DNA of 64,000 nucleotides, taken from the NCBI GenBank assembly GCA_018396995.1, contig JAGTQB010000006.1:1-64000 (forward strand), in the 5' to 3' direction. Source of the DNA: Candidatus Bathyarchaeota archaeon. Its GTDB lineage: Archaea; Thermoproteota; Bathyarchaeia; Bathyarchaeales; DTEX01. This document shows positions 1-64,000 of this stretch, piece by piece. Both the position numbers and the translations under genes were made by a program. The notes beneath the pieces are model-generated. The model did not search any database and was not told the DNA's origin. It worked only from the letters and a program-made list of their open reading frames with translations. Within the stretch, counting starts at the first letter, position 1. Each line of letters opens with the position of its first letter.

Positions 1-394
1 CCATCTTTGATGTATAAGTTATGCCAGCTGAGGCGACTTCGCTGGATTTCTCAAATACTTCTGGCGGGGCGTTGGAGATGTTAAGGATAGAGCTCCACTC
101 ACCCGAACCACTTGTCTCGTAGATTGTTAGGTTGAAGTATATGTTCTGAGGTAATAGTCCATGAAGAACCCTCCTAATTTTCGTCTCATTGATTTCATCG
201 AGTACCCCGGACTCGGCTAGGCGGTGTAGAACGTTATAGGCCAGCCTATTTAAGTCCACGGTCTCCTGCTTAAAGAATTTTTCTGATGAGAAGAGCATGA
301 AGAAGGCTGCGGTAAACGCCATAAATATTAGAATTGATGCCATAACCGCCTCAATTATCCTCGCCTGACCAGACTTTAATTTATGTTTCACCAT
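1..394 (-). CDS. pilin-like membrane-anchored secreted protein (3' end outside window)
   Basis: The frame opens at an ATG at 394 and runs off the left edge, so only about 131 N-terminal residues are visible. A short basic start (MVKHKLKSGQAR) is followed by one hydrophobic helix of about 20 residues and then a polar extracellular-looking domain. That is the layout of archaeal pilin-like or pseudopilin subunits, but I see no canonical class III cleavage site. The start overlaps the stop of the upstream gene in an ATGGTGA arrangement, so translation is probably coupled. Because it is the last visible member of the pilus-like cluster, a structural or minor-pilin role is inferred from context. 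No family is recognised. Confidence 0.6.
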   Translation of the reverse strand, partial: MVKHKLKSGQARIIEAVMASILIFMAFTAAFFMLFSSEKFFKQETVDLNRLAYNVLHRLAESGVLDEINETKIRRVLHGLLPQNIYFNLTIYETSGSGEWSSILNISNAPPEVFEKSSEVASAGITYTSKM

Positions 395-1434
395 GACATC
401 CTCCAAACCTTTAACCTAAGCGTATAGGTTGATAAACCAATTTTAACGCTCCGCTCAAGCATATAGGCTAGGGGTGGATAAACCTCGCCGGCGGTAGAGC
501 TGTAGTTGGTGGGGACAATTTTGTGTGCAACCATTAGTTTATTGTCCTCGGTTAGCGCAACCACTGCAATAGCATTTGGTTCCACGTGACTCACATTATA
601 CACCCTATAGTCGCTTATTGGGGCATTAATCCATTGCTCTAGACTGCATGTCACACCCATCAACGCGATGGTTCCATTTGGGAAACTCACAGCAAATACT
701 TGGAGGGCATCATTAATAATTGAGGAGCTACTTGTTAAGAGGTATCTTCCAATAAAGTAGCCTCTATGAGGAGAGGAGCTGGTCACATTCACCATTCGTA
801 TGCCATAATAGTCTGCGACCACTATTAAAAGTTCAGGGTTAAATGGAAAACTTACATCACACCTTCCATCGCCATCGACATCTCTTAAGCGAGCTAAATT
901 GAATCCCACCTTCCCATCCTGAACATGAAATGCCCCAACAACAATACTTACATTGGAGGCAGGCATCCCCTGCTCCGTTAAAACCTCAATCGTTATGTCT
1001 GAGCCGGCCCACGACACATCTATGTTTAATGCGGGGATAAAAGTTAGGGCTATGCCATAGTAAGAGTCTAGATTCAGCATCTTTAGAGCTTCCTCCGGCC
1101 TTATATAGAGTTCTCCTAATTCCCGGCTTAGCCTTTGGACTTTATCCGGATCTAGGGTGAATGCTTCACGGGTGAAGAATGCGCTCACAGCTAGGCCGAA
1201 GGATGAGAGGTTGGAGCCCTTTATAGTGATGTCCCCGCCCCAGTCCTCAACGCCATTCATGCTTTTACCTGGACTTAGCATTACCTGAGCCATTATCTTC
1301 TGCGCCGCCATCTTCAGCTGCTCTATCTCAGACGTGCTCCTATAGAGTTGCGGTGATATGCCAGTTAAAAAGATTGCCGCTATCAATATTGCAACCATTA
1401 TTACTGCCGCGAAAATATATTCATAAGCCTCCAT
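388..1434 (-). CDS. pilin-like membrane-anchored extracellular protein
   Basis: This 348-residue protein has one N-terminal hydrophobic helix (about residues 5-25) after a very short cytoplasmic stub, then a long polar domain with several N-x-S/T sequons (NLSS, NVSI, NVTS, NYSS). It is probably an exported surface protein held by its N-terminal helix. A stretch near residues 185-195 (DVDGDGRCDV) looks like a calcium-binding DxDxDG loop. It sits between two similar membrane-stub proteins, all read with the GspF- and GspE-like genes upstream. I infer a minor pilin or pilus-associated adhesin; no named family is recognised. Confidence 0.6.
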   Translation of the reverse strand: MEAYEYIFAAVIMVAILIAAIFLTGISPQLYRSTSEIEQLKMAAQKIMAQVMLSPGKSMNGVEDWGGDITIKGSNLSSFGLAVSAFFTREAFTLDPDKVQRLSRELGELYIRPEEALKMLNLDSYYGIALTFIPALNIDVSWAGSDITIEVLTEQGMPASNVSIVVGAFHVQDGKVGFNLARLRDVDGDGRCDVSFPFNPELLIVVADYYGIRMVNVTSSSPHRGYFIGRYLLTSSSSIINDALQVFAVSFPNGTIALMGVTCSLEQWINAPISDYRVYNVSHVEPNAIAVVALTEDNKLMVAHKIVPTNYSSTAGEVYPPLAYMLERSVKIGLSTYTLRLKVWRMSW

Positions 1435-1443
1435 TTCTCGCTG

Positions 1444-1983
1444 TCAGCCCTCCTTTAAACCTAAACCAATGTAGAAAACATTATCTCTACATTCGCACCA
1501 GACAACAGCATTTGGGTTTCCTCCATAAACATACTTTTTTGGCTTAATGCTTGGGTCGTTTAAAGTAAAGTTTTCATCAGTAATTATTTGCACATTTGAT
1601 GTTGGGCTGACTGGTATTGGCGATTTAGCATATAGGTCGCTTCTCCCCGAAATCTCTACAAGAACATATAGGTTTCCAGTCTCATTCGCAAGCCTTACAA
1701 TATAGGCTCTTCCGCTGAGGTCGGCTGGGAGGTTTAGTTTCTTTGAAACTGTTACATATTCCTTAAATATGCCGTATGTGAAATCCATTAAGCTCATCAT
1801 GTTTGAGATACTCATTGAAACATACTCCGCCGTCTGGCTCAGCTGGGTCCTAACAACATTATCTTTAACGTATTCAACAACGATTTGGTATGCTAGGGCC
1901 AGGGATACTGTTAGTCCTATTAGTGCGATGGTTCCAATAATATGTTGTATCGAAACCTGAACCAATTTTCGGACCTCACACAA
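1444..1983 (-). CDS. pilin-like membrane-anchored protein
   Basis: The predicted protein is 179 residues, with a TTG start overlapping the stop of the preceding gene (TTGTGTGA), which suggests coupled translation. After about 14 residues comes a hydrophobic helix (IIGTIALIGLTVSLAL), then a helical amphipathic stretch and a small C-terminal domain of beta character. This matches the overall build of archaeal type IV pilin-like proteins. It lacks the usual K/R-x-G-V/I-SP cleavage motif, so it may not be processed by the class III peptidase. Its role as a minor pilin rests on position in the cluster. Confidence 0.55.
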   Translation of the reverse strand: MCEVRKLVQVSIQHIIGTIALIGLTVSLALAYQIVVEYVKDNVVRTQLSQTAEYVSMSISNMMSLMDFTYGIFKEYVTVSKKLNLPADLSGRAYIVRLANETGNLYVLVEISGRSDLYAKSPIPVSPTSNVQIITDENFTLNDPSIKPKKYVYGGNPNAVVWCECRDNVFYIGLGLKEG

Positions 1984-2710
1984 TAGAAATCCTTACGCGA
2001 ACTTCTATAACCCTGACGCTCGATGCCCTAAATGGGCCTTGTTCCTCGTATAAGCCGCCGACTTCAACTCTAACCTTTAGGTTGCCTGAACCATTGAGAC
2101 GTAGAGATGTTACGTTTATATCCATGTTTTGAACCCTAACGCTTACTGTCCCGGAGCCGCCAAATCTCCCCGGCTCTAAACGGATCAGGTATATATCTAT
2201 TGTTCCCAGCTCCTCATTTGCTGTGACGCGAACCCTATTATAATCTAATACTATCCATACACCGTTTCCAGCTTCTATTCTAGCATACCCTAGGGGCTTA
2301 GACATGTCAACTATTAACCCACCAGGGTTTGTTAGATTTGCCTCTGCAGCTGGGACCATACTTCCCCCATGATACTTGATGACATAGGACGGATTTATTG
2401 TGGTGCTCCAGAGGACCTCTGAATTTGAGGCGTTTATGATTTTCATGTTGATCGGCTCGCCTTCATACATTCCTATTCCGCCGCTTCTCTGGTTGAATTG
2501 GACTGAGCTTGCAGCTCCAGGTCTCAGCGACACATCTATTATGGTTTTATCAAGTAGAAGTATTGCTGTTTTAGCCTGCTCAAACTCGGAGCTCTGCATT
2601 TGGATTTCTAATAAATTTGTTGCGAAGAAGGAGGCTACAACGAGAATTACCATTAGCGTTGCAGTTATAACTACTACTGATATAATTGGGGAGACTCCTT
2701 TCCGCTTCAT
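1976..2710 (-). CDS. type IV prepilin-like protein (class III signal peptide)
   Basis: I choose the ATG at 2710 rather than the upstream in-frame start at 2758 because it gives MKRKG followed by VSPIISVVVITATLM. This is the classic archaeal class III prepilin signal, with cleavage expected after the Gly and the hydrophobic helix forming the pilus core. The mature protein of about 240 residues has a polar, sequon-containing C-terminal domain. It is the most convincing structural pilin at the 3' side of the cluster. It lies downstream of the platform and ATPase genes and overlaps the next gene by a few bases. Confidence 0.75.
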   Translation of the reverse strand: MKRKGVSPIISVVVITATLMVILVVASFFATNLLEIQMQSSEFEQAKTAILLLDKTIIDVSLRPGAASSVQFNQRSGGIGMYEGEPINMKIINASNSEVLWSTTINPSYVIKYHGGSMVPAAEANLTNPGGLIVDMSKPLGYARIEAGNGVWIVLDYNRVRVTANEELGTIDIYLIRLEPGRFGGSGTVSVRVQNMDINVTSLRLNGSGNLKVRVEVGGLYEEQGPFRASSVRVIEVRVRISIV

Positions 2711-2799
2711 AATTTCACTGGTATAGATTATATTTTCAATATAAGTCTCTTTAAACACTCTTATATTTCCCTTCCCAATTATTGCTCTATATTACTAGT

Positions 2800-4551
2800 T
2801 TAGAATAGCACGAGTATGCCGAAGAGACGCATGAAGATTATTGAGAGTAATGCGATTAACGTGAGCACTATTGCATGCTTAAAGCCCTCTGAAGCATTTC
2901 CTGTGCTGACCTTCCCAGTAACTATGCCCATTAAATATGACTGAAAGACGAGAGCTGGAACAATCACAGTTAATATTTGTATAGATGGTATCGCCATACG
3001 TGCTATTGATGTGACAGCTGAACGCATGAAGTTTATTGTCACTAGGGTTGAGAAGACCATTATTGCGGCGCCTATATACGGCATTATCATTAGTGGGCGG
3101 AGGGCCGCCATCTTCTCCTTCTCTAGGGAAGCCTGCATCTCACCAAACCTCGCCATGGTCTCAAGCGTGTCTGGGCTACCCCCGCCGATCTCTATTGCGT
3201 CGACTAGAAGGTAGATGTTGATTAGGGCGAACCATGAGCTTATTCGCTTCTTGAGGGACTCGTATATGACTCTTATTGGCTGGCCCCATTTTATCTGCCG
3301 GGCAACTATACTTAGGTGCCTGCTGAAAGCCCCATAGGGTCTAGATGAGAGCTGAATTATGCATGCTTCAGGCGAGGCTCCAGTCTTTCTCGCCTCAGTC
3401 ATGTCTCTAAGGAAGTTTGTTACCTCTCTAACAATCTTCCTCCCTCTGCGTTGACTATAGTGTCTCTGTGCTATAGCCGCCGGAACAGTCCCGGCTATTA
3501 AGGCTATACCAATTCCCAGGGAGGGCTCCAACCCCATCTCTAAACCTAGCATCGTTCTAAGTGAAGTTAGGAAGTCTTTTGTCTGTTTTATCAGCGGTAT
3601 AAGTGTGAGGCCCGGCATGAGGTATGGAAGGAACATTGTGAAGACTAAGAAAAGCATTATTGGCAACGAGGCCATGAAGATCTTGTAGGGCATTGTTTCA
3701 TAAACTGGCTCTTGGAAGCTTGATAGATCCGATAGGTACATGAATAGAACCGATATTACTGGAACAAGTATGTATGAGTATAGTAGGAAGTTCTCGGGCC
3801 CGAAACCCGCCTGCCAATATCCTTGAAAAGCTATGGAAACCAAGTAGACTATGCTTATACCAAGGGTTCCTAAGATCATTATCGCCACATATGACTCTAA
3901 AAGCATGGCAGCGCGCTCACCAAATATCCTGAGCTTGGCGGCCAAATCCCTAAACATCATCTCTGTACGTGTTAGTAGGTAGTGGAGGATATCGCCGCCA
4001 GCCCTCAGCGTATAAACGTAGCCTAAAAGAAACTCCTTATACTCCTTTGACGGGGCCCTCTCGGCGGACTTTTCTATCGCCGCTATTGGATCCATACCTT
4101 TTAAGTATACGTCTATCTCAATCTGCCTAGCGGTTTTAGATGTGTTTGGGAGGAGCTCACAGCCCTTTAGCCTTTTTAGGCTAGAGTATGGGGAGAGGCC
4201 GCCAGTTGCCATAACGCTTACATAGGCTGCCATGAAAGGCGCCTCCATATCCAGCTTCGAAGCCACGTCCTTAGCCTTTATGCTTGGCAGAGAGTATCCA
4301 ATTAGGAGGACTATTATGGGCGCAAGGGCTATTGGATAGAATCTGGTAAGCAATATTGTTACCGCCGAGACCGCGGATGATACTATTAGGAAGAGGCCGA
4401 CCACCGAGAGGTATGCTTCAGGATATATTCTTATTCCGGCAGTCTCCAGCGCATCCCTTAGTTTAGATGAGTCCCCGCCATAAAGTATTTTCACCAGGAT
4501 GTTTGACAGCCACCAGAAGCCTTGGTAAGCCAAGCCAGTTAGGGACGCCAT
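2800..4551 (-). CDS. type IV pilus/type II secretion platform protein (GspF/TadC/ArlJ-like, two domains)
   Basis: This 583-residue polytopic membrane protein holds two copies of the GspF-like helical domain. The first covers about residues 95-235 (EAPFMAAYVSVMATGG start) and the second about 385-530 (TNFLRDMTEARKTGASPE start). Each is followed by strongly hydrophobic segments, about 9-10 in all. This is the build of archaeal platform proteins that anchor the assembly ATPase and drive pilin polymerisation. The gene lies 4 bp downstream of the ATPase gene, so they are clearly co-transcribed. The absence of archaellum accessory genes nearby argues for an adhesive pilus rather than an archaellum. 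Confidence 0.88.
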   Translation of the reverse strand: MASLTGLAYQGFWWLSNILVKILYGGDSSKLRDALETAGIRIYPEAYLSVVGLFLIVSSAVSAVTILLTRFYPIALAPIIVLLIGYSLPSIKAKDVASKLDMEAPFMAAYVSVMATGGLSPYSSLKRLKGCELLPNTSKTARQIEIDVYLKGMDPIAAIEKSAERAPSKEYKEFLLGYVYTLRAGGDILHYLLTRTEMMFRDLAAKLRIFGERAAMLLESYVAIMILGTLGISIVYLVSIAFQGYWQAGFGPENFLLYSYILVPVISVLFMYLSDLSSFQEPVYETMPYKIFMASLPIMLFLVFTMFLPYLMPGLTLIPLIKQTKDFLTSLRTMLGLEMGLEPSLGIGIALIAGTVPAAIAQRHYSQRRGRKIVREVTNFLRDMTEARKTGASPEACIIQLSSRPYGAFSRHLSIVARQIKWGQPIRVIYESLKKRISSWFALINIYLLVDAIEIGGGSPDTLETMARFGEMQASLEKEKMAALRPLMIMPYIGAAIMVFSTLVTINFMRSAVTSIARMAIPSIQILTVIVPALVFQSYLMGIVTGKVSTGNASEGFKHAIVLTLIALLSIIFMRLFGILVLF

Positions 4552-4555
4552 ATTC

Positions 4556-6154
4556 TTATGCAGCCCTCCTCCGCACAGCAGCTGCCGGGAACGGATTTAG
4601 TAGTCTGTATCTAGTTATCTCAGTTTTAACATCCACGTTATTCTTCACGCCGCGGGTCAGTAAATCGTGGAGGAGCAGGGCCCTCCTAGTAAGCTCCTCT
4701 AGAACGCTCTCCATGCCTATGCCATACTTCATGGCTATTTTCTTGAGCATCTCGCTTCTTCGGAAGTTATGGGCGAATGTATCTGTTATTGGGTTCCAAG
4801 AGGCTATTGACTCATATTTGCCATAATCGATGACTTCATAGACCTCACGTATCCTCCTACCGAAGGTTAACCCCATCTTTGGCCTGGGTAGCTGAACCCT
4901 CTCCTGAACTATGGCGACGTTGACGAGCGGTATATAGCTCTCAGCTATGTTCATCGGTGGACTAGTTAACCTCTTTATCGCGTGCTCCAGGCTCTCGGCG
5001 TGGAGGGTTGTTAGGCCTCCGTGCCCTGTCGCCATTGCCTGGAATAGCACGAATGCTTCCTCACCCCTAATCTCGCCCACTATAATGTAGTCTGGCCTAT
5101 ATCTTAGGGAGACTTTAACTAGGTCGAAGAGGCTTATCTCGCCGATCTTTGAGACTCCTAAACCATAGCTCACCCTGCTAACTAGCTGAACCCAGTTGTC
5201 GTGTGGGAACATTAATTCCGGTATCTCTTCAACAGTAACTATTTTCATTGAGGGTTTAACTAGGCTTGCGAGGGCGTTGAGGGTTGATGTCTTTCCCGCC
5301 CCTGTTCCACCTATAATCATCATTGTCATCCTGTTCTCGATTAATAGCCAGAAGTACGCCGCAAGCATCTCATCCAGGGTTCCAAGCTCTATTAGATCCA
5401 CTATCGAGAACGGCTCCTCCCTAAATCTCCTTATGCAGAAGGTGCTTCCCTTCGGGGAGACCTCGTATCTGAATGTTGCCGCAAGCCTATCTTTTGTTGG
5501 GAGCATGGCATCGAGTATTGGGAAGGCTGTTGAAATATGTTTCTGAGCTATATGCGTAAGCTTTATTAGGAGGTTATCTAGAGTCCTCTCATCAATAATC
5601 CTTACATTTGTCGGCATACTCTCATACTTTCTATGCCAAATATATATTGGCACGTTGACGCCGTTAACAGATATATCCTCAATCATTCTGTCGCTCATTA
5701 TAACATGCAGCGGCCCAAAACCGATGAGATCCCTCTGGAGATAATAAATTATTCTCATCCAGGATTCGTCGCCGAGACGTTTAATGCGTTTAATTAAGCC
5801 ATACTTCTCAGCCAGCCTCTCAGCTTCACCCTCAACATACTTGTATGGGTCAACGCCCTCCTCAGAGGGGGGCTCGATCTCAACACTTATAATATCCATT
5901 AGTTTACTAAAGATTTCATATTCCTCCGGAGATAACTTAACCTCCTCAACAAAATAGGACTTTTCACCACCGAGATCCGGAAGCGATGCTATCACAACCC
6001 TAGCAAATGGATTATGAATCATGTATGATTCTATTATCTCAGCATTCTCGGGGACCTTAGAGAAGACTGCAACCTCTGGGGGAGGAGCAACTTTCTTCTT
6101 AAATAACCCCTTAAATGGGGAGGAGAGGGAGAAGCCCCCACCCATCATTATCAC
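4556..6154 (-). CDS. type IV pilus assembly / type II secretion ATPase (GspE/TadA family)
   Basis: The 532-residue hexameric secretion ATPase has all the diagnostic motifs: Walker A GGTGAGKT near residue 280, Asp box TVEEIPEL, Walker B DYIIVGEIRG and His box GHGGLTTLHAES. The N-terminal half carries the archaeal-type domain with RDLIGFGPL and EDISVNG. It should work on the cytoplasmic face with the GspF-like protein encoded just downstream. The start at 6154 gives MIMMGGG; an ATG three codons later is equally possible. The gene is the first of the tight minus-strand block and is separated by about 100 bp from the upstream prepilin gene. Confidence 0.93.
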   Translation of the reverse strand: MIMMGGGFSLSSPFKGLFKKKVAPPPEVAVFSKVPENAEIIESYMIHNPFARVVIASLPDLGGEKSYFVEEVKLSPEEYEIFSKLMDIISVEIEPPSEEGVDPYKYVEGEAERLAEKYGLIKRIKRLGDESWMRIIYYLQRDLIGFGPLHVIMSDRMIEDISVNGVNVPIYIWHRKYESMPTNVRIIDERTLDNLLIKLTHIAQKHISTAFPILDAMLPTKDRLAATFRYEVSPKGSTFCIRRFREEPFSIVDLIELGTLDEMLAAYFWLLIENRMTMMIIGGTGAGKTSTLNALASLVKPSMKIVTVEEIPELMFPHDNWVQLVSRVSYGLGVSKIGEISLFDLVKVSLRYRPDYIIVGEIRGEEAFVLFQAMATGHGGLTTLHAESLEHAIKRLTSPPMNIAESYIPLVNVAIVQERVQLPRPKMGLTFGRRIREVYEVIDYGKYESIASWNPITDTFAHNFRRSEMLKKIAMKYGIGMESVLEELTRRALLLHDLLTRGVKNNVDVKTEITRYRLLNPFPAAAVRRRAA

Positions 6155-6253
6155 AACGCCTATAAATTCACTCTAACCCCATCAAACAAATATCTAAAAA
6201 TAGATAAAAGTGTTATGGAAAATTAGCTAGAGAGTTAAATGCCTCAGCAGAGA

Positions 6254-6706
6254 TTATGGCAAAACGACGCTCTTAGGATACTGATAGCCAGCAGCCGTCT
6301 GAAGAGTTATCTCAACACTCTGCCCAGACTTATACCCACTTCCAAGTTCTATTACCAGAACCTTATCTTCACCAGCCCCCACAGATATATTTAGGGTCGC
6401 ATTCCCAAGATTGCCATAGTCGGCCCCGTCAACCAATACTTTAGCTTGTGAATCGAGTTTTCCATTGAGTAATATTATGTTTATTGTTGCGTCTGATGAT
6501 CCGGTATTCTTCACGTGTAACGTAACATTCCAACCACTATCCTTTTTCTCCGCGTATGCTACTGGGATTTCTAGTCTTTCGTATCTTGTGAATACTGTTC
6601 CCAACCCCATTAACCAGTATGCCACCGCTATTGACATTACGATTGCGACGGCGACAATAATTATCGTTGCAATAACCGGGCTTATCGCCTTCCTATTGTT
6701 TCTCAA
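6254..6706 (-). CDS. archaeal type IV prepilin (class III signal peptide)
   Basis: This 150-residue protein begins MRNNRKA followed by ISPVIATIIIVAVAIVMS, the hallmark of archaeal type IV pilins (often annotated as archaellin/type IV pilin N-terminal domain). Cleavage would fall after RKA, and the roughly 25-residue hydrophobic helix would form the filament core. The remaining ~110 residues look like a beta-rich pilin head. The TTG start is supported by a GGGGTGA ribosome-binding site about nine bases upstream. It stands just ahead of the ATPase-platform genes and is a good candidate for the major pilin. Confidence 0.82.
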   Translation of the reverse strand: MRNNRKAISPVIATIIIVAVAIVMSIAVAYWLMGLGTVFTRYERLEIPVAYAEKKDSGWNVTLHVKNTGSSDATINIILLNGKLDSQAKVLVDGADYGNLGNATLNISVGAGEDKVLVIELGSGYKSGQSVEITLQTAAGYQYPKSVVLP

Positions 6707-6831
6707 ATTTTATATTTCACCCCTAATTTAAATTCAAAGAAATATTTTTATCCAAAAAAATATAAGCTTTTTTATCAGATTTTCTATAAGAATGACATAT
6801 TTCTGAAATATGTAAGACTGTTATTTGTTTT

Positions 6832-7929
6832 CTAGATGAGTCTCGTTAAATTTATGGCAAAGTAGAAGGTGTCCCATGGGAAACGAGTTAAAACTGTTGG
6901 CTCTTTCTTTTCTTCCTTCTTGGCTTCGGGCATTGGGGCTTTGGGTGCTGGCGGCTTCATTCCCTTCAATAACTCAGTGATATGCTCTCTAACTTTCTCA
7001 GCGGCGTCCTGCGCATCCTTCCCCTCAATTATCTTTAAATTATATGCAGCTGCGAGGCGCCTACCATCCTCACTAACACCACTAAAAGTTATCATAACCC
7101 TATGCTGCACACCCACATCATTAGCCTTCGCCCATAGGGCGAGGACATCGGTCGCAGATAAAGCCCTATCAAGTAAGTGGATGGAGCCGACAATGCTTGG
7201 AGTGTCCTCATATTCATACCATATTGCAAATGAGAAATCATGTTTAATTCCAGATCTACCCTGAAGTGTGGCTGGAGCCTTAATGGATAAGCCCATATCC
7301 ATTAGGGGTTTAAGGATATCCTCAACGTCAAACGCCATGCGCTCAATTAAACTCCTCTTATCTGGGCTAACTTTAAAGGCCATAACGCTGTGAACCGCAA
7401 GGTCGTTCTCGCTGAAGGAGTGCCCACTACTGCATAAATACTCTATTTTCGGGTTTGAGAAGACGCTCATGCAGTTGAGGCATCTGTAGAGGGAGCTAAA
7501 GGTTCTATAATCAACTCCAAGTTGCCCAAGAGGTTTCCTGCAGTTCGGGCAGAAGAGAACTTCACCACTCTTAAACTTCTCCTCAAAGTCTATGTGGCCG
7601 CAGGCTAAGTGCTCAATCATCCTACCCCTAACAAGCTTTGGTGAGCCGCATGAGGGGCATTGTGTTCTAATCATAAGCTTATGAGAGAGACAGTGGGGGC
7701 AGACGGCAATATTATCCACGACCTCAGACTTTAATATGCCAGCCTCATGCAGCAAGAGAAGAGACTCCCTAACATCCTCAACCGAGATAACAGTGCCATC
7801 AAAAATCGGATACTTAACACCACTATTAAACTCAACCTTAGGCTCTATACTGTCAACATTTACATCCTTTAAGACTTTAAGTACCTTCCTGACCTTCTCG
7901 CCCATCAGCGAACTCGACGTGCTAGACAA
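6832..7929 (-). CDS. zinc-ribbon protein resembling TackOD1 (output-domain) proteins
   Basis: The predicted 365-residue soluble protein has a central array of CxxC pairs: CPHC, CPSC, CPNC and CLNC, plus single Cys and His residues (CGH, CSSGHSF). It suggests several zinc ribbons between about residues 75 and 175. A C-terminal alpha/beta half follows, ending in a charged Pro/Lys-rich linker and a hydrophobic tail. The Cys pattern and length recall the TackOD1 metal-binding output domain known from TACK archaea; I did not confirm this by search. The TTG start at 7929 has a GGTG-like site, and an ATG at 7905 is an alternative. Its position next to the pilus genes may reflect a regulatory link. 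Confidence 0.6.
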   Translation of the reverse strand: MSSTSSSLMGEKVRKVLKVLKDVNVDSIEPKVEFNSGVKYPIFDGTVISVEDVRESLLLLHEAGILKSEVVDNIAVCPHCLSHKLMIRTQCPSCGSPKLVRGRMIEHLACGHIDFEEKFKSGEVLFCPNCRKPLGQLGVDYRTFSSLYRCLNCMSVFSNPKIEYLCSSGHSFSENDLAVHSVMAFKVSPDKRSLIERMAFDVEDILKPLMDMGLSIKAPATLQGRSGIKHDFSFAIWYEYEDTPSIVGSIHLLDRALSATDVLALWAKANDVGVQHRVMITFSGVSEDGRRLAAAYNLKIIEGKDAQDAAEKVREHITELLKGMKPPAPKAPMPEAKKEEKKEPTVLTRFPWDTFYFAINLTRLI

Positions 7930-8090
7930 GAAGCAGACACCAACCGAGACACTAAAAAAACTTTTCTAAGACATCATATAAATACTTATCCTAAACTCTT
8001 TTTTAGAAACCCATACATCAATTAAAGTGTAAAATTATATTAGGAGAAGTTAGGAGGCTAAAATGAGGGGATTACCCTATTGGTGATCCT

Positions 8091-8954
8091 ATGAAGATAC
8101 TTGCCTTAACAATGCTTCTGCTGGTAGCAGCAAGCCTCCCTCAACAGGGGCTTAATAATGTGGAAGTATGTCTTCTAACAGTTTATAAGGATGGTGTAGT
8201 CCACCTATATCTCGAGGCATCAGTCGATGAAAGCGAGCCATACATAACGCTTCCACTACTCTCAAGCCCCGAAAAGATAAACAATATACTTGTCTTAGAT
8301 CAGAATAACGAAGTTTTAAACTATGACCTCAATGAAAACAATACTATACTCATCTATACTCTCGGGGCAACTCGGGTTAAGTTAGAGTATGACACTATAG
8401 GCTTAACATCAATGGAGTATGGCTTATGGACGATTAGAGTCCCGGCGCCCTTCAACATGGTTATTAGGCTTCCAGAGGATGCAGTAATAATCTATATAAA
8501 TGCGGCCCCTGAGGAGATAAAGGCTGTAGATAGGAGAATCGAGGTAACCCTCACCCCTGGAGAATGGGAGATAAGCTACGAGTTACCAATAGCGCCGCCA
8601 ACCCGGCCAACAACCCCACCGACCACACCGGGGCAGCCACCGACAACCCCCACAACGGCATCATACATAAATATTGTCATCTATATTGTTGTCGGGGTAT
8701 GCGTTTTATGCGCAGCTATAATAGCAGCATTATATGCTAGGAGAAGGTGGAGGGCTAGGGGCCTCAGCAGGGAGGAGATGGAGGTTGTGAAATTTATTAG
8801 GGAGAGGGGTGGTAGGGCCCTGGAGGCTGAGCTCAGGGAGAGGTTTCCCCATATACCTAGGACGAGTATGTGGCGGATGATAAGGCGCTTAGAGAAGAGG
8901 GGTATTGTTAAGGTTAAGAAGGTTGGGCTGCAAAACGTTGTTGAACTAGAATAA
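8091..8954 (+). CDS. membrane-anchored winged-helix transcriptional regulator
   Basis: The 287-residue protein starts with a signal peptide (residues 1-17) and continues as an extracellular beta-rich domain to about residue 165. A Pro/Thr-rich stalk (residues ~167-188) leads to a transmembrane helix (~192-213) and a cytoplasmic winged helix (~225-287) ending in RLEKRGIVKVKKVG. This one-component layout, sensor outside and DNA-binding domain inside, is common in archaea. The ATG follows a perfect GGTGAT ribosome-binding site. It is transcribed divergently from the TackOD1-like gene. Target genes are unknown; the neighbouring pilus cluster is an obvious candidate. Confidence 0.8.
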   Translation: MKILALTMLLLVAASLPQQGLNNVEVCLLTVYKDGVVHLYLEASVDESEPYITLPLLSSPEKINNILVLDQNNEVLNYDLNENNTILIYTLGATRVKLEYDTIGLTSMEYGLWTIRVPAPFNMVIRLPEDAVIIYINAAPEEIKAVDRRIEVTLTPGEWEISYELPIAPPTRPTTPPTTPGQPPTTPTTASYINIVIYIVVGVCVLCAAIIAALYARRRWRARGLSREEMEVVKFIRERGGRALEAELRERFPHIPRTSMWRMIRRLEKRGIVKVKKVGLQNVVELE

Positions 8955-8985
8955 TTTGAAAGCTTTTTAAGTCGTAAAAGGCGAT

Positions 8986-11900
8986 TTACCAGAACTTGAA
9001 TAGGAGGCTATCCATATACTCGTTCAGCGACCTAACAATAATGTCGCTGTTTTTCCTAACATACTTCAGAACTTTAACTATAGCTGAAGCCAGCTCGTAG
9101 GTTGTGACTACTGGGATATTATACTCGACAGCCAACCTCCTAATAACATATTCATCTCTAAGAACTTCGGGTGAAACACCATCTGGGTTTCCAGCCGGAA
9201 TATTGATAACGAGATCAATTTTATGCTGAACTATGTAATCGATTATATTCGGTTTCCTTGATGGTTCACTAACTTTGTGGAGGACAGTTACATTTTTTAG
9301 GCCAGCTTCATATAGAGCGTCTGCTGTGTGCTCAGTCGCATAAATCTTAAAGCCCATCTCGCTTAAACTCTTGGCTAAGGGGATAATTTTATGCTTCATC
9401 TCCCGCCCACCAACGGTTATTAGGACTGAGCCATCCTCCTCAGGGAACACAAACTCAACGGATTCTAAAGCCTTCATAAGCGCATCCGCAAAGTTCTCTC
9501 CTATACAAGCAGCCTCACCAGTACTAACCATCTCAACGCCCAAGACTGGATCCGCGCCAGTAAGGCGCATGAAGCTAAACTGCGGAACCTTCACGGCGAC
9601 ATAGGGCATTGGAGGCAGCTCAAGTATACCGATTTCTTTGAGGCTCTTGCCGAGGAATATTGCAGTAGCAATGTCTATTAAGTGGACCCCCCTACTCTTA
9701 CTAACATATGGTAAGGATCTAGAGGCCCTGAGGTTACATTCGATCACCATAACCTCATTACCCTTAACAAGATACTGTATATTGAATGGGCCCTTTATGC
9801 AGAGAGCCTTGGCAATTTTATAGGTGTAATCTTCAACCTTCTTGATTACGTCGCTGCTTAGGGACTGCGGCGGTATGCACATTACTGCATCCCCACTGTG
9901 AACCCCGGCTTGCTCGATATGCTCTATAATCGCGCCTATTAAAACATCATCACCATCGGAGACTCCGTCAACCTCAACCTCCTTAGCGCCCTCAATAAAC
10001 TTAGATATAACGACTGGGTGCTCCCTAGAGACCTTAGCGGCCAGCTCTAGATAATCCCTTAGCTCCTCCTTACTATGGGCAACCCTCATAGCCTCCCCAG
10101 ACAACACATAGCTGGGTCTAACAAGAACTGGGTAGCCTATTTCCTCAGCGAACCTCTCAGCCTCCTCGATAGTTGTAAGCCTACTCCACCTGGGCTGCGG
10201 TATACCCAGCTTGTCTAGTAGTGCGCTGAACTTGGACCTATCTTCAGCCACATCTATGCTCTCGCTAGATGTTCCGAGAATCCTAACACCAGCCCTGGAG
10301 AGCTTCAGCGCCAGATTGTTTGGTATCTGCCCACCGACGCTCACTATCACGCCGAGCGGATTCTCCTTCTCATATATGTCCAGAACCCTTTCAAGGGTTA
10401 TCTCCTCAAAGTACAGTTTGTCCGATATGTCATAGTCTGTTGAGACGGTTTCGGGATTATAATTTATTATTATTGTCTCGTCCACACCATGCTTCTTAAG
10501 CGCCCAAACAGTGTTTACGCAGCTCCAATCGAACTCCACGCTTGAGCCTATCCTGAATACGCCTGCGCCCAGAACCAAAACCTTCTTCTTTCCAGTGTCA
10601 AAGGTTATGTCATCTTCATCGCCATTATATGTCACGTAGAGGTAGTTTGTCTTCGCGGGCCACTCTGCCGCAAGGGTATCTATCTGCTTAACGACTGGTA
10701 TTATTCCATGAGCCTTCCTAAAGCGCCTAACCTCCTCCTCACTAACTCCAAGATACTTAGCTATTTGGGCATCTGAGAAGCCTAGGCGCTTAGCCTCCCT
10801 AATAACCTCAACGGCATCAATATCGCTTAGCCTAAGCCCCTTGAGCCTCCCCTCCATATCAATAATATTCTTTATTTTGTGGAGGAACCACGGGTCTATG
10901 CCGCTTAGGCGGTAGATCTCGTTAATCGGTATGCCCATCTTAATCGCCTTAACTATCTTAAATAGGCGCTCATCGGTTGGGTTTCTTAGACAGTCCTTTA
11001 TGGCCTCAATTGGTTCTGGTTCATCCTCATCACCGTTGCCAACTAAGCCAATCTTACCTATATCAAGCATTCTAACAGCCTTCTGTAAAGCCTCCTCAAA
11101 AGTTCTCCCAATAGCCATAACTTCCCCAACAGACTTCATCTGTGTGCCTATGTGCCGGTCAGCATTCCTAAACTTCTTCAGGTCCCAGCGTGGAATCTTC
11201 ACCACAATATAGTCTAGGGCTGGCTCAAAACATGCAGTTGTTATACAAGTAACCTTGTTTATTAGCTCTGGAAGAGTGTAGCCTATTGCCAGTTTAGCCG
11301 CTATGTAAGCGAGTGGATAACCGGTGGCCTTGCTGGCAAGGGCTGAGCTCCTAGACATCCTCGGATTAACCTCTATGGCCCTAAACTCCTCAGACTTCGG
11401 GTGGAGGGCCCACTGAATATTACATTCACCGACAACCCCAAGCGCCCGCACAGCCCTTATGGAGGCTGATCGGAGGAGATGGTACTCGCGGTTTGTTAGC
11501 GTTTGTGATGGGGCGACAACTATAGAGTCCCCTGTGTGGATCCCCATTGGGTCAAAGTTCTCCATGTTGCAGACCGTTATGCAGTTGTCCTTGTAATCTC
11601 TCATAACCTCATACTCCACCTCCTTCCAATGCCCAATCCACTCCTCAATTAAGACCTGTTTAATGAGGCTGTGCACGAGGGCTCTGCTCACGATCTCCCT
11701 CAACTCCCGCTTACTATAGGCCACCCCAGACCCCTTGCCTCCAAGCGTATAAGCGACCCTAACCATCACAGGATAACCTATTTCCTCAGCCACCTCCAGA
11801 GCCTCTTCAACTGATGTGGCTGACCTGCTCCTAGGCACCGGCACACCAGCCTCAGTCATCGTCCTCCTGAAAAGCTCCCTATTTGACGCCCTCTCAATCG

Positions 11901-12264
11901 TCTCTATTGAGGATCCGAGAACCCTAACACCATACTTATCTAAGATACCCATCTTAGCCAGCTGGACACCGCAGTTAAGCGCCGTCTGGCCGCCGAAGCC
12001 AAGCATTATACCATCCGGCCTCTCCCTCTCAATAACCCTCATAACATACTTCGGCGTAACTGGCAGCAAATAGACCTTGCCTGCAAGCCTAGGATCTGTT
12101 TGTATCGTCGCCACATTCGGGTTCACTAGAATTGTCTCTATTCCCTCCTCCCGGAGGGCCTTAAGGCACTGGCTTCCAGAGTAGTCGAACTCGGCGGCCT
12201 CACCAATCTTTATCGCGCCGCTCCCGAGAATTAAAACCTTTTTAACCCACTCAAACCTGGACAT
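8986..12264 (-). CDS. carB: carbamoyl-phosphate synthase large subunit
   Basis: At 1092 residues this is a full-length CarB. It has two ATP-grasp halves (about 1-540 and 550-930), each opening with a nucleotide-binding loop (KVLILGSGAIKIGEA; KKVLVLGAGVFRIGSS), and a C-terminal MGS-like allosteric domain (~930-1080). It makes carbamoyl phosphate from bicarbonate, ATP and the ammonia delivered by CarA, feeding arginine and pyrimidine synthesis. It starts 2 bp after the carA stop. It is the last gene of the argG-argH-carA-carB unit. Confidence 0.97.
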   Translation of the reverse strand: MSRFEWVKKVLILGSGAIKIGEAAEFDYSGSQCLKALREEGIETILVNPNVATIQTDPRLAGKVYLLPVTPKYVMRVIERERPDGIMLGFGGQTALNCGVQLAKMGILDKYGVRVLGSSIETIERASNRELFRRTMTEAGVPVPRSRSATSVEEALEVAEEIGYPVMVRVAYTLGGKGSGVAYSKRELREIVSRALVHSLIKQVLIEEWIGHWKEVEYEVMRDYKDNCITVCNMENFDPMGIHTGDSIVVAPSQTLTNREYHLLRSASIRAVRALGVVGECNIQWALHPKSEEFRAIEVNPRMSRSSALASKATGYPLAYIAAKLAIGYTLPELINKVTCITTACFEPALDYIVVKIPRWDLKKFRNADRHIGTQMKSVGEVMAIGRTFEEALQKAVRMLDIGKIGLVGNGDEDEPEPIEAIKDCLRNPTDERLFKIVKAIKMGIPINEIYRLSGIDPWFLHKIKNIIDMEGRLKGLRLSDIDAVEVIREAKRLGFSDAQIAKYLGVSEEEVRRFRKAHGIIPVVKQIDTLAAEWPAKTNYLYVTYNGDEDDITFDTGKKKVLVLGAGVFRIGSSVEFDWSCVNTVWALKKHGVDETIIINYNPETVSTDYDISDKLYFEEITLERVLDIYEKENPLGVIVSVGGQIPNNLALKLSRAGVRILGTSSESIDVAEDRSKFSALLDKLGIPQPRWSRLTTIEEAERFAEEIGYPVLVRPSYVLSGEAMRVAHSKEELRDYLELAAKVSREHPVVISKFIEGAKEVEVDGVSDGDDVLIGAIIEHIEQAGVHSGDAVMCIPPQSLSSDVIKKVEDYTYKIAKALCIKGPFNIQYLVKGNEVMVIECNLRASRSLPYVSKSRGVHLIDIATAIFLGKSLKEIGILELPPMPYVAVKVPQFSFMRLTGADPVLGVEMVSTGEAACIGENFADALMKALESVEFVFPEEDGSVLITVGGREMKHKIIPLAKSLSEMGFKIYATEHTADALYEAGLKNVTVLHKVSEPSRKPNIIDYIVQHKIDLVINIPAGNPDGVSPEVLRDEYVIRRLAVEYNIPVVTTYELASAIVKVLKYVRKNSDIIVRSLNEYMDSLLFKFW

Positions 12265-12266
12265 GC

Positions 12267-13412
12267 TTACCCAGCTCTCTGAGCCCTCTCAATAAACTCG
12301 TCGAAGAGGAACTCTGTGTCATATGGTCCAGGCGATGCCTCTGGATGCCACTGCACAGCAAAGGATGGGCCATTCCTCTGCTTTACTCCCTCCACGGTTT
12401 TATCATTCGCGTTTATGAACCAGCACTCTAAATCCGTCTTCTCAAGGGATTCCGGTCTAACAGCGTATCCGTGGTTCTGAATTGTTATATAGCATAGGCC
12501 TGTCTTAAGGTCGAGGGCCGGCTGGTTCTGGGATCTATGCCCATATTTAAGCTTATATGTGTCGCCGCCCATCGCCAAAGCCATAATCTGATTCCCAAGA
12601 CATATACCCATAATCGGCAGACCCTCCTCAACCAAAGACCTAACAGTCTCAATAGTCTTCCAGCACATTTTTGGATCCCCGGGGCCATTACTTATCAAGA
12701 CCCCATTAGGCTTAAACTCGAGGATCTCATCCGCTGGTAAGTCGTATGGAACCCTTATCACATCCACACCACGCTTCAGGAGACACCTTAATATTCCAGC
12801 CTTAACACCACAATCTATAACTACAATTCTAGTCTTCCCACCACGCTCGTAATATATTGGCTCTTTAATCGAGACCTCGGCAACAAGATTCGTCTTATTT
12901 GGATCTGGAACCCTCTTAACTTCCCCAAGTAGTCTATCTATATCCGGCTCCTCGCCCTCACCGCATACCTCAAGTATTCCGAGCATAACACCCTTCTCCC
13001 TAAGCTTCTTCGTCAAGCGTCTAGTGTCGATTCCATATATTCCCGGAACACCCTCCTCACGGAGCCATTTATCAAGAGTCTTCTTTGAGGTCCAGTGGTG
13101 TGGCTTGAGACATAACTCCTGAATAACTAAACCTCTAACCTTAATACCAGTGGACTCGAAGCTTACTGGTATGCCAAAACAGTCGTAGTCATATTCTGGA
13201 ATACCGTAGTTTCCGATAAGTGGATACGTTAGGACGAGAATCTGCCCAAGATATGATGGATCTGTGAGTGATTCTGGGTAACCAACCATGCCCGTCGAGA
13301 ATACAACTTCTCCAGAAACCTTCTTTACCGCTCCAAAACCCCTACCGATGAAGAAGGTCCCATCCTCAAGAACTAATGCGGCTTTACCCGCACTCACACG
13401 GCGCGAACCCAT
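12267..13412 (-). CDS. carA: carbamoyl-phosphate synthase small (glutaminase) subunit
   Basis: This is a complete 381-residue class I glutamine amidotransferase subunit. The N-terminal CPSase small-chain domain carries the typical GEVVFSTGMVGYPESLTDPS. The C-terminal domain carries the nucleophile elbow GICLGNQ and the His/Glu pair in WHPEASPGP. It hydrolyses glutamine and channels ammonia to CarB, encoded immediately downstream. Placement between argH and carB ties carbamoyl phosphate production to arginine synthesis here. Confidence 0.97.
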   Translation of the reverse strand: MGSRRVSAGKAALVLEDGTFFIGRGFGAVKKVSGEVVFSTGMVGYPESLTDPSYLGQILVLTYPLIGNYGIPEYDYDCFGIPVSFESTGIKVRGLVIQELCLKPHHWTSKKTLDKWLREEGVPGIYGIDTRRLTKKLREKGVMLGILEVCGEGEEPDIDRLLGEVKRVPDPNKTNLVAEVSIKEPIYYERGGKTRIVVIDCGVKAGILRCLLKRGVDVIRVPYDLPADEILEFKPNGVLISNGPGDPKMCWKTIETVRSLVEEGLPIMGICLGNQIMALAMGGDTYKLKYGHRSQNQPALDLKTGLCYITIQNHGYAVRPESLEKTDLECWFINANDKTVEGVKQRNGPSFAVQWHPEASPGPYDTEFLFDEFIERAQRAG

Positions 13413-13453
13413 TATTCTGGGAAAACCCTCCTTAAAACTGTAAGGAGATAGAT

Positions 13454-14953
13454 TTAAACTTTACTATCATGACTGCTGGATTCAGAGCTGTATAGTTTCG
13501 CCGTCGAATTAAGCTTACTCTTTGATTCCTCAATTAGCTCCTTAAGATGCAGTATACTCTTTTTGAATTCGCTTAGTGAACGAGTTCTCTCAAGAAGCAT
13601 CCTTTTAACTTCATCACCCGCTGGGCCACCCCTAACCCTATGAGAATCAATGAAGCCTCTTAGGCTCATAACTCTCTGTAAATCTTCGTCCCTGACTTGG
13701 ATGGGTTTATTGAGGAAATATGATGATACATTTGCTAGGATGGATGGAGTTATGTCATATAGGGTTCTCCCAGAATCTATCATTGTCTTCACAAGGGAGC
13801 CGACAATTTTATGCGCAACCCTAAATGGGAGGCCATAATCTCTAACAAGCATATTCGCCAGCTCCGTAGCAACCATAAAACTCAGGAAAGGCTTCTCAGG
13901 GGCCCCTCCCCTAACCCTTAATCCCTTAACCAACTCTGAGAGCAGTTTAAGGGATTCGCGGATAACTTCACAGGCACGCCAGAGCCTTGGAGTAGCCTCC
14001 TGGAAGTCGAGGTTATAAGTTGATGGAAGCCCCTTCAGTATCATTGAGGAGGCTGCAAAATCGCTTATAATTAGACTCACCCTAGCCCTCATAACCTCTA
14101 AAACGTCTGGGTTTTTCTTCTGCGGCATTATACTACTTGTCGACGTGAACTCGTCGGGGAGCTCGATTAAACCAAACTCCATTGAAGACCATATTATTAG
14201 GTCTTCAATAAGGTGGCTTAGATCAACAGCCATTATTGATATTGCCGCCAGGGTCTCAAGTAGGAAGTCCCTTGACATGACAGCATCAACAGAATTCTCA
14301 ATCAATCCATTAAAGCCAAGCAGCTCCGCAACCCTCTCACGACTTATTGGAAAACTTGTTGTCGCGAGGGCGCCAGCACCCATCGGGCATAAGTTGATGC
14401 GCCTATAGGCGTCCAACAACCTCTCCACATCCCTCTTAAGGGCGTCAAACTGTGCTAGCAGGTAGTGGGCGAACGTTGTCGGCTGGGCTGGCTGGAGATG
14501 GGTGTATCCTGGAATAATTACATCAATACTCTTACTGGCAACTTCAAGCAGTGACTCTTGAAGGGCTAGCACCGCATCCAGTATGCTTAGAACCTCCTCC
14601 CTCAGTTTCATCCTTATTGCCGTCGCCACCTGGTCATTCCTGCTTTTGGCGATGTTAATGTTTCCGCCAACATCCATCCCAACCCTCCTTATAACCTCCT
14701 CCTCGACAATAACGTGGATGTCCTCTGCGTCAGGCCTTATGGGTAAGCCCTCACCCATCTCCAGGAGTGCGGCGAGGATCTTTGATCCATCCTCCTTAGA
14801 AATTATCCCTCTCTCAATAAGCATTATTACATGGGCTTTATTCACGTCTAAGACGTGTTTAAGTATCTTTATATCGTGCTCCACCGACGAAACATATTTT
14901 AAAGCATCTTCCCTTAAGCCCGGTACTCTACCGCCCTTAAGAACCTCAGACAA
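13454..14953 (-). CDS. argH: argininosuccinate lyase
   Basis: The 499-residue protein belongs to the fumarase/aspartase superfamily, with the signature SSIMPQKKNPDV near residue 265 and the conserved HLQPAQPTTFAHYLL segment. It cleaves argininosuccinate to arginine and fumarate, the last step of arginine synthesis. The start is a TTG, five bases after the argG stop. The C-terminus is a little longer than usual, with a Ser/Lys-rich tail of about 35 residues that looks disordered. Confidence 0.96.
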   Translation of the reverse strand: MSEVLKGGRVPGLREDALKYVSSVEHDIKILKHVLDVNKAHVIMLIERGIISKEDGSKILAALLEMGEGLPIRPDAEDIHVIVEEEVIRRVGMDVGGNINIAKSRNDQVATAIRMKLREEVLSILDAVLALQESLLEVASKSIDVIIPGYTHLQPAQPTTFAHYLLAQFDALKRDVERLLDAYRRINLCPMGAGALATTSFPISRERVAELLGFNGLIENSVDAVMSRDFLLETLAAISIMAVDLSHLIEDLIIWSSMEFGLIELPDEFTSTSSIMPQKKNPDVLEVMRARVSLIISDFAASSMILKGLPSTYNLDFQEATPRLWRACEVIRESLKLLSELVKGLRVRGGAPEKPFLSFMVATELANMLVRDYGLPFRVAHKIVGSLVKTMIDSGRTLYDITPSILANVSSYFLNKPIQVRDEDLQRVMSLRGFIDSHRVRGGPAGDEVKRMLLERTRSLSEFKKSILHLKELIEESKSKLNSTAKLYSSESSSHDSKV

Positions 14954-14958
14954 CTCCT

Positions 14959-16161
14959 TTAGCTCCTCCGAGCCCTCTTAAGCGCCCCTGCAACCCTCGT
15001 AGCTAAGCCCCAGAGCTCTATGAAGCCATCTGCGGCGCTCTGATCAAATGTCGACTCAATGTTATATGTGGCTAAGTTCATATCGTAAAGTGAGTATGGT
15101 GATGATCTGCCGACAACAATGGCGCACCCCTTATACAACTTAACCCTAACCTCGCCAGTAACCCTCTCCTGAGTCTTATTGATGAATGCATCCAAGTCTT
15201 CTCTCAGCGGATCCATCCAGAGCCCAGCGTAGGTAAGGTAAGCCCACTCTAAGTCAACATGCTGTTTAAAAAGAACCTCATGCCTAGTTAAAACGAGCTT
15301 CTCAAGATCTTTATGGGCCTCTATTATCACAGTCGCAGCTGGACACTCATAGACCTCACGGGACTTTATTCCAACAACACGGTCCTCCATGTGATCTATC
15401 CTCCCAACACCATGTCTCCCAGCAATCCTATTAAGCGTCTCAATTAGTTCGACGGGATCCATAGCCACGCCATTAAGAGTTTTCGGGACGCCCTCCTCAA
15501 AACCAATCGTTATATACTCGGGCTCCTCTGGAGCCTTCTCCGGGGGAACAGTCCACTCAAAAGCATCTTCAGGAGGCTCCTTCTCCGGATACTCTAGTAT
15601 GCCACATTCTATTGAGCGGCCCCAGAGGTTCTGGTCTATACTATATGGTTTAGCCTTATCCACTGGGATTGGTATACCATGCTTTTTTGCGTACTCTATC
15701 TCCGCATCACGCGTCATCCCCCACTCCCTGACGGGAGCTATAATCTTAATCTTCGGGTTTAGCGCCTTAACCGATACCTCTATCCTAACTTGGTCATTGC
15801 CCTTACCAGTACACCCATGCGCAACCGCATCGGCACCCTCTAGCTCAGCAACCTCAACCAGCTTAGAGGCTATCAGCGGTCTAGAGAGAGCTGTGCTGAC
15901 TGGATACTTTCCCTCATAGAGGGCATTGGCTTTAATCGCAGGAAAAACATAGTTTTTAACGAACTCTTCCTTAGCATCTATGGAGTAATGCTTTAACACC
16001 CCGAGCTTATAGGCTTTCTCCTCAATAGCCTTTAAATCCTCTTTCTGTCCAACGTCAAGCGTAACTGTTATGACGGAAGCATCATACTTCTCTTGAAGCC
16101 ACTTTATCATCACTGATGTGTCAAGCCCGCCGGAGTAGGCTAAAACAATCTTCTTCTCCAT
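14959..16161 (-). CDS. argG: argininosuccinate synthase
   Basis: This 400-residue enzyme begins with the PP-loop [10 protein letters not shown] and contains the conserved [12 protein letters not shown], as in all ArgG proteins. It condenses citrulline and aspartate with ATP to argininosuccinate. It is the first gene of the minus-strand argG-argH-carA-carB operon. A GGTGCT ribosome-binding site lies eight bases before the ATG. No ornithine transcarbamylase gene is in the window, so citrulline supply must be encoded elsewhere. Confidence 0.97.
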
Positions 16162-16195
16162 TCGCCCAGCACCTTTTTCTAAGTTGCTGAAAGGT

Positions 16196-16210
16196 AAAGG
16201 ATATATTTGT
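16196..16210 (-). promoter_or_regulatory. putative TATA-type promoter of the arg-car operon
   Basis: About 40 bases upstream of the argG start the minus strand reads ACAAATATATCC, an AT-rich TATA-like stretch in a short gap shared with the divergent ACT-domain gene. Spacing would give a transcript start about 15 nt before the ATG. This is by eye only. Confidence 0.35.
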
Positions 16211-16254
16211 TTTTCGACTAGAGTTATGACTAAAGTTGTTTGAAGTGACCAAAA

Positions 16255-16959
16255 TTGGTCGAAGAATCATTAACAAGAGTGGTCCAGAAACTTGTAGAGG
16301 ATGATACCTCCATTCAGGATGCTCTGAATAGGGGTTATGCCAATATAAGTGCGCTGGCGCGCCTTCTAAAGCCCAAAATTGAGGAAATAATAGAGGGGAA
16401 AGTGAACATAAGTGGCGTAATAACTGCACTCAGGCGAGTGAGGGAGAGACTAAAACCCCTGAGGGGAGAAAACCTGAAAATTATAGCTAACAGCGTTATA
16501 TCCATTAGGACGGACCTAGCTAAGATATCCATTGAGAAAACCAGGAAGAACCTTGAAAAGGCAAGAACCCTGCCCACAAAGTTCCCAGAAACCTTTTTCC
16601 AAGTACTCGAGGGTATAGGAACCTTAACTCTAATAGTAGATCAGAGGGTCTATAATGAGGTTAGGCTGAAATTTAGGGAGGATGAGATTATTGATGAGAA
16701 GCTAGATTTAGCGGCCATAATAATCCAGAGTCCAAAGGAGATAGTTGAGACCCCAGGCTGCATAGCGGAATTTTATGGCGCATTGGCGAGAAAGGGGATA
16801 AATGTAGAGGAAACTGTGAGCTGCTCCACAGAAACCATAATAGTGTTGGATACAAGAGATTCGCTGAGGGCTTACAGCATACTCATGGATCTAATAGGGG
16901 AGTATAGAGGGAAAATGAATACGTTAAAAATTTTAAGGCCGCCACCTCACGCCCCATGA
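16255..16959 (+). CDS. ACT-domain protein, possible amino-acid metabolism regulator
   Basis: This 234-residue protein has an N-terminal helical region with a helix-turn-helix-like stretch ([18 protein letters not shown], about residues 28-45) and a middle coiled/helical section. The C-terminal ACT-like domain (~150-225) contains [19 protein letters not shown] and a second beta-alpha-beta half. The build matches archaeal proteins described as predicted ACT regulators of amino acid metabolism. The start is TTG behind a GAAGTGA site. It is divergent from argG across only 93 bp, so control of the arg-car operon by arginine or a related ligand is a reasonable guess but not shown. Confidence 0.65.
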
Positions 16960-16996
16960 ATATACCATAACGGTTCTTGAGAGAATACTAGGGATC

Positions 16997-18286
16997 TCAT
17001 ATATTACATTGAGAGATGTTTGCGCTATATAGACACTCGCTACAGCTTGGCTTATTTACAAAGCAGTCCACACTATTGCTCTCCACGAAGAAGCACCTAA
17101 AAATGGAATATAAGCAATCACCACACCATGGTATACTCTCAGACAATTTCCGCCTAGTTTCTCTAAAGGTTACATATTCCCCCTTACCCCATATACTCAT
17201 AATATCCTCATGCTTTAAGTCCCCAAATATAACGGGGTTCACCGTCTTAATGTGCATATTAATGTAAACTGGGTGTTTGTATGCAAACTCTTGGCAAGGC
17301 GCAACCGCTCCATCCGACCTAATAAATGCTGCCTTCTTATCGACATAAGGACATCTCCTGTTCCTAGCATCCGGGTATAAATTTGGAAGGCTTAAAGATA
17401 CGCCATACTCATCGGCCATCTTCCGGCTTAACTCGAAAACCTTTTCAACCTCCCCAATCATAGAGATCTTCTCCACCGACTCAAAGAGGAGCGGGAGGTT
17501 AATCCAGTATCCAGCTTCCTCAGCCTCCCTCCAAAAACTATCAATAATTTTGGAGAACTTGGGTTCAATTTTAACCCCATAAACTCCGCTAAATGCCTCA
17601 TAAATTGCATCCAATATCGCTTTACGCCCATGCTCTAAAAATAGTTTAACTATTTCCAGCGGCTTTCTGCTCACTGTAATGTAAACAGTTTCACGGAAAA
17701 TTTCTTCTGAATATGGTACAACATTAGAGACAATAATGTAATCAATATTCTCCTCAGCCATCTTCTCAATTAGTGAGGGGAGATCCATGAAGTTACTCTT
17801 CATTAAAACGACTTCAACCCCTAATTTAGGGCGATCTCTATTACGTCTCTTTATTTTGGCAGCGGTGTAGAGGTTATTGAGGACAGTTCTCGGTTCAGCT
17901 CCCTCCCTAATACATTTAAGCTTGCATGCATCGACTGTATCTACTGAGAATAAAATATTGTCAACGCCAATCCTCGCCATCTTCTCGAATAAAGTTGGAT
18001 TTAACATGGATCCATTTGTGCTCACAATAATCTCAGAATCTTTTGATAAAATATCTCTTGCAATTCTAAGCATCTCAATAAAGTTTGGGTTAATGAGCGG
18101 CTCACCAAATCCATAGAGAACAATCCTTTTTAGATATTTAGAGATTGAACTAAGAGCCCTTTCATAGAGGTTTAAATTTAAGTCCATGAGATTAGCGTTC
18201 CAAAAGCGCCTTATGCACATATAGCAATTGAAGTTACATTTGTTTGTGACTTCCACCTGCAGGACTTCTGGGTAATCCTTATTCAT
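16997..18286 (-). CDS. radical SAM/SPASM protein, likely tungsten-cofactor oxidoreductase maturase (Cmo-like)
   Basis: The 429-residue protein has the radical SAM motif CNFNCYMC near residue 16 and a glycine-rich YGFGEPL. A Cys-rich C-terminal region follows (CPYVDKKAAF, APCQEF, CGDCLYSIFRC, CSECLYS), expected to hold auxiliary Fe-S clusters as in SPASM proteins. Its location after a MoaD-like carrier and an aldehyde ferredoxin oxidoreductase is the known context of Cmo-type maturases. Length and Cys layout fit. The exact reaction on the tungstopterin or on AOR is not established by the sequence. It is the last gene of the AOR module. Confidence 0.8.
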   Translation of the reverse strand: MNKDYPEVLQVEVTNKCNFNCYMCIRRFWNANLMDLNLNLYERALSSISKYLKRIVLYGFGEPLINPNFIEMLRIARDILSKDSEIIVSTNGSMLNPTLFEKMARIGVDNILFSVDTVDACKLKCIREGAEPRTVLNNLYTAAKIKRRNRDRPKLGVEVVLMKSNFMDLPSLIEKMAEENIDYIIVSNVVPYSEEIFRETVYITVSRKPLEIVKLFLEHGRKAILDAIYEAFSGVYGVKIEPKFSKIIDSFWREAEEAGYWINLPLLFESVEKISMIGEVEKVFELSRKMADEYGVSLSLPNLYPDARNRRCPYVDKKAAFIRSDGAVAPCQEFAYKHPVYINMHIKTVNPVIFGDLKHEDIMSIWGKGEYVTFRETRRKLSESIPWCGDCLYSIFRCFFVESNSVDCFVNKPSCSECLYSANISQCNI

Positions 18287-18305
18287 AATGCGCCCCTAGA
18301 TCTTG

Positions 18306-18593
18306 TTAACCGCCGGCTAATGGTGGAAATATAGCTATTACATCCGAATCCTTTAATTCTATATTCCCCTTTAGATCCTTAATGTTCCTCCCATTAACCA
18401 TGAAGATTATGTCTTCCCTAATTTTCCCGCGTTCCTTTTCATAGACATCATTAAGGAACTCCTCGCCAAGAATCTTCGATGCACTCTCAATTAAACCCCT
18501 CAGAGAACCGTCACACTCAACCATAAGTTCCTTTAAATGGTATTTTTCTCTAAAGGTTGCAAAAAGCAGTATTTTAACTGAGACGTTAGGCAT
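18306..18593 (-). CDS. MoaD/ThiS-like sulfur carrier
   Basis: This 95-residue ubiquitin-fold protein ends in the characteristic FPPLAGG, whose C-terminal Gly-Gly is the thiocarboxylation site in MoaD-type carriers. It begins with the beta strand VSVKILLFATFREK typical of MoaD. Between the AOR and Cmo-like genes it most likely supplies sulfur for the pyranopterin dithiolene of the tungsten cofactor. Such proteins can also act as small archaeal modifiers, so a tagging role cannot be excluded. Confidence 0.88.
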   Translation of the reverse strand: MPNVSVKILLFATFREKYHLKELMVECDGSLRGLIESASKILGEEFLNDVYEKERGKIREDIIFMVNGRNIKDLKGNIELKDSDVIAIFPPLAGG

Positions 18594-18614
18594 TTTTCAC
18601 ATCACTAAAAAGAT

Positions 18615-18660
18615 ATCATAAAAATGTAAAATAAAAATTGAGTGGAGGAGACCACTCAAT
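18615..18660 (-). terminator. hairpin with T-rich tail directly after the AOR gene
   Basis: On the minus strand a perfect 9-bp stem (ATTGAGTGG / CCACTCAAT, positions 637-645 and 652-660 of the 18-kb block, six-base loop) begins 1 bp after the AOR stop. It is followed by a T-rich run. It looks like an intrinsic terminator or a processing/attenuation site that would make AOR mRNA more abundant than the moaD-cmo part. Confidence 0.7.
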
Positions 18661-18661
18661 T

Positions 18662-20509
18662 TTAAAGTTCAATTTCAAGTTCTTTGAGTTTTTCAGCTGT
18701 CGGCACACCGTTAACCCAGCCTCTAAGCCTATAATACTCCTCTTTCATCTTCTCTAGTTCAACTATATGCCCCTTAGCCGGCCCCTCAGGCATAGGCTCC
18801 TTGAGTAGGCGTCCTGGCAGAATATCATCTTTACCATCAAAGCCAAGCCTGTTCAATATAACCCTCTCTAAATTATATATTCTCTCACCAATCTTAAGAA
18901 TATCATTTTCAGATAGGCTCCAGCCAGTGACAGCTGAGAGGAGCTCAGCATAGTCTTTAACTCCTAAAGCAAATGTTGCGAATAAGCAATTGACTGTTGA
19001 GTTAACAACACATGTAAAATCTTGGAAGATTTTAACCCACTTAGCCTTACCCTCAGGCGTTAAAGGATCTATTTTTTCAGGTATCCCTAGGATCTCTGTA
19101 GAAATTGTATACCCGGTTACATGGCATCCTCCCCTATTCGCCGTAGCATACTCTAAGCCAATGCCCTTCACAGCTCTGGGATCATAGGCAGGCATCTCAA
19201 GCCCCTTAACGCTCATAGAAAGTTCTGGGTGACCATAAATTTCACAGAGCTTCTTTGAGCCGAGAGCCAGATATTTTCCGAACCCAACCTTATACGCCGT
19301 TCGCCAGACAGCCTCAACTAAGGCTGCTGCGTTTCCAAACCTTAAATCTAAACCCTGGAGATCCTCTTTAGGCACATAACCCCTCTCATTTAATTCCATT
19401 GCAGCCGCTATAGTTGAGCCTAAACTAATTGGATCCATCCCAAATTCATCACAGTAGTGGTTAGCTTTAACTATAGCGTCTAACTCATTAACTCCGGTCG
19501 CACTTCCAAGCGCCCATATTGACTCATACTCTGGGCCCTCTGACTCAAGAATTTGGAATGGGCCGGAGGGGACTCTTGTAACCCTCCCGCATCCTATGGT
19601 GCATCCCCAGCAAGCTCTTCTACGAATTAAGTAGGTTGCAGCTAATGTTTCGCCACTTATTTTGTCAGCGTTTGGGTTTACACCGCTTTGCCAGTTCTTA
19701 TAGGGCAGAGCTCCAGCGGTGTTAATGATGTTTATTAGAATTGATGTTCCGTACATTGGCAGCCCTTCACCAGTCACTCGGTTCTTTCTCATATTTTCTA
19801 AGCACCTTTTAGAGATCTCCTTAAATTCTTCTGGATTCGCTACTGGAACTTCTTTCTCCCCAGAGACAACTATAGCCTTCAGTCTCTTCGAGCCCATAAC
19901 AGCGCCTAACCCAGTCCTTCCAGCAGCCCTATGCTCGTCATTCATTATGCAGGCCATGTTAACAAGATTCTCGCCAGCCGGCCCAATACATGCAACACTG
20001 ACATTTTTGCCACCAACTCTTTTAGCCAATATCCTACATGTATCAAAGACATTCTTACCCCAGAGGTCCTTAGCACTCCTCAACTCAGCGGAGCCATCAA
20101 TAATTGAGAGATAAACTGGATCCTCCGCAGCTCCCTCAATAACAATCATGTCATAACCCGAAAACTTTAAAAAGGCTCCCCACTCACCGCCAGAATTAGC
20201 GCTTCCAACAGAGCCTGTTAAGGGGGACCTAAGGGCCATAGCATGATACCTGCCGGAGCATGGAAAACCGGGCACACCTGTCCCCGGGCCAGTTGCAAAA
20301 ATTAATACGTTTTCCGGCCCCAGGGGATCTATATCTGCTGGTAAGATTCCTTTTGCCTCATACTCCTTTAAGTATTTATAGAGTAGGTAAACCGCGTAAC
20401 CCTTTCCACCAAGATACTTTTTAGCAACTTCCTCTTGAAGCGGTTCAGACCTCAATGTTCCAGCCGTTAAATCAACCTTTAGAATTTTTCCCATATATCC
20501 ACCAAGCAT
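18662..20509 (-). CDS. aldehyde ferredoxin oxidoreductase (tungsten)
   Basis: At 615 residues this is a complete AOR-family enzyme. It oxidises aldehydes to acids with ferredoxin and carries a tungstopterin and a [4Fe-4S] cluster. The N-terminus MLGGYMGKILKVDLT is the family start. Three cluster cysteines sit in CWGCTIGC (C300, C303, C307), and the fourth is probably in NSTVNCLF near residue 515. I keep the ATG at 20509 because the upstream MLGGY is part of the conserved N-terminus. The downstream MoaD-like and Cmo-like genes would make and install the cofactor. The true substrate subclass (AOR, FOR, GAPOR, WOR) is undetermined. Confidence 0.93.
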   Translation of the reverse strand: MLGGYMGKILKVDLTAGTLRSEPLQEEVAKKYLGGKGYAVYLLYKYLKEYEAKGILPADIDPLGPENVLIFATGPGTGVPGFPCSGRYHAMALRSPLTGSVGSANSGGEWGAFLKFSGYDMIVIEGAAEDPVYLSIIDGSAELRSAKDLWGKNVFDTCRILAKRVGGKNVSVACIGPAGENLVNMACIMNDEHRAAGRTGLGAVMGSKRLKAIVVSGEKEVPVANPEEFKEISKRCLENMRKNRVTGEGLPMYGTSILINIINTAGALPYKNWQSGVNPNADKISGETLAATYLIRRRACWGCTIGCGRVTRVPSGPFQILESEGPEYESIWALGSATGVNELDAIVKANHYCDEFGMDPISLGSTIAAAMELNERGYVPKEDLQGLDLRFGNAAALVEAVWRTAYKVGFGKYLALGSKKLCEIYGHPELSMSVKGLEMPAYDPRAVKGIGLEYATANRGGCHVTGYTISTEILGIPEKIDPLTPEGKAKWVKIFQDFTCVVNSTVNCLFATFALGVKDYAELLSAVTGWSLSENDILKIGERIYNLERVILNRLGFDGKDDILPGRLLKEPMPEGPAKGHIVELEKMKEEYYRLRGWVNGVPTAEKLKELEIEL

Positions 20510-20539
20510 TTAAAACACCAAATTAGGGTTCTTAGTGAC

Positions 20540-20556
20540 CATCTATAAAAGGATTT
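20540..20556 (-). promoter_or_regulatory. BRE/TATA promoter of the AOR gene
   Basis: The minus strand reads AATCCTTTTATAGAT about 35-45 bases before the AOR ATG, a good archaeal TATA box with a purine-rich upstream element. It predicts a leader of roughly ten bases. Confidence 0.5.
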
Positions 20557-20616
20557 TGCTTGTGGAAAATGGAAATGTGTTTTCTTTAACGCCGAATTTT
20601 TGAGGTGGTTGTTTGC

Positions 20617-21231
20617 TTAAATCATGATCTGGTTATTTAATATTTTTGCCGCAAGGGACAAAGCCCTCTCAATATCACTTCTAAGCTTAACTCTATACAG
20701 CGCCACCGCAGGATGATAGGAGGGAATAAGGTAAGTTTTCGTCTCCCAAAACATGGCCTCAAATATTTTCCCCTGAACCTCACTTATAGATTTAAATGGC
20801 ACTCCAGCCTTTGAGAAAATATATGATGTTGAATGTCTGCCAAGCGGGACTATTACCTTAGGCCTTATTAAATCCAGCTGCCTGTCAAGGTAGGGGCCAC
20901 ATGCCTTAATCTCCTCTGGATGCGGATCCCTATTTCCCGGCGGCCTACATTTAACAACATTTGTTATGTAGATGCTTTCTCTAGATAGGCCCACCTTCTT
21001 AAGAAACTCATTTAATAGTTTACCAGCAGCTCCAATGAAGGGCTTGCCTTCAACATCCTCCCAGTAACCCGGAGCTTCGCCAACAAGAATAATACATGCG
21101 TTTGTATCACCATCGCCTACAACGGGTCTTTTACGAGTCTTCCACAGGGAACATTTCCTACATTCATATATCTCCTTAGTTAATTGTGCGAAGGCCTCAA
21201 GTTTTAAATGGTTGTTTAGAGCCATCTTCAT
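20617..21231 (-). CDS. type-4 uracil-DNA glycosylase (Fe-S)
   Basis: The 204-residue protein has the family 4 UDG motif GEAPGYWEDVEGKPF with FIGAAGKLL. The four Fe-S cysteines are seen as CRKC (N-terminal), VVKCRPPGNRDP and KACGPYL. It removes uracil from DNA arising by cytosine deamination, important in thermophilic archaea. The C-terminal catalytic-side motif is SYHPAVAL. It stands alone between the AOR module and the ABC transporter. Confidence 0.95.
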   Translation of the reverse strand: MKMALNNHLKLEAFAQLTKEIYECRKCSLWKTRKRPVVGDGDTNACIILVGEAPGYWEDVEGKPFIGAAGKLLNEFLKKVGLSRESIYITNVVKCRPPGNRDPHPEEIKACGPYLDRQLDLIRPKVIVPLGRHSTSYIFSKAGVPFKSISEVQGKIFEAMFWETKTYLIPSYHPAVALYRVKLRSDIERALSLAAKILNNQIMI

Positions 21232-21264
21232 CAGACATCCTAAGCTCAGGGAAATTAACGACCT

Positions 21265-22830
21265 TTATACTTCTATAAACTTGATACTTTTCTCGGTTAG
21301 TTTTAGGAAGATCTTCATTATGATTATTGAGTAGACTAGTGCGCCGAGAAGAGATATTGCGCTTAAGGCAACACTTAAGCTAATGAGCATGGGGAGCGCA
21401 GCTAGAATATATACTGGTGCTAAAAGGAGAAGTGAAAGCAGCATCGACAGCCAGCCCACAAGTATCGAGAATATTCCTTTTCGCCCTTCTTTAAGGAACT
21501 TAACCGCCACGTAAAGATTTATTGAACAGCCTATTAGCGAGGTTGGGACTAAAATAATTAGCGCCGGCATGGGATTAACTCTATAGAATATTGATATTGG
21601 AAATATTATTGCCAGGGGGACGCTGAGAGACACTATTATAAATGCGTATAGTGTTGCTCTTATAATTGGACGGATATCAGCCCCAGAAGACAATGGCAGC
21701 CATAAATTTTTTGCCTCCAGAATCCGCCAGTTTCCGGCAAGCATCACTGATATTATTATCGAGTAAGTGCTGAGTATAATAAGGAGGGAAGGAGAGCCAG
21801 ATATAAATGGAGAACTCGTAACAGTGAATATGATGGAAAGAATCGCGTAAATCAATATTATTGTGAAGAGACTCCCTTCACGCATTATCCTGATAACCTC
21901 CTTCCTTATTAAGAAGTTTAGGAGGGATTTTGATTCAAGGTTTAGGGAGAGTGGTAAGTTCATTCTAGAGAATAATCTAATGTTACTTTCCATTTTAGAA
22001 ACCTGAGCCCTCGCTGAGACATCAAAGGGCGATATTAGTGGAATCTGGACAGTTAAGGGAAAGAAATTTCTGTCAGATACTGAGGCGAAGAAGATTAATG
22101 AGACTATAAGGAAGAGGAGGAGGCCAAGCACATCTGAAAAAACAAAGCTCCTGTGTAAGATCACATCGACTAGAATTTTTGCGAAGAGGGTTGAGGGGTA
22201 TGGTAGTGCATTGTATCTTAGCGGCGATGGAGTGAAAATGCCGATTATGGGAAGCATAAGAACTAGGACAATGATAATCATGAGAGCGCTAACCCATACC
22301 CTATCATATAGCGCCTTCACCAGGGAGAAGAAGGTTTTCAGAAATATTGTTGAAACCACAAAGATGAAGGAGGACAAGAAAATGAGGGCAGCTAGGGTCA
22401 ATGGGAGATTTAATAGGAGAATCAGCGACACATATAAGAAGATTAATGGGAAGACGAAAATGAGCAAGAAAGTTAGATTAGCAAGAAAACTCGCAACTAA
22501 AAATTCCCTCGGGTATAGTGGCGATGTAAAAACAATGTTCTGTTCATACTCGAAGGCAGTAACCCCCCTAATGGATAAGAGAATCGCAGCCGCCATTATT
22601 GCGCTAGTAACCGCGGCTAAAACATCTACATATAACCCCGCATCACCATAACCCTGCTTTACAGCATTAACTATACTTAATGAGAGCCCCATTATGCTTG
22701 GAAGAAGGCCAAGAACATAAACAAATAATAGGGCTATACTCGCTTTAGAAGCCCTAAAAGCTCCGAAAAAGACTTTAATTTTAAGGGCATATAGATTTAA
22801 TATTATGTTCAGTCTCATGACTTCATCCAA
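21265..22830 (-). CDS. ABC-2-type transporter permease
   Basis: This 521-residue integral membrane protein has about 12 predicted hydrophobic segments and no recognised soluble domain. It lies 9 bp after an ABC ATPase gene on the same strand, so the two form an exporter. Large permeases of this type paired with one ATPase usually move antibiotics, lipids or peptides outward, but the substrate cannot be inferred. The exact family could be ABC-2 or a related archaeal group. Confidence 0.8.
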   Translation of the reverse strand: MDEVMRLNIILNLYALKIKVFFGAFRASKASIALLFVYVLGLLPSIMGLSLSIVNAVKQGYGDAGLYVDVLAAVTSAIMAAAILLSIRGVTAFEYEQNIVFTSPLYPREFLVASFLANLTFLLIFVFPLIFLYVSLILLLNLPLTLAALIFLSSFIFVVSTIFLKTFFSLVKALYDRVWVSALMIIIVLVLMLPIIGIFTPSPLRYNALPYPSTLFAKILVDVILHRSFVFSDVLGLLLFLIVSLIFFASVSDRNFFPLTVQIPLISPFDVSARAQVSKMESNIRLFSRMNLPLSLNLESKSLLNFLIRKEVIRIMREGSLFTIILIYAILSIIFTVTSSPFISGSPSLLIILSTYSIIISVMLAGNWRILEAKNLWLPLSSGADIRPIIRATLYAFIIVSLSVPLAIIFPISIFYRVNPMPALIILVPTSLIGCSINLYVAVKFLKEGRKGIFSILVGWLSMLLSLLLLAPVYILAALPMLISLSVALSAISLLGALVYSIIIMKIFLKLTEKSIKFIEV

Positions 22831-22839
22831 CCATTAAGC

Positions 22840-23616
22840 CTAAGACTTCATTTCAATATCCTCTTTAGAAAGATGCTCTTTGGTCTCTTCAGTCAATTTT
22901 AGGAAGACCTCCTCGAGGGTGGCGTTTTCCCCAGACTTCGAAACTTTCCGCAGGCTCTCTAGAGAGCCGGATGCTATATTTTGCCCCCTATAAATTATTG
23001 CAACCCTATCACATAGTCTCTCTGCAGTATCGAGGAGATGTGTGGATATGAATACTGTTCCACCCCTCCTAACCCTCTCGACAAATATGTCCTTGAGCAT
23101 GCGTTGTCCTGCTGGATCTATGCCAATGAATGGTTCATCTAGAATTAGTATCTCTGGATCATGGATAAGCGCGGAGATAATTGCCGCCTTCTGCCGCATG
23201 CCCCGGGAGAGCGAGAGTAAAAGCGACCTTCGCTTCTCCTTTAACTCAAACAACTCAGTGTAATAATTCATTTTCTCCTTAATCTTGTCCCCTGGTAAAT
23301 TGCGGATCTTTCCAGAGTACATGAGGAATTCTTCAAGCGTCAGATATTCTGGTAGGGAGAGATTCTCTGGAACATATCCAATAAGCTTCTTGTATTCATA
23401 TTGCTCCCTGCTTATATCAATACCTTTAACCTTAACTACACCCCTATCCATCCTGAGAAGACCAACAATTATCCTGAGCGTTGTTGTTTTTCCAGCACCA
23501 TTCGGCCCAAGAAGACCAAATATTTCTCCGCTCTCAACCATCAGATTTAATCCTCTAAGAGCTTGAAAACCGTCATAGGATTTCCATACATCGATTAGCT
23601 CGATAACGGGAGCCAT
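22840..23616 (-). CDS. ABC transporter ATP-binding protein
   Basis: The 258-residue protein has Walker A GPNGAGKTT near residue 38, a signature-like SLSRGMRQK, Walker B ILILDEPFIG and the switch His in ISTHLLD. The C-terminal extension resembles those of ABC-2 exporter ATPases of the CcmA/NatA type. It pairs with the permease encoded immediately downstream. Confidence 0.95.
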   Translation of the reverse strand: MAPVIELIDVWKSYDGFQALRGLNLMVESGEIFGLLGPNGAGKTTTLRIIVGLLRMDRGVVKVKGIDISREQYEYKKLIGYVPENLSLPEYLTLEEFLMYSGKIRNLPGDKIKEKMNYYTELFELKEKRRSLLLSLSRGMRQKAAIISALIHDPEILILDEPFIGIDPAGQRMLKDIFVERVRRGGTVFISTHLLDTAERLCDRVAIIYRGQNIASGSLESLRKVSKSGENATLEEVFLKLTEETKEHLSKEDIEMKS

Positions 23617-23631
23617 TAGCCCTCTCCAAAC

Positions 23632-24117
23632 CTACTTTTTGTAGCCAAGCTTCCTTAATAACTCTTTGCGCCACTCAACGCCCTTCTCATCTTCAACCCC
23701 CTGTGGCTTCCATCCATCTATCACACCCATTATGCCCCTCCCCTGCTCGGTCTCAGCAATAATAACTTGTAGTGGATTAGCGGTCGCTGCATGAATGGTG
23801 CATACCTCCGGAACAGCCTTTATCGCATTAAGAACATTTATTGGGTAAGCTCCCCTCATGACTATTAGGAAGGAGTGGCCGCAGCCAAGCTTAAGCATAT
23901 TTTCGGCAGCTATCCTCTTAAGCTCCTCATCAGTCCCCTCAACCCTAACAAGACGATCGCCGCTGGCCTCGCAAAAGGCTAAACCAAATTTTATCCCAGG
24001 GACGGAGTTAACCATGGCCTCGTAGATATCCTCGACAGATTTGATGAAGTGTGATGTTCCCAAGATGACATTGCAGTCCTTTGGAAACTCTATGCTCACA
24101 ACCTTAATCTCCACCAA
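23632..24117 (-). CDS. adenosine-specific kinase family protein
   Basis: This 161-residue protein matches the small archaeal/bacterial family described as adenosine-specific kinase (formerly DUF355). The visible features are KVVSIEFPKDCNVILGTSHFIKS-like N-terminal strands, GIKFGLAFCEASGDRLVR and MRGAYPINVLNAIK, followed by HAATANPLQV. The family binds adenosine and AMP; the kinase activity rests on limited published work. It lies 15 bp upstream of the ABC ATPase gene on the same strand. Confidence 0.85.
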   Translation of the reverse strand: MVEIKVVSIEFPKDCNVILGTSHFIKSVEDIYEAMVNSVPGIKFGLAFCEASGDRLVRVEGTDEELKRIAAENMLKLGCGHSFLIVMRGAYPINVLNAIKAVPEVCTIHAATANPLQVIIAETEQGRGIMGVIDGWKPQGVEDEKGVEWRKELLRKLGYKK

Positions 24118-24165
24118 TTAAACCACCATAAGTTAAACATTAAACCATGGATATAATAAATTCTT

Positions 24166-25212
24166 TCAAATTTGGGTTCTTAACCGCTTATATACGTGTT
24201 TAATGCTCTTCCATTGATCTAAGGTTATTTCTAAGATGCCGGTTAAGCCGTCATGGACTGAGTAGAATATGTAGCATAAATAGATGCAATTCGTGCATTT
24301 ATTTAGCTCTTTTCTGAGCATCCTCATGTAGGAGCTTCTCCAAATTCTCGGTAGATTAAATATTGTTGTTATCGGTTCCCTACAATGGCACCCTGAAACC
24401 CTGCCCAAATGATCCACAACTAAGAAGTTTCTGAAAGCTTTGCACCTCCAAATCCTCTTACCCGTCAGGGCTAGGTACTTAACTGCTTCGAGAGTTTTCC
24501 TAGTTATGAAGATGTATGGATTTCTTACCTTCATTTCTATCAATGTATCGCAGATGGTAGCTAACGTCTTATAATCAGTTATTTCATATTCATAATTCTC
24601 TTTACCTATCGAGAAGATCCCCCTACCCGGCTGGTAATCATACGTGTATAAGCAATACCATACAGGTATTCCGAGACTTGTGAAGTATTTTGTTAAGTCA
24701 ATTATTTCATAGAGGTTTATTTGTGATATTGTTGGCGAGACCCCAACATTAACCCCCTCGTCATTAAGAATTCTAATCGCCTCCATAGCTCTCCTCCAAG
24801 CTCCATCAACACCCTTCATATAATCGTTCTTCTTTTCATCGAGCGTGTCAAGTGAAATCGCTACGAAGTCTGCATAGCGCAGCTCATCAATTTTATTTAT
24901 AGCCATACTGCCATTGTCATAGACAGTAGTTATGAAGTATCTTGATGCATACTTTAAAATCTCGCCTATATCATCACGCAGAAGCGGATTTCCGCCAGAA
25001 AACACTATTTCCAAGACACCAATATTGCGCAATATATCTAAACCGCGTTTAACCTCTTCAGTCGATAATTCTTCATAATTCCGCTCTCTCCAGACACTAC
25101 AACCCTTACAGCGATAATTACATCTGCTTGTTAGAAACCATTGTGCATGATATGTTCCCGGGGTTTTCAGAGCACGTTTAGCAAGATCTAATATCTTTGA
25201 ATAAGTAATCAT
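24166..25212 (-). CDS. radical SAM protein with C-terminal Cys cluster region
   Basis: The 348-residue protein carries the radical SAM motif CNYRCKGC near residue 30, a GGNPLLR segment and extra cysteines in its C-terminal part (CKAF, SGCHC, CTNCIYLC), which suggest a SPASM/Twitch-like auxiliary cluster. It is 21 bp downstream of a family 2 glycosyltransferase. Together they may act on a lipid or a surface glycan, but no specific function can be assigned. It resembles the general HpnH/MoaA-like group in length only. Confidence 0.8.
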   Translation of the reverse strand: MITYSKILDLAKRALKTPGTYHAQWFLTSRCNYRCKGCSVWRERNYEELSTEEVKRGLDILRNIGVLEIVFSGGNPLLRDDIGEILKYASRYFITTVYDNGSMAINKIDELRYADFVAISLDTLDEKKNDYMKGVDGAWRRAMEAIRILNDEGVNVGVSPTISQINLYEIIDLTKYFTSLGIPVWYCLYTYDYQPGRGIFSIGKENYEYEITDYKTLATICDTLIEMKVRNPYIFITRKTLEAVKYLALTGKRIWRCKAFRNFLVVDHLGRVSGCHCREPITTIFNLPRIWRSSYMRMLRKELNKCTNCIYLCYIFYSVHDGLTGILEITLDQWKSIKHVYKRLRTQI

Positions 25213-25233
25213 GATTTAACACCATTTTTCAGC

Positions 25234-25944
25234 TCAGCGTACAGGCTCCCAGGATTTTGATACGGTTCTACCATAGAGGATTAGCGAAATATAGTTAATA
25301 ATCCATGACTTAAGAACTTTTAGAAAGCCCTCCTTCCTAAATCTCCTCATAGACTCATAAACAGTTAAATTTCTCAGAAAGACTACTCTACCCACCTTAG
25401 AGAGGCGGAAGGCCATTTCGTGATCCTCAACGCATGGAAGGTTTTCGTTAAAGCCCCCAATTTTTAGAAAAGCCTCACGCTTAACCGCGAAAAATTTCCC
25501 CTGGGAATGCGGCTTTAAGAAGGAGACTATGTATAGAAGCAAGTTATAAAACTTAAAGAAAGCTAGCTCACATAAGGATGGATCCTTCGGCATTATATTA
25601 CATGTCACTCCAACAGTATCGCTCCTCTTAAATGCGGAGAGGGTTTTTTCGAGGAAGTCTTGAGGAGGCTCCACATCTGCATCCATAAAAAATATTATGT
25701 CCCCGCTAGCCCTATGAGCGCCATAATTTCTGGCCTTACCTATGCCACGCTCCTTTAACACATAAACCTTCTCAGTAAACTTTCTTGCAATATTGACAGT
25801 ATTATCTGTACTACCACCATCAACAACAATTATTTCTAAATTTGGATTAATGCTAACAATCTTTGATAAAAGATTGCCAATATATTTCTCCTCTTGTAAT
25901 GCTGGAATCACGATGGATGCTGAAAGCCTGTTTTTGCCCAACAT
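25234..25944 (-). CDS. family 2 glycosyltransferase
   Basis: This 236-residue GT-A fold enzyme shows VIPALQEEKYIGNLL at the N-terminus, IIVVDGGSTDNT, and the DxD motif in FFMDADVEPP, plus the acceptor-side VEDHEMAFRL. It probably transfers sugar from a nucleotide or dolichyl donor to a lipid or glycan. A weak hydrophobic segment near the C-terminus could give membrane association. It lies in a co-directional series methyltransferase - S30e - GT2 - radical SAM. Confidence 0.92.
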   Translation of the reverse strand: MLGKNRLSASIVIPALQEEKYIGNLLSKIVSINPNLEIIVVDGGSTDNTVNIARKFTEKVYVLKERGIGKARNYGAHRASGDIIFFMDADVEPPQDFLEKTLSAFKRSDTVGVTCNIMPKDPSLCELAFFKFYNLLLYIVSFLKPHSQGKFFAVKREAFLKIGGFNENLPCVEDHEMAFRLSKVGRVVFLRNLTVYESMRRFRKEGFLKVLKSWIINYISLILYGRTVSKSWEPVR

Positions 25945-25977
25945 ACCTCAGTATTTTCTGAGCGCCTAGCCATACTA

Positions 25978-26142
25978 CTATGATATCCAGTTTTGGCCCG
26001 GCTTTCTCCCCAATACTATGCGCTTCTCATAGTTTCTCTTAACCCTCTCTCTAGGGGATGGACTAGTCTTAGGTCTAGGAGGAATCTTCGGGGTTTGTGA
26101 CCGAACCTTACCAGCCTTTGATAGACTACCGTGGGTCGGCAT
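25978..26142 (-). CDS. rps30e: 30S ribosomal protein S30e
   Basis: A 54-residue, very basic ORF starts with [20 protein letters not shown] and ends in [10 protein letters not shown], which is the conserved S30e sequence. It is short and easily missed. S30e is found in eukaryotes and in TACK/Asgard-type archaea but not in most Euryarchaeota, so it is useful for placing the organism. It lies six bases after the methyltransferase stop on the same strand. Confidence 0.97.
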
Positions 26143-26148
26143 CTAAAT

Positions 26149-26763
26149 TCACCACCCAGCTATTATCTCCAACTCCCCCCTATTTATATTTTGAGGAAGA
26201 TTCTTGCGGCAGAAGGCAATATAGCATTTAATCTCCTCATCATCCAACAAAGTGAAGTCTAAGCCAGCTTTCTTCAAAGTCTCTGAGAAGGATTTCCTTG
26301 AGAAAGTCTTTTTAAGACCTGTTACAACGATGGTTGCGTCGTCCTTTGCAACCCTAGCCATTTCATTAAGGGCTGAGATATAGTTAGGCATATTTTGTAG
26401 TAATGTTATTGCGAAGACCTTATCAAAGACGCCATCCCTAAAGGGTAGGAAGTCAGCGTCAGCTCTGATCAGAAAAGCCTCATTAACTATTGAACTTTTA
26501 ATCAACTTTTTTGCAATTTCAAGGGGCTTCCTGGCTATATCAACGCCCACAAATGTGCAAGCTAGACCATTCATATGTTTTAATAGTAAACCAATCCCGC
26601 AACCCACGTCCAAAATGTCTTCGGATGGGTTGAAATTTAATGAAAGTAGAGCCTTCCTTATTTTTTGGCTCTGCTCATGTCCGTATAATTCATTATAAAT
26701 AGATGCAATCCTATCGTAGTGCCGGATCACCCCACGTTTAATTTTCCATGATTCGTCAGCCAT
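26149..26763 (-). CDS. class I SAM-dependent methyltransferase
   Basis: This 204-residue protein has the motif I glycine loop LDVGCGIGLLL, motif II acidic position in FVGVDIA, and FDKVFAITLLQNMP as post-I/IV region. Such small methyltransferases act on various metabolites, rRNA or protein. The close downstream S30e gene might hint at a translation role, but nothing in the sequence decides it. Confidence 0.88.
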   Translation of the reverse strand: MADESWKIKRGVIRHYDRIASIYNELYGHEQSQKIRKALLSLNFNPSEDILDVGCGIGLLLKHMNGLACTFVGVDIARKPLEIAKKLIKSSIVNEAFLIRADADFLPFRDGVFDKVFAITLLQNMPNYISALNEMARVAKDDATIVVTGLKKTFSRKSFSETLKKAGLDFTLLDDEEIKCYIAFCRKNLPQNINRGELEIIAGW

Positions 26764-26820
26764 AACCGGTTTTCAGAAGATATTTATGTGAAGAGACCTT
26801 AAAAAATTACTGGAGGAGAA

Positions 26821-27597
26821 TTGTTTAAGGATCGTAGAATCGTTACATATGAGAATCCGGATATTGATGAAGCCGTAAATAGGCTTAATGAGGCCTTTAA
26901 TGAGAAGAGAGCGGTCATAATTGTTGGCAACTGCTGGGTTGATTATCATGGAAGAGCAAGCTCAAGGCTTGAGCCGGGTGAGAGGATAGTTATAGTAAAG
27001 GAAGATGGAGCTGTTCTAGTTCATAGATCTAGGGGTTATGAGCCAGTTAATTGGCAGCCCTCAGGCTGCATTTTACAGGCATTCAAGGAGGAAGATAAGC
27101 TTGTCATCAAGGCTGTTAAGAGGATCCCGCATGAGGTCGTGACAATGTTCTTTAATAAAATACACTTCCTCTCAACATTCAGGCTCATGGACGAGGGCGA
27201 ATTCTCACTCTATGCCAGTGAGGAAGATATGCAGAAGGCAATATTAATGGAGCCATCACTCATCGAGGACGGCTTCAAACCAATCGATTATGAGAAGAGA
27301 GTTAAGCCGGGATTCATAGACGTATATGGGGTCGACAAAAGTGGGCGCATAGTTGTAGTGGAAATAAAGCGAAGAACTGCTGGGAGGGAGGCTGTCTTAC
27401 AACTGGCAAAATATATTGAGACCTTAAGAAGAGAGCTGGGGAGGGAGGTAAGGGGTATATTGGCAGCTCCAGACATATCAAAGGATGCGAGACAACTTCT
27501 ATTATCCCTAGGACTAGATTTTAAGAGAGTGGATCCGAAAAAGTGCTCTGAGGTGCTTAGGAGGAAAGAGGAAAGAAAAATTGTGGATTTCTTCTAG
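26821..27597 (+). CDS. nucS: endonuclease NucS
   Basis: The 258-residue protein matches NucS/EndoMS: an N-terminal beta-rich DNA-binding domain (VGNCWVDYHGRASSRL) and a C-terminal nuclease domain with the catalytic D..E-x-K arrangement in GFIDVYGVDKSGRIVVVEIKR (D ~168, E/K ~183-185) followed by QLAKYIE. NucS cuts mismatched or branched DNA and serves as the MutS-independent mismatch repair nuclease. It starts at TTG behind a near-perfect GGAGGAG site. Confidence 0.95.
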   Translation: MFKDRRIVTYENPDIDEAVNRLNEAFNEKRAVIIVGNCWVDYHGRASSRLEPGERIVIVKEDGAVLVHRSRGYEPVNWQPSGCILQAFKEEDKLVIKAVKRIPHEVVTMFFNKIHFLSTFRLMDEGEFSLYASEEDMQKAILMEPSLIEDGFKPIDYEKRVKPGFIDVYGVDKSGRIVVVEIKRRTAGREAVLQLAKYIETLRRELGREVRGILAAPDISKDARQLLLSLGLDFKRVDPKKCSEVLRRKEERKIVDFF

Positions 27598-27617
27598 AGA
27601 GCTCAAAGGCTAAAAAG

Positions 27618-27995
27618 TTAGTCCTCGGCGCAGAGGGAAGTTATTAAATCAACGATTTTCGATGCTATTGAAAGTATGTTGTCTAGTTCCCTAAAGAACG
27701 TATTATCTAGACGCTCATGTAATGTGTTCTCTAACCTCTTTATGGTTTTCTTAATTTCTACCAAGTGTTTAATGATGGGGCCCCTTGGCATAAGATCCCT
27801 CTCAACAAAATCCTCCACTATATTCTCGATGAGTAGGGGCTCCCCTAAACTGCAATATACTGCCATTTCAATCTTCTTTAGAGCATCAAGTAGAAGGTTA
27901 AAAGCTCTACTGTCTTTCCGCGCAATATTTATTTCGTCAATAGCCTCCCTAAGATACCTTAAGGCCCAACCCTTTTGGTATGCGTCCACCAACAT
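27618..27995 (-). CDS. small all-helical protein of unknown function
   Basis: This 125-residue soluble protein looks entirely alpha-helical, with heptad-like Leu/Ile spacing and an SRAFNLLLDALKKIEMAVYC stretch reminiscent of HEPN-like four-helix proteins. The catalytic RxxxxH of HEPN RNases is not present, so I do not call it one. It is convergent with nucS and lies upstream of rps17e. It could be a coiled partner or regulator; I do not recognise it. Confidence 0.5.
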   Translation of the reverse strand: MLVDAYQKGWALRYLREAIDEINIARKDSRAFNLLLDALKKIEMAVYCSLGEPLLIENIVEDFVERDLMPRGPIIKHLVEIKKTIKRLENTLHERLDNTFFRELDNILSIASKIVDLITSLCAED

Positions 27996-28016
27996 TATTT
28001 AAACACCTTTCATTCT

Positions 28017-28241
28017 CTACTTTTGAGGTGATTGCGGTGACCCCTTACCCTGCGCCTGGGATATAGCTACTAGGCGGGTTACATAACCAGCAACGCTGTT
28101 CCTAAGCCTAATTGATGGGAAAAGCGCTAGACTCGACAGTATCTTCTTGTTCTCCTCAAAGTTTGTTGTGAACTTATCAGGGTACTTTCTAATTAACTCA
28201 CGTGCTATCCTCTTAATTTTCTCTGGACGCACATTTCCCAA
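28017..28241 (-). CDS. rps17e: 30S ribosomal protein S17e
   Basis: The protein is about 74 residues and contains the S17e core GNVRPEKIKRIARELI, KYPDKFTTNFEENKK and LRNSVAGYVTRLV. The family normally begins M-G-x-V-R, so I choose the TTG at 28241; in-frame TTG 28259 and ATG 28247 would add six or two residues. A short Ser/Gln/Lys tail is unusual but plausible. Confidence 0.95.
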   Translation of the reverse strand: MGNVRPEKIKRIARELIRKYPDKFTTNFEENKKILSSLALFPSIRLRNSVAGYVTRLVAISQAQGKGSPQSPQK

Positions 28242-28427
28242 GCACATCAGCCTTTCCAATACACTTCAAACCATGTGTAAATATTACTGAGATTTCATAA
28301 TTTTTACTTTGAAGGTTACATATAAGTATTAATGGGGCCCATAAAAAGCCAAGAGAAAGACTTTTTAACCAAAGAGACAATAAAAATATTTGTATTTGTT
28401 GGGTAAAACTTGAAAAGAGGGAAAAAT

Positions 28428-28643
28428 ATGGGAGAGTTGGCGATAGCCGCGATGCATAGAATTTGCAAGAAGGCTGGAGCTGAGAGGGTTAGTGAAGCTG
28501 CGGCAATACAATTAGCTAAGGTTCTTGAGGAAATAGGCATAAAGATTTGTAAAGAGGCAATAGATTTTGCAATGCATGCTGGCAGAAAGACCGTGAAGGC
28601 TGAGGATATAGAGATAGCTGCCAAGAAAGTCTTAAGCAGGTAA
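28428..28643 (+). CDS. archaeal histone
   Basis: A 71-residue histone-fold protein starts at ATG 28428 behind a GAGGG site; an in-frame TTG 18 bases earlier is less likely. The three helices are visible: [46 protein letters not shown], and [14 protein letters not shown]. The R-x-S-E-A and [11 protein letters not shown] signatures are typical. It packages DNA as homo- or heteromultimers. A TATA-like ACTTTTTAACC lies about 70 bases upstream. Confidence 0.97.
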
Positions 28644-28671
28644 AGGGCAAGAAGCCCGCAATAACCTCCTT

Positions 28672-29826
28672 TTATACTTTTGTTGATCTATGAAAAATGT
28701 GAAAAATGCTTATGGAGACTGTAAGAATAAGGATTAGTACATAGGGGGCTTCTGAAGAGAACTCTGCCGCGAGACCGCCTAGTAATGGACCGAGAAAGTA
28801 TCCGATACCTAAAAGGCATTCAAATAAGCCAGCTGCCTGCCCCTCTCCACCCCTTCCTTTTTTAAGGAAAATTGCTATGGAGGCGGCGTAGAGTAGCCCA
28901 ATACTGAAACCGAAAATTGAAAGCGATATCGAGAAAAATAGTGTTGTGCGGCTAGGCGCCATAATGGTTGATGCCAAGGCCATTAACAAGGACCCTGCCA
29001 GGAAAATTTTTGTCTCTCCAATCCTGCTCTTAAGTCGGTATGCTTCAAGAAAGGCTAATAATCTAAATAACCCTACGAGGAGAATCATTAACCCTATCTC
29101 ATACGCTGGGATGCCTAAATTAAATGCATAAGCGGGAAAGATGTTATAGATTATTCCAGCGGCGAATGAAAGAAGAAAAGTGGATAGCACAGCTGTAAGA
29201 ATTGAAAGAAACCAACCCCAACCAAACCAGGATATACTATACCTTGGGCGGAAAGCTTCTTCGCCACGCAACCTACCAATCTTCATTATTATGATGGGGA
29301 AGAGAGCGATGGAGAGTAAGGAGGAGATTAAAAGAGTTGTCTTTACACCCAAGGCGCTAATAAGATTCCCGCCGATTGCGGGACCTATCATCGCCGCCGT
29401 CCCCCAAGAAAGATTAAATTTTTGGAGAACCTCCTCAACATTAATCCCGCTGTTTTCTACTAGTAGGGCTTCGATAGATGGCCAGAACAATGCTATTGAA
29501 AATGACTCTAAGGCTTTGATGGGTATGAAGGTGTATGGGTTCCCGGTCAGGAGGTAGAGGAGACAGGAAATGCTATAGAGCGGGGCTGAGAGAGAAACAA
29601 AGATTCTTCTTCCAAATTTATCTGAGAGAAAGCCGGAAACAACTGGCATAAATGAGTATAGTATTCCGCCAGTAGCGCCTATAATACCCACTATTAATGG
29701 TGTAGCTCCAAGACAATTCGCATATATAGGTATTGTTATGCCAGCAACTAGGCTAATCATCTGGAATAGAAAGGAGAGAGTTAAAAGGAGAGTTCTAAGC
29801 GAGTTAGATCTCTCCTCATTACACAT
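28672..29826 (-). CDS. MFS transporter
   Basis: This 384-residue membrane protein has about 12 hydrophobic segments. The loop 2-3 motif SGFLSDKFGRRIF is the classic MFS G-x-x-x-D-R/K-x-G-R-R/K signature. The substrate is not indicated. It is convergent with the histone gene and divergent from the radical SAM gene. Confidence 0.9.
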   Translation of the reverse strand: MCNEERSNSLRTLLLTLSFLFQMISLVAGITIPIYANCLGATPLIVGIIGATGGILYSFMPVVSGFLSDKFGRRIFVSLSAPLYSISCLLYLLTGNPYTFIPIKALESFSIALFWPSIEALLVENSGINVEEVLQKFNLSWGTAAMIGPAIGGNLISALGVKTTLLISSLLSIALFPIIIMKIGRLRGEEAFRPRYSISWFGWGWFLSILTAVLSTFLLSFAAGIIYNIFPAYAFNLGIPAYEIGLMILLVGLFRLLAFLEAYRLKSRIGETKIFLAGSLLMALASTIMAPSRTTLFFSISLSIFGFSIGLLYAASIAIFLKKGRGGEGQAAGLFECLLGIGYFLGPLLGGLAAEFSSEAPYVLILILTVSISIFHIFHRSTKV

Positions 29827-29910
29827 TTGTTCTTCCCGGCAACATAACTGTGCAATGAATATAAAGTTTATGGGGAGAAAAACTATTTTTATGGTTGATA
29901 GAGAGAAAAT

Positions 29911-31056
29911 ATGGATATAAGTTCCTTTGTGGTTAATCCAAGCATAAATGTCAGCCCATACTGTTACTCTATCTTCAGAATCGAGCCTTATACGACCTGT
30001 GAGTATAGATGCGTCTACTGTTTTGGGCGCTGGTACAGGCAGGAAGACTTGAAAGAAGGCGGGAAAGGCGTCATTTTATCCCTGAAAAGAATACTTAAGT
30101 TCTTGAGAAAGGGTTTAAGAAGCATACCCTTCAGGTTGTCCACATTAGTAGACCCGTTTCAGCCGAGGGAAGAGGCGATGCAGGTGAGCCGGAGGGTTAT
30201 GGCCCTTTGCTTAAAGCATGAAGTTCCAATAATAGTGAACACTAAATCTACATTGCTTCTTAAGAGGGATGTAATGAATATTTTAAGGGAGCTATGTGGT
30301 AAGGGGCTAGTTTTAGTCCAAATATCGCTCTCAACAATAAACCCGGACATATCTAGCGTACTAGAGCCAAACGCGCCCCCGCCAGAATCTAGACTTAATG
30401 CCGCTGAGAAACTCTCAGATGAGGGGATCCCAGCAGTCATTAGATTACAACCCTTTATACCAGGTGTAACCGAGTGTGAAGCTGAGGAGATTGTTGAGCA
30501 GGCGCATTATGCTGGTGTAAGGCAGATTATTGTTGAGGTGTTGAGGGATGAAAAAACCAATTGGCACCTATATCAAAAGGTGGCGTACAATGAGAGTATA
30601 TACCGTGACCAGAATATTTGGACTTCCTATTCTCCCTCCACAAAGGTTCCCTCCCAAATACTCCGCCCAAATGTGGAGTGGAGGAGGAAGGTCTACTTGG
30701 GGATAAGGGATCTATGCATTAAGTATGGAGTGGAGTTCTCAACGTGTAAAGAGGGCTTCTACAATTATCACACCGCAGAGAACTGTTGTGGAATGCACTT
30801 CCTGGAGAGGGGGAGATATATTCTTAGACCAACACTCTCTGAAGCATGGGAATTCTATAAGAGGAGAGGCCGGGTTCCCGGATTCAGCGAGCTCATAGAT
30901 AATCTTTCAGAAGGATACTTGTTTGGAGAGGCAGTGAAATGTTATCCTAGGCCTTTAAGGAAGAAAATTATGTCTCATGAAAAGATTTTAAGGGAGGTGT
31001 TAGATGAAAGGCGAAACGAGCTTATCTCGCTGCTTCCGGCACTCAGCATTCAATAG
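29911..31056 (+). CDS. SPL-family radical SAM protein
   Basis: The 381-residue protein has the Cx3Cx2C motif CEYRCVYC near residue 33, followed by FGRWYR, a TLVDPFQPREE substrate-side segment and INPDISSVLEPNAPPPESRL. These features match the broad SPL-like radical SAM group (spore photoproduct lyase relatives). Many members in archaea have no known substrate. A second Cys group (CKEGF, NCCGMHF) near residue 270-300 might ligate another cluster. It starts at ATG 29911. Confidence 0.85.
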   Translation: MDISSFVVNPSINVSPYCYSIFRIEPYTTCEYRCVYCFGRWYRQEDLKEGGKGVILSLKRILKFLRKGLRSIPFRLSTLVDPFQPREEAMQVSRRVMALCLKHEVPIIVNTKSTLLLKRDVMNILRELCGKGLVLVQISLSTINPDISSVLEPNAPPPESRLNAAEKLSDEGIPAVIRLQPFIPGVTECEAEEIVEQAHYAGVRQIIVEVLRDEKTNWHLYQKVAYNESIYRDQNIWTSYSPSTKVPSQILRPNVEWRRKVYLGIRDLCIKYGVEFSTCKEGFYNYHTAENCCGMHFLERGRYILRPTLSEAWEFYKRRGRVPGFSELIDNLSEGYLFGEAVKCYPRPLRKKIMSHEKILREVLDERRNELISLLPALSIQ

Positions 31057-31120
31057 GGGAGCAGTATATCTTACACGGTAACTTTAAATCCTGGTCTTAA
31101 CATTGAAAACTAGGATATTA

Positions 31121-32512
31121 ATGGCTGATACTGGTACAGAGAAGAAGATTAACGCAATTAAATATTCGATGTTATCCATTTTGAGTGTTTTTATTGTCGA
31201 ATCTTCTCTAGGTTTAGTCGTCGGCAGCTTAGCAATCTTAAGTGATGGATTCCATGCACTCTTCGACTTCACATCAATGTTTATACTCTTCATCTCCATC
31301 CGTACATCCTCAAAGCCCCCAGATGAAAATCATATGTATGGGCATGAGAAGTTTGAGTATGTGGGCGGCCTGATTGGCGGAGTCATGTTAATTATTCTAG
31401 CAGTAGCCATAGCCCTAGAGGCAATCTCAAAGATGATTGTTGGAAAACTATATGTAAACATAGATTTAAGTTTAGTAGGGTATGCTGCGCTGGCATACAC
31501 TTTCCTCATAGACTTAGCTAGGATGTTTATTTTGGGGCCAAAGTTTTGTGAGGGTGCGTTAGTAATTAAGACCGCCTTCTATCACGCCTTTTCAGATTTA
31601 TGCTCAACATTAATTGCGCTCTTCGGGTTCTGGTTCTCATCCCACGGAGTATATTACGGAGACTCAGTAGCGTCCTTAGCATTAAGCGCGGCATTAATCT
31701 ATCTAAGCGTTAAGCTCGTCTGGAATAATGTTATGGAATTGAGCGACATAGCTCCTAAATGGGCTGTCGTAAAGATAGAGGAGCAGATTAAGGAGGCATC
31801 AGGCGGATTATTCACATATGAGAATTTGAGGGTTAGGAAAGTTGGAAATAAATTCTTCGTTAGGGCGACATTAAAGGTTCCAGACTACATGGGGCTTGAG
31901 GAGGCTCATAACGTCACCACTAAGATTGAGGAGGGTATTTCAAGGATCCTCAAGGACGTTGATATATCTTTTCACATCGAGCCGAGCGGTGTAGAAGGGT
32001 TAACTACAAGGGAGTTCATTAGGAGGGTTGCAAGTAGTGTTAAGGAGGTCATAGATGTCCACGACGTAAATATCGCGTGCCGCGATGGGAAGACCCATGT
32101 ATCATTACATATTCGAATCGACCCGAAGAAACCATTAAATAAGGCCCATGAGGTAGCCGAGAGAGTGGAAAAGGCGATTTGTACAAGCATGAAGGGCGTA
32201 GAAAATATATTTGTTCATATAGAGCCATCTACAATCGAGCCGGATAGAGGAAGCATGATAAGTGACGAAGATATTGATAGGATTGTTCAGTCAATTATTG
32301 AGGAGCGTTATGGAGATAAAGTAGAAATAAAGCGTGTGGTAACCTATTTGGCTGAGGGGAGACGTCAAGTGAATATTGAGTGCACCTTTGACGAAAGCGC
32401 GTCAGTTGAGGAAGCTCATAAACTGGCCCTTGAAATAGAGAATGAGATTGGAAGGAGGTTATCGGAGACAGCAGTTACGGTTCATATGGAGCCGAGTAAA
32501 GGTCGGAGCTAA
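31121..32512 (+). CDS. cation diffusion facilitator (CDF) metal exporter with three C-terminal ZT-dimer-like domains
   Basis: This roughly 463-residue protein has an N-terminal membrane domain with six hydrophobic segments and a CDF metal-binding site (LSDGFHALFDFTSM, D-x-x-x-D style; HAFSDLCSTLIA in TM5). The cytoplasmic tail is unusually long. It contains three tandem copies of an ~85-residue alpha/beta unit ending in HIEPS, HIEPS and HMEPS near residues 283, 365 and 453, each preceded by an EEAHNVTTKIE-like helix. Normal CDF proteins have one such dimerisation domain. I prefer ATG 31121 over TTG 31103. Confidence 0.88.
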   Translation: MADTGTEKKINAIKYSMLSILSVFIVESSLGLVVGSLAILSDGFHALFDFTSMFILFISIRTSSKPPDENHMYGHEKFEYVGGLIGGVMLIILAVAIALEAISKMIVGKLYVNIDLSLVGYAALAYTFLIDLARMFILGPKFCEGALVIKTAFYHAFSDLCSTLIALFGFWFSSHGVYYGDSVASLALSAALIYLSVKLVWNNVMELSDIAPKWAVVKIEEQIKEASGGLFTYENLRVRKVGNKFFVRATLKVPDYMGLEEAHNVTTKIEEGISRILKDVDISFHIEPSGVEGLTTREFIRRVASSVKEVIDVHDVNIACRDGKTHVSLHIRIDPKKPLNKAHEVAERVEKAICTSMKGVENIFVHIEPSTIEPDRGSMISDEDIDRIVQSIIEERYGDKVEIKRVVTYLAEGRRQVNIECTFDESASVEEAHKLALEIENEIGRRLSETAVTVHMEPSKGRS

Positions 32513-32519
32513 GCGCTGC

Positions 32520-33197
32520 CTATAAGGTTGCTGACGGACATAAATTACTTAGTACACATTCATTACATTTCGGTTTTCTTGCAACACATATCCTCCTTCC
32601 ATGAAATATGAGTAGGTCTGAGAACCTAAGCCACTTCTCCCTAGGAACTATCTCCATTAAATCCCTCTCTATCTCGTCGGGATCAGTCTTATCTGTTAAG
32701 CCAAGCCTTCTAGCAACTCTACTCACATGCGTCTCAACAATTATGCCCTCAATTATGCCGAAGGCATTTGAGAGCACTATATTTGCGGTCTTCCTCCCGA
32801 CTCCGGGCAGGCTTAACAGCTCCTCCATGGTTCTGGGAACCTCGCCATTATATTTCTCAACCAGTATTCTGCACGCCTCCCTTATGTTTCTAGCCTTAGC
32901 GCGGTAGAACCTAACTGCCTTTATGTCATTTTCAAGCTCCTCTAAGTTAACGTTAGCATAGTCTGCAGCTGTCTTATACTTCTTGAATAGGTTTTCGGTA
33001 ACCTTGTTGACTACATCATCTCTGAATTGGGCCGCAAGCATCGCCGCTATGAGGAGCTCTAGGGGGTTACTCCAATTCAATATTAATTTTGCATCTGGGT
33101 GAACATTTTCTAAGAGACTAATTATTTGGGTAACCTTAGCCCTCATCTCCCCCTTCTCAGACAAGTTTACACCCCAGAAGCTATAGTTCATTTCCAT
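32520..33197 (-). CDS. nth: endonuclease III (Nth family DNA glycosylase)
   Basis: The 225-residue protein has a helix-hairpin-helix LLSLPGVGRKTAN with catalytic-position K136, and a C-terminal [4Fe-4S] loop (CVARKPKCNECVLSNLC). It excises oxidised pyrimidines. The position of the essential Asp138 of E. coli Nth reads Glu here (VETHV, E155), with one extra residue before it. That may alter or keep activity. It is convergent with the CDF gene. Confidence 0.93.
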   Translation of the reverse strand: MEMNYSFWGVNLSEKGEMRAKVTQIISLLENVHPDAKLILNWSNPLELLIAAMLAAQFRDDVVNKVTENLFKKYKTAADYANVNLEELENDIKAVRFYRAKARNIREACRILVEKYNGEVPRTMEELLSLPGVGRKTANIVLSNAFGIIEGIIVETHVSRVARRLGLTDKTDPDEIERDLMEIVPREKWLRFSDLLIFHGRRICVARKPKCNECVLSNLCPSATL

Positions 33198-33270
33198 TGC
33201 TCTTAAGACTTATCAAATAGAATTTACAAACAATATTTAGATAATAGAGAAGAGATATGTGTGAATTATA

Positions 33271-33549
33271 TTGCCATTAGACCGCATGATTAAAAAAGCT
33301 TATGAACTTATATGCGGTAGGAGAATTGAGCGGATTGACGAGGACACATTTAATGTTATTGGCGTACACGGAACATATACTGTCGTTAGGGGTGTTGATG
33401 GATCGATATCATGTAGCTGCGCAGGCTTTCTCACGAGAAAGAGGTGTTCCCATTCACTTGCAGTAATGATGTTGACGCAGCCTGCGCTATTAATGAGCGT
33501 GAAGAGGGAGATAGAGAGGGAGAGAAGGCGACAGAAGAGTAAACGCTAA
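33271..33549 (+). CDS. SWIM zinc-finger protein
   Basis: This 92-residue protein carries the SWIM motif CSCAGFLTRKRCSH (CxCxnCxH) around residues 50-63. SWIM domains bind zinc and often DNA or protein partners; in archaea they occur with Rad55-like paralogs or alone. The basic C-terminal tail (KREIERERRRQKSKR) suggests nucleic acid contact. It reads towards prf1 with a gap of 66 bp. Its exact partner is not visible. Confidence 0.85.
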   Translation: MPLDRMIKKAYELICGRRIERIDEDTFNVIGVHGTYTVVRGVDGSISCSCAGFLTRKRCSHSLAVMMLTQPALLMSVKREIERERRRQKSKR

Positions 33550-33615
33550 TTAGGGGCCAGGAAGTTTTATTTTAGGCTAATTAAGGCTATTATATGGAAG
33601 GATAGGGTAACAGTA

Positions 33616-34878
33616 ATGAGCTCAAGGAGAACTTCACTCGAAATATATAGGCTCAAGAAGATACTGGAGACTCTAGCCTCAAAGGAAGGTAGGGGGACAG
33701 AGCTCATATCCCTATATATTCCGCCTGGAAGGCAGATAAGTGAAGTGATGTCCATGCTTAGGGAGGAGTGGGGCACAGCTGCAAATATCAAGTCGACAAC
33801 CACAAGAAAGAACGTTCAGGATGCTCTCGTAAGAGTTATGCAAAGACTAAAATTATTTAAGGAGGTTCCTGAAACCGGGCTAGTGATATTCTGTGGAGCG
33901 ATACCACAGGGCGGACCCGGAAGCGAGAAGATGGAGACATATGTTATAATTCCACCAGAGCCAATAAACATATACCTTTACAGATGTGACTCAAGATTCC
34001 ATATAGAGCATTTAAGGGAGCTGATTAAGGAGAAGGAAACTTATGGCGCCATATTAGTTGACACAAGCGAGGCAACCTTCGCGACAATAAAGGGGAGGAG
34101 GATGGAGATAGTTGAGGAGATAACCTCCGGTATACCTGGAAAGCACCGCGCTGGTGGACAATCGGCTAGGAGATTTGAACGCATACGTGAGATGCAGGTA
34201 AACGAGTTCTTTAAGCGGGTCGGCTCGCACGCCAATGAGATCTTCCTGCAGATAGAGGACTTGAAGGGCATTATCATCGGTGGACCGGGCCCAACAAAAT
34301 ATGATTTCGAGAAGGGCGATTATTTAGATTATAGGCTTAAGGCTAAGATCATAGCTATTGTTGACACGGCTTATACTGGGGAGCAGGGCATAAAGGAGAT
34401 TCTTGAGAAGGCGCCGGAGATAATGAGGAGTGTAAGATATGTTGAGGAGAGACAGTTCGTTCAAAAGTTTCTATATGAGATTGGACACGATACTGGCTTA
34501 GCAACTTATGGGGAGACGGAGGTTAGAAGAGCTCTTGAGATGGGTCTAGTCGACATGCTTTTACTCTCCGAAGCATTAGACACGGTCCGCGTAACCGTTA
34601 GCTGCACTTCATGCGGCTATACATATAAGGAGACTATGAAGAGCTCCGAGGTTTTAGGCTTCACACAATCACTTGTCGGCAAACAATGCCCCAACTGTAG
34701 TAATCAAACCCTTGAAGTTACTGAGGAGAAGGAGATTATTGAGGAGCTTGCAGAGATCGCCGAGAGATCTGGCTCCAGGGTCGAGATAATATCGCCTGAG
34801 ACCGAGGAAGGTCAGATGCTTTTAAAGTCGTTTGGTGGGATAGCCGCAATCTTAAAGTATAAGGCTGAGGGCTATTAA
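33616..34878 (+). CDS. prf1: peptide chain release factor aRF1
   Basis: At 420 residues this is a complete archaeal RF1. Domain 1 carries the stop-codon recognition NIKSTTTRKNVQDAL (a TASNIKS/YxCxxxF-type variant). Domain 2 holds the catalytic GGQSARRFERIR, here preceded by AGGQSA. The zinc ribbon-like CTSCG and CPNCSNQT near residues 330-360 belongs to domain 3. It releases peptides at all three stops. It is highly expressed, which fits the short leader and the isolated position. Confidence 0.97.
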   Translation: MSSRRTSLEIYRLKKILETLASKEGRGTELISLYIPPGRQISEVMSMLREEWGTAANIKSTTTRKNVQDALVRVMQRLKLFKEVPETGLVIFCGAIPQGGPGSEKMETYVIIPPEPINIYLYRCDSRFHIEHLRELIKEKETYGAILVDTSEATFATIKGRRMEIVEEITSGIPGKHRAGGQSARRFERIREMQVNEFFKRVGSHANEIFLQIEDLKGIIIGGPGPTKYDFEKGDYLDYRLKAKIIAIVDTAYTGEQGIKEILEKAPEIMRSVRYVEERQFVQKFLYEIGHDTGLATYGETEVRRALEMGLVDMLLLSEALDTVRVTVSCTSCGYTYKETMKSSEVLGFTQSLVGKQCPNCSNQTLEVTEEKEIIEELAEIAERSGSRVEIISPETEEGQMLLKSFGGIAAILKYKAEGY

Positions 34879-34960
34879 CAGCAAAACTTAAGCGACACAC
34901 TTATAATATAGCCATAATAAAGATTACTCTTTAAGAGAGAATTAAAGTAAGTGGTTTTGA

Positions 34961-35341
34961 ATGTCCGACCTAGAGCTAGAGATCATTAGGTATAAGAAGC
35001 TGATGGAGCTTAAAAAACAAGTTGAAAAGAAAAGAGCAGAAAGTGAGAAGCCTAAAGAAATTAATCCCCGTGAGATATTAAGCAAGTTTTTTGTTGACAG
35101 GGCTTGGGAGGTTTTTGAGGCTGCGAAATACCAGTATCCTGAGGTTGCAGACTATGTTGAGAGGGTTCTCGTTAAGCTGATTTCGGAGGGGAGGATAAAG
35201 GAGAAGATAAGCGGCGAGGAGCTCTATGGGCTCTTTCTACGTTTAGGTGCTAGGGTTAGGCTGCCGACACGTATCAACATTATAGAAGATGGGAAGGTTA
35301 AGAGTCTAGAACAGAAGATTAAGGAAAGCATAAGCGAATAA
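34961..35341 (+). CDS. PDCD5-like DNA-binding protein
   Basis: The 126-residue protein has an N-terminal charged helix (residues 1-40) and a core FVDRAWEVFEAAKYQYPEVADYVERVLVKLISEGRIKEKISGEEL that resembles the PDCD5/TFAR19-related double-stranded DNA-binding family of archaea. The C-terminal tail is longer than usual (RVRLPTRINIIEDGKV). The family function in archaea is not known. It follows prf1 by about 80 bp. Confidence 0.65.
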   Translation: MSDLELEIIRYKKLMELKKQVEKKRAESEKPKEINPREILSKFFVDRAWEVFEAAKYQYPEVADYVERVLVKLISEGRIKEKISGEELYGLFLRLGARVRLPTRINIIEDGKVKSLEQKIKESISE

Positions 35342-35405
35342 CATTCAAAAAATATTAAGTACCATCAGACCCTAACAGCATATCTCATGGTTTATTGAAG
35401 CCCGT

Positions 35406-36845
35406 CTATATTATTGGCGTAAGCTTCGGCAGCACATAACCCCTTGATACATCCATCTCAAGCACATAGAAATTTGTTCTAGGCTTTATGCCACAAACAA
35501 GAATTGAACCATGCTTCCTCATGACACTTAAATGAATATCTGCAAGTGCGCCGAGGATCTTCGCCAATCTTGGATAACCTGGCTTTAGTATAAATATGCT
35601 AAGGCCATTTGTCTCCCTCACTCTCGTAGCACAATCCCTGAGAAATGAAACCGTCCTTTTAACACCGTATATGTCTACAAGCGTATCTACACCAACTATA
35701 CTTAGTACTGGCTGGCCAGTTTTCTCCATGAGCTCCTCTTCAGCCCTTATATACCTTGCATAGTCGTCTAATATATCTTCGCCCTTAAACGTTACAATAT
35801 AGAGCTCAGGTTTTAGACCATGATACTCCTTAACGCATATTCTCAGGAGCCTGTTTATCTCGTCTCTAGTTATACCCCCATCCTCAAACCACCTTACTAT
35901 AAGGTTATGGTCTACCCCCCTTGAGGGTATGCCGATCACACCCCTACCCTGGACGAGGAAATTATGGTCTGTTGGGGTTACGAGCAGGTGGCAGTGGAAT
36001 GATGAAATATGCTCATCTATTTCTAGAAGGACTGTTGAGCCTCTTTGATATCCTCCCCCGAGCATCTTATCTAGATCTGGTGAGCCCGTTGAGAAGCATC
36101 TTTCAGTGTCTGGCTGCGGCTCAAACCTGCGTGGCCTCACAGTATACTCAACCTTAAATTGCGGGAATACTCTAAAACCATCTTTAAGCGTGAATACGAA
36201 GCATGGTTCAGGTATGGGCACCCCCCTCATCTTAAGTATCTCCAGCTCCCTCATGAGTCTATCTTTAAGTTTAGTCCTCTTAAGGTGAATTATGCTGTCC
36301 GCAACAAACTCCTCTACGCCCATCCCTATCATCTCTTCGCCCCATGGAACCTCCAACACTAGGATCGTTGTGCATCCCAGAAACCTTATGATCTTGCTTA
36401 GAACAGCGTGTAGAACGATTCTGGCTTCATGTGCGTTTCTAAATGCTTGGGCTAGTGCGGAAAAGGAATCTATTACTAAGCGCTTAGCCCCGGTAGCTTC
36501 TACTTCCCTAACTATTGTCTCCATCACCGCTGGAGCAGCTTCCTCCCTCGCTGTAACCATGTCTAGGAAATAGAAGCTTCCTGCCCTCTCTAGCTCCTCA
36601 AAGTTGAAGCCGAGAGCCCGCATATTACTGAAGAAAGTCTCCCTATTTTCGGCGAAGCTAACGTATATACCTTTCTCATCATAGTTAACTATACCATTAT
36701 AGAGGAAGGTTGCCGAAAAGATCGTCTTTCCCGTTCCGGGGTTTCCCGCCACTACTATTAGGCTACCCTGCTGAAAGCCCCCGCCAATAACCTCGTCTAA
36801 GCCATTTATTCCGCTTGGAACCCTATTAATGTAGCTGTTCATCAC
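35406..36845 (-). CDS. RAD55/KaiC-like (GvpD-like) ATPase with degenerate second domain
   Basis: This 479-residue protein is two RecA-like domains in tandem. The first has Walker A GNPGTGKTIF near residue 33 and Walker B RLVIDS. The second (from residue ~245, STGSPDLDKMLGGGYQRG) keeps the fold entry sequence but has no P-loop GKT. The layout resembles archaeal GvpD-type and KaiC-family regulators. One domain therefore binds ATP and the other is probably regulatory or structural. It overlaps the upstream small gene by 20 bp, so the two are coupled. Confidence 0.85.
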   Translation of the reverse strand: MMNSYINRVPSGINGLDEVIGGGFQQGSLIVVAGNPGTGKTIFSATFLYNGIVNYDEKGIYVSFAENRETFFSNMRALGFNFEELERAGSFYFLDMVTAREEAAPAVMETIVREVEATGAKRLVIDSFSALAQAFRNAHEARIVLHAVLSKIIRFLGCTTILVLEVPWGEEMIGMGVEEFVADSIIHLKRTKLKDRLMRELEILKMRGVPIPEPCFVFTLKDGFRVFPQFKVEYTVRPRRFEPQPDTERCFSTGSPDLDKMLGGGYQRGSTVLLEIDEHISSFHCHLLVTPTDHNFLVQGRGVIGIPSRGVDHNLIVRWFEDGGITRDEINRLLRICVKEYHGLKPELYIVTFKGEDILDDYARYIRAEEELMEKTGQPVLSIVGVDTLVDIYGVKRTVSFLRDCATRVRETNGLSIFILKPGYPRLAKILGALADIHLSVMRKHGSILVCGIKPRTNFYVLEMDVSRGYVLPKLTPII

Positions 36846-37215
36846 TATTCCTCCGTATCCACGATTCCGCTACCTTAACTATGAAGGAGCGCATCTCCTC
36901 AAGAGAAAACATATCACCTCTCTGCATAAGAGTAAGAAAATGTCTCGGATCCATACTTAAGTCACATTCTGAATTAATGTTTGTCACCAAAGCCTCAATC
37001 AATATTATTGCCCCACTACCAAAAATCTTCTCCATTACGTCGTAAACAGCTTTTGGGTTCTCCCAAAACATATCAAATGGGTCGCATCCCAGATTGCTCC
37101 TTAAAAAGAATAAAACCGCTGCCCCAGCTGACTCCCCAAGCACGGAATAAAGAACTTTAGTACAAATCCTGCGGAAAACTTCAATAGTTGATGGAATATT
37201 CTCAAGTAATGACAT
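36826..37215 (-). CDS. small helical protein, NitrOD5-like, partner of the RAD55-like ATPase
   Basis: The 129-residue protein is mostly alpha-helical, with the central VLGESAGAAVLFFLR and NPKAVYDVMEKIFGSGA. The pattern recalls the NitrOD5 output domain of TACK archaea, but I could not verify this. It overlaps the KaiC-like gene on the same strand by 20 bp, and it presumably works with that ATPase in a signalling or regulatory complex. Confidence 0.55.
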   Translation of the reverse strand: MSLLENIPSTIEVFRRICTKVLYSVLGESAGAAVLFFLRSNLGCDPFDMFWENPKAVYDVMEKIFGSGAIILIEALVTNINSECDLSMDPRHFLTLMQRGDMFSLEEMRSFIVKVAESWIRRNSDEQLH

Positions 37216-37317
37216 ACTGAAGATTACTTACCATGATTAATTTAAATGCATTCTCAAGCTAGAATATATAACATTAACCTATGTTAACAATTCACCGTTC
37301 TGATCTAGTGTTAACTT

Positions 37318-37535
37318 TCATCTCTTCCCTCCTCCTTTCATGGGAGGGCTTTCGCCGTGAACGGTTGAAGCCGGCACATTTATCTGGATTCTTTGGAGGA
37401 GGTTCTTCACGGCTACTATATCTCTGTCCTCCTCCAGTCCGCATCTTGGGCACTTCATCAGCCTATACCCGCTTGGGCTTAGCCTGCCCCGAAAATTCTC
37501 GCAACCTCACCAGTAGTATAGAGCTTCTCAGGCAC
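37318..37535 (-). pseudogene. IS607-type transposon relic: tnpA start joined to tnpB zinc ribbon
   Basis: On the minus strand a GTG at 37535 opens VPEKLYTTGEVARIFG, the MerR-type helix-turn-helix start of an IS607-family serine recombinase. Within about 20 codons the sequence changes to the TnpB C-terminus in another frame: residues read GCENFRGRLSPSGYRL then MKCPRCGLEEDRD, i.e. the second CxxC of the zinc ribbon and the RD of the RuvC motif, ending KGGGKR and a stop at 37318. The whole body of both genes is gone. This is a deletion derivative that keeps only element ends. Confidence 0.75.
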
Positions 37536-37639
37536 AAGGTTACCAAAGCATATGCAAGTTAATAAACTTATGTTAGATAGAAACTGTTTATTAGCCCCAG
37601 AAAAATCAGTTGTCATGAGGGATTAAGGGTAAATTCGTT

Positions 37640-37681
37640 CCTAAAAACTATTATATTTTTATATAATCTAGAATTTTTAGG
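37640..37681. repeat. 42-bp AT-rich imperfect palindrome
   Basis: Outer arms CCTAAAAA / TTTTTAGG enclose a perfect 7-bp stem ATTATAT / ATATAAT with a TTTT loop, with two and six unpaired bases between the arms on the two sides. It lies between the transposon relic and valS. It could be a cruciform-forming operator or terminator, or belong to the valS promoter region since it contains TATA-like sequence. Confidence 0.6.
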
Positions 37682-37818
37682 AATTATATGCGGAGCTAAG
37701 TTTGGGGGAAGGGGCTTGCATCAGCGCCAAGTACATTAGTTTCATCACATACTAGAAAAGGGTTTACTGAGATAAAATGCTTAAAACTATGTTCCAATTT
37801 CGATGGGTGGTAATGTTT

Positions 37819-40278
37819 ATGGAGGGGGAAACTCTAGTTTTTGAGCCTAAGATAAGGGAGAAGACTTGGGATCCATCTAAGGAAATTATTCTCTTTAAGA
37901 AGTGGCAGGAAGAGGGTATATACAGATTTGACGAAAAATCGCCGAAAGAGGTTTTCAGCATCGATACGCCTCCACCATACGTTAATACGCCAATTCATAT
38001 AGGACAAGCATACACCTACGTCTGGATGGATATCTTCGCGCGGTATAAACGCATGATGGGATACAATGTGCTCTTCCCAATTGGTTTAGACAAGAATGGG
38101 TTGCCAGTAGAGGTTCAAGCTGAGAAAACGTTTGGCATAACTATGCACGAGACTCCGAGAGAAATATTCATAGAGAAGTGTAGGCAGCTGCTAAAGGAGA
38201 GCGGCGATATATCCCTAGAAATATTCAAGCGACTTGGCTTAAGCTGCAACTCATGGGAGCTCGAATACAAGGTTGGTGGGAGATATGAGACCGATGATCC
38301 AGAGTATAGGCGCCTAACGCAGGAGACGTTCATAGAGCTCTGGAGGAGGGGCTTAATATATGAGGATGAGAAGGTAACAAACTATTGTCCAGTTTGCCGC
38401 ACAACAATATCTGACGCCGAAGTCGAATATGAGGAGGAAGAGACGCTCCTAAATTACATAAAGTTTAGGATCCAGGAGACGAGTGAGGAAATAGTTATAG
38501 CCACAACTAGACCAGAGCTTCTATGCGCATGCAGAATAATTCTATTTAATCCAAGGGATGAGCGCTACCAGCATCTTAATGGAAAGCATGCTATTGTCCC
38601 AATATATGGACACGCAGTCCCAATAATACCGCATCCATACGCCAAGCCAGAGTTCGGAACAGGTTTAGTTATGATCTGTAGCTTTGGAGATCACAGTGAC
38701 ATTAGGATATTAAGGGAGCTTGATATAGAGCCGATCTTCGTAATAGATGAGAAGGGTGAGATGAATGAAAGGGCTGGCAAGTACGCTGGTTTGAAGGTTG
38801 AGAAGGCTAGAATGCAGATAATAGAAGATTTAAAGGATCAAGGCCTCCTCGTTAAACAAGAGAAGATAATTCAGCGTAGACCGGTTTGCTGGAGGTCAAA
38901 GAATCCAATAGAGTTCATTCCTATGAAAGAGCTTTACTTAAAGCAGGTTGAGTTTAAGGAGGAGATGTTTAAGCTCGCTGATAAAATGCTGTTCTTCTCC
39001 CCAGAAAGCAAGCAGATACTAGTAGATTGGATTAACTCGCTTGATATCGACTGGGTTATATCGAGACGGAGATACTATGGAACAGAGATACCGCTCTGGT
39101 ATTGTAAGTCATGTGGCTATATCTATGTGCCAGAGCCTGGAAGATATTATCAGCCATGGAGGGAGAAACCACCAATAGACAAGTGTCCAAAGTGCGGTGG
39201 AACGGAGTTTAGGGGTGAGGAGAGAACATTTGATACATGGTTTGATTCAGCCACATCAGAAATCTACATACTTGGTTACCTATGGAATAAAGAGTTCTTC
39301 CAGAAGAACTTCCCATGCTCCCTAAGACCGCAGGGAAAGGAAATAGTTAGAAACTGGTTATACTTCACAATCCTAAAGTCATTTCTGCTCTTTGGTAGGG
39401 AACCCTTCAAGAACGTTTGGATACATATGCACGTCGTCGACGAGCATGGCAGAAAGATGAGTAAAAGCGCTGGGAATGTTATTGACCCACAAGATGTTAT
39501 AAAGCTCTTTGGCAGCGAGGCCTTTAGGATATGGTCCGCCTTAGAGGGTAATATAACTAGAGGCGACATCAGATGTTCTTTTGAGAGAATAAGGGGAACA
39601 TCGAAGTTCCTAACAAAGCTGTGGAATATAGCCCGTTTTATATCATCGTTCCCCCAAGTAAGCAGTGACTTCGAGCTGGCGCCGCTAGACAAGATGATAC
39701 TCGCAAAGCTGAATGATGTTATAATAGAATGCCGCAAAGGATATGAGGAATTCAACGCCAACCACGCAGCCACAGCAATAAGGCTCTTCACGTGGAATAT
39801 TTTTGCAGACCATTATATTGAGGCTGTGAAGTCGAGAGCATATAATAAAGACAAAATATTTGATGTTAAGCTCCAGCGGGGTGCGTGGTATACGCTACAT
39901 GAATGCCTTAAGACCATACTCAAGCTACTCGCGCCAATATGTCCATTCATAACAGAGACAATATGGCTCGAACTATATTCTAAGGAGAGCATACATCTTC
40001 AGCGTTTCCCAGAAGAGAGGGTGGAGTGGAGGGACCCCATAGTCAGCTTATTGCCAAAGTTTATGGAGTTTAATAATGCTATATGGCAATACAAGAAGGG
40101 ACATAAGATTGCATTGAACCAGGAGCTTGACGCCGTGGTTTATGCGCCAAAGGAGCTAGAGCCTTTCGGAGAAGATTTAAGGGCAATGCATGGAATAAAG
40201 ACGATCATCTTTGGCAAGCCTAAGAGAGAAGACGTTGAGAAAATCTCCGAAGACATTTACGTTAGCCGAAGAAGCTAG
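37819..40278 (+). CDS. valS: valyl-tRNA synthetase
   Basis: The class I synthetase has the N-terminal signature HIGQ (residues 60-63) in place of HIGH, the CP1 editing segment TTRPELLCACRI with KPEFGTGLVMICSFGDHSD, zinc-binding CPVC and CPKC pairs, and KMSKS in RKMSKSAGN. Editing-site sequence and length (819 residues) favour ValRS over IleRS. I choose ATG 37819, eight or so bases after a GGTGGT site; the frame is open to 37777. It charges tRNA-Val. Its 3' end overlaps the convergent MBL gene by 17 bp. Confidence 0.9.
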   Translation: MEGETLVFEPKIREKTWDPSKEIILFKKWQEEGIYRFDEKSPKEVFSIDTPPPYVNTPIHIGQAYTYVWMDIFARYKRMMGYNVLFPIGLDKNGLPVEVQAEKTFGITMHETPREIFIEKCRQLLKESGDISLEIFKRLGLSCNSWELEYKVGGRYETDDPEYRRLTQETFIELWRRGLIYEDEKVTNYCPVCRTTISDAEVEYEEEETLLNYIKFRIQETSEEIVIATTRPELLCACRIILFNPRDERYQHLNGKHAIVPIYGHAVPIIPHPYAKPEFGTGLVMICSFGDHSDIRILRELDIEPIFVIDEKGEMNERAGKYAGLKVEKARMQIIEDLKDQGLLVKQEKIIQRRPVCWRSKNPIEFIPMKELYLKQVEFKEEMFKLADKMLFFSPESKQILVDWINSLDIDWVISRRRYYGTEIPLWYCKSCGYIYVPEPGRYYQPWREKPPIDKCPKCGGTEFRGEERTFDTWFDSATSEIYILGYLWNKEFFQKNFPCSLRPQGKEIVRNWLYFTILKSFLLFGREPFKNVWIHMHVVDEHGRKMSKSAGNVIDPQDVIKLFGSEAFRIWSALEGNITRGDIRCSFERIRGTSKFLTKLWNIARFISSFPQVSSDFELAPLDKMILAKLNDVIIECRKGYEEFNANHAATAIRLFTWNIFADHYIEAVKSRAYNKDKIFDVKLQRGAWYTLHECLKTILKLLAPICPFITETIWLELYSKESIHLQRFPEERVEWRDPIVSLLPKFMEFNNAIWQYKKGHKIALNQELDAVVYAPKELEPFGEDLRAMHGIKTIIFGKPKREDVEKISEDIYVSRRS

Positions 40279-41107
40279 TTAAGTCCCTGCCCTTGCCAAC
40301 CCTCCTGCCTACAATTATCTCCTTACTCAAAAGAACCCGCATTCCATCAAACGCAGCTTTAGTCGGCACACCAGTCTTCTTCTCTATTAACTCCGCCTCC
40401 CTCTCCGGCCCCTTATAAATCATCTGCATCCCGAAGTGCGTTATGATAGCCATTTCTGGCCGCACCTCCTCAATAATCTTTATGGCGTCATCAGTGGTCA
40501 TATGGCCCTCCCACGGTTGGCCAGAAGGTCTTAAAACTGAGAGTATTATCAGCCTTAGCCCACTATAGAAATTTGATGCACCGCTGAAGTATTCTGAATC
40601 GGGCATGTATGCAAAGCTACCGAAGTCTTTAACGTTAAAGCGGAAGCCAACAGTATCTGGATCTGAGTGAACCGCTCTACAAACAGAGACCTCCAGTCCA
40701 TCAACCTCGAACGATGAACCAACAGATGCCTCAATAACCTTCTCTGGCATGGCCTGATGATACTTTGATATAGAGCTCTCACATATATCATTACCTCTTA
40801 AAACGCTTTTGGAGGCAACTAGGATACCTCGCTTCCTCACCGTCCCCTCGCTCATGGCCTCTATTAGGGGCTCGGCGTCGTTAGCATGGTCTATATGAGA
40901 ATGTGAGACAAATATGGCTCTAATCTTCTGCGGGTCTAAACCCATCTCAAGCGAATATATCAGGGCGCCTGGGCCGGGATCAATATGAATGTTAACTTTA
41001 TCCTGCTCAGAAATCAGCCTTATTCCTCCAGTCCTCCTCTTCTGAGTTATCGTTGCAAAGCGCCCACCGCCAGTTCCAAGGAAAATTAGCTCTAGCATAT
41101 CCTTCAC
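40262..41107 (-). CDS. MBL-fold metallohydrolase
   Basis: This 281-residue protein has the metallo-beta-lactamase HSHIDHAND motif (HxHxDH) near residue 70, the N-terminal ELIFLGTGGGR strand, a later Asp in YMPDSEYF and a C-terminal THFGMQM. It is a predicted zinc hydrolase of the RNase Z-like or general beta-lactamase superfamily, but no exosite or tRNA-binding arm is seen. Its 3' end overlaps valS convergently, so the transcripts would be antisense over 17 bp. Confidence 0.85.
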   Translation of the reverse strand: MKDMLELIFLGTGGGRFATITQKRRTGGIRLISEQDKVNIHIDPGPGALIYSLEMGLDPQKIRAIFVSHSHIDHANDAEPLIEAMSEGTVRKRGILVASKSVLRGNDICESSISKYHQAMPEKVIEASVGSSFEVDGLEVSVCRAVHSDPDTVGFRFNVKDFGSFAYMPDSEYFSGASNFYSGLRLIILSVLRPSGQPWEGHMTTDDAIKIIEEVRPEMAIITHFGMQMIYKGPEREAELIEKKTGVPTKAAFDGMRVLLSKEIIVGRRVGKGRDLTSFFG

Positions 41108-41222
41108 AAGTCCTCAACAACACTATATTTAATAAAGAGCAAATTATGGAAATAAAGATTAATCTCCAGTAGACCTGAGAAACTTATAGGGAGAAGATCT
41201 TTTAAAAAGGGCGGTATGCTAA

Positions 41223-41897
41223 GTGAGACTCGTCATAAGGGTTGGAGGGTCGGTTATAGCCTCCCCGCCAAACCCAGACTTAATGCTTAGGTATGCGGAG
41301 TTAATTAAGGAGTTGAGGGGGAGGGGACATGAAGTCGCCGTTGTGGTTGGCGGAGGGGGGCTTGCTAGAGAATTCATTGAGCTGGCACGCTCCTTAGGGC
41401 TATCTGAGCAGGAGCAAGATGAATTGGCTATATCAATATCAAGGGTCTTTGCCCAAGCCCTTTCAATGAAGATCGGCGGATATCAATGGAGGAAGGTTCC
41501 GACGACCATTGAGGAGGCGGCTAAAATATTGAGGGATAGAGGGATTGTTATTATGGGAGGCATCAGACCCGGCATGACAACCGACACCGTAGCTGCATTA
41601 ATGGCCTCAGAGATAGGAGCCGACTTAATTGTTAAGGCGACTGATCAAGAAGGGATTTATACAAAGGACCCAAGAAAATATTCAGATGCAAGAAAACTTG
41701 ATGAAATCAGCTTCAATGACTTGGAGAAAATATTGGCTGAGGATAGACATAGGGCTGGAATACATCAGATAATTGACCCTGAGGCAACCCGCATATTGAG
41801 GGAGAAGCGTATTAAAACCATTGTAGTTAATGGCTTTAACCCGGAGAATATCCTCCTAGCGATAAGTGGAGTAAGAATTGGTACAATAATCCAATAA
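41223..41897 (+). CDS. pyrH: uridylate kinase
   Basis: The 224-residue protein belongs to the amino acid kinase family. It shows RVGGSVIA at the N-terminus, VVVGGGGLAREFIELAR, a GGIRPGMTTDTVAAL substrate loop and KATDQEGIYTKDPR. Length and start correspond to archaeal UMP kinase, which makes UDP for pyrimidine nucleotides. The start is GTG. It has its own divergent promoter region from the MBL gene. Confidence 0.95.
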   Translation: MRLVIRVGGSVIASPPNPDLMLRYAELIKELRGRGHEVAVVVGGGGLAREFIELARSLGLSEQEQDELAISISRVFAQALSMKIGGYQWRKVPTTIEEAAKILRDRGIVIMGGIRPGMTTDTVAALMASEIGADLIVKATDQEGIYTKDPRKYSDARKLDEISFNDLEKILAEDRHRAGIHQIIDPEATRILREKRIKTIVVNGFNPENILLAISGVRIGTIIQ

Positions 41898-41956
41898 AAT
41901 TTTATTTTTGAGGAAATTAGATCCTGAAGATTACTTGCTCTCAATTTAATTATCGT

Positions 41957-42217
41957 CTATCTACTAACGACCTCGGCTTCAGCAAACTTTCTTCCTATCC
42001 TAGTTATTCTAACCCTCACGCGGTCTCCAGGTTTCACGTTGGGTATAAATGTCACCAGACCCTGTATTCTGGCTACACCATCTCCCCTTTTACTGACCTC
42101 GCGAACTTCAACATCATACTCTTTCCCCAGCTCAACGGGCTTCGGTGGGAATCGTTTACCACGTCCCCTCTGGAATCTCCTTACCGCGCCTTCTCCACCT
42201 CTCCTTTCATTCTCCAT
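41957..42217 (-). CDS. TRAM-domain RNA-binding protein
   Basis: The predicted 86-residue protein has a TRAM fold: VELGKEYDVEVREVSKRGDGVARI, FIPNVKPGDRVRVRITRI and FAEAEVV. The N-terminal RRFQRGRGKRFPP is basic. I choose ATG 42217 because GGAGGTGA lies just upstream of it and overlaps the other possible ATG at 42235. Single TRAM proteins are abundant in archaea and bind RNA, acting as cold-adaptation or RNA chaperone proteins. It follows the OB-fold gene closely. Confidence 0.9.
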   Translation of the reverse strand: MENERRGGEGAVRRFQRGRGKRFPPKPVELGKEYDVEVREVSKRGDGVARIQGLVTFIPNVKPGDRVRVRITRIGRKFAEAEVVSR

Positions 42218-42243
42218 AGCATTTCTCACCTCCATACACGTTA

Positions 42244-42546
42244 TTATTTTCCACGATACAGGACTGTTAACTTACCAAACCTACCGACATTAAGCTGCTT
42301 CTCTCCCCTAAAGGATCTTACGAAGCCATTCTCAATCTTTATTGTATCATTAACGTTTACACGTTCAATTTGCTCATTCCATAAAGACAATTTTATGGTT
42401 CCAGTTTCATCGCCTATAATTGCATCAGCAACCCTATAAGCGCGCCCATCAAATCTTGAGACCACCTCACGTGGCTCAGAAATTTCTAAGACTCTTGCAA
42501 CCAGATTTACACCACGCATTCCATCCTTCAGATCACCAATTTTCAA
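42244..42546 (-). CDS. OB-fold single-strand binding protein (SOSS-B/RPA-like)
   Basis: This 100-residue OB-fold protein has the pattern LVARVLEISEPREV, FDGRAYRVADAIIGDETG, IKLSLWNEQIERV and IKIENGFVRSFRGEKQLNVG, like the SOSS complex subunit B and RPA small OB folds of archaea. It probably binds single-stranded DNA or RNA. The TTG start is supported by GGAGGTG eight bases upstream. It lies right upstream of the TRAM gene. Confidence 0.85.
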   Translation of the reverse strand: MKIGDLKDGMRGVNLVARVLEISEPREVVSRFDGRAYRVADAIIGDETGTIKLSLWNEQIERVNVNDTIKIENGFVRSFRGEKQLNVGRFGKLTVLYRGK

Positions 42547-42885
42547 TCACAAAACACCTCCCCTCAACACATTTCTCCGCGATCCAGGAATAGGAAACAT
42601 TTAACGATAGAGAACCATAGAGCAGTAATGAAGAATAGTATTGTAGCTTAGGCATCTCCACTGGAGAAATCATTAGGGCCACGGGAACTAATATTTTCGA
42701 AGGATTTAACATCGTCAGCATTTACTTTTCGTCCTGTATCGCGGAGCTAACACCAAAGCAGAAAGCCGAGAAGATTTCTTCCCGACTTAGCTGCCTTGAT
42801 GCTAGCGGTTAAAATAGAGTGATGATTCATAATATAAACTTTTCCATCATAAACTTTTGACGCTTCCCTTAAGCACTTTCAACGA
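42547..42885. other. 339-bp gap without a recognised gene
   Basis: The gap between the OB-fold gene and the HMGCS fusion gene holds no gene I would defend. A 62-codon open frame (42533-42721, minus) overlaps the OB-fold start and lacks a coding look. No tRNA shape or repeat stands out. It should contain the OB-TRAM promoter. Confidence 0.4.
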
Positions 42886-44394
42886 TTAAAGTCCTTCCTT
42901 AAACATTCTATACGTCGCGTAGTCTATATAGTGAATAAACTTGTTTTCAGCCTGATATTTAACCGTGAACTTCTGATAAGCTCTCTTATCCCTTATCTGA
43001 CTTGTTGTGACAAAGAGGTAAGCATCGCTTCCAGCGCCGGAGCCATAGCTGACAACCATTATCCTCTTATGGGGCTCAGCTTGATCCAATATTGCAGCAA
43101 AGCCTATCAACGATGAAGCGGAGTAAGTGTTGCCAAACTTTGTTACATATATTCCTGGAAGATATTGCTCTGGCTTAAAGCCCAGCGTGGCAGCAGCCTT
43201 AGCTGGAAACATTGGATTAGGTTGGTGGCAAACAAAATAATCTATGTCACTCGGCTTCAAATTCATCCTTTCCATAAGTTTTCTGCCGGCCTTAATAATA
43301 TGTTTAAAGTAAGCTGGCTCTCCAGTGAAGCGCCCTCCATGGCGCGGATATGGTTCCAGGTCTCTTCTCCAGAAGTCTGGCGTATCAGATGTGCAGGAGC
43401 ACCATCCCTCAACTTCAGCAATGACATCCTTCTTACCAAATATGAAGGCTACTCCCCCATAACCAACAAAATAGTCAAGCTCCCCACCAGGCTCGCATCT
43501 AGGTGCTGCCTGAGCATTATCAGCGCCGATGACCATTACATATTCCATTGGGTCTCTTGGATAAAATGTTAGGGCCACGGCATCCTTAAACATGCTGGAG
43601 GCGGCTTTGCAGGCGAACTCCGTATCAACCGCGTCTACCATTTGCACTCCATCAGCGCCATCTTCACCAAGCTTTAGAACTTGTGCAACTTTAGAGGCTA
43701 TTGGGTTAACGGCATAGGGATTAGACTCTGTGCCAACATAGACTTTGCCTATACGCCTGCTATCCACGCCTGAATGTATTAATGCAAGCTTACCAGCTTC
43801 AACAGCGGCTGTTATTGCATCCTCATCTATGAATGGGACCGAGCGCTCCATGCCCACCTCCTTAATCCTAAACCTCGAGACATATACGCCATAACCAACT
43901 ATCCCCGGGACGTCATACTCCTTATTTGGCTGCGATATTTCATAGCGCTGATAAGGATAATATTCATCAGCGAATGTAAAGGCCAAGGATATTGTGGGAA
44001 TTATATCGCTCCTGCCGACCGAACACCTACGCCTAAATCTTGGTACAACCTCCCTACCCTCAAACTCATCCAAGTTTACTTCTCCATCACCAATGATTAC
44101 GTCAGTTATTCTTCCAGGAACCCTCACCTTCCCATTATGGAAGGACACTATTCCATGTATGAAGGGAGCTAGCTTCATGAACCTGTTTGTAGGCTCCCGA
44201 ATGACGGTACATGTCTCAAGCACACCCTTCTCGTAAAATAGATCTATTTCCTCCATCCTTCCCAAACTTTTTCTGCCGCATTTTCCGCAGTACCTCTTTG
44301 GCTTGAAGTATTCGTTTCCACAGAGGGGGCATCTGCTACCTTTAAGCCTATCACCTATATATGCAACCCTTCTCTCCATCGGCTCGCTACTCAC
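42886..44394 (-). CDS. DUF35 (zinc ribbon-OB) domain fused to HMG-CoA synthase
   Basis: The 502-residue protein has an N-terminal DUF35-like part (about residues 1-140) with CPLC (C22, C25) and CGKC (C36, C39) and an OB-like section. An HMG-CoA synthase part follows from ~164 (GIVGYGVYV) with nucleophile C262 in DTEFACKAA and the catalytic His in VCHQPN. In most archaea the two are separate proteins in a complex with thiolase. The product, HMG-CoA, enters the mevalonate route to isoprenoid lipids. The GTG start overlaps the thiolase stop by eight bases, so both are translationally coupled. Confidence 0.9.
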   Translation of the reverse strand: MSSEPMERRVAYIGDRLKGSRCPLCGNEYFKPKRYCGKCGRKSLGRMEEIDLFYEKGVLETCTVIREPTNRFMKLAPFIHGIVSFHNGKVRVPGRITDVIIGDGEVNLDEFEGREVVPRFRRRCSVGRSDIIPTISLAFTFADEYYPYQRYEISQPNKEYDVPGIVGYGVYVSRFRIKEVGMERSVPFIDEDAITAAVEAGKLALIHSGVDSRRIGKVYVGTESNPYAVNPIASKVAQVLKLGEDGADGVQMVDAVDTEFACKAASSMFKDAVALTFYPRDPMEYVMVIGADNAQAAPRCEPGGELDYFVGYGGVAFIFGKKDVIAEVEGWCSCTSDTPDFWRRDLEPYPRHGGRFTGEPAYFKHIIKAGRKLMERMNLKPSDIDYFVCHQPNPMFPAKAAATLGFKPEQYLPGIYVTKFGNTYSASSLIGFAAILDQAEPHKRIMVVSYGSGAGSDAYLFVTTSQIRDKRAYQKFTVKYQAENKFIHYIDYATYRMFKEGL

Positions 44395-45592
44395 GTTTCT
44401 CCCTCCCTAATATATGGATGTAAACCTTAGTTCCAAAACCTTCCATCTCCTGAACACAGCCGTAGAGTAGGTCTCCGTCAGGCTTCACCTGCCTTCTACC
44501 AGCCTCACCCCTAAGCTGCTTAACAACCTCAAATATTTGGGCTCCACCGGTCGCGCCAAGAGGATTTCCATCAGCCTTCAACCCACCATCTGTGTTTACA
44601 TAAACCTCTCTCCCATCAAGATCATAGTAACCCTTAAAGTCCTTAAAGTTCTCATAGAGCTTTGTCCACGCGGTTCCCTTCTCAATAAACCCAAGGTCCT
44701 CGAGGGAGGTCATCTCAAGTACGGTAGACTGGTCATAGACTTCCAGGAGCTTTATGTCATCTATACTTATTTTTGCCGCTTTCAAAGCCTTCTCCATAGC
44801 TATTCTGCTCGCAATGAAGCCAGCTCTGTAGGGTCTAGAGGAATAAGAAATGTAATCAGTAGCCATTTCTGAAGAGAGCACATATATTGGCTCACTAGTA
44901 TACTCTTTAGCCTTTCTTGGATTCGCTAATATTACAGCTGTTGCTCCATCAGATATTGGGGCGAAATCATATGTTCCAAGGGTTTTACGCTCCTCCCTCC
45001 TTGCCGCCAAAACCCTCTCGACATCGATCTCCCTTCTAAAGTGGGCGTACTCGTTCCATAGGGCATTACGATGATTTTTCACGGAGATGTGCGCTAAAGT
45101 TAGCATTAGCTTCTCACGGTCAGCCCCATTAACCTTATACTTTCTAATATATTCCCTAAGGAGGAGCTCGTGATGGGATTCTGGTGTACCACCAGAATAG
45201 TAGCTCCAGCGGTCCACGAATAACATGAGGTCATCTCTTATCTTACTTAGCCTATCAGTCATTTTTTCAATGCCGCCAATTAAAACAATATCGTATTTAC
45301 CAGCCTCTATGGCGTGGCAGGCGTTCATTAGCGCTGAGCTGAAGGATCTCATCCTCTCAATCGGTATATTCATCTCCAAGAGATGGGAGATAAAACCCTC
45401 CTCAAGACCCATTTTACTGGTGATCTGGAGTAAGTAGTCTGATATATAGCATGCCTCCAGATCCTTTCGCTCAATCCCGGCGGACTCTAAAGCCATTAAC
45501 CCCGCCTCATCAATTAGATCCTCGGGATCCGCCTCAAAATGTTCACCAAACCTAGTCCTGCCAATACCAATTATGGCTGGTGGACTGTTCAT
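44387..45592 (-). CDS. thiolase-like protein with altered active site
   Basis: This 401-residue thiolase-fold protein precedes the HMGCS fusion gene. Aligned by eye on the conserved VLIGGIEKMT segment, the position of the acyl-accepting Cys reads Met (M81, ERMRSFSSAL), and the GHPxGATG His reads Asn (N343, GNPLGATG). Nearby C92 does not align with the nucleophile. In related archaeal operons this gene encodes an active acetoacetyl-CoA thiolase. Here it may be inactive, structural, or chemically different. The N- and C-terminal halves are otherwise complete. Confidence 0.8.
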   Translation of the reverse strand: MNSPPAIIGIGRTRFGEHFEADPEDLIDEAGLMALESAGIERKDLEACYISDYLLQITSKMGLEEGFISHLLEMNIPIERMRSFSSALMNACHAIEAGKYDIVLIGGIEKMTDRLSKIRDDLMLFVDRWSYYSGGTPESHHELLLREYIRKYKVNGADREKLMLTLAHISVKNHRNALWNEYAHFRREIDVERVLAARREERKTLGTYDFAPISDGATAVILANPRKAKEYTSEPIYVLSSEMATDYISYSSRPYRAGFIASRIAMEKALKAAKISIDDIKLLEVYDQSTVLEMTSLEDLGFIEKGTAWTKLYENFKDFKGYYDLDGREVYVNTDGGLKADGNPLGATGGAQIFEVVKQLRGEAGRRQVKPDGDLLYGCVQEMEGFGTKVYIHILGREKRE

Positions 45593-45712
45593 AACAATTT
45601 CTCCAACACTCCCCTAATCGATTTTCAAAAGGGGGTTAAAAAAGCTTGCCTCTTTCCGGTCAGAAATTTTCTAATATATCGATTCAGGGCATATTATTTT
45701 TGGTGAACGTTT

Positions 45713-47143
45713 ATGGAGCGCGTTGGGGTTCTGGTGGTCTCTTATGGCTCTAGGGAGGCTGCCATGGTCGACGCCTTCATAAGGAGCAACAAGTATAAAG
45801 TCGAATTATATATCGCTGATAGACAGAGAAACCCCTTTAATCTCCGCAGGGCTGAGGAGCACGTCGTCATACCCGACCTTAACATCAATACTATATATAG
45901 GTTTGCTGAAAAACACAGGGATAAAATAGATTTTGGCATAGTTGGCCCAGAGAAGCCAATAATTGAGGGGATAAGAGACTTAATCGAAAATAACCTTGGA
46001 ATACCAATGATATGCCCAACAAAAGAATACGCTTTAGAAAGAAGCAAAGTTCTTCAAAGAATTTTATTCCAGGAGGTTGTTCCTGAAGTAAATCCAAGGT
46101 TTAAAGTGTTTTATCCAAAAGATTACAGCAGTATAGAGGATGTTAAAAGGGATCTATATAAGTGGCTCGATGAACTCAATAATGAAGTGGCTGTTAAGCC
46201 GGATGCGCCAGCTGCTGGCAAAGGGGTTGGCGTTTGGGGCGACCACTTCAACACCCGCGAAGAACTCCTAGAGCATTTTCTAGCGAACTTTAAGGTTGGG
46301 CCGGTGATAGTTGAGGAGAAGATTGAGGGTGAGGAATCGAGCTTCCAAGCCTTCTGCGACGGAAAACATATAGTTCCCCTTCCAGAAACAAGAGATTACA
46401 AGAGGGCTTTTGATGGAGACAGGGGACCGAATACTGGTGGAATGGGGACATATAAAAGTAGGGGGTATATACTGCCCTTTATGAGACCTGAAGACTGGGA
46501 GGAAGAGAAGAGAATTATTGAGAGAATCTTTGAGAAACTTAAGGGCGGAGGATCAAATCCAAACCTGCGGGGGATGCCCTTTTATGAGGCATTTATACAT
46601 ACCGGCAGGGGTCCAATGATATTAGAGAATAATAGTAGGCCCGGTGATCCAGAAATAATACCAATACTAGCTTTATTGAAGGATGATTTCGTGGATATAT
46701 GTTTTAGGATGATTGAGGGATCGTTAACCCGCATTGATATTGAAGATAAGGCGGCAGTGGTGGTTTATAAGGTTCCACCGACATACGGTGATTACATAAA
46801 GTTTTTCCCAGAAATGGTTAAGAGGGATGAGGTGGGGACTCCGGTCATCTTGGAGGAGGCGGAGAACCTCTCGAAGAAGTATGGTGACAACATTAGGATT
46901 TATCCTGGCTCCATGGAGCTGCGTGAGGATGGTAGGTGCTATGCATTGTCTTCTAGGGCAGTTGCTGTTCTCGGGATATCTGAGGATATCCAAGGCGCCC
47001 GCGAAATAGCTATGGAGGGCATAAAGGCCATTAAAGGTGGAGCTCTGTGGCATAGGAATGATATAGCTTCCAGGGATCATATTGAGCGGAGCATAAAGCA
47101 TATGGAGGACCTTAGGAGGGGGATAAGATGGCAATTTACATAA
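45713..47143 (+). CDS. purD: phosphoribosylamine-glycine ligase
   Basis: At 476 residues this is an ATP-grasp GAR synthetase, with the N-terminal GVLVVSYGSREAA loop, VAVKPDAPAAGKGV, FDGDRGPNTGGMG and MILENNSRPGDPE. It makes glycinamide ribonucleotide, the second step of purine synthesis. It is somewhat longer than the usual ~430 residues, with extra length in the C-terminal region. It overlaps the next gene by 16 bp. Confidence 0.95.
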   Translation: MERVGVLVVSYGSREAAMVDAFIRSNKYKVELYIADRQRNPFNLRRAEEHVVIPDLNINTIYRFAEKHRDKIDFGIVGPEKPIIEGIRDLIENNLGIPMICPTKEYALERSKVLQRILFQEVVPEVNPRFKVFYPKDYSSIEDVKRDLYKWLDELNNEVAVKPDAPAAGKGVGVWGDHFNTREELLEHFLANFKVGPVIVEEKIEGEESSFQAFCDGKHIVPLPETRDYKRAFDGDRGPNTGGMGTYKSRGYILPFMRPEDWEEEKRIIERIFEKLKGGGSNPNLRGMPFYEAFIHTGRGPMILENNSRPGDPEIIPILALLKDDFVDICFRMIEGSLTRIDIEDKAAVVVYKVPPTYGDYIKFFPEMVKRDEVGTPVILEEAENLSKKYGDNIRIYPGSMELREDGRCYALSSRAVAVLGISEDIQGAREIAMEGIKAIKGGALWHRNDIASRDHIERSIKHMEDLRRGIRWQFT

Positions 47144-48204
47144 CTGACTGCGAGGGACCCGTATCAAAAAATGATAATGCATTTGAGTTTACAAGCTGGC
47201 TCATACCAAATGGCGACAAGCTCTTCACTATAATAAGCAGATATGATGATGTTCTAGCAGATATTATTAAGAGACCAGGATACAAAGCTGGAGACACCCT
47301 TAAGCTAGTAATTCCATTCTTAAAGGCTTATGGGGCAACAAATAGCCTCATGAGACGCTTCTCCGCCGAGACACTGTTACTTATGCCTGGATCCGCCGAA
47401 GCATTAAGCTATATTAAGTCGATTATGCCAACCTTCATTGTGAGTACAAGCTATGAGCCCTACATAGATGCCCTCTGTAAAGCAATAGATTTCCCAAAAG
47501 AGAACGTTTACTGCACAAGAGTAAATATAGATTGGTTTGAGATGCCTGATGAGGAAAAGGAGATATTAAAGGAGATAAAGGAAGAGATAATTAACATGCC
47601 GATGATAGAGGTGCCCGCAAACGCCAGGGTGTTTGAGGATCTCCCACAGGAGACACAGAAGGTCATTAAGCGCCTCGATGAAATCTTTTGGAGCAGAATA
47701 ATAAGTATGAAGATAGGTAGGGCGCTTAAAGAAGTGAATCCTGTTGGGGGATATGAGAAGGCTAGGGCTGTTGAGGAAATAGTCTCAAGATTATATGGAA
47801 AACTCCATTCAGTTATCTATATTGGGGATAGCATAACCGATGTAGAGTCATTTAGGCTTGTTAGAGGCGGGGGAGGCCTAACGATATCATTTAATGGGAA
47901 CCAGTATGCTGTTAGGGAGGCTGAAATAGCAGTTCTGTCGCATGACGCAATTATTTTAGCGGTTTTAGCTGAGCAATTTAAGAGGTATGGTAAGGAGCAT
48001 GTTCTCAGCCTAGCTGATGATTGGGATATATCTTCTCTAGAGGGTTATTCTAGTCCCTCCCTACTAGAGCGCCTCAAAAGGCTTTATCCAGATAGAGCCC
48101 CATGGGTTGAGAGAATAACGCCAGAGAATATGGATCGCCTAATACATGAGAGCACAGCCTTCAGAAAAACTGTTAGAGGAGAAGCTATAGGATCACTAGG
48201 CTAA
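47128..48204 (+). CDS. HAD-superfamily hydrolase, EhaR-like
   Basis: The 358-residue protein begins YITDCEGPVSKNDNAFEF, with the HAD nucleophile-type D near residue 7, and later shows IYIGDSITDVESFR, the acidic HAD motif IV. The length and sequence resemble the COG4030 group, which includes the EhaR subunit of methanogen hydrogenase operons; this link is tentative. The gene overlaps purD by 16 bp. A role in purine or cofactor phosphate removal is possible. Confidence 0.7.
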   Translation: MAIYITDCEGPVSKNDNAFEFTSWLIPNGDKLFTIISRYDDVLADIIKRPGYKAGDTLKLVIPFLKAYGATNSLMRRFSAETLLLMPGSAEALSYIKSIMPTFIVSTSYEPYIDALCKAIDFPKENVYCTRVNIDWFEMPDEEKEILKEIKEEIINMPMIEVPANARVFEDLPQETQKVIKRLDEIFWSRIISMKIGRALKEVNPVGGYEKARAVEEIVSRLYGKLHSVIYIGDSITDVESFRLVRGGGGLTISFNGNQYAVREAEIAVLSHDAIILAVLAEQFKRYGKEHVLSLADDWDISSLEGYSSPSLLERLKRLYPDRAPWVERITPENMDRLIHESTAFRKTVRGEAIGSLG

Positions 48205-48289
48205 ATCTACACTTAGAGATAATCAAAATTTTTAGACAATAATGCTAAATAGTCTTATGCTTCCATAAAAAGGCTTTTAGGTGGTATAT

Positions 48290-48346
48290 TTGTCAAAGTG
48301 CTGCGCCTCGAAGCGAAAGAAGAGTGAGGAGGAGAAAAAGAAGTAA
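48290..48346 (+). CDS. candidate 18-residue micro-ORF ([18 protein letters not shown])
   Basis: A TTG start lies four bases after a GGTGGT site at 48280-48285, and the frame encodes a Cys-Cys plus charged Lys/Glu sequence of 18 residues. It precedes the ftr gene by about 50 bp. It may be a real microprotein, a leader peptide, or chance. Confidence 0.3.
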
Positions 48347-48396
48347 TCCCTCAATTTTTATGTGTTTTCTCCATCTTTTATTTTTTGGGGATTAGT

Positions 48397-49302
48397 TTGA
48401 GCGTATTCATTGAGGACACTTTTGCCGAAGCTTTTGAGGGTCTCTACTTTAGGATACTTGTCACCGCGGACGATATGTGGACTCTCAGGAAGGCTGCTGA
48501 AGATTCAACAGCTACACCTTCAACCGTCATAGGTAGAATAGAGGGTGGAATAGAGCGTTGGGTTGCCAAGAGCGAGACCCCTGATAGGAGACCGGGCGTA
48601 ATACTACAGTTTTGGAGTGGAATAGATGAGAGAAAGCCCTTAAACGATGTTGTAAGGAGATTCTATAGAGAGTTTTCTTATAGGGTTAGGCAAGACATTC
48701 TTGTTAAACCCTTCACAGCGGTCTTTGATGCATGCCCAAATCCGGTAGGTAAGGTTGATGCTATGGAGTTCATAGGACACTGCGGCGATGGCTATGAGTG
48801 GACTGAGAAACTCTATGGCCGGGAAATGATAATCATCCCAATAATGGTTCCCGACTTCAAGATAGAGCGTTATCTAGGATATGGGCGGGGGGTCATGGGT
48901 GGAAACTTTTGGTACATGTGTCGGACGAAGGAGGCTGTGCTCAAGGCTGGCAAAAGAGCTTTAAAGGCTATAAGCCAAGTTAATGGAGTAATCACGCCGT
49001 TTGATATATGCTCAGCTGGCTCCAAGCCTGAAACAAAGTTCCCATATATAGGTCCAACAACAAACCACCCATATTGCCCATCGCTGAAGGGCAGGCTTGG
49101 CTCAGAGTCAAGGGTTCCTGATGGTGTGCGATATATCCCTGAAATAGTGATAAATGGTCTTACCTTAAACTCCGTCAAAGAGGCTATGAGAGCTGGGGTG
49201 AAAGCAGCTTCATCTGTTGAGGGCGTTGTAAGAATCTCTGCTGGAAACTATGGTGGGAGATTAGGCAAGTATAGAATTTATTTAAGGGAGCTGATGCCAT
49301 GA
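48397..49302 (+). CDS. ftr: formylmethanofuran:tetrahydromethanopterin formyltransferase
   Basis: This ~301-residue enzyme shows [21 protein letters not shown] at its N-terminus, [15 protein letters not shown] and the C-terminal [12 protein letters not shown]. It moves the formyl group from methanofuran to H4MPT, part of the archaeal methyl branch of the Wood-Ljungdahl pathway. I choose TTG 48397 over TTG 48385, because GGGG is placed better. Its stop overlaps the start of a PfkB kinase as ATGA. No other WLP genes are in this window. Confidence 0.95.
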
Positions 49303-50213
49303 CTCTAGATGTTGTCTGCTTCGGCGCCCTGAACATGGATAAACTCTACAAGGTTGATAGGCTTGCCGGAGCTGATGAGGAAAGTGTAATCCTTGAATTT
49401 AAGGAGTCGCCAGGCGGCTCAGCCGCTAACACCGCTGTAGGTTTGGCGAGGCTTGGCGTTAAGGTTGGCTATATTGGCAAGGTTGCTGAGGATAGGGAGG
49501 GAAAGCTTCTACTTCAATCCTTTATAGACGAGGGCGTAGATATCGGTGGGATAGTTATCTCAAAAGTTGGTAGGAGCGGAACAGTCATAGGCTTTGTGGA
49601 TCAGGAAGGCAATAGAGCGCTTTACCTAGACCCTGGGGTAAACAATGCGCTGGAGATCGATGAGATCAATGTGAATTACGTTAGGGGCGCTAAAATGTTG
49701 CATTTAACCTCATTCGCAGGCATATCTCCCTTTGAGGCGCAGAAAAAGCTCCTTGAAGCCCTCTCAGAAGATGTTAAGGTGACAGTTGATCCAGGAAGAA
49801 TATATGCTAGGAGGGGGTTAGATGCGCTTAAACCAATAATCAAGAGGTGTTATGCATTTATGCCGAGTGAAGAGGAGCTGCGCCTCTTAACTGGCGAGGA
49901 CAATTACGAAAGAGGGGCTGAAATTATATTGAGGGAGGGCGTAAAAATTGTTGCCGTTAAACTTGGGGAGAAGGGCTGCTACGTCACGAATGGCAATGAA
50001 AGCCACCTAGTTGAGCCATTTAAGGTTGAGGTTGTTGACACAACTGGGGCTGGGGATGCCTTCTGCGCTGGCTTCATATATGGGCTCCTTAGAGGAAAGA
50101 GCTTAAGGGATTGTGGAATTCTAGGAAATTTTGTGGCCTCGAGATGCTTAACTAGAATGGGGGCTAGGGAAGGACTCCCAAGGCTAACTGACCTACCAAT
50201 TAACCTTCGTTAA
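49299..50213 (+). CDS. PfkB-family carbohydrate kinase
   Basis: The 304-residue kinase has the N-terminal [15 protein letters not shown] and the C-terminal signature [13 protein letters not shown] with catalytic Asp. The family includes ribokinases, nucleoside kinases and others. The substrate is unknown. Its ATG overlaps the ftr stop (ATGA), so translation is coupled, but a functional link to C1 metabolism is not obvious. Confidence 0.92.
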
Positions 50214-50290
50214 GTCAAAAATTCAATACTCCCTCAAGCAACTTTTAAATCTACGTTTAAAGGAAATAAAATATTGTGTGAGTGTATCTA

Positions 50291-50911
50291 ATGAGTGCTA
50301 TGAACTTCAAGAGCAAGCTATTTTCGCTTCTGGCTAAGGAGTTTGAGTCCTTCATCCCACAATTTAAACCATACACCACAGATTATCAAATGGTTGCCTA
50401 CGCTTTAAAGGACTTAGAAAACTGGCTAAAGGTTAAGATGGGAATTGATGACAATAAGTTGATTTACAGAAGAATTGAGGAAATCTATGAAAAGAGCCCA
50501 AGGGAATTTAAGGCTTCTCTAAACTTCTGGGCTGATATGTGGTTTAGGAAGTGGCGGGAGCGCGTTAGAATCCTTTCAACGAAGCTTGAGGAGCCGAAAG
50601 AGCACATTGAAAGGATTAAAAGGGCTAGGAAAATATTGCAGGAAGTAGATTGGAGAGAAGAGCTTAGAAGAATTGTCATCAAGAAGCTCATGGAGTGCGG
50701 TGAGATATGTATGACTGAATTTATAGCCGATAACTTAATATTAGAGGAGATTGCAAGGCGCCTACAAAAAACCAGGGAGGGCATCATGGCATTAGACCCG
50801 TTAAGCATATATAATGCAGTTAATGCAAGAATCACGAGATTGTCAAGGGAGAAGGGACCACTGGTATATTTAAATATAAAGCCAGGTCTATTCCAGCACT
50901 ACAATTATTAG
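50291..50911 (+). CDS. hypothetical helical protein upstream of a KaiC-like ATPase
   Basis: This ~206-residue protein is largely alpha-helical and charged, with features like FWADMWFRKWRERVRILS and DLENWLKVKMG. I recognise no family. ATG 50291 is preferred; GTG 50282 and ATG 50300 are also in frame. The KaiC-like gene starts 38 bp after its stop on the same strand, so it may encode a partner. Confidence 0.6.
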   Translation: MSAMNFKSKLFSLLAKEFESFIPQFKPYTTDYQMVAYALKDLENWLKVKMGIDDNKLIYRRIEEIYEKSPREFKASLNFWADMWFRKWRERVRILSTKLEEPKEHIERIKRARKILQEVDWREELRRIVIKKLMECGEICMTEFIADNLILEEIARRLQKTREGIMALDPLSIYNAVNARITRLSREKGPLVYLNIKPGLFQHYNY

Positions 50912-50948
50912 TTTTAAGAACCCTAAAAATATTGGGGAATAAAAGCAC

Positions 50949-51740
50949 ATGTATATTGAGCGATTGTCAACTGGTGTTCCAGAGTTAGATGCTATGCTTG
51001 AGGGTGGAATACCGAAGGGCTTCATGGTGGCGGTCACTGGTGAGCCTGGAACCGGGAAGACAATACTCTGCCTACACTTCATCGCTCAGGGCGTTATTGA
51101 GAGAGATAAATGCATTTATGTCACAACAGAGGAGAGTAGGGAATCAATTATTACGCAGGCAGCCCAGTTTGGTTTCGACTTCTCAAGCGGCATCTCTGAG
51201 AAGAAAATGATTATAATTGACGCCTTAATGGGGCGCCAAGACGAATGGTCACTCCAGAGCTTAGATGTTGAGGAGCTTATGAATAAAATTATTGAAGCTA
51301 AAAAGACTCTAGGTCATGGAAGAGCACGCCTAGTAATAGACTCTTTATCGGCATTCTGGCTTGATAAGCCGGCAATGGCGAGGAGATACTCATACTTCGT
51401 GAAGAAGGTTCTTGCAAAGTGGGACTTCACGATAATGGCAACATCACAATACGCTATAACAACTTCAGAGGCATTCGGCTGGGGCATTGAGCACATAGCT
51501 GATGGGATAATAAGGTTTCGGAGATTTGTTAGGAATGGCTTTCTGAGGCGCTATATCTTAATTGAGAAAATGCGGCAAACAAACCACAGCCTACAGCTAC
51601 ATGAGATAATAATTCTACCCGGCAAGGGACTGACAATAGTAGGCCCGGTGGAAATGAGGAAGGAGGATATAGCGCTACCTAAACACATAATGGAAAGAAT
51701 TCAGAGGAGTATGGAGAGAAAGGAGACCGAGATACCATAG
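50949..51740 (+). CDS. KaiC/RadA-like RecA-superfamily ATPase
   Basis: The 263-residue single-domain ATPase shows STGVPELDAMLEGGIPKG, Walker A GEPGTGKTI near residue 30, an ESRESIITQ region and Walker B RLVIDSLSAFW. These single KaiC domains are frequent in archaea and act as regulators, kinases or sensors. It lies between the unknown helical protein and the hydrolase on the same strand. Confidence 0.92.
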   Translation: MYIERLSTGVPELDAMLEGGIPKGFMVAVTGEPGTGKTILCLHFIAQGVIERDKCIYVTTEESRESIITQAAQFGFDFSSGISEKKMIIIDALMGRQDEWSLQSLDVEELMNKIIEAKKTLGHGRARLVIDSLSAFWLDKPAMARRYSYFVKKVLAKWDFTIMATSQYAITTSEAFGWGIEHIADGIIRFRRFVRNGFLRRYILIEKMRQTNHSLQLHEIIILPGKGLTIVGPVEMRKEDIALPKHIMERIQRSMERKETEIP

Positions 51741-51821
51741 ATGGAGAATAGGAGAAGCCCCAGATAAAGCTTTTAAAGAACCCCTAAATACTTAGGTTTA
51801 GAGCCCCTAAATCCCCCGGGG

Positions 51822-52568
51822 TTGACTTCATTGGAGCATTACCCTGTTGAATTTTACGTCGGCTCTCAAAGGATCCGCGGGAACCTACATCTACCATATA
51901 CCGGAGCGCCATGCATAGTCATATTGCATGGTCTAGAGGGAAATAAGGATTCTAATAAATGGCTTTTTGTTACCTCAAGGCTCGTAAGTAGGGGCTATGC
52001 ATGCCTGAGATTCAATTTTAGGGGGTGTGGGGAGGGGTCAGAGAAGAGCGATGGTTCATTTGATGATACATCCTTAACTAGTAGGATTGAAGATTATAGG
52101 GCTGCACTCAAATTCCTACGAGAATCTAGAAAAATTGATGCCGAGAAAATCGGCGTCATAGGCTCTAGTTTCGGTGGAATGACCGCAATAGCGGCTCAAG
52201 AGAGGGTGAGGGCACTCGTCACCCTCTCAACACCGTATATGATCAAGAACTTAGGTGAGATAAAGATCACTTATGGCGAGCATACATATTATATTCTTCC
52301 CTCGGGAAGAAGGTTAAAAGAGACTTTTTATGAGGATCTGAAGAAATATAATTTGCTTGAAGCTGTGAGGAATGCCCCTCCGATTTTAATTATACATGGC
52401 AGTGCAGACGATCTTGCCCCAGTGGATCATGCATTGAGACTCTTTGAATTGGCTCCTGAGCCGAAGGGGATCGAAATAATAGAAGGGGCAGATCATTTCC
52501 TAACAAAACCAGAGCACCTTGAGAGAGCAGTAAACCTAGCCATAGAATGGTTTAAAAAGCATCTTTAA
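51822..52568 (+). CDS. alpha/beta hydrolase
   Basis: This 248-residue protein has the nucleophile elbow GSSFGGMTA (G-x-S-x-G), a HGLEGNKDS oxyanion-side region, an acid in HGSADDLAPVDHA and His in GADHFL. It is a general esterase or peptidase-like enzyme. The TTG start follows GGGG. Two CCCCTAAAT direct repeats in the upstream 80 bp might be part of its promoter. Confidence 0.9.
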   Translation: MTSLEHYPVEFYVGSQRIRGNLHLPYTGAPCIVILHGLEGNKDSNKWLFVTSRLVSRGYACLRFNFRGCGEGSEKSDGSFDDTSLTSRIEDYRAALKFLRESRKIDAEKIGVIGSSFGGMTAIAAQERVRALVTLSTPYMIKNLGEIKITYGEHTYYILPSGRRLKETFYEDLKKYNLLEAVRNAPPILIIHGSADDLAPVDHALRLFELAPEPKGIEIIEGADHFLTKPEHLERAVNLAIEWFKKHL

Positions 52569-52636
52569 CCATCATTGCCGCTAAAATACACAGATATTAG
52601 AAAAATTTTCTTAAAAAGAATAGGATTCTTAGATAG

Positions 52637-53524
52637 GTGGCTGGTAGCGAATTCATGAATAAAGTTGATTCCATAAGCATTATGTGCAAACACTACTCAC
52701 GTAGTGATGTCCAGAAAGAGATAATTGATTTCTGTAGGGGTAGGTGGATTGCAATACATTACTTAGGCCCCTCCGGAAACCTCGTTTTAAGGAGATATAT
52801 TTCAGGAAAACCAATTAAGGTGGAAAGTACAGAAGACTTAAAAAAATTGTGTAGGCGCATGAGATCAATTTATGCTACAGCAAACGTTTACAGGAGAATT
52901 GAGGGTTTATTTGACCTTAATGATCAGAGAAACGTAATTTATTGTACCCCCACATGGGACATTGACGGAAACTTATCGTCGTGGACCACCACTATCCGTG
53001 TCGCAAGGAAAATTGTTGAATTCTTATTTGATTGGGGAGTCAAGGAATCACTCTATGTTAAGTGGTCTGGAAATGGATGCCACATACACTTACATGAGAG
53101 AGGCATCTCAGAGGGTCTCCTAGAAAAATACAGTCCACTAGATATAGGATACGCTATAGTTGAATATGTGAATACAAAAGTATCCCATGACCTCATTGAA
53201 TTATCTATTGCAGGCGAGATAAAGGTGGAGAATAAAATGGATCCGGCAAGAATCTTCACATGTCCACTAAGCCTACATAGGGAGCTTGATGTAGTATGTA
53301 TATGCATGAAACCAGAAGATTTAGAGAATTTTTCCCCTAGCTGGATTAACACCGAAGATTTTAGGCATGATCCAAGCTGGCGTGAATTTAAGGAGGGGGA
53401 GGTTGATAAGCTTGCAGAAGCAGCCTATAAAGCGGTAGGTGGATACCCACTTAAACCTAAGAGAGGAAGGCGGAAGGCAAAGCCGCTGGATAGGCAAATA
53501 ATGGAGTGGTTACAGAGGGATTGA
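52637..53524 (+). CDS. stand-alone archaeo-eukaryotic primase (AEP)-like protein
   Basis: The 295-residue protein has the AEP motifs: DxD in TPTWDIDG (D108, D110), SGNGCHIHL (S144-H149, the SGxGxH signature), and RIFTCPLSLHRELD (compare PriS RLPGSLHGKTG) near residue 215. The catalytic core is therefore complete. It has no zinc-binding knuckle typical of PriS and ends in a basic tail. It might prime, repair or fill gaps in DNA. Neighbouring genes give no role. It is not the housekeeping PriS by look. Confidence 0.82.
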   Translation: MAGSEFMNKVDSISIMCKHYSRSDVQKEIIDFCRGRWIAIHYLGPSGNLVLRRYISGKPIKVESTEDLKKLCRRMRSIYATANVYRRIEGLFDLNDQRNVIYCTPTWDIDGNLSSWTTTIRVARKIVEFLFDWGVKESLYVKWSGNGCHIHLHERGISEGLLEKYSPLDIGYAIVEYVNTKVSHDLIELSIAGEIKVENKMDPARIFTCPLSLHRELDVVCICMKPEDLENFSPSWINTEDFRHDPSWREFKEGEVDKLAEAAYKAVGGYPLKPKRGRRKAKPLDRQIMEWLQRD

Positions 53525-53715
53525 ATCAGCTTTACTTTTTTAAGCATTTCAGAAGACCAAAGTTATTTATGTTTATGAGGAAGAGTGACAGTATGCTCAG
53601 ATCAGGGAGGTGCATCATAAGCTCATAATAATTTATCCCCAATAGTAATGGGATCAGGTTAAGTTTTAACCTAATAAAGCATATTCTAGGAGAAGGTCCA
53701 AAAAGGTGACAGCTG

Positions 53716-54339
53716 TTGGGAGAATACCTTATGAGAATTATTAGGGATAGAAGAAGTATAAGGAAATATTTGTCAAAGAATGTTCCTCAAGAGATAATCG
53801 CTAGAATAATTGATGCTGCTAGATGGGCCCCTTCAGCGCATAATGCCCAGCCATGGCGCTTCCTAATAATATTTGATCCAGAGGTTAAGAGAAGGTTAGC
53901 TGAGGCAATGGCATCTGATTGGCTGAAGGATCTTGAGAGGGATAGTGTCCCCCAGGAGGAGGCTAAGAGGTTAACTGAGGAGTCTATTAAGCGTTTTTCA
54001 GAGGCACCAGTCTTAATAGTTGCTGCGATAACGATGAGGGAGATGTATAGGTATCCTGATAGGCGGAGGCAAAGGTTTGAGCATCTAATGGCAACACAGA
54101 GTTTGGCGGCTGCGATACAGAATCTCCTCCTAGCAGCTCATGCTGAGGGATTGGGTGCATGTTGGTTCTGTGCGCCACTTTTCTGTCAGGAGACTGTTAG
54201 GAGGGTTTTGGGGATGCCCCGTGATGTTGAGCCGCAAGCTCTGATAACCATTGGCTACCCAGCTGAGAGACCTGAACCTCCGCCTAGAAAGCCACTTAAG
54301 GAAATAACCTTCAAAAATTATTGGGGTGTCAGCTTGTGA
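53716..54339 (+). CDS. nitroreductase-family FMN oxidoreductase, candidate dehydro-F420 reductase
   Basis: This 207-residue protein has the flavin-binding RDRRSIRKY near the N-terminus, WAPSAHNAQPWRF and LGACWFCAPL. It resembles the C-terminal nitroreductase domain of bacterial FbiB. The last four bases overlap the GTG start of cofD (GTGA), which strongly suggests a role in F420 synthesis, such as reducing dehydro-F420-0. That function is known for bacterial counterparts and is inferred here. Its TTG start follows GGTGA. Confidence 0.85.
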   Translation: MGEYLMRIIRDRRSIRKYLSKNVPQEIIARIIDAARWAPSAHNAQPWRFLIIFDPEVKRRLAEAMASDWLKDLERDSVPQEEAKRLTEESIKRFSEAPVLIVAAITMREMYRYPDRRRQRFEHLMATQSLAAAIQNLLLAAHAEGLGACWFCAPLFCQETVRRVLGMPRDVEPQALITIGYPAERPEPPPRKPLKEITFKNYWGVSL

Positions 54340-55265
54340 TAACGGCCTTGGCTGGCGGTGTGGGAGCCGCAAAGTTTCTCTCGGGTCTCGTCAAGGTGAT
54401 TCCAGAGGAGGAACTTACGGTAATAGTTAATACTGGAGATGATATAGAGCTCTATGGACTACATATTTCTCCAGACATAGATATAATCACTTACACTTTA
54501 GCTGGTATAGTTGATGAAGAGAGGGGCTGGGGTATAAAGAATGACACATTCAATTGTCTTGAGATGCTACGAAGATACGGCTATGAGACGTGGTTTAATC
54601 TGGGTGATAGGGACCTTGCAACACACATTCATAGGACAATTTTGCTGAAGAGGGGGCTAAAGCTCTCCCAGGTGACAAAGGAGATATGTAGAAGCCTAGG
54701 TGTAAAAGCCAATATAATTCCGATGACCAACAATAAGTTTGAGACGTGGATTGAAACTGATGCTGGATTAATGCATTTCCAAGAATACTTAGTTAAGAGG
54801 GGAGCTAAGGATAGGGTTTTAGGAATAAAATATTTGGGCGCCGAGGAGGCTAAGCCAGCCGAGGGGGTTATCGAAGCAATACTTAACAGTAAACTAGTGA
54901 TTATTTGTCCAAGCAACCCAATTGTAAGCATAGGTACCATACTATCAATTAGAGGTGTGAGAGAAGCCTTGAGGAGCAGTAAGGCTCCTAAAGTAGCTAT
55001 AAGCCCTATAGTTGCGGGAGCTCCAATAAAGGGTCCCGCGGATAAGCTGATGAGTGGACTTGGGCTAGAGGTATCAGCATATTCGGTGGCATACTTATAC
55101 AGGGATTTTCTAACAGCCTTCGTCTTAGACTACTTGGATAAGGAGGAAAAAGATAGAATAGAGAGCCTTGGGATAAAAGTTATCCTAGCTAACACTATAA
55201 TGAGGACTACAGAGGACAAAAAGAGACTCGCTGAACTAATCCTTAAAGAAACCCTTAAAGAATGA
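54336..55265 (+). CDS. cofD: 2-phospho-L-lactate transferase (CofD), coenzyme F420 biosynthesis
   Basis: I start this at GTG 54336, giving MITALAGGVGAAKFL, the family N-terminus; an upstream TTG at 54321 is in frame but inside the nitroreductase gene. The 309-residue protein shows NTGDDIELYGLHISPDID and LGDRDLATHIHRT. It joins the phospho-lactyl (or enolpyruvyl) GMP-activated donor to Fo. Four-base overlap with the nitroreductase suggests coupled translation of two F420 enzymes. Confidence 0.95.
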   Translation: MITALAGGVGAAKFLSGLVKVIPEEELTVIVNTGDDIELYGLHISPDIDIITYTLAGIVDEERGWGIKNDTFNCLEMLRRYGYETWFNLGDRDLATHIHRTILLKRGLKLSQVTKEICRSLGVKANIIPMTNNKFETWIETDAGLMHFQEYLVKRGAKDRVLGIKYLGAEEAKPAEGVIEAILNSKLVIICPSNPIVSIGTILSIRGVREALRSSKAPKVAISPIVAGAPIKGPADKLMSGLGLEVSAYSVAYLYRDFLTAFVLDYLDKEEKDRIESLGIKVILANTIMRTTEDKKRLAELILKETLKE

Positions 55266-55389
55266 TTCTATGACGCCTTTCTTAATAACTTAATAATAAA
55301 TAATATTTAAGAAAAGTTTATTAACCAACTATTATAATCAAAAATTAAAGGATGCATGATACTGCCGAAAGATTCTTCCTATCCGGGTT

Positions 55390-55686
55390 GTGTCAACATT
55401 GTCTGAGGTAAGAAAGTGTTCTCCTAAATGTAACAAGTTTAAATGTGGAAAAAATTTCTTGGTGTTTCGCGGAAAGAACCCTTGGTGCCGATTCACTGAG
55501 GAGCCCTGCAACCCCATAAACTGTAATTACGCTATGTGTATAAACAGACGCTTACTTTCACATGGTATCTGCGGAGAAACTGTGAAGAGAAGAACTGTTG
55601 AGAGGGGTCCTGAAGAAGAAGAGATCCCGGTAGTAAGAGTTAGGGGGAAGGTTCTTAGGAAGATTGGTGAAAAAGAGGTATTCTAG
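55390..55686 (+). CDS. small Cys-rich protein
   Basis: This 98-residue protein has eight Cys in the first 61 residues (C10, C14, C19, C33, C40, C45, C50, C61) spaced like a zinc- or Fe-S-binding domain. A charged tail follows. I do not recognise it. The GTG start has no clear ribosome-binding site. Confidence 0.5.
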   Translation: MSTLSEVRKCSPKCNKFKCGKNFLVFRGKNPWCRFTEEPCNPINCNYAMCINRRLLSHGICGETVKRRTVERGPEEEEIPVVRVRGKVLRKIGEKEVF

Positions 55687-55716
55687 GTCCACCAGCATCT
55701 GAGGGCATATTTCAAA

Positions 55717-56700
55717 CTAAGATTCTCTTGATGTCGTTAGGTCAGATATATCAATGCTATAATCATATATGCGGTTAAGTAGAGATAAGACCATTACTAG
55801 ATCCTGAGACCTCTCAAAAGATATCGTAGACGACAATGTCTCAACCCTGCTGATTAATTCTCTAACACTAGGTTCTTTCTCTCTTACAGAGACCGCTATG
55901 GGAACGTTATGCGAAAGGAAAGATATGACTGCATCATCATAAGTGCCAAGAACAAGTTTGTGAAGCTCGCCTAAAGTCTCCGATATTTCATCAGCCAACT
56001 TTACATCTCTAAATCTAATAGCATATTTGGCTATTTGTGACGATTGATCCGCAACGAGTTCAATGAAGCTGGCCACCAGCCTATAATCTAGACAGTCTAT
56101 TGGCCGAATATTGAGCTTCTCGCTAAGACTTGGATTCTGTATAATTGTTCTTAGAACCCTAACTAACAAGAAGTAGAGCCTATCAACCTCATTATCACGG
56201 GCAATGACGTTTCTGGCTAAATGGATATCTCTCTCCAGTAACGCTGCAATTGAATCCTTACACATGCTTAGAGTGATTAGATGCTCTCGGCGCAGAATCT
56301 TTTCGGGGGAGAGGGCTGAGGGCTCTAAAAGACATTGCATAACAATCTTACTCTGATTCTCCTCAATTATCTCTAAGCCCACAAGCTGGCTTGATGTCTG
56401 CTTAATTACATCCCTCTGCTCTGGCGTAATTCTATCCTTTGCCTCAATTTTAATGAGATCGTAGCCGAGGAGATAACTGCCAACAATATTACGACTAAGA
56501 TAGGGCCCGGGCTTAAGGACAATTTCTCGTGATATAGGCTCAGCAGTATACTTCGGATCAATTATTATCTTGTCATCAGGAGTTATTAAGCTGACAACAA
56601 TAGAGCCCCGGTGTATACGATTCCTAAGAGCCCACTCTTTAGGCAACGTTATAAAATACGTTCCGCTTTTGGTCATCTGGATTTTCCGAAACTCCAGCAT
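55717..56700 (-). CDS. AbrB-domain plus PhoU-domain regulator
   Basis: The 327-residue protein starts with a SpoVT/AbrB DNA-binding domain (FRKIQMTKSGTYFITLPKEWALRN, residues 3-25), followed by PhoU helical repeats (about 115-320) with CKDSIAALLERD, RDNEVDRLYFLLVR and SFIELVADQSS. Such proteins are predicted phosphate-related regulators in archaea. It lies divergent to the DP1 gene. No phosphate transporter is nearby. Confidence 0.9.
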   Translation of the reverse strand: MLEFRKIQMTKSGTYFITLPKEWALRNRIHRGSIVVSLITPDDKIIIDPKYTAEPISREIVLKPGPYLSRNIVGSYLLGYDLIKIEAKDRITPEQRDVIKQTSSQLVGLEIIEENQSKIVMQCLLEPSALSPEKILRREHLITLSMCKDSIAALLERDIHLARNVIARDNEVDRLYFLLVRVLRTIIQNPSLSEKLNIRPIDCLDYRLVASFIELVADQSSQIAKYAIRFRDVKLADEISETLGELHKLVLGTYDDAVISFLSHNVPIAVSVREKEPSVRELISRVETLSSTISFERSQDLVMVLSLLNRIYDYSIDISDLTTSRES

Positions 56701-56885
56701 TACCCATCGCTTCTAACAAACAAAATAATTCACTAATATTAATGAGAGAAGTCAGTATAATATAAACATGCCTAAAATCTTTTAATCTGTTATGATAACT
56801 TGTTCGCTGTTCATATTTAGAGAATATATCCATGCATAACTAGACCGCTTTTGTATATGGAGAATGAGAGTGTAATTGAAAGATT

Positions 56886-58409
56886 ATGTCTGAGAATGAA
56901 GATAACCTTAGGAGAGCAGTATCTCTGATTATTGGAGCTGGTTATCAAATTGACAAGGAGGCCTTCGACTCCTTAAGAGTCTTAGCTAACAATGTTGATA
57001 TCGACTCTCTTATTAGGGGCATATTTGAGGAGGTTGAAGCTCTTTCTGAGAAGCCGCTATATATAACTCGTAGAATTATAGAGGAGGCTGCCAGAAAAAG
57101 CTCAAAAAAAGAGACTAAAGCATCATACGAAGTTAGTGGGAAAACTTATTTTAAGCCCTACGCAAAAGATATTGAGTCTGACTTTAAAGTTATAAGTGAT
57201 CCAACAGATAAAATAAGTGCTACTGGATCTCTCTCTGACTGCATAGAATATTTTAGGAGCCGATTTAAAAAGATAAGTAGAATATTAAGGAGCCGGGTGG
57301 ATGTAAGAGATGCTGGCTCTATAGCTGATGCCTTAAAAGCTCCCGAAAACTCTGAAGTGAAATTTACCTGCATTATTATGGATAAGCGTGAAACAAGACG
57401 TGGAATTTTCTTTAGGGTAGAAGATTTGGAGAGTCAAGCAACGGCTTTCGTTCCAGCGGAGGGCCGTGAGGTTTATGCAAAAGCTCAGAGGATACTCTTA
57501 GACCAAGTCATTTGCATGGTTGCTATGAGGGGGAGGGAAGATCTATTTATAGTGAAAGATATAGTGTTTCCGGATGTGCCTATGAAGAAGCCAAATAAGT
57601 CCCCTACACCTATTTACGCGGCACTTTTATCAGATCTACATATTGGAAGCAAGATGTTTATGATGAAGGAGTTTAATTGCTTCATAAAATGGTTGAGGGG
57701 AGAAGTTGGCAATAGTCGCCTCAGAGAAATAGCCAGCTACATAAAATATTTAGTGATAGCTGGCGACATCGTTGATGGCGTAGGCATATATCCACAACAA
57801 TATGACGAGCTTGAGATCAAGGACCTTTATAAACAATATGAAGTTGCAGCAGATCTTCTCAGCGGAGTTCCAGAATATATTGAAATAATTATTATACCTG
57901 GAAACCACGATGCAACTAGGAGAGCTCTACCCCAACCAGCCATTTCTAAGGACTATGCTGAACCCCTCTATGAGTTGGGGAGAGTTCATATGCTGGGCGA
58001 TCCATCGGTTATAAGCCTGCATAATGTAGTTTTCCTCTTGACTCATGGAAGAAGTCTAGACGATATTATAGCAGCCGTCCCAAACATGAGCTTCCAATCG
58101 CCGGATGATGCTATGAAAGTTCTCTTACAATGCAGGCACTTGGCACCAACCTACGGTATGAGAACTATGATAGCTCCTGAGAGAGAGGATCATTTGGTTA
58201 TAGAGCATGTTCCAGACATATTCCATGCAGGGCACGTACATCTAATGAAGTATAGCACATATAAAGGGATTCTTGTGGTTAATTCGGGGGCATTCCAGAA
58301 GCAGACGGAGTATCAAAGGGAGATGGGGCATATACCGAACCCCGGCATAATTCCAATAGTAGACCTACATACTTTAGAGGTCATTCCAATAGATTTCACT
58401 TCCATTTAA
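56886..58409 (+). CDS. polB: DNA polymerase D small subunit DP1
   Basis: The 507-residue protein has an N-terminal helical domain, an OB-fold (~150-235) and a calcineurin-like phosphoesterase domain. The five metal motifs are all intact: SDLHIGS, GDIVDG, PGNHDAT, LTHGRS and GHVHLMKY. It is the proofreading nuclease of the archaeal PolD holoenzyme. The DP2 gene starts 5 kb downstream and orc1/cdc6 is convergent next to it, which marks a replication region. Confidence 0.97.
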   Translation: MSENEDNLRRAVSLIIGAGYQIDKEAFDSLRVLANNVDIDSLIRGIFEEVEALSEKPLYITRRIIEEAARKSSKKETKASYEVSGKTYFKPYAKDIESDFKVISDPTDKISATGSLSDCIEYFRSRFKKISRILRSRVDVRDAGSIADALKAPENSEVKFTCIIMDKRETRRGIFFRVEDLESQATAFVPAEGREVYAKAQRILLDQVICMVAMRGREDLFIVKDIVFPDVPMKKPNKSPTPIYAALLSDLHIGSKMFMMKEFNCFIKWLRGEVGNSRLREIASYIKYLVIAGDIVDGVGIYPQQYDELEIKDLYKQYEVAADLLSGVPEYIEIIIIPGNHDATRRALPQPAISKDYAEPLYELGRVHMLGDPSVISLHNVVFLLTHGRSLDDIIAAVPNMSFQSPDDAMKVLLQCRHLAPTYGMRTMIAPEREDHLVIEHVPDIFHAGHVHLMKYSTYKGILVVNSGAFQKQTEYQREMGHIPNPGIIPIVDLHTLEVIPIDFTSI

Positions 58410-58416
58410 ACAATGA

Positions 58417-59658
58417 TTATTGAAGGGATGATAGGAACCTGGGTTTATAATTCAACATATCTTTAAGTATCTCATCTTCGGAGAGAACATCTATAATTAT
58501 TTTTCGCGGGATCCCCAGGCTTATCTTTTTTGTCCGACCATATCTCCCAAGACTGACAACACGTGAGTTTAGAAGCCCCATAACGTCTAATTCATTTATC
58601 AGCTCACTCACCCTCCTCTGGGTTAATGGGCTCATGCCGAGCTGCTCACAGAGCTCTGAGTAAAGATTATAAATTTCACCAGTTATTGAGTGGTCTGAGT
58701 CAAATCTACTGAGTATAAGAGCGCTTAAGAGAACTATTTTTGAGTGTGTTGGCAGACTTTTTATACTCTCATAAACCCTATCATGCTCTATTCTCTTCTG
58801 GGCTTCCCGGACATGCTCCTCTAAAATTTTCGTATCACCCCTACGCTCAGCTACCTCGCCAGCAACCCTTAAGAGGTCGAGAGCCCTCCTAGCATCACCA
58901 TGCTCCGCGGCAGCTAACGCAGCGCATAGTTTAAGGGCCTCCTCACTTAAGACACCCTCATGAAAGGCTATCTTAGCCCTCTCCATCAAGATATCCTGAA
59001 GCTCTTCAGCAGTGTATGGTTTAAAGACCATTTCCTCCTCACTCAATGTGCTTAAAACTCTTGGATCAAGAAATTCCTTAAATTTTAAGTCATTGGATAT
59101 CCCAATAATCGAGACTTTGCTTCTATTGAGACTCTCATTAATCCTAGTAAGCTCATAGAGTAAGGTGTCACCACGCATCTTAACCAAGGCATCAATCTCA
59201 TCTAATGCGGCGAGAAGAATTACCCCTTGGCTCTCAAGACTCTTTCTAAATCTATCAAAGAGCTCCCCAACAGCCAGCCCAGTGAAGGGAACCCTTTCAT
59301 TAATGCTTGAGCAAAGGGCCGCTAGAATCCTATACTCCGTTCCAGCTAACCTACAGTTAACAAAACAAACTCTCACCTGAGAATTTATTTCCTTAGCCTT
59401 TTGGGTAATCCTGTTTAAGACAAATTTTGCAACAGCTGTCTTACCTGTACCAGTCTTGCCATAGATAAAGACGTTGGAGCATGGTGAACCCCTAAGCGTG
59501 GGAGCAGTAATTTCACCTAAGCGAAGAATCTCTTCTTCCCTATGTGGAAGATAATCTGGGACGTAATCATGCCTTAAAACTTCTCTATTCCTAAATACTC
59601 TAGAGCCTTTAAGAAAATGAGCGAAGACATTGTCTAAAATGTCAATTCGCCTCTCCAT
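58417..59658 (-). CDS. cdc6: Orc1/Cdc6 origin recognition protein
   Basis: The 413-residue AAA+ protein has Walker A GKTGTGKT (residues 67-74), Walker B AALDEIDAL, sensor 1 region ISIIGISND-like and a C-terminal winged helix (SPLTQRRVSELINELDVMGLL). It binds origin recognition boxes and loads MCM. Its start is next to a 737-bp AT-rich gap with ORB-like motifs, the usual arrangement of an archaeal origin. Confidence 0.97.
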   Translation of the reverse strand: MERRIDILDNVFAHFLKGSRVFRNREVLRHDYVPDYLPHREEEILRLGEITAPTLRGSPCSNVFIYGKTGTGKTAVAKFVLNRITQKAKEINSQVRVCFVNCRLAGTEYRILAALCSSINERVPFTGLAVGELFDRFRKSLESQGVILLAALDEIDALVKMRGDTLLYELTRINESLNRSKVSIIGISNDLKFKEFLDPRVLSTLSEEEMVFKPYTAEELQDILMERAKIAFHEGVLSEEALKLCAALAAAEHGDARRALDLLRVAGEVAERRGDTKILEEHVREAQKRIEHDRVYESIKSLPTHSKIVLLSALILSRFDSDHSITGEIYNLYSELCEQLGMSPLTQRRVSELINELDVMGLLNSRVVSLGRYGRTKKISLGIPRKIIIDVLSEDEILKDMLNYKPRFLSSLQ

Positions 59659-59765
59659 CTCCCTGCTAACCCCTGCCCAACAACATCAGAGAAGCTTTAT
59701 TGAAGTTAAGGGCTCCCATACAAAAAAGTAGATTAAAAAATGAAAAGTCCTGAAGAAAAGAGACT

Positions 59766-59792
59766 CCCACCCCTCTATTTCTATTGGAAAAC
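59766..59792 (-). promoter_or_regulatory. ORB-like site 1
   Basis: The minus strand reads GTTTTCCAATAGAAATAGAG then GGGTGGG, a diverged ORB with the same G-run polarity as site 3. Confidence 0.6.
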
Positions 59793-60002
59793 AGTCTAAA
59801 AATAATTAAAAACATTTTTCTTTGATGTAAAAACAGTCTCCCATTTAGTATAAGGCTAAACCCTATTTAACAGAATTTATACAAAAACTTGTATAATTTT
59901 TCAAAAAATTAATTTAGGAGTAAAGGGCATTAAGACTCTTCACTAAAACCCAATTTTTCCTCTTTCTAGTTAAATCAGATAATTGGAAACTTCAGAATCT
60001 CC

Positions 60003-60026
60003 TTCCACTGGAAATAATGGGGTCCC
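60003..60026 (+). promoter_or_regulatory. ORB-like site 2
   Basis: The plus strand reads TTCCACTGGAAATAATGGGG then TCCC, close to the ORB consensus and pointing opposite to sites 1 and 3. Confidence 0.7.
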
Positions 60027-60177
60027 TCTGATTACGTTCCATCATATTAAACATGGCCTCTGAATGAACTCCAGTTAACTTAATGTGAAGTATCTGTTAA
60101 ATTTTGAGTGTAAAGACAATGTATTTTTCACCTACATCCTATTTGAACAATTTTTCATGCTTATTCTTTGTTAAAAG

Positions 60178-60206
60178 CCCACCCCTTCGTTTCCACTGGA
60201 AAATGG
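60178..60206 (-). promoter_or_regulatory. ORB-like site 3 (best match)
   Basis: The minus strand reads TTTTCCAGTGGAAACGAAGG then GGTGGG, an almost exact match to the archaeal ORB dyad and G-string. Confidence 0.85.
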
Positions 60207-60395
60207 AAAATAAATTTTCTTTTATCTGTTTTGGCGATTCTCAAATGCTGTTAACTTTGTTAAACTTAATCTTTGAAATTTTTTCTTATTTTTATATAAA
60301 ACGGCATATTTTTTCTTATTTTTGGATAACATTTAACCGAATAGTTTATAACTTGTGAAGTAGTAAATTGTTAATTGTCTGTGGTGAAGGTTTAA

Positions 60396-60806
60396 TTGCC
60401 CGTTAGGAAGATGAAAGTAGAAGTTTATGATGAGTCTGGAAACAAATACATGATAAGCTTTGAGGGTAGGGTTACTAGGGATAAGGTTCAGAAGATATTC
60501 GACATTGTTGAATTGCTTGGCGGGGTGCCGTTAGCAGAGCCTGTGGGTGATTATTCCCAGAGCTTCTCTAAGATGGATAAGGTTCTCTTCATTGTCAAGA
60601 AGAACTTTTCTGCATTATGGTTTTCGGCAAAAGATGTTCAAGAGGCATATGAGAGGGAAGTTAATGAGCCAATTAGCTTAAGCGCTGTATCAACATATCT
60701 CTCTAGGCTCGCTGAGAGGGGATTGTTAACTAAGACTAAAAATGGCGGTAAGGTTTACTTTAAGATGGTCTCACAAGAATTAAGAGGGGTTATAAAGTCT
60801 CCATAA
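60396..60806 (+). CDS. winged-helix DNA-binding protein beside the origin
   Basis: This 136-residue protein has a winged-helix half (about 60-130) with FSAKDVQEAYERE, SAVSTYLSRLAERGLL and a wing TKTKNGGKVYFKM. The N-terminal ~50 residues form a small beta/alpha part. The TTG start follows GGTGAAGG. It is the first gene on the far side of the predicted origin. Whether it acts in replication, like crenarchaeal WhiP, or as a plain regulator is unknown. Confidence 0.7.
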   Translation: MPVRKMKVEVYDESGNKYMISFEGRVTRDKVQKIFDIVELLGGVPLAEPVGDYSQSFSKMDKVLFIVKKNFSALWFSAKDVQEAYEREVNEPISLSAVSTYLSRLAERGLLTKTKNGGKVYFKMVSQELRGVIKSP

Positions 60807-60810
60807 GAGA

Positions 60811-61506
60811 TTATTCACTCTTCCTATCTTTAATAATTTCTTCCATTTCCCTAGCTAAGCGGTACACATAAGGAACTTTATCGTCTTTCCTCTCAACATA
60901 TCCCCTCTCATAGAGACTCTTCATTAACCGTGCAGTATGCTCCCTTGTTAAACCAATTCTATTCCTTATCTCAGAAACAGTCTTTTCTCCCTCCGTTGCT
61001 AAGATCTCTAAAACCCTCATTTCAGTAGCCGTTAGAGGAGCGAGAGCTCTATCCTCCTTCACAAACTTATGTATAGGTAACTTTACAGGACCACCCCCAT
61101 AGAACTCTTGTCTCCTTTCACCCTCAATTAACCTAAAATCTCTCACTTTAGCTTCAACCTCACTACATTTGACAAATAATTTTTCAATCTCACTCCTCAT
61201 TTTTTCAATCTCTGCGGAGATCCTTTCCTTAAAGCTCACCAAGTCTTCTAATCTGCTCTTTAAGTCATTAAGTAAAACTCTCATATCATCCCTCCCCTTA
61301 TCTACATCAATTTTTCTCGAAATTTCTTGGATTTGCCCCTCTATTTTTTGCAGATCCTTATTGAAACTGAAGATTATGTCCTCGAGCGCTTTCTTTATTT
61401 TCATGTACTCTAAATTGATGTTCCTGAGCCGCCTAAAATATGCCAGTAGAAAGGTTGAGGTTATGGAGAAAAAGGTTGCATAAACTAACATCAATATGAT
61501 GTCCAT
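60811..61506 (-). CDS. membrane-anchored coiled-coil winged-helix regulator
   Basis: The 231-residue protein has an N-terminal transmembrane helix (about 3-24), a long coiled coil (~30-125) and a C-terminal MarR-like winged helix (~165-220: LTATEMRVLEILATEGEKTVSEI, RLMKSLYERGYVERK). It would hold a DNA-binding domain at the membrane. It is convergent with the origin-side gene. A perfect inverted repeat TGATGTC-cat-GACATCA covers its start codon, and more palindromes lie upstream, which suggests autoregulation. Confidence 0.75.
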   Translation of the reverse strand: MDIILMLVYATFFSITSTFLLAYFRRLRNINLEYMKIKKALEDIIFSFNKDLQKIEGQIQEISRKIDVDKGRDDMRVLLNDLKSRLEDLVSFKERISAEIEKMRSEIEKLFVKCSEVEAKVRDFRLIEGERRQEFYGGGPVKLPIHKFVKEDRALAPLTATEMRVLEILATEGEKTVSEIRNRIGLTREHTARLMKSLYERGYVERKDDKVPYVYRLAREMEEIIKDRKSE

Positions 61507-61513
61507 GACATCA
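61497..61513. promoter_or_regulatory. inverted repeat over the start codon of the regulator gene
   Basis: The sequence TGATGTC-CAT-GACATCA has perfect 7-bp arms, and the central CAT is the complement of the ATG start. It is a candidate operator or translational control site. Confidence 0.55.
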
Positions 61514-61535
61514 CCTCATCACATATCACAATTAA

Positions 61536-61557
61536 ATCACACTGTAATCACAGTGAT
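61536..61557. promoter_or_regulatory. inverted repeat CACTGT-N4-ACAGTG
   Basis: Perfect 6-bp arms (61540-61545 and 61550-61555) lie about 35 bp upstream of the regulator gene, embedded in further ATCAC/GTGAT sequence. A likely operator. Confidence 0.5.
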
Positions 61558-61637
61558 ATTACGCGATTTAACCTTAAATTTCTTATGTTTTCAAGTCGAA
61601 AATCTATTGAAAAAGGGTCTTGTCTAGTTATGCGTAA

Positions 61638-61671
61638 TGTGATGTCACGTGATGTGATATGTGATGTCACA
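61638..61671. promoter_or_regulatory. two GTGATGTCAC palindromes, 22 bp apart
   Basis: GTGATGTCAC occurs at 61639-61648 and 61661-61670 with exactly two helical turns between starts; each is GTGA-N2-TCAC. They fall just at the 3' end of the upstream gene and in front of the membrane regulator gene. Confidence 0.6.
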
Positions 61672-62161
61672 TTTTGCCCGAGAGTGCCCTTGCTCTCGAT
61701 AAATTTGATAAGCTCTTTTCTATCTCGCTTTGGAGCACCTGTAGAAATTTTATTTGATCCTCCCCTATCTTTCCAGTTTCCCATATTTCTCTATATTTTT
61801 CAGTATAAGTTTTGATTTTACTGGCTATTTCGATGTAGGGCTCTAGGCGTGGATCATCAAATATTCCTAAATAGCCTAGCAGTATCACTGTGTAAATTGA
61901 TTTGATTATGTTTTTTCTTGCTTGAGCCAGAGTTCTATTGAATGCTCCGCGGCTTACACCAGACTTTATCAATCTTAATTTCGCCTTCTCCTCATAAACC
62001 AGCTTTTTGTTGGCTATTTTCTCGGCCAATATGTCTATCAGGAATGTTTCTGCCTGTACTTTGGTTAAATTACTATTTTTAAGCAATATTTTGAAAATCG
62101 GGTCTTTATTTAGGCTCATTAACCATGCCTGCACTTCCTCTCTTAGTAAGGACTCTGTCAA
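61667..62161 (-). CDS. hypothetical helical protein
   Basis: This 164-residue protein is mostly helical and basic, with VQAWLMSLNKDPIFKILLKN at the start and IVEGA-free segments such as GVSRGAFNRTLAQARKNIIKS, a possible helix-turn-helix. I do not recognise a family. The TTG start has a GGGGGACAC-type site upstream. It may be co-transcribed with the membrane regulator gene across a gap of 160 bp that holds the palindrome cluster. Confidence 0.6.
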   Translation of the reverse strand: MTESLLREEVQAWLMSLNKDPIFKILLKNSNLTKVQAETFLIDILAEKIANKKLVYEEKAKLRLIKSGVSRGAFNRTLAQARKNIIKSIYTVILLGYLGIFDDPRLEPYIEIASKIKTYTEKYREIWETGKIGEDQIKFLQVLQSEIEKSLSNLSRARALSGKM

Positions 62162-62292
62162 GATGTGTCCCCCTTTATGGATACATTTTTGTATACAATA
62201 GGAAGAATATTAATTTTCCATAAAGTTTCCTAAATTCTTAAGTGTTTAAAGGGAAATATCATGTTATATACTCTTTCAGTAGTGTGGTTAGG

Positions 62293-62535
62293 ATGGGGAG
62301 AAGGCGGAGAAAAGTAGTACGGGTGCCGAAGAAGAGGTTGCCTAAGTTCTTTCTATGTCCTAAGTGTAGCCAACAGTCTATTAGGGTTGAGATTATTGAT
62401 GAGAGTGGGGGGAGAAAAGCAGTAATTCGATGTGGGAATGTTAATTGTGGTTATATGAGAGAGATATTTGTGAAACCGTATTCTAGGGAAGTGGATGCAT
62501 ACTGTCAATTTATAGATGAATTTTATGGGGTTTAG
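62293..62535 (+). CDS. Elf1-like transcription elongation zinc-ribbon protein
   Basis: The 80-residue protein starts at ATG 62293 with [20 protein letters not shown] and has the zinc ribbon CPKC...CGNVNC. This is the archaeal Elf1 pattern. Elf1 travels with RNA polymerase. An in-frame upstream start (62242) would add 17 residues that do not fit the family. It lies 16 bp upstream of the GGGP synthase gene on the same strand. Confidence 0.92.
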
Positions 62536-62551
62536 TTTGGGAGAGGATTGA

Positions 62552-63331
62552 ATGGTTGGTAGAGTAGAAAAGTATCTGTTAGATAGGATTAATTGTGAGG
62601 GAGCAATTCACATAACGCTTATTGATCCAGAGAAAGTTACTCCTGAGGTTGCAGCTCTAATATCAACTGATAGTGAGGCCCTAGGCTCCTCTGCCATAAT
62701 GATCGGCGGCACAACAGTAGTTTCTCAGAGCATGCTTAATGATACTGTTAAACATGTTAAAGAGGCTGTGAGCATTCCTGTTATATTGTTCCCAAACAAT
62801 ATAACAGCCATTAGCGAGTATGCCGACGCCATATGGTTCATGTCGCTTCTTAACTCGGCAGACCCATATTTTATATCTGGAGCTCAGGTCCTAGCAGCAC
62901 CCCTAATTAGGAAGATTGGTTTAGAGGCGATTCCCCTTGGATACGTGATTGTTGGCGAGGGAGGGTCGGTTGGGGTTGTCGGTAAGGCTTGTCCAATACC
63001 ATATAATAAGCCTGAGCTGGCAGTTGCTCACGCACTGGCCGCCGAGTTTCTTGGGATGAGGTTTGTCTATCTTGAGGCTGGGTCGGGAGCTAGCCGCCCA
63101 GTCCCCCCACGAATGATTAAAATGGTTAAGGAGGCAATAAGCATAAAACTTATTGTTGGTGGCGGCATAAGGAATGGTCTTCAAGCTAAAGAGGCCGCTA
63201 AATCCGGTGCTGACATAATTGTTACTGGAACTATAGTTGAGGGGAGGAGTAGGGAGGATATTAGAAACAAACTTAACGAGGTGATTATAGGAATAAAAGA
63301 GGGGGTAAAGGCTAGGTCTGAGGAGGTGTAG
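62552..63331 (+). CDS. geranylgeranylglyceryl phosphate synthase
   Basis: This 259-residue TIM-barrel enzyme has the N-terminal HITLIDPEKVTPE, MIGGTTVVSQ, FPNNITAISEYADA, YLEAGSGASRPV and IVGGGIRNG with TGTIVEG. It makes the first ether bond of archaeal membrane lipids from glycerol-1-phosphate and geranylgeranyl diphosphate. It follows elf1 by 16 bp and ends with a GGAGGTG site used by the next gene. Confidence 0.95.
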   Translation: MVGRVEKYLLDRINCEGAIHITLIDPEKVTPEVAALISTDSEALGSSAIMIGGTTVVSQSMLNDTVKHVKEAVSIPVILFPNNITAISEYADAIWFMSLLNSADPYFISGAQVLAAPLIRKIGLEAIPLGYVIVGEGGSVGVVGKACPIPYNKPELAVAHALAAEFLGMRFVYLEAGSGASRPVPPRMIKMVKEAISIKLIVGGGIRNGLQAKEAAKSGADIIVTGTIVEGRSREDIRNKLNEVIIGIKEGVKARSEEV

Positions 63332-63336
63332 AGCTC

Positions 63337-63648
63337 CTGACATCATTTGAACACTATTTTGAGGCTTTGAAGAAGGTTTTAGGCAAGGAAGATGTTTATG
63401 ATATTTGGCCAGACTTTGAGCCTGAATATGATGAGCGTGAATATGCTTGGACAACACTCAGGGGACTGGGTGAATCTTTACTCCTAAACTGTGGCAAATG
63501 CGATGGCCCCTCCGACATGAGGCATAACAAGTGTAAGGCTTGTGTTGAAAAGAGGAAGGAGATGGCGAAGAAGACTTATGAGAGACTCATGGGCCACTCA
63601 ATAGAGAAGTGGGATGCAATCATTCTCTGCAGGATTCATACCGAGTAA
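63337..63648 (+). CDS. small CxxC zinc-binding protein, probable CTG start
   Basis: The frame encodes about 103 residues with CGKC and CKAC pairs, EREYAWTTLRGLGESLL and a charged helical C-terminus. No ATG/GTG/TTG lies near a ribosome-binding site, but GGAGGTG (63322-63328) sits eight bases before a CTG at 63337. The first in-frame conventional start, TTG 63367, has poor spacing. I therefore prefer CTG, giving MTSFEHYFEALKKVLG. Family unknown; it lies between GGGPS and PolD DP2. Confidence 0.6.
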   Translation: MTSFEHYFEALKKVLGKEDVYDIWPDFEPEYDEREYAWTTLRGLGESLLLNCGKCDGPSDMRHNKCKACVEKRKEMAKKTYERLMGHSIEKWDAIILCRIHTE

Positions 63649-63662
63649 AATGTTGATCCAAT

Positions 63663-64000
63663 ATGATTACCCCAAATAAATTGACCAGCGAATACCAAGA
63701 GTATTTCCTTAAGCTCTTTAGAGCCTTAGATGAGCTCTATGAAATTGCTAGAAAGGCTAGGGCGAAGGGGATTGATCCGAAACCATATCCGGAGATAGAG
63801 GTTGTAGGCGACTTAGCTAGTCTCGTTGAGAGGTTTATTGGGCTACCCGGCTTAGCGGATAGGATAAGAGAGCTTGCCAAGGTTTTGTCGAAGGAAAGGG
63901 TTGCCTTTAAAATAGCTGAGGAGATAGTTCTCGGGAAGTTCGGTGAGCTGGATGCGGAGAGGGCTGCTGATTTAGCAATTAGGGCCGCCCTTGCAATATT
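63663..64000 (+). CDS. polC: DNA polymerase D large subunit DP2 (N-terminus only, 3' outside window)
   Basis: The first ~112 residues, from ATG 63663, match the DP2 N-terminus: YQEYFLKLFRALDELYEIAR, VVGDLASLVERFIGLPGLADRIRELAK and ERVAFKIAEEIVLGKFGELDAERAADLAIR. DP2 is the catalytic subunit of PolD. Its distance of only 5 kb from the DP1 gene and the intervening cdc6 and predicted origin form a replication island. Confidence 0.9.
   Translation, partial: MITPNKLTSEYQEYFLKLFRALDELYEIARKARAKGIDPKPYPEIEVVGDLASLVERFIGLPGLADRIRELAKVLSKERVAFKIAEEIVLGKFGELDAERAADLAIRAALAI

Follow-up and report, generated by a model that had tools for sequence, protein, structure and literature searches.

Many archaea have no Y-family polymerase, which raises the question of how DNA lesions are passed in them; the candidate put forward so far is the replicative primase (PMC4538821). 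The locus described here bears on this question through a primase-like gene at 52637–53524 of the window (the whole stretch of 64,000 nucleotides analysed, contig C39 of a 1.46-Mb archaeal assembly that is 98.5% complete), which a reading made from the sequence alone had taken for an orphan AEP primase-like protein, possibly a PrimPol-like or repair primase specific to its lineage. What would such a protein do in this genome, and with which partner?

The AEP gene and its predicted fold

An open reading frame was found where the sequence-only reading had placed one, and 52637–53524 (+) is a real gene coding for a short-form AEP-like protein of 295 aa. Its start is uncertain, with GTG 52637 and the in-frame ATG 52655 and ATG 52682 as candidates, and homologues start some 5–10 aa ahead of a conserved HYS. 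The features of the gene and the evidence for each are as follows.

52637–53524, + strand: predicted AEP-fold primase-polymerase-like protein, short form, 295 aa (homologues, conserved motifs, AlphaFold2, Foldseek)
52955–52966, + strand: AEP motif I, W-D108-I-D110, metal-binding DxD (conservation; aligned with PriS DID)
53060–53098, + strand: AEP motif II, K142-W-S-G-N-G-C-H149-I-H-L-H-E, that is KWSGNGCHIHLHE (conservation; aligned with PriS SGHRGYH)
53240–53281, + strand: AEP motif III, D202-PA-R205-IFTCPLSLH214-R, that is DPARIFTCPLSLHR, with the third catalytic Asp and SLH (conservation, PriS alignment)
53453–53485, + strand: basic linker KPKRGRRKAKP, of low model confidence (AlphaFold2 model, sequence)
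53486–53521, + strand: C-terminal helix LDRQIMEWLQRD, candidate partner-binding tail (AlphaFold2 model, sequence)

Searches of the protein against Pfam, NCBIfam and PDB sequences returned no match even at E = 10, so that its AEP identity is given away by the motifs alone (WDID, KWSGNGCHIHLHE and DPARIFTCPLSLHRELD); the PHROG and PADLOC models likewise left it unrecognised. These motifs are not a matter of chance, since across 94 distinct homologues, roughly 38–72% identical to the window protein, D108, S144/G145/G147/H149, D202, R205 and H214 are each kept in 94/94 and D110 in 93/94. The DxD, SGxGxH and PLSLHRELD motifs had been described beforehand as complete, and this holds, but the last of them, then called C-terminal, is AEP motif III, situated some two-thirds of the way into the protein. 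Judged by these residues, the AEP is apparently active and would be catalytically competent. The linker and helix, KPKRGRRKAKP-LDRQIMEWLQRD, are candidates for DNA and partner contacts, and a strict D-x-Q-[IVL]-x-x-[aromatic/L]-L pattern is found in the C-terminal helix of 27 of 53 short forms. Past motif III lies a C-x-C pair, C221/C223 (window 53297–53305), the two cysteines of which are kept in 70/94 and 81/94 homologues.

An AlphaFold2 model built on a 22-sequence alignment (pLDDT 89.7, pTM 0.84) predicts that the protein has the fold of the AEP superfamily, as had been claimed. Foldseek against the PDB ranks Mycobacterium Prim-PolC, a gap-repair enzyme, at the top (E 7e-8, probability 1.00, TM ~0.6), followed by the end-joining LigD-Pol, by Methanocella NHEJ Pol, by PriS of human and archaeal origin and by CAPP, so that the structure comparison with PriS and PrimPol proposed earlier puts Prim-PolC ahead of PriS. 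The viral fold library gave distant phage and virus AEPs only. Profile–profile alignment with 31 PriS sequences pairs DID with DID, SGNGCHIH with SGHRGYHI, and MDPARIFTCPLSLH with VDVHRLIRLPGTLH, at a score of 33.5; in 40 controls with shuffled columns the score is 17.0 ± 3.0 (24.7 at most), and the aRadC profile, likewise a control, gives 17.6. The PriS model PF01896 finds no match on the window AEP at E ≤ 10, the true PriS of the genome scoring 1.4e-11; three long-form paralogues are picked up by it, at E 1e-4 to 9e-4. The window AEP has no Cys cluster between motifs I and II, that is, no zinc-binding Cys stem of the kind present in the PriS of the same genome (L001).

Other primase-like genes and spread of the family

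Canonical PriL (PF04104, 4e-33) and PriS (PF01896, 1e-11) adjoin each other on contig C23, which answers the genome check called for by the sequence-only reading: both genuine subunits are there, so the window AEP is not the housekeeping subunit. A 185-aa open reading frame after this pair looks, by sequence, like a GINS subunit. The genome further holds a long-form paralogue of the window AEP of about 500 aa on contig C17 (L033:7148–8644), whose conserved C-terminal extension includes GRFQVMGLLQAARYYLLTGD..AKSFGLNRAIFYAWAKR; Pfam gave no further domain, the hits listed in the PDB fold search covered the AEP domain and not the extension, and its gene neighbours were not constant. Contig C10 encodes a fourth protein, small and PriS-like (L002:1309–2109; 266 aa, PF01896 5e-9) beside an apparent S-adenosylhomocysteine hydrolase; it keeps DID and SGRGFHIH, and its third catalytic Asp is, by eye, replaced (SGGMRLIRLPYSLHG). 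Similar matches are common in Bathyarchaeia. Within the window, a DNA polymerase D small subunit (NF003118) lies at 56886–58409, 3.4 kb downstream of the AEP, and a KaiC-like protein of about 480 aa, one of some 10 KaiC-type matches in the genome, at 35406–36845 (−).

The AEP family was found in 51 of 257 genomes of the class and in 140 of 398 genomes of the phylum. Carriers include Bathyarchaeia, Methanomethylicia, Brockarchaeota, Caldarchaeales/Nitrososphaeria, Thermofilum and other Thermoproteia and, among Asgard archaea, Baldr-, Njord- and Odinarchaeota, so that homologues span several archaeal phyla and the idea of a protein specific to this lineage falls; homologues of 60–72% identity among named genomes come mostly from Bathyarchaeota MAGs. 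A maximum-likelihood tree splits the short forms (about 285–317 aa, including the window protein) from the long forms (about 390–620 aa, with C-terminal extensions of two kinds) at branch support 98/91, the contig-cut row L124, labelled short, being placed in the long clade.

The aRadC neighbour

The AEP gene is preceded on the + strand by three further genes, in the order 209-aa protein, aRadC, alpha/beta hydrolase.

50282–50911, + strand: 209-aa protein upstream of aRadC in the genus, no Pfam hit, in near relatives only (7 loci; loci read)
50949–51740, + strand: RecA-superfamily ATPase assigned as aRadC/Sso2452 orthologue, TIGR03881 KaiC_arch_4 (profile, PDB 2w0m, conserved neighbour)
51822–52568, + strand: alpha/beta hydrolase between aRadC and AEP (loci read)

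With 371 bits against TIGR03881 (cut-off 247.8) and E 5e-99 against the Sso2452/aRadC structure 2w0m, the 50949–51740 product is, on these matches, an orthologue of Sulfolobus Sso2452/aRadC, and its Walker A motif is intact (GEPGTGKT). Hence the statement that neither PriL nor a helicase adjoins the AEP is literally true but passes over a RecA-superfamily ATPase two genes upstream. The intervening hydrolase occurs at this place, among the loci read, only in the window and in the close relative G008 (74% identical).

In the neighbourhoods read, 29 of 41 short-form loci have aRadC as the next gene upstream, on the strand of the AEP, versus 0 of 37 long-form loci, and in 17 of the 41 the two genes overlap by exactly 4 bp; at one additional locus (L099) it is adjacent yet divergent, and at some short-form loci it is non-adjacent. 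Among the 61 nearest genomes, TIGR03881 scores over cut-off in exactly the 20 with a short form (Fisher 2e-16), a count in which G025, carrying a disrupted, divergent short-like copy, is left out as short form. In the phylum sample of 398 genomes TIGR03881 is present in 62 of 63 short-form genomes, tallied by hand from the rows listed, versus 199 of 398 overall, the exception being G025. The AEP is therefore no orphan, having a conserved partner by both counts. Two Bathyarchaeota (L144, L145) carry a short-form AEP without adjacent aRadC, and in one of these (L145:4930–5470) the AEP follows a protein resembling, by eye, TATA-binding protein. At G126:C4:43657–45273 (L308) an intact aRadC is followed by an AEP copy broken by several in-frame stops: here the AEP decays and aRadC is kept.

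The converse dependence does not hold. The Thermoproteia read have aRadC without a short-form AEP beside it, and Sulfolobus acidocaldarius, in the control set, is over the TIGR03881 cut-off; that TIGR03881 proteins are always accompanied by a short-form AEP is thereby rejected, and the presence of aRadC without the AEP in Thermoproteia such as Sulfolobus means that aRadC does not need the AEP for its role. The aRadC C-terminal tail was considered as a sign of AEP coupling and rejected, coupled and uncoupled tails being alike. Reviews describe Sso2452 as binding ssDNA more tightly than RadA and as inhibiting D-loops even with preformed RadA filaments (PMC8708640), and as one of the candidate interactors of ssDNA-SSB (PMC10003305); they describe RadC proteins as ADP-bound hexamer rings with DNA-stimulated ATPase and as important to S. 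islandicus in DNA repair (PMC4080772).

Complementarity with Y-family polymerases

The family is distributed in a manner opposite to that of Y-family polymerases (PF00817). Of the 14 genomes in which reverse gyrase, a mark of hyperthermophily, exceeds its cut-off, 13 carry the short form, and thermophily was considered as cause of the anti-correlation. Y-family polymerases are present in 0 of 25 family-positive versus 30 of 36 family-negative Bathyarchaeia (Fisher p 1e-11) and, in the reverse-gyrase-negative stratum, in 0 of 12 versus 30 of 35 (p 1e-7), p-values that overstate the evidence because the tests ignore shared ancestry and both traits are clade-structured; the direction is consistent. 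As the exclusion persists without reverse gyrase, thermophily as its cause is rejected. Phylum-wide, the AEP family and a Y-family polymerase occur together in 15 genomes where 62 are expected, so the exclusion is not absolute. Ku was found in 7 of the Bathyarchaeia examined, none of them family-positive.

Proposed role and alternatives

Since the short-form AEP gene is hardly ever found apart from that of aRadC, a recombination-control protein beside which it stands in many uncultured archaea, and turns up preferentially in genomes without the customary bypass polymerase, it probably encodes a damage-tolerance enzyme and not the normal primase of the cell. The combination of a zinc-stem-free AEP, an ssDNA-binding RadA paralogue and Y-family complementarity is best explained by a Prim-Pol for DNA-damage tolerance that works with aRadC at ssDNA, to which we assign a probability of roughly 0.55 and for which we infer activity, interaction and bypass role from the analysis above. 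The AEP would extend or fill DNA at lesions, gaps or recombination intermediates, by translesion synthesis or gap filling and possibly by repriming, and would take the place held by Y-family polymerases in relatives. For its part aRadC may hold or mark ssDNA, directing or controlling the AEP there, and may keep RadA from strand invasion while the AEP passes the lesion or fills the gap. The suggestion of a PrimPol-like or repair role made from the sequence thus agrees with the best reading of the fold, the separate PriS–PriL, the aRadC partner and the Y-family anti-correlation.

The ranking of folds also brings up a break-repair (end-joining) polymerase, which would bridge microhomologies and fill in at double-strand breaks while aRadC holds or shields the resected ends. 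Its closest folds being Prim-PolC, LigD-Pol and Methanocella NHEJ Pol speaks for this, as do the primase-promoted, Ku-independent MMEJ performed by Sulfolobus PriSL (PMC12019639) and the ssDNA binding of its partner aRadC, as described for the orthologue Sso2452 (PMC8708640). We nevertheless consider end joining unlikely, with no ligase or phosphoesterase gene recognised beside the AEP, with Ku absent from all family-positive genomes tested (on which ground Ku-dependent NHEJ was rejected), and with a Y-family anti-correlation that favours bypass over joining. An AEP fold with all three acids could also serve a PrimPol-like repriming primase that lays new primers ahead of stalled forks instead of extending through lesions. 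Eukaryotic PrimPol reprimes in this way, aRadC could keep RadA off the gap, and other AEPs prime without a zinc stem. Repriming as the main activity nonetheless strikes us as distinctly improbable for a protein without the zinc-binding stem, which human PrimPol needs for primer initiation (PMC4027207).

Far more doubtful are two readings that would take the protein out of repair. The PriS-like motif III could suggest that the protein is the primase subunit of normal replication, or a redundant back-up of it, but the adjacent PriL and PriS on C23 refute a housekeeping PriS, and PF01896 matches occur in 92 of 101 relatives, with or without this AEP family, which leaves this reading with hardly any credit. 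Capture in the chromosome of a replication primase from a mobile element or virus draws on the many stand-alone AEPs that belong to such elements (PMC5862659); it was rejected, and is extremely unlikely, as searches of viral contigs, phages, plasmids, PHROGs and PADLOC yielded nothing that matched and near relatives share the chromosomal neighbourhood. A defence system was also discarded, the PADLOC search having given one chance match and no family beyond.

Returning to the damage-tolerance Prim-Pol, a bypass polymerase with a RecA-family partner has precedents in Pol V–RecA and PolB2–iRadA (PMC11791011), and in the 29 short-form loci with upstream aRadC a polymerase gene and a RecA-family gene are linked. 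Tentatively, these might represent a third kind of mutasome, in which the AEP with aRadC as obligatory cofactor would replace Y-family polymerases across large uncultured archaeal lineages; if true, this would tell what aRadC, a protein of disputed role in Sulfolobus, does, and a third polymerase superfamily would join those with bypass polymerases under RecA-family control. A dedicated AEP that is linked to a RadA paralogue and complementary to Y-family polymerases makes the lesion-bypass question directly testable. The AEP superfamily and aRadC are already known, and none of the model libraries searched covers this AEP family; arCOG or the full NCBI protein databases may well contain it as a cluster of hypothetical proteins. 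Neither the AEP–aRadC pairing nor the Y-family complementarity turned up as a published description in our search of the open literature, and the Asgard primase paper does not use the terms searched for the family.

Comparison with known systems

The best structural matches are Prim-PolC (5op0, 6sa0, 6sa1), LigD-Pol (2irx, 2fao) and Methanocella NHEJ Pol (5dmu). Like Prim-PolC and LigD-Pol the window AEP is about 300 aa long and has an AEP core without the PriS zinc stem; unlike them, at about 11–14% identity, it has no ligase or Ku neighbour and no NCBIfam or Pfam match. With archaeal PriS (PF01896; 1g71, 1zt2, 9f28) it shares three alignable motifs, including D-x-x-R and S/TLH, but it stays below the Pfam cut-off and has neither zinc stem nor adjoining PriL, the true PriS lying elsewhere. 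PrimPol-PV1 and other mobile-element AEPs (PMC5862659) are, as is the window AEP, stand-alone members of the superfamily, whereas the window AEP is chromosomal, with no mobile-element link found and no PriCT or helicase fusion. Sulfolobus aRadC/Sso2452 (2w0m) is matched by its orthologue as the conserved neighbour in the window, and has no adjoining short-form AEP in the Thermoproteia read. In comparison with PolB2–iRadA, the polymerase here is an AEP, and the Walker A motif of aRadC is intact whereas iRadA is inactive; what the locus has in common with the PolB2–iRadA–PPB2 and Pol V–RecA mutasomes is a candidate bypass polymerase linked to a RecA/RadA-family protein.
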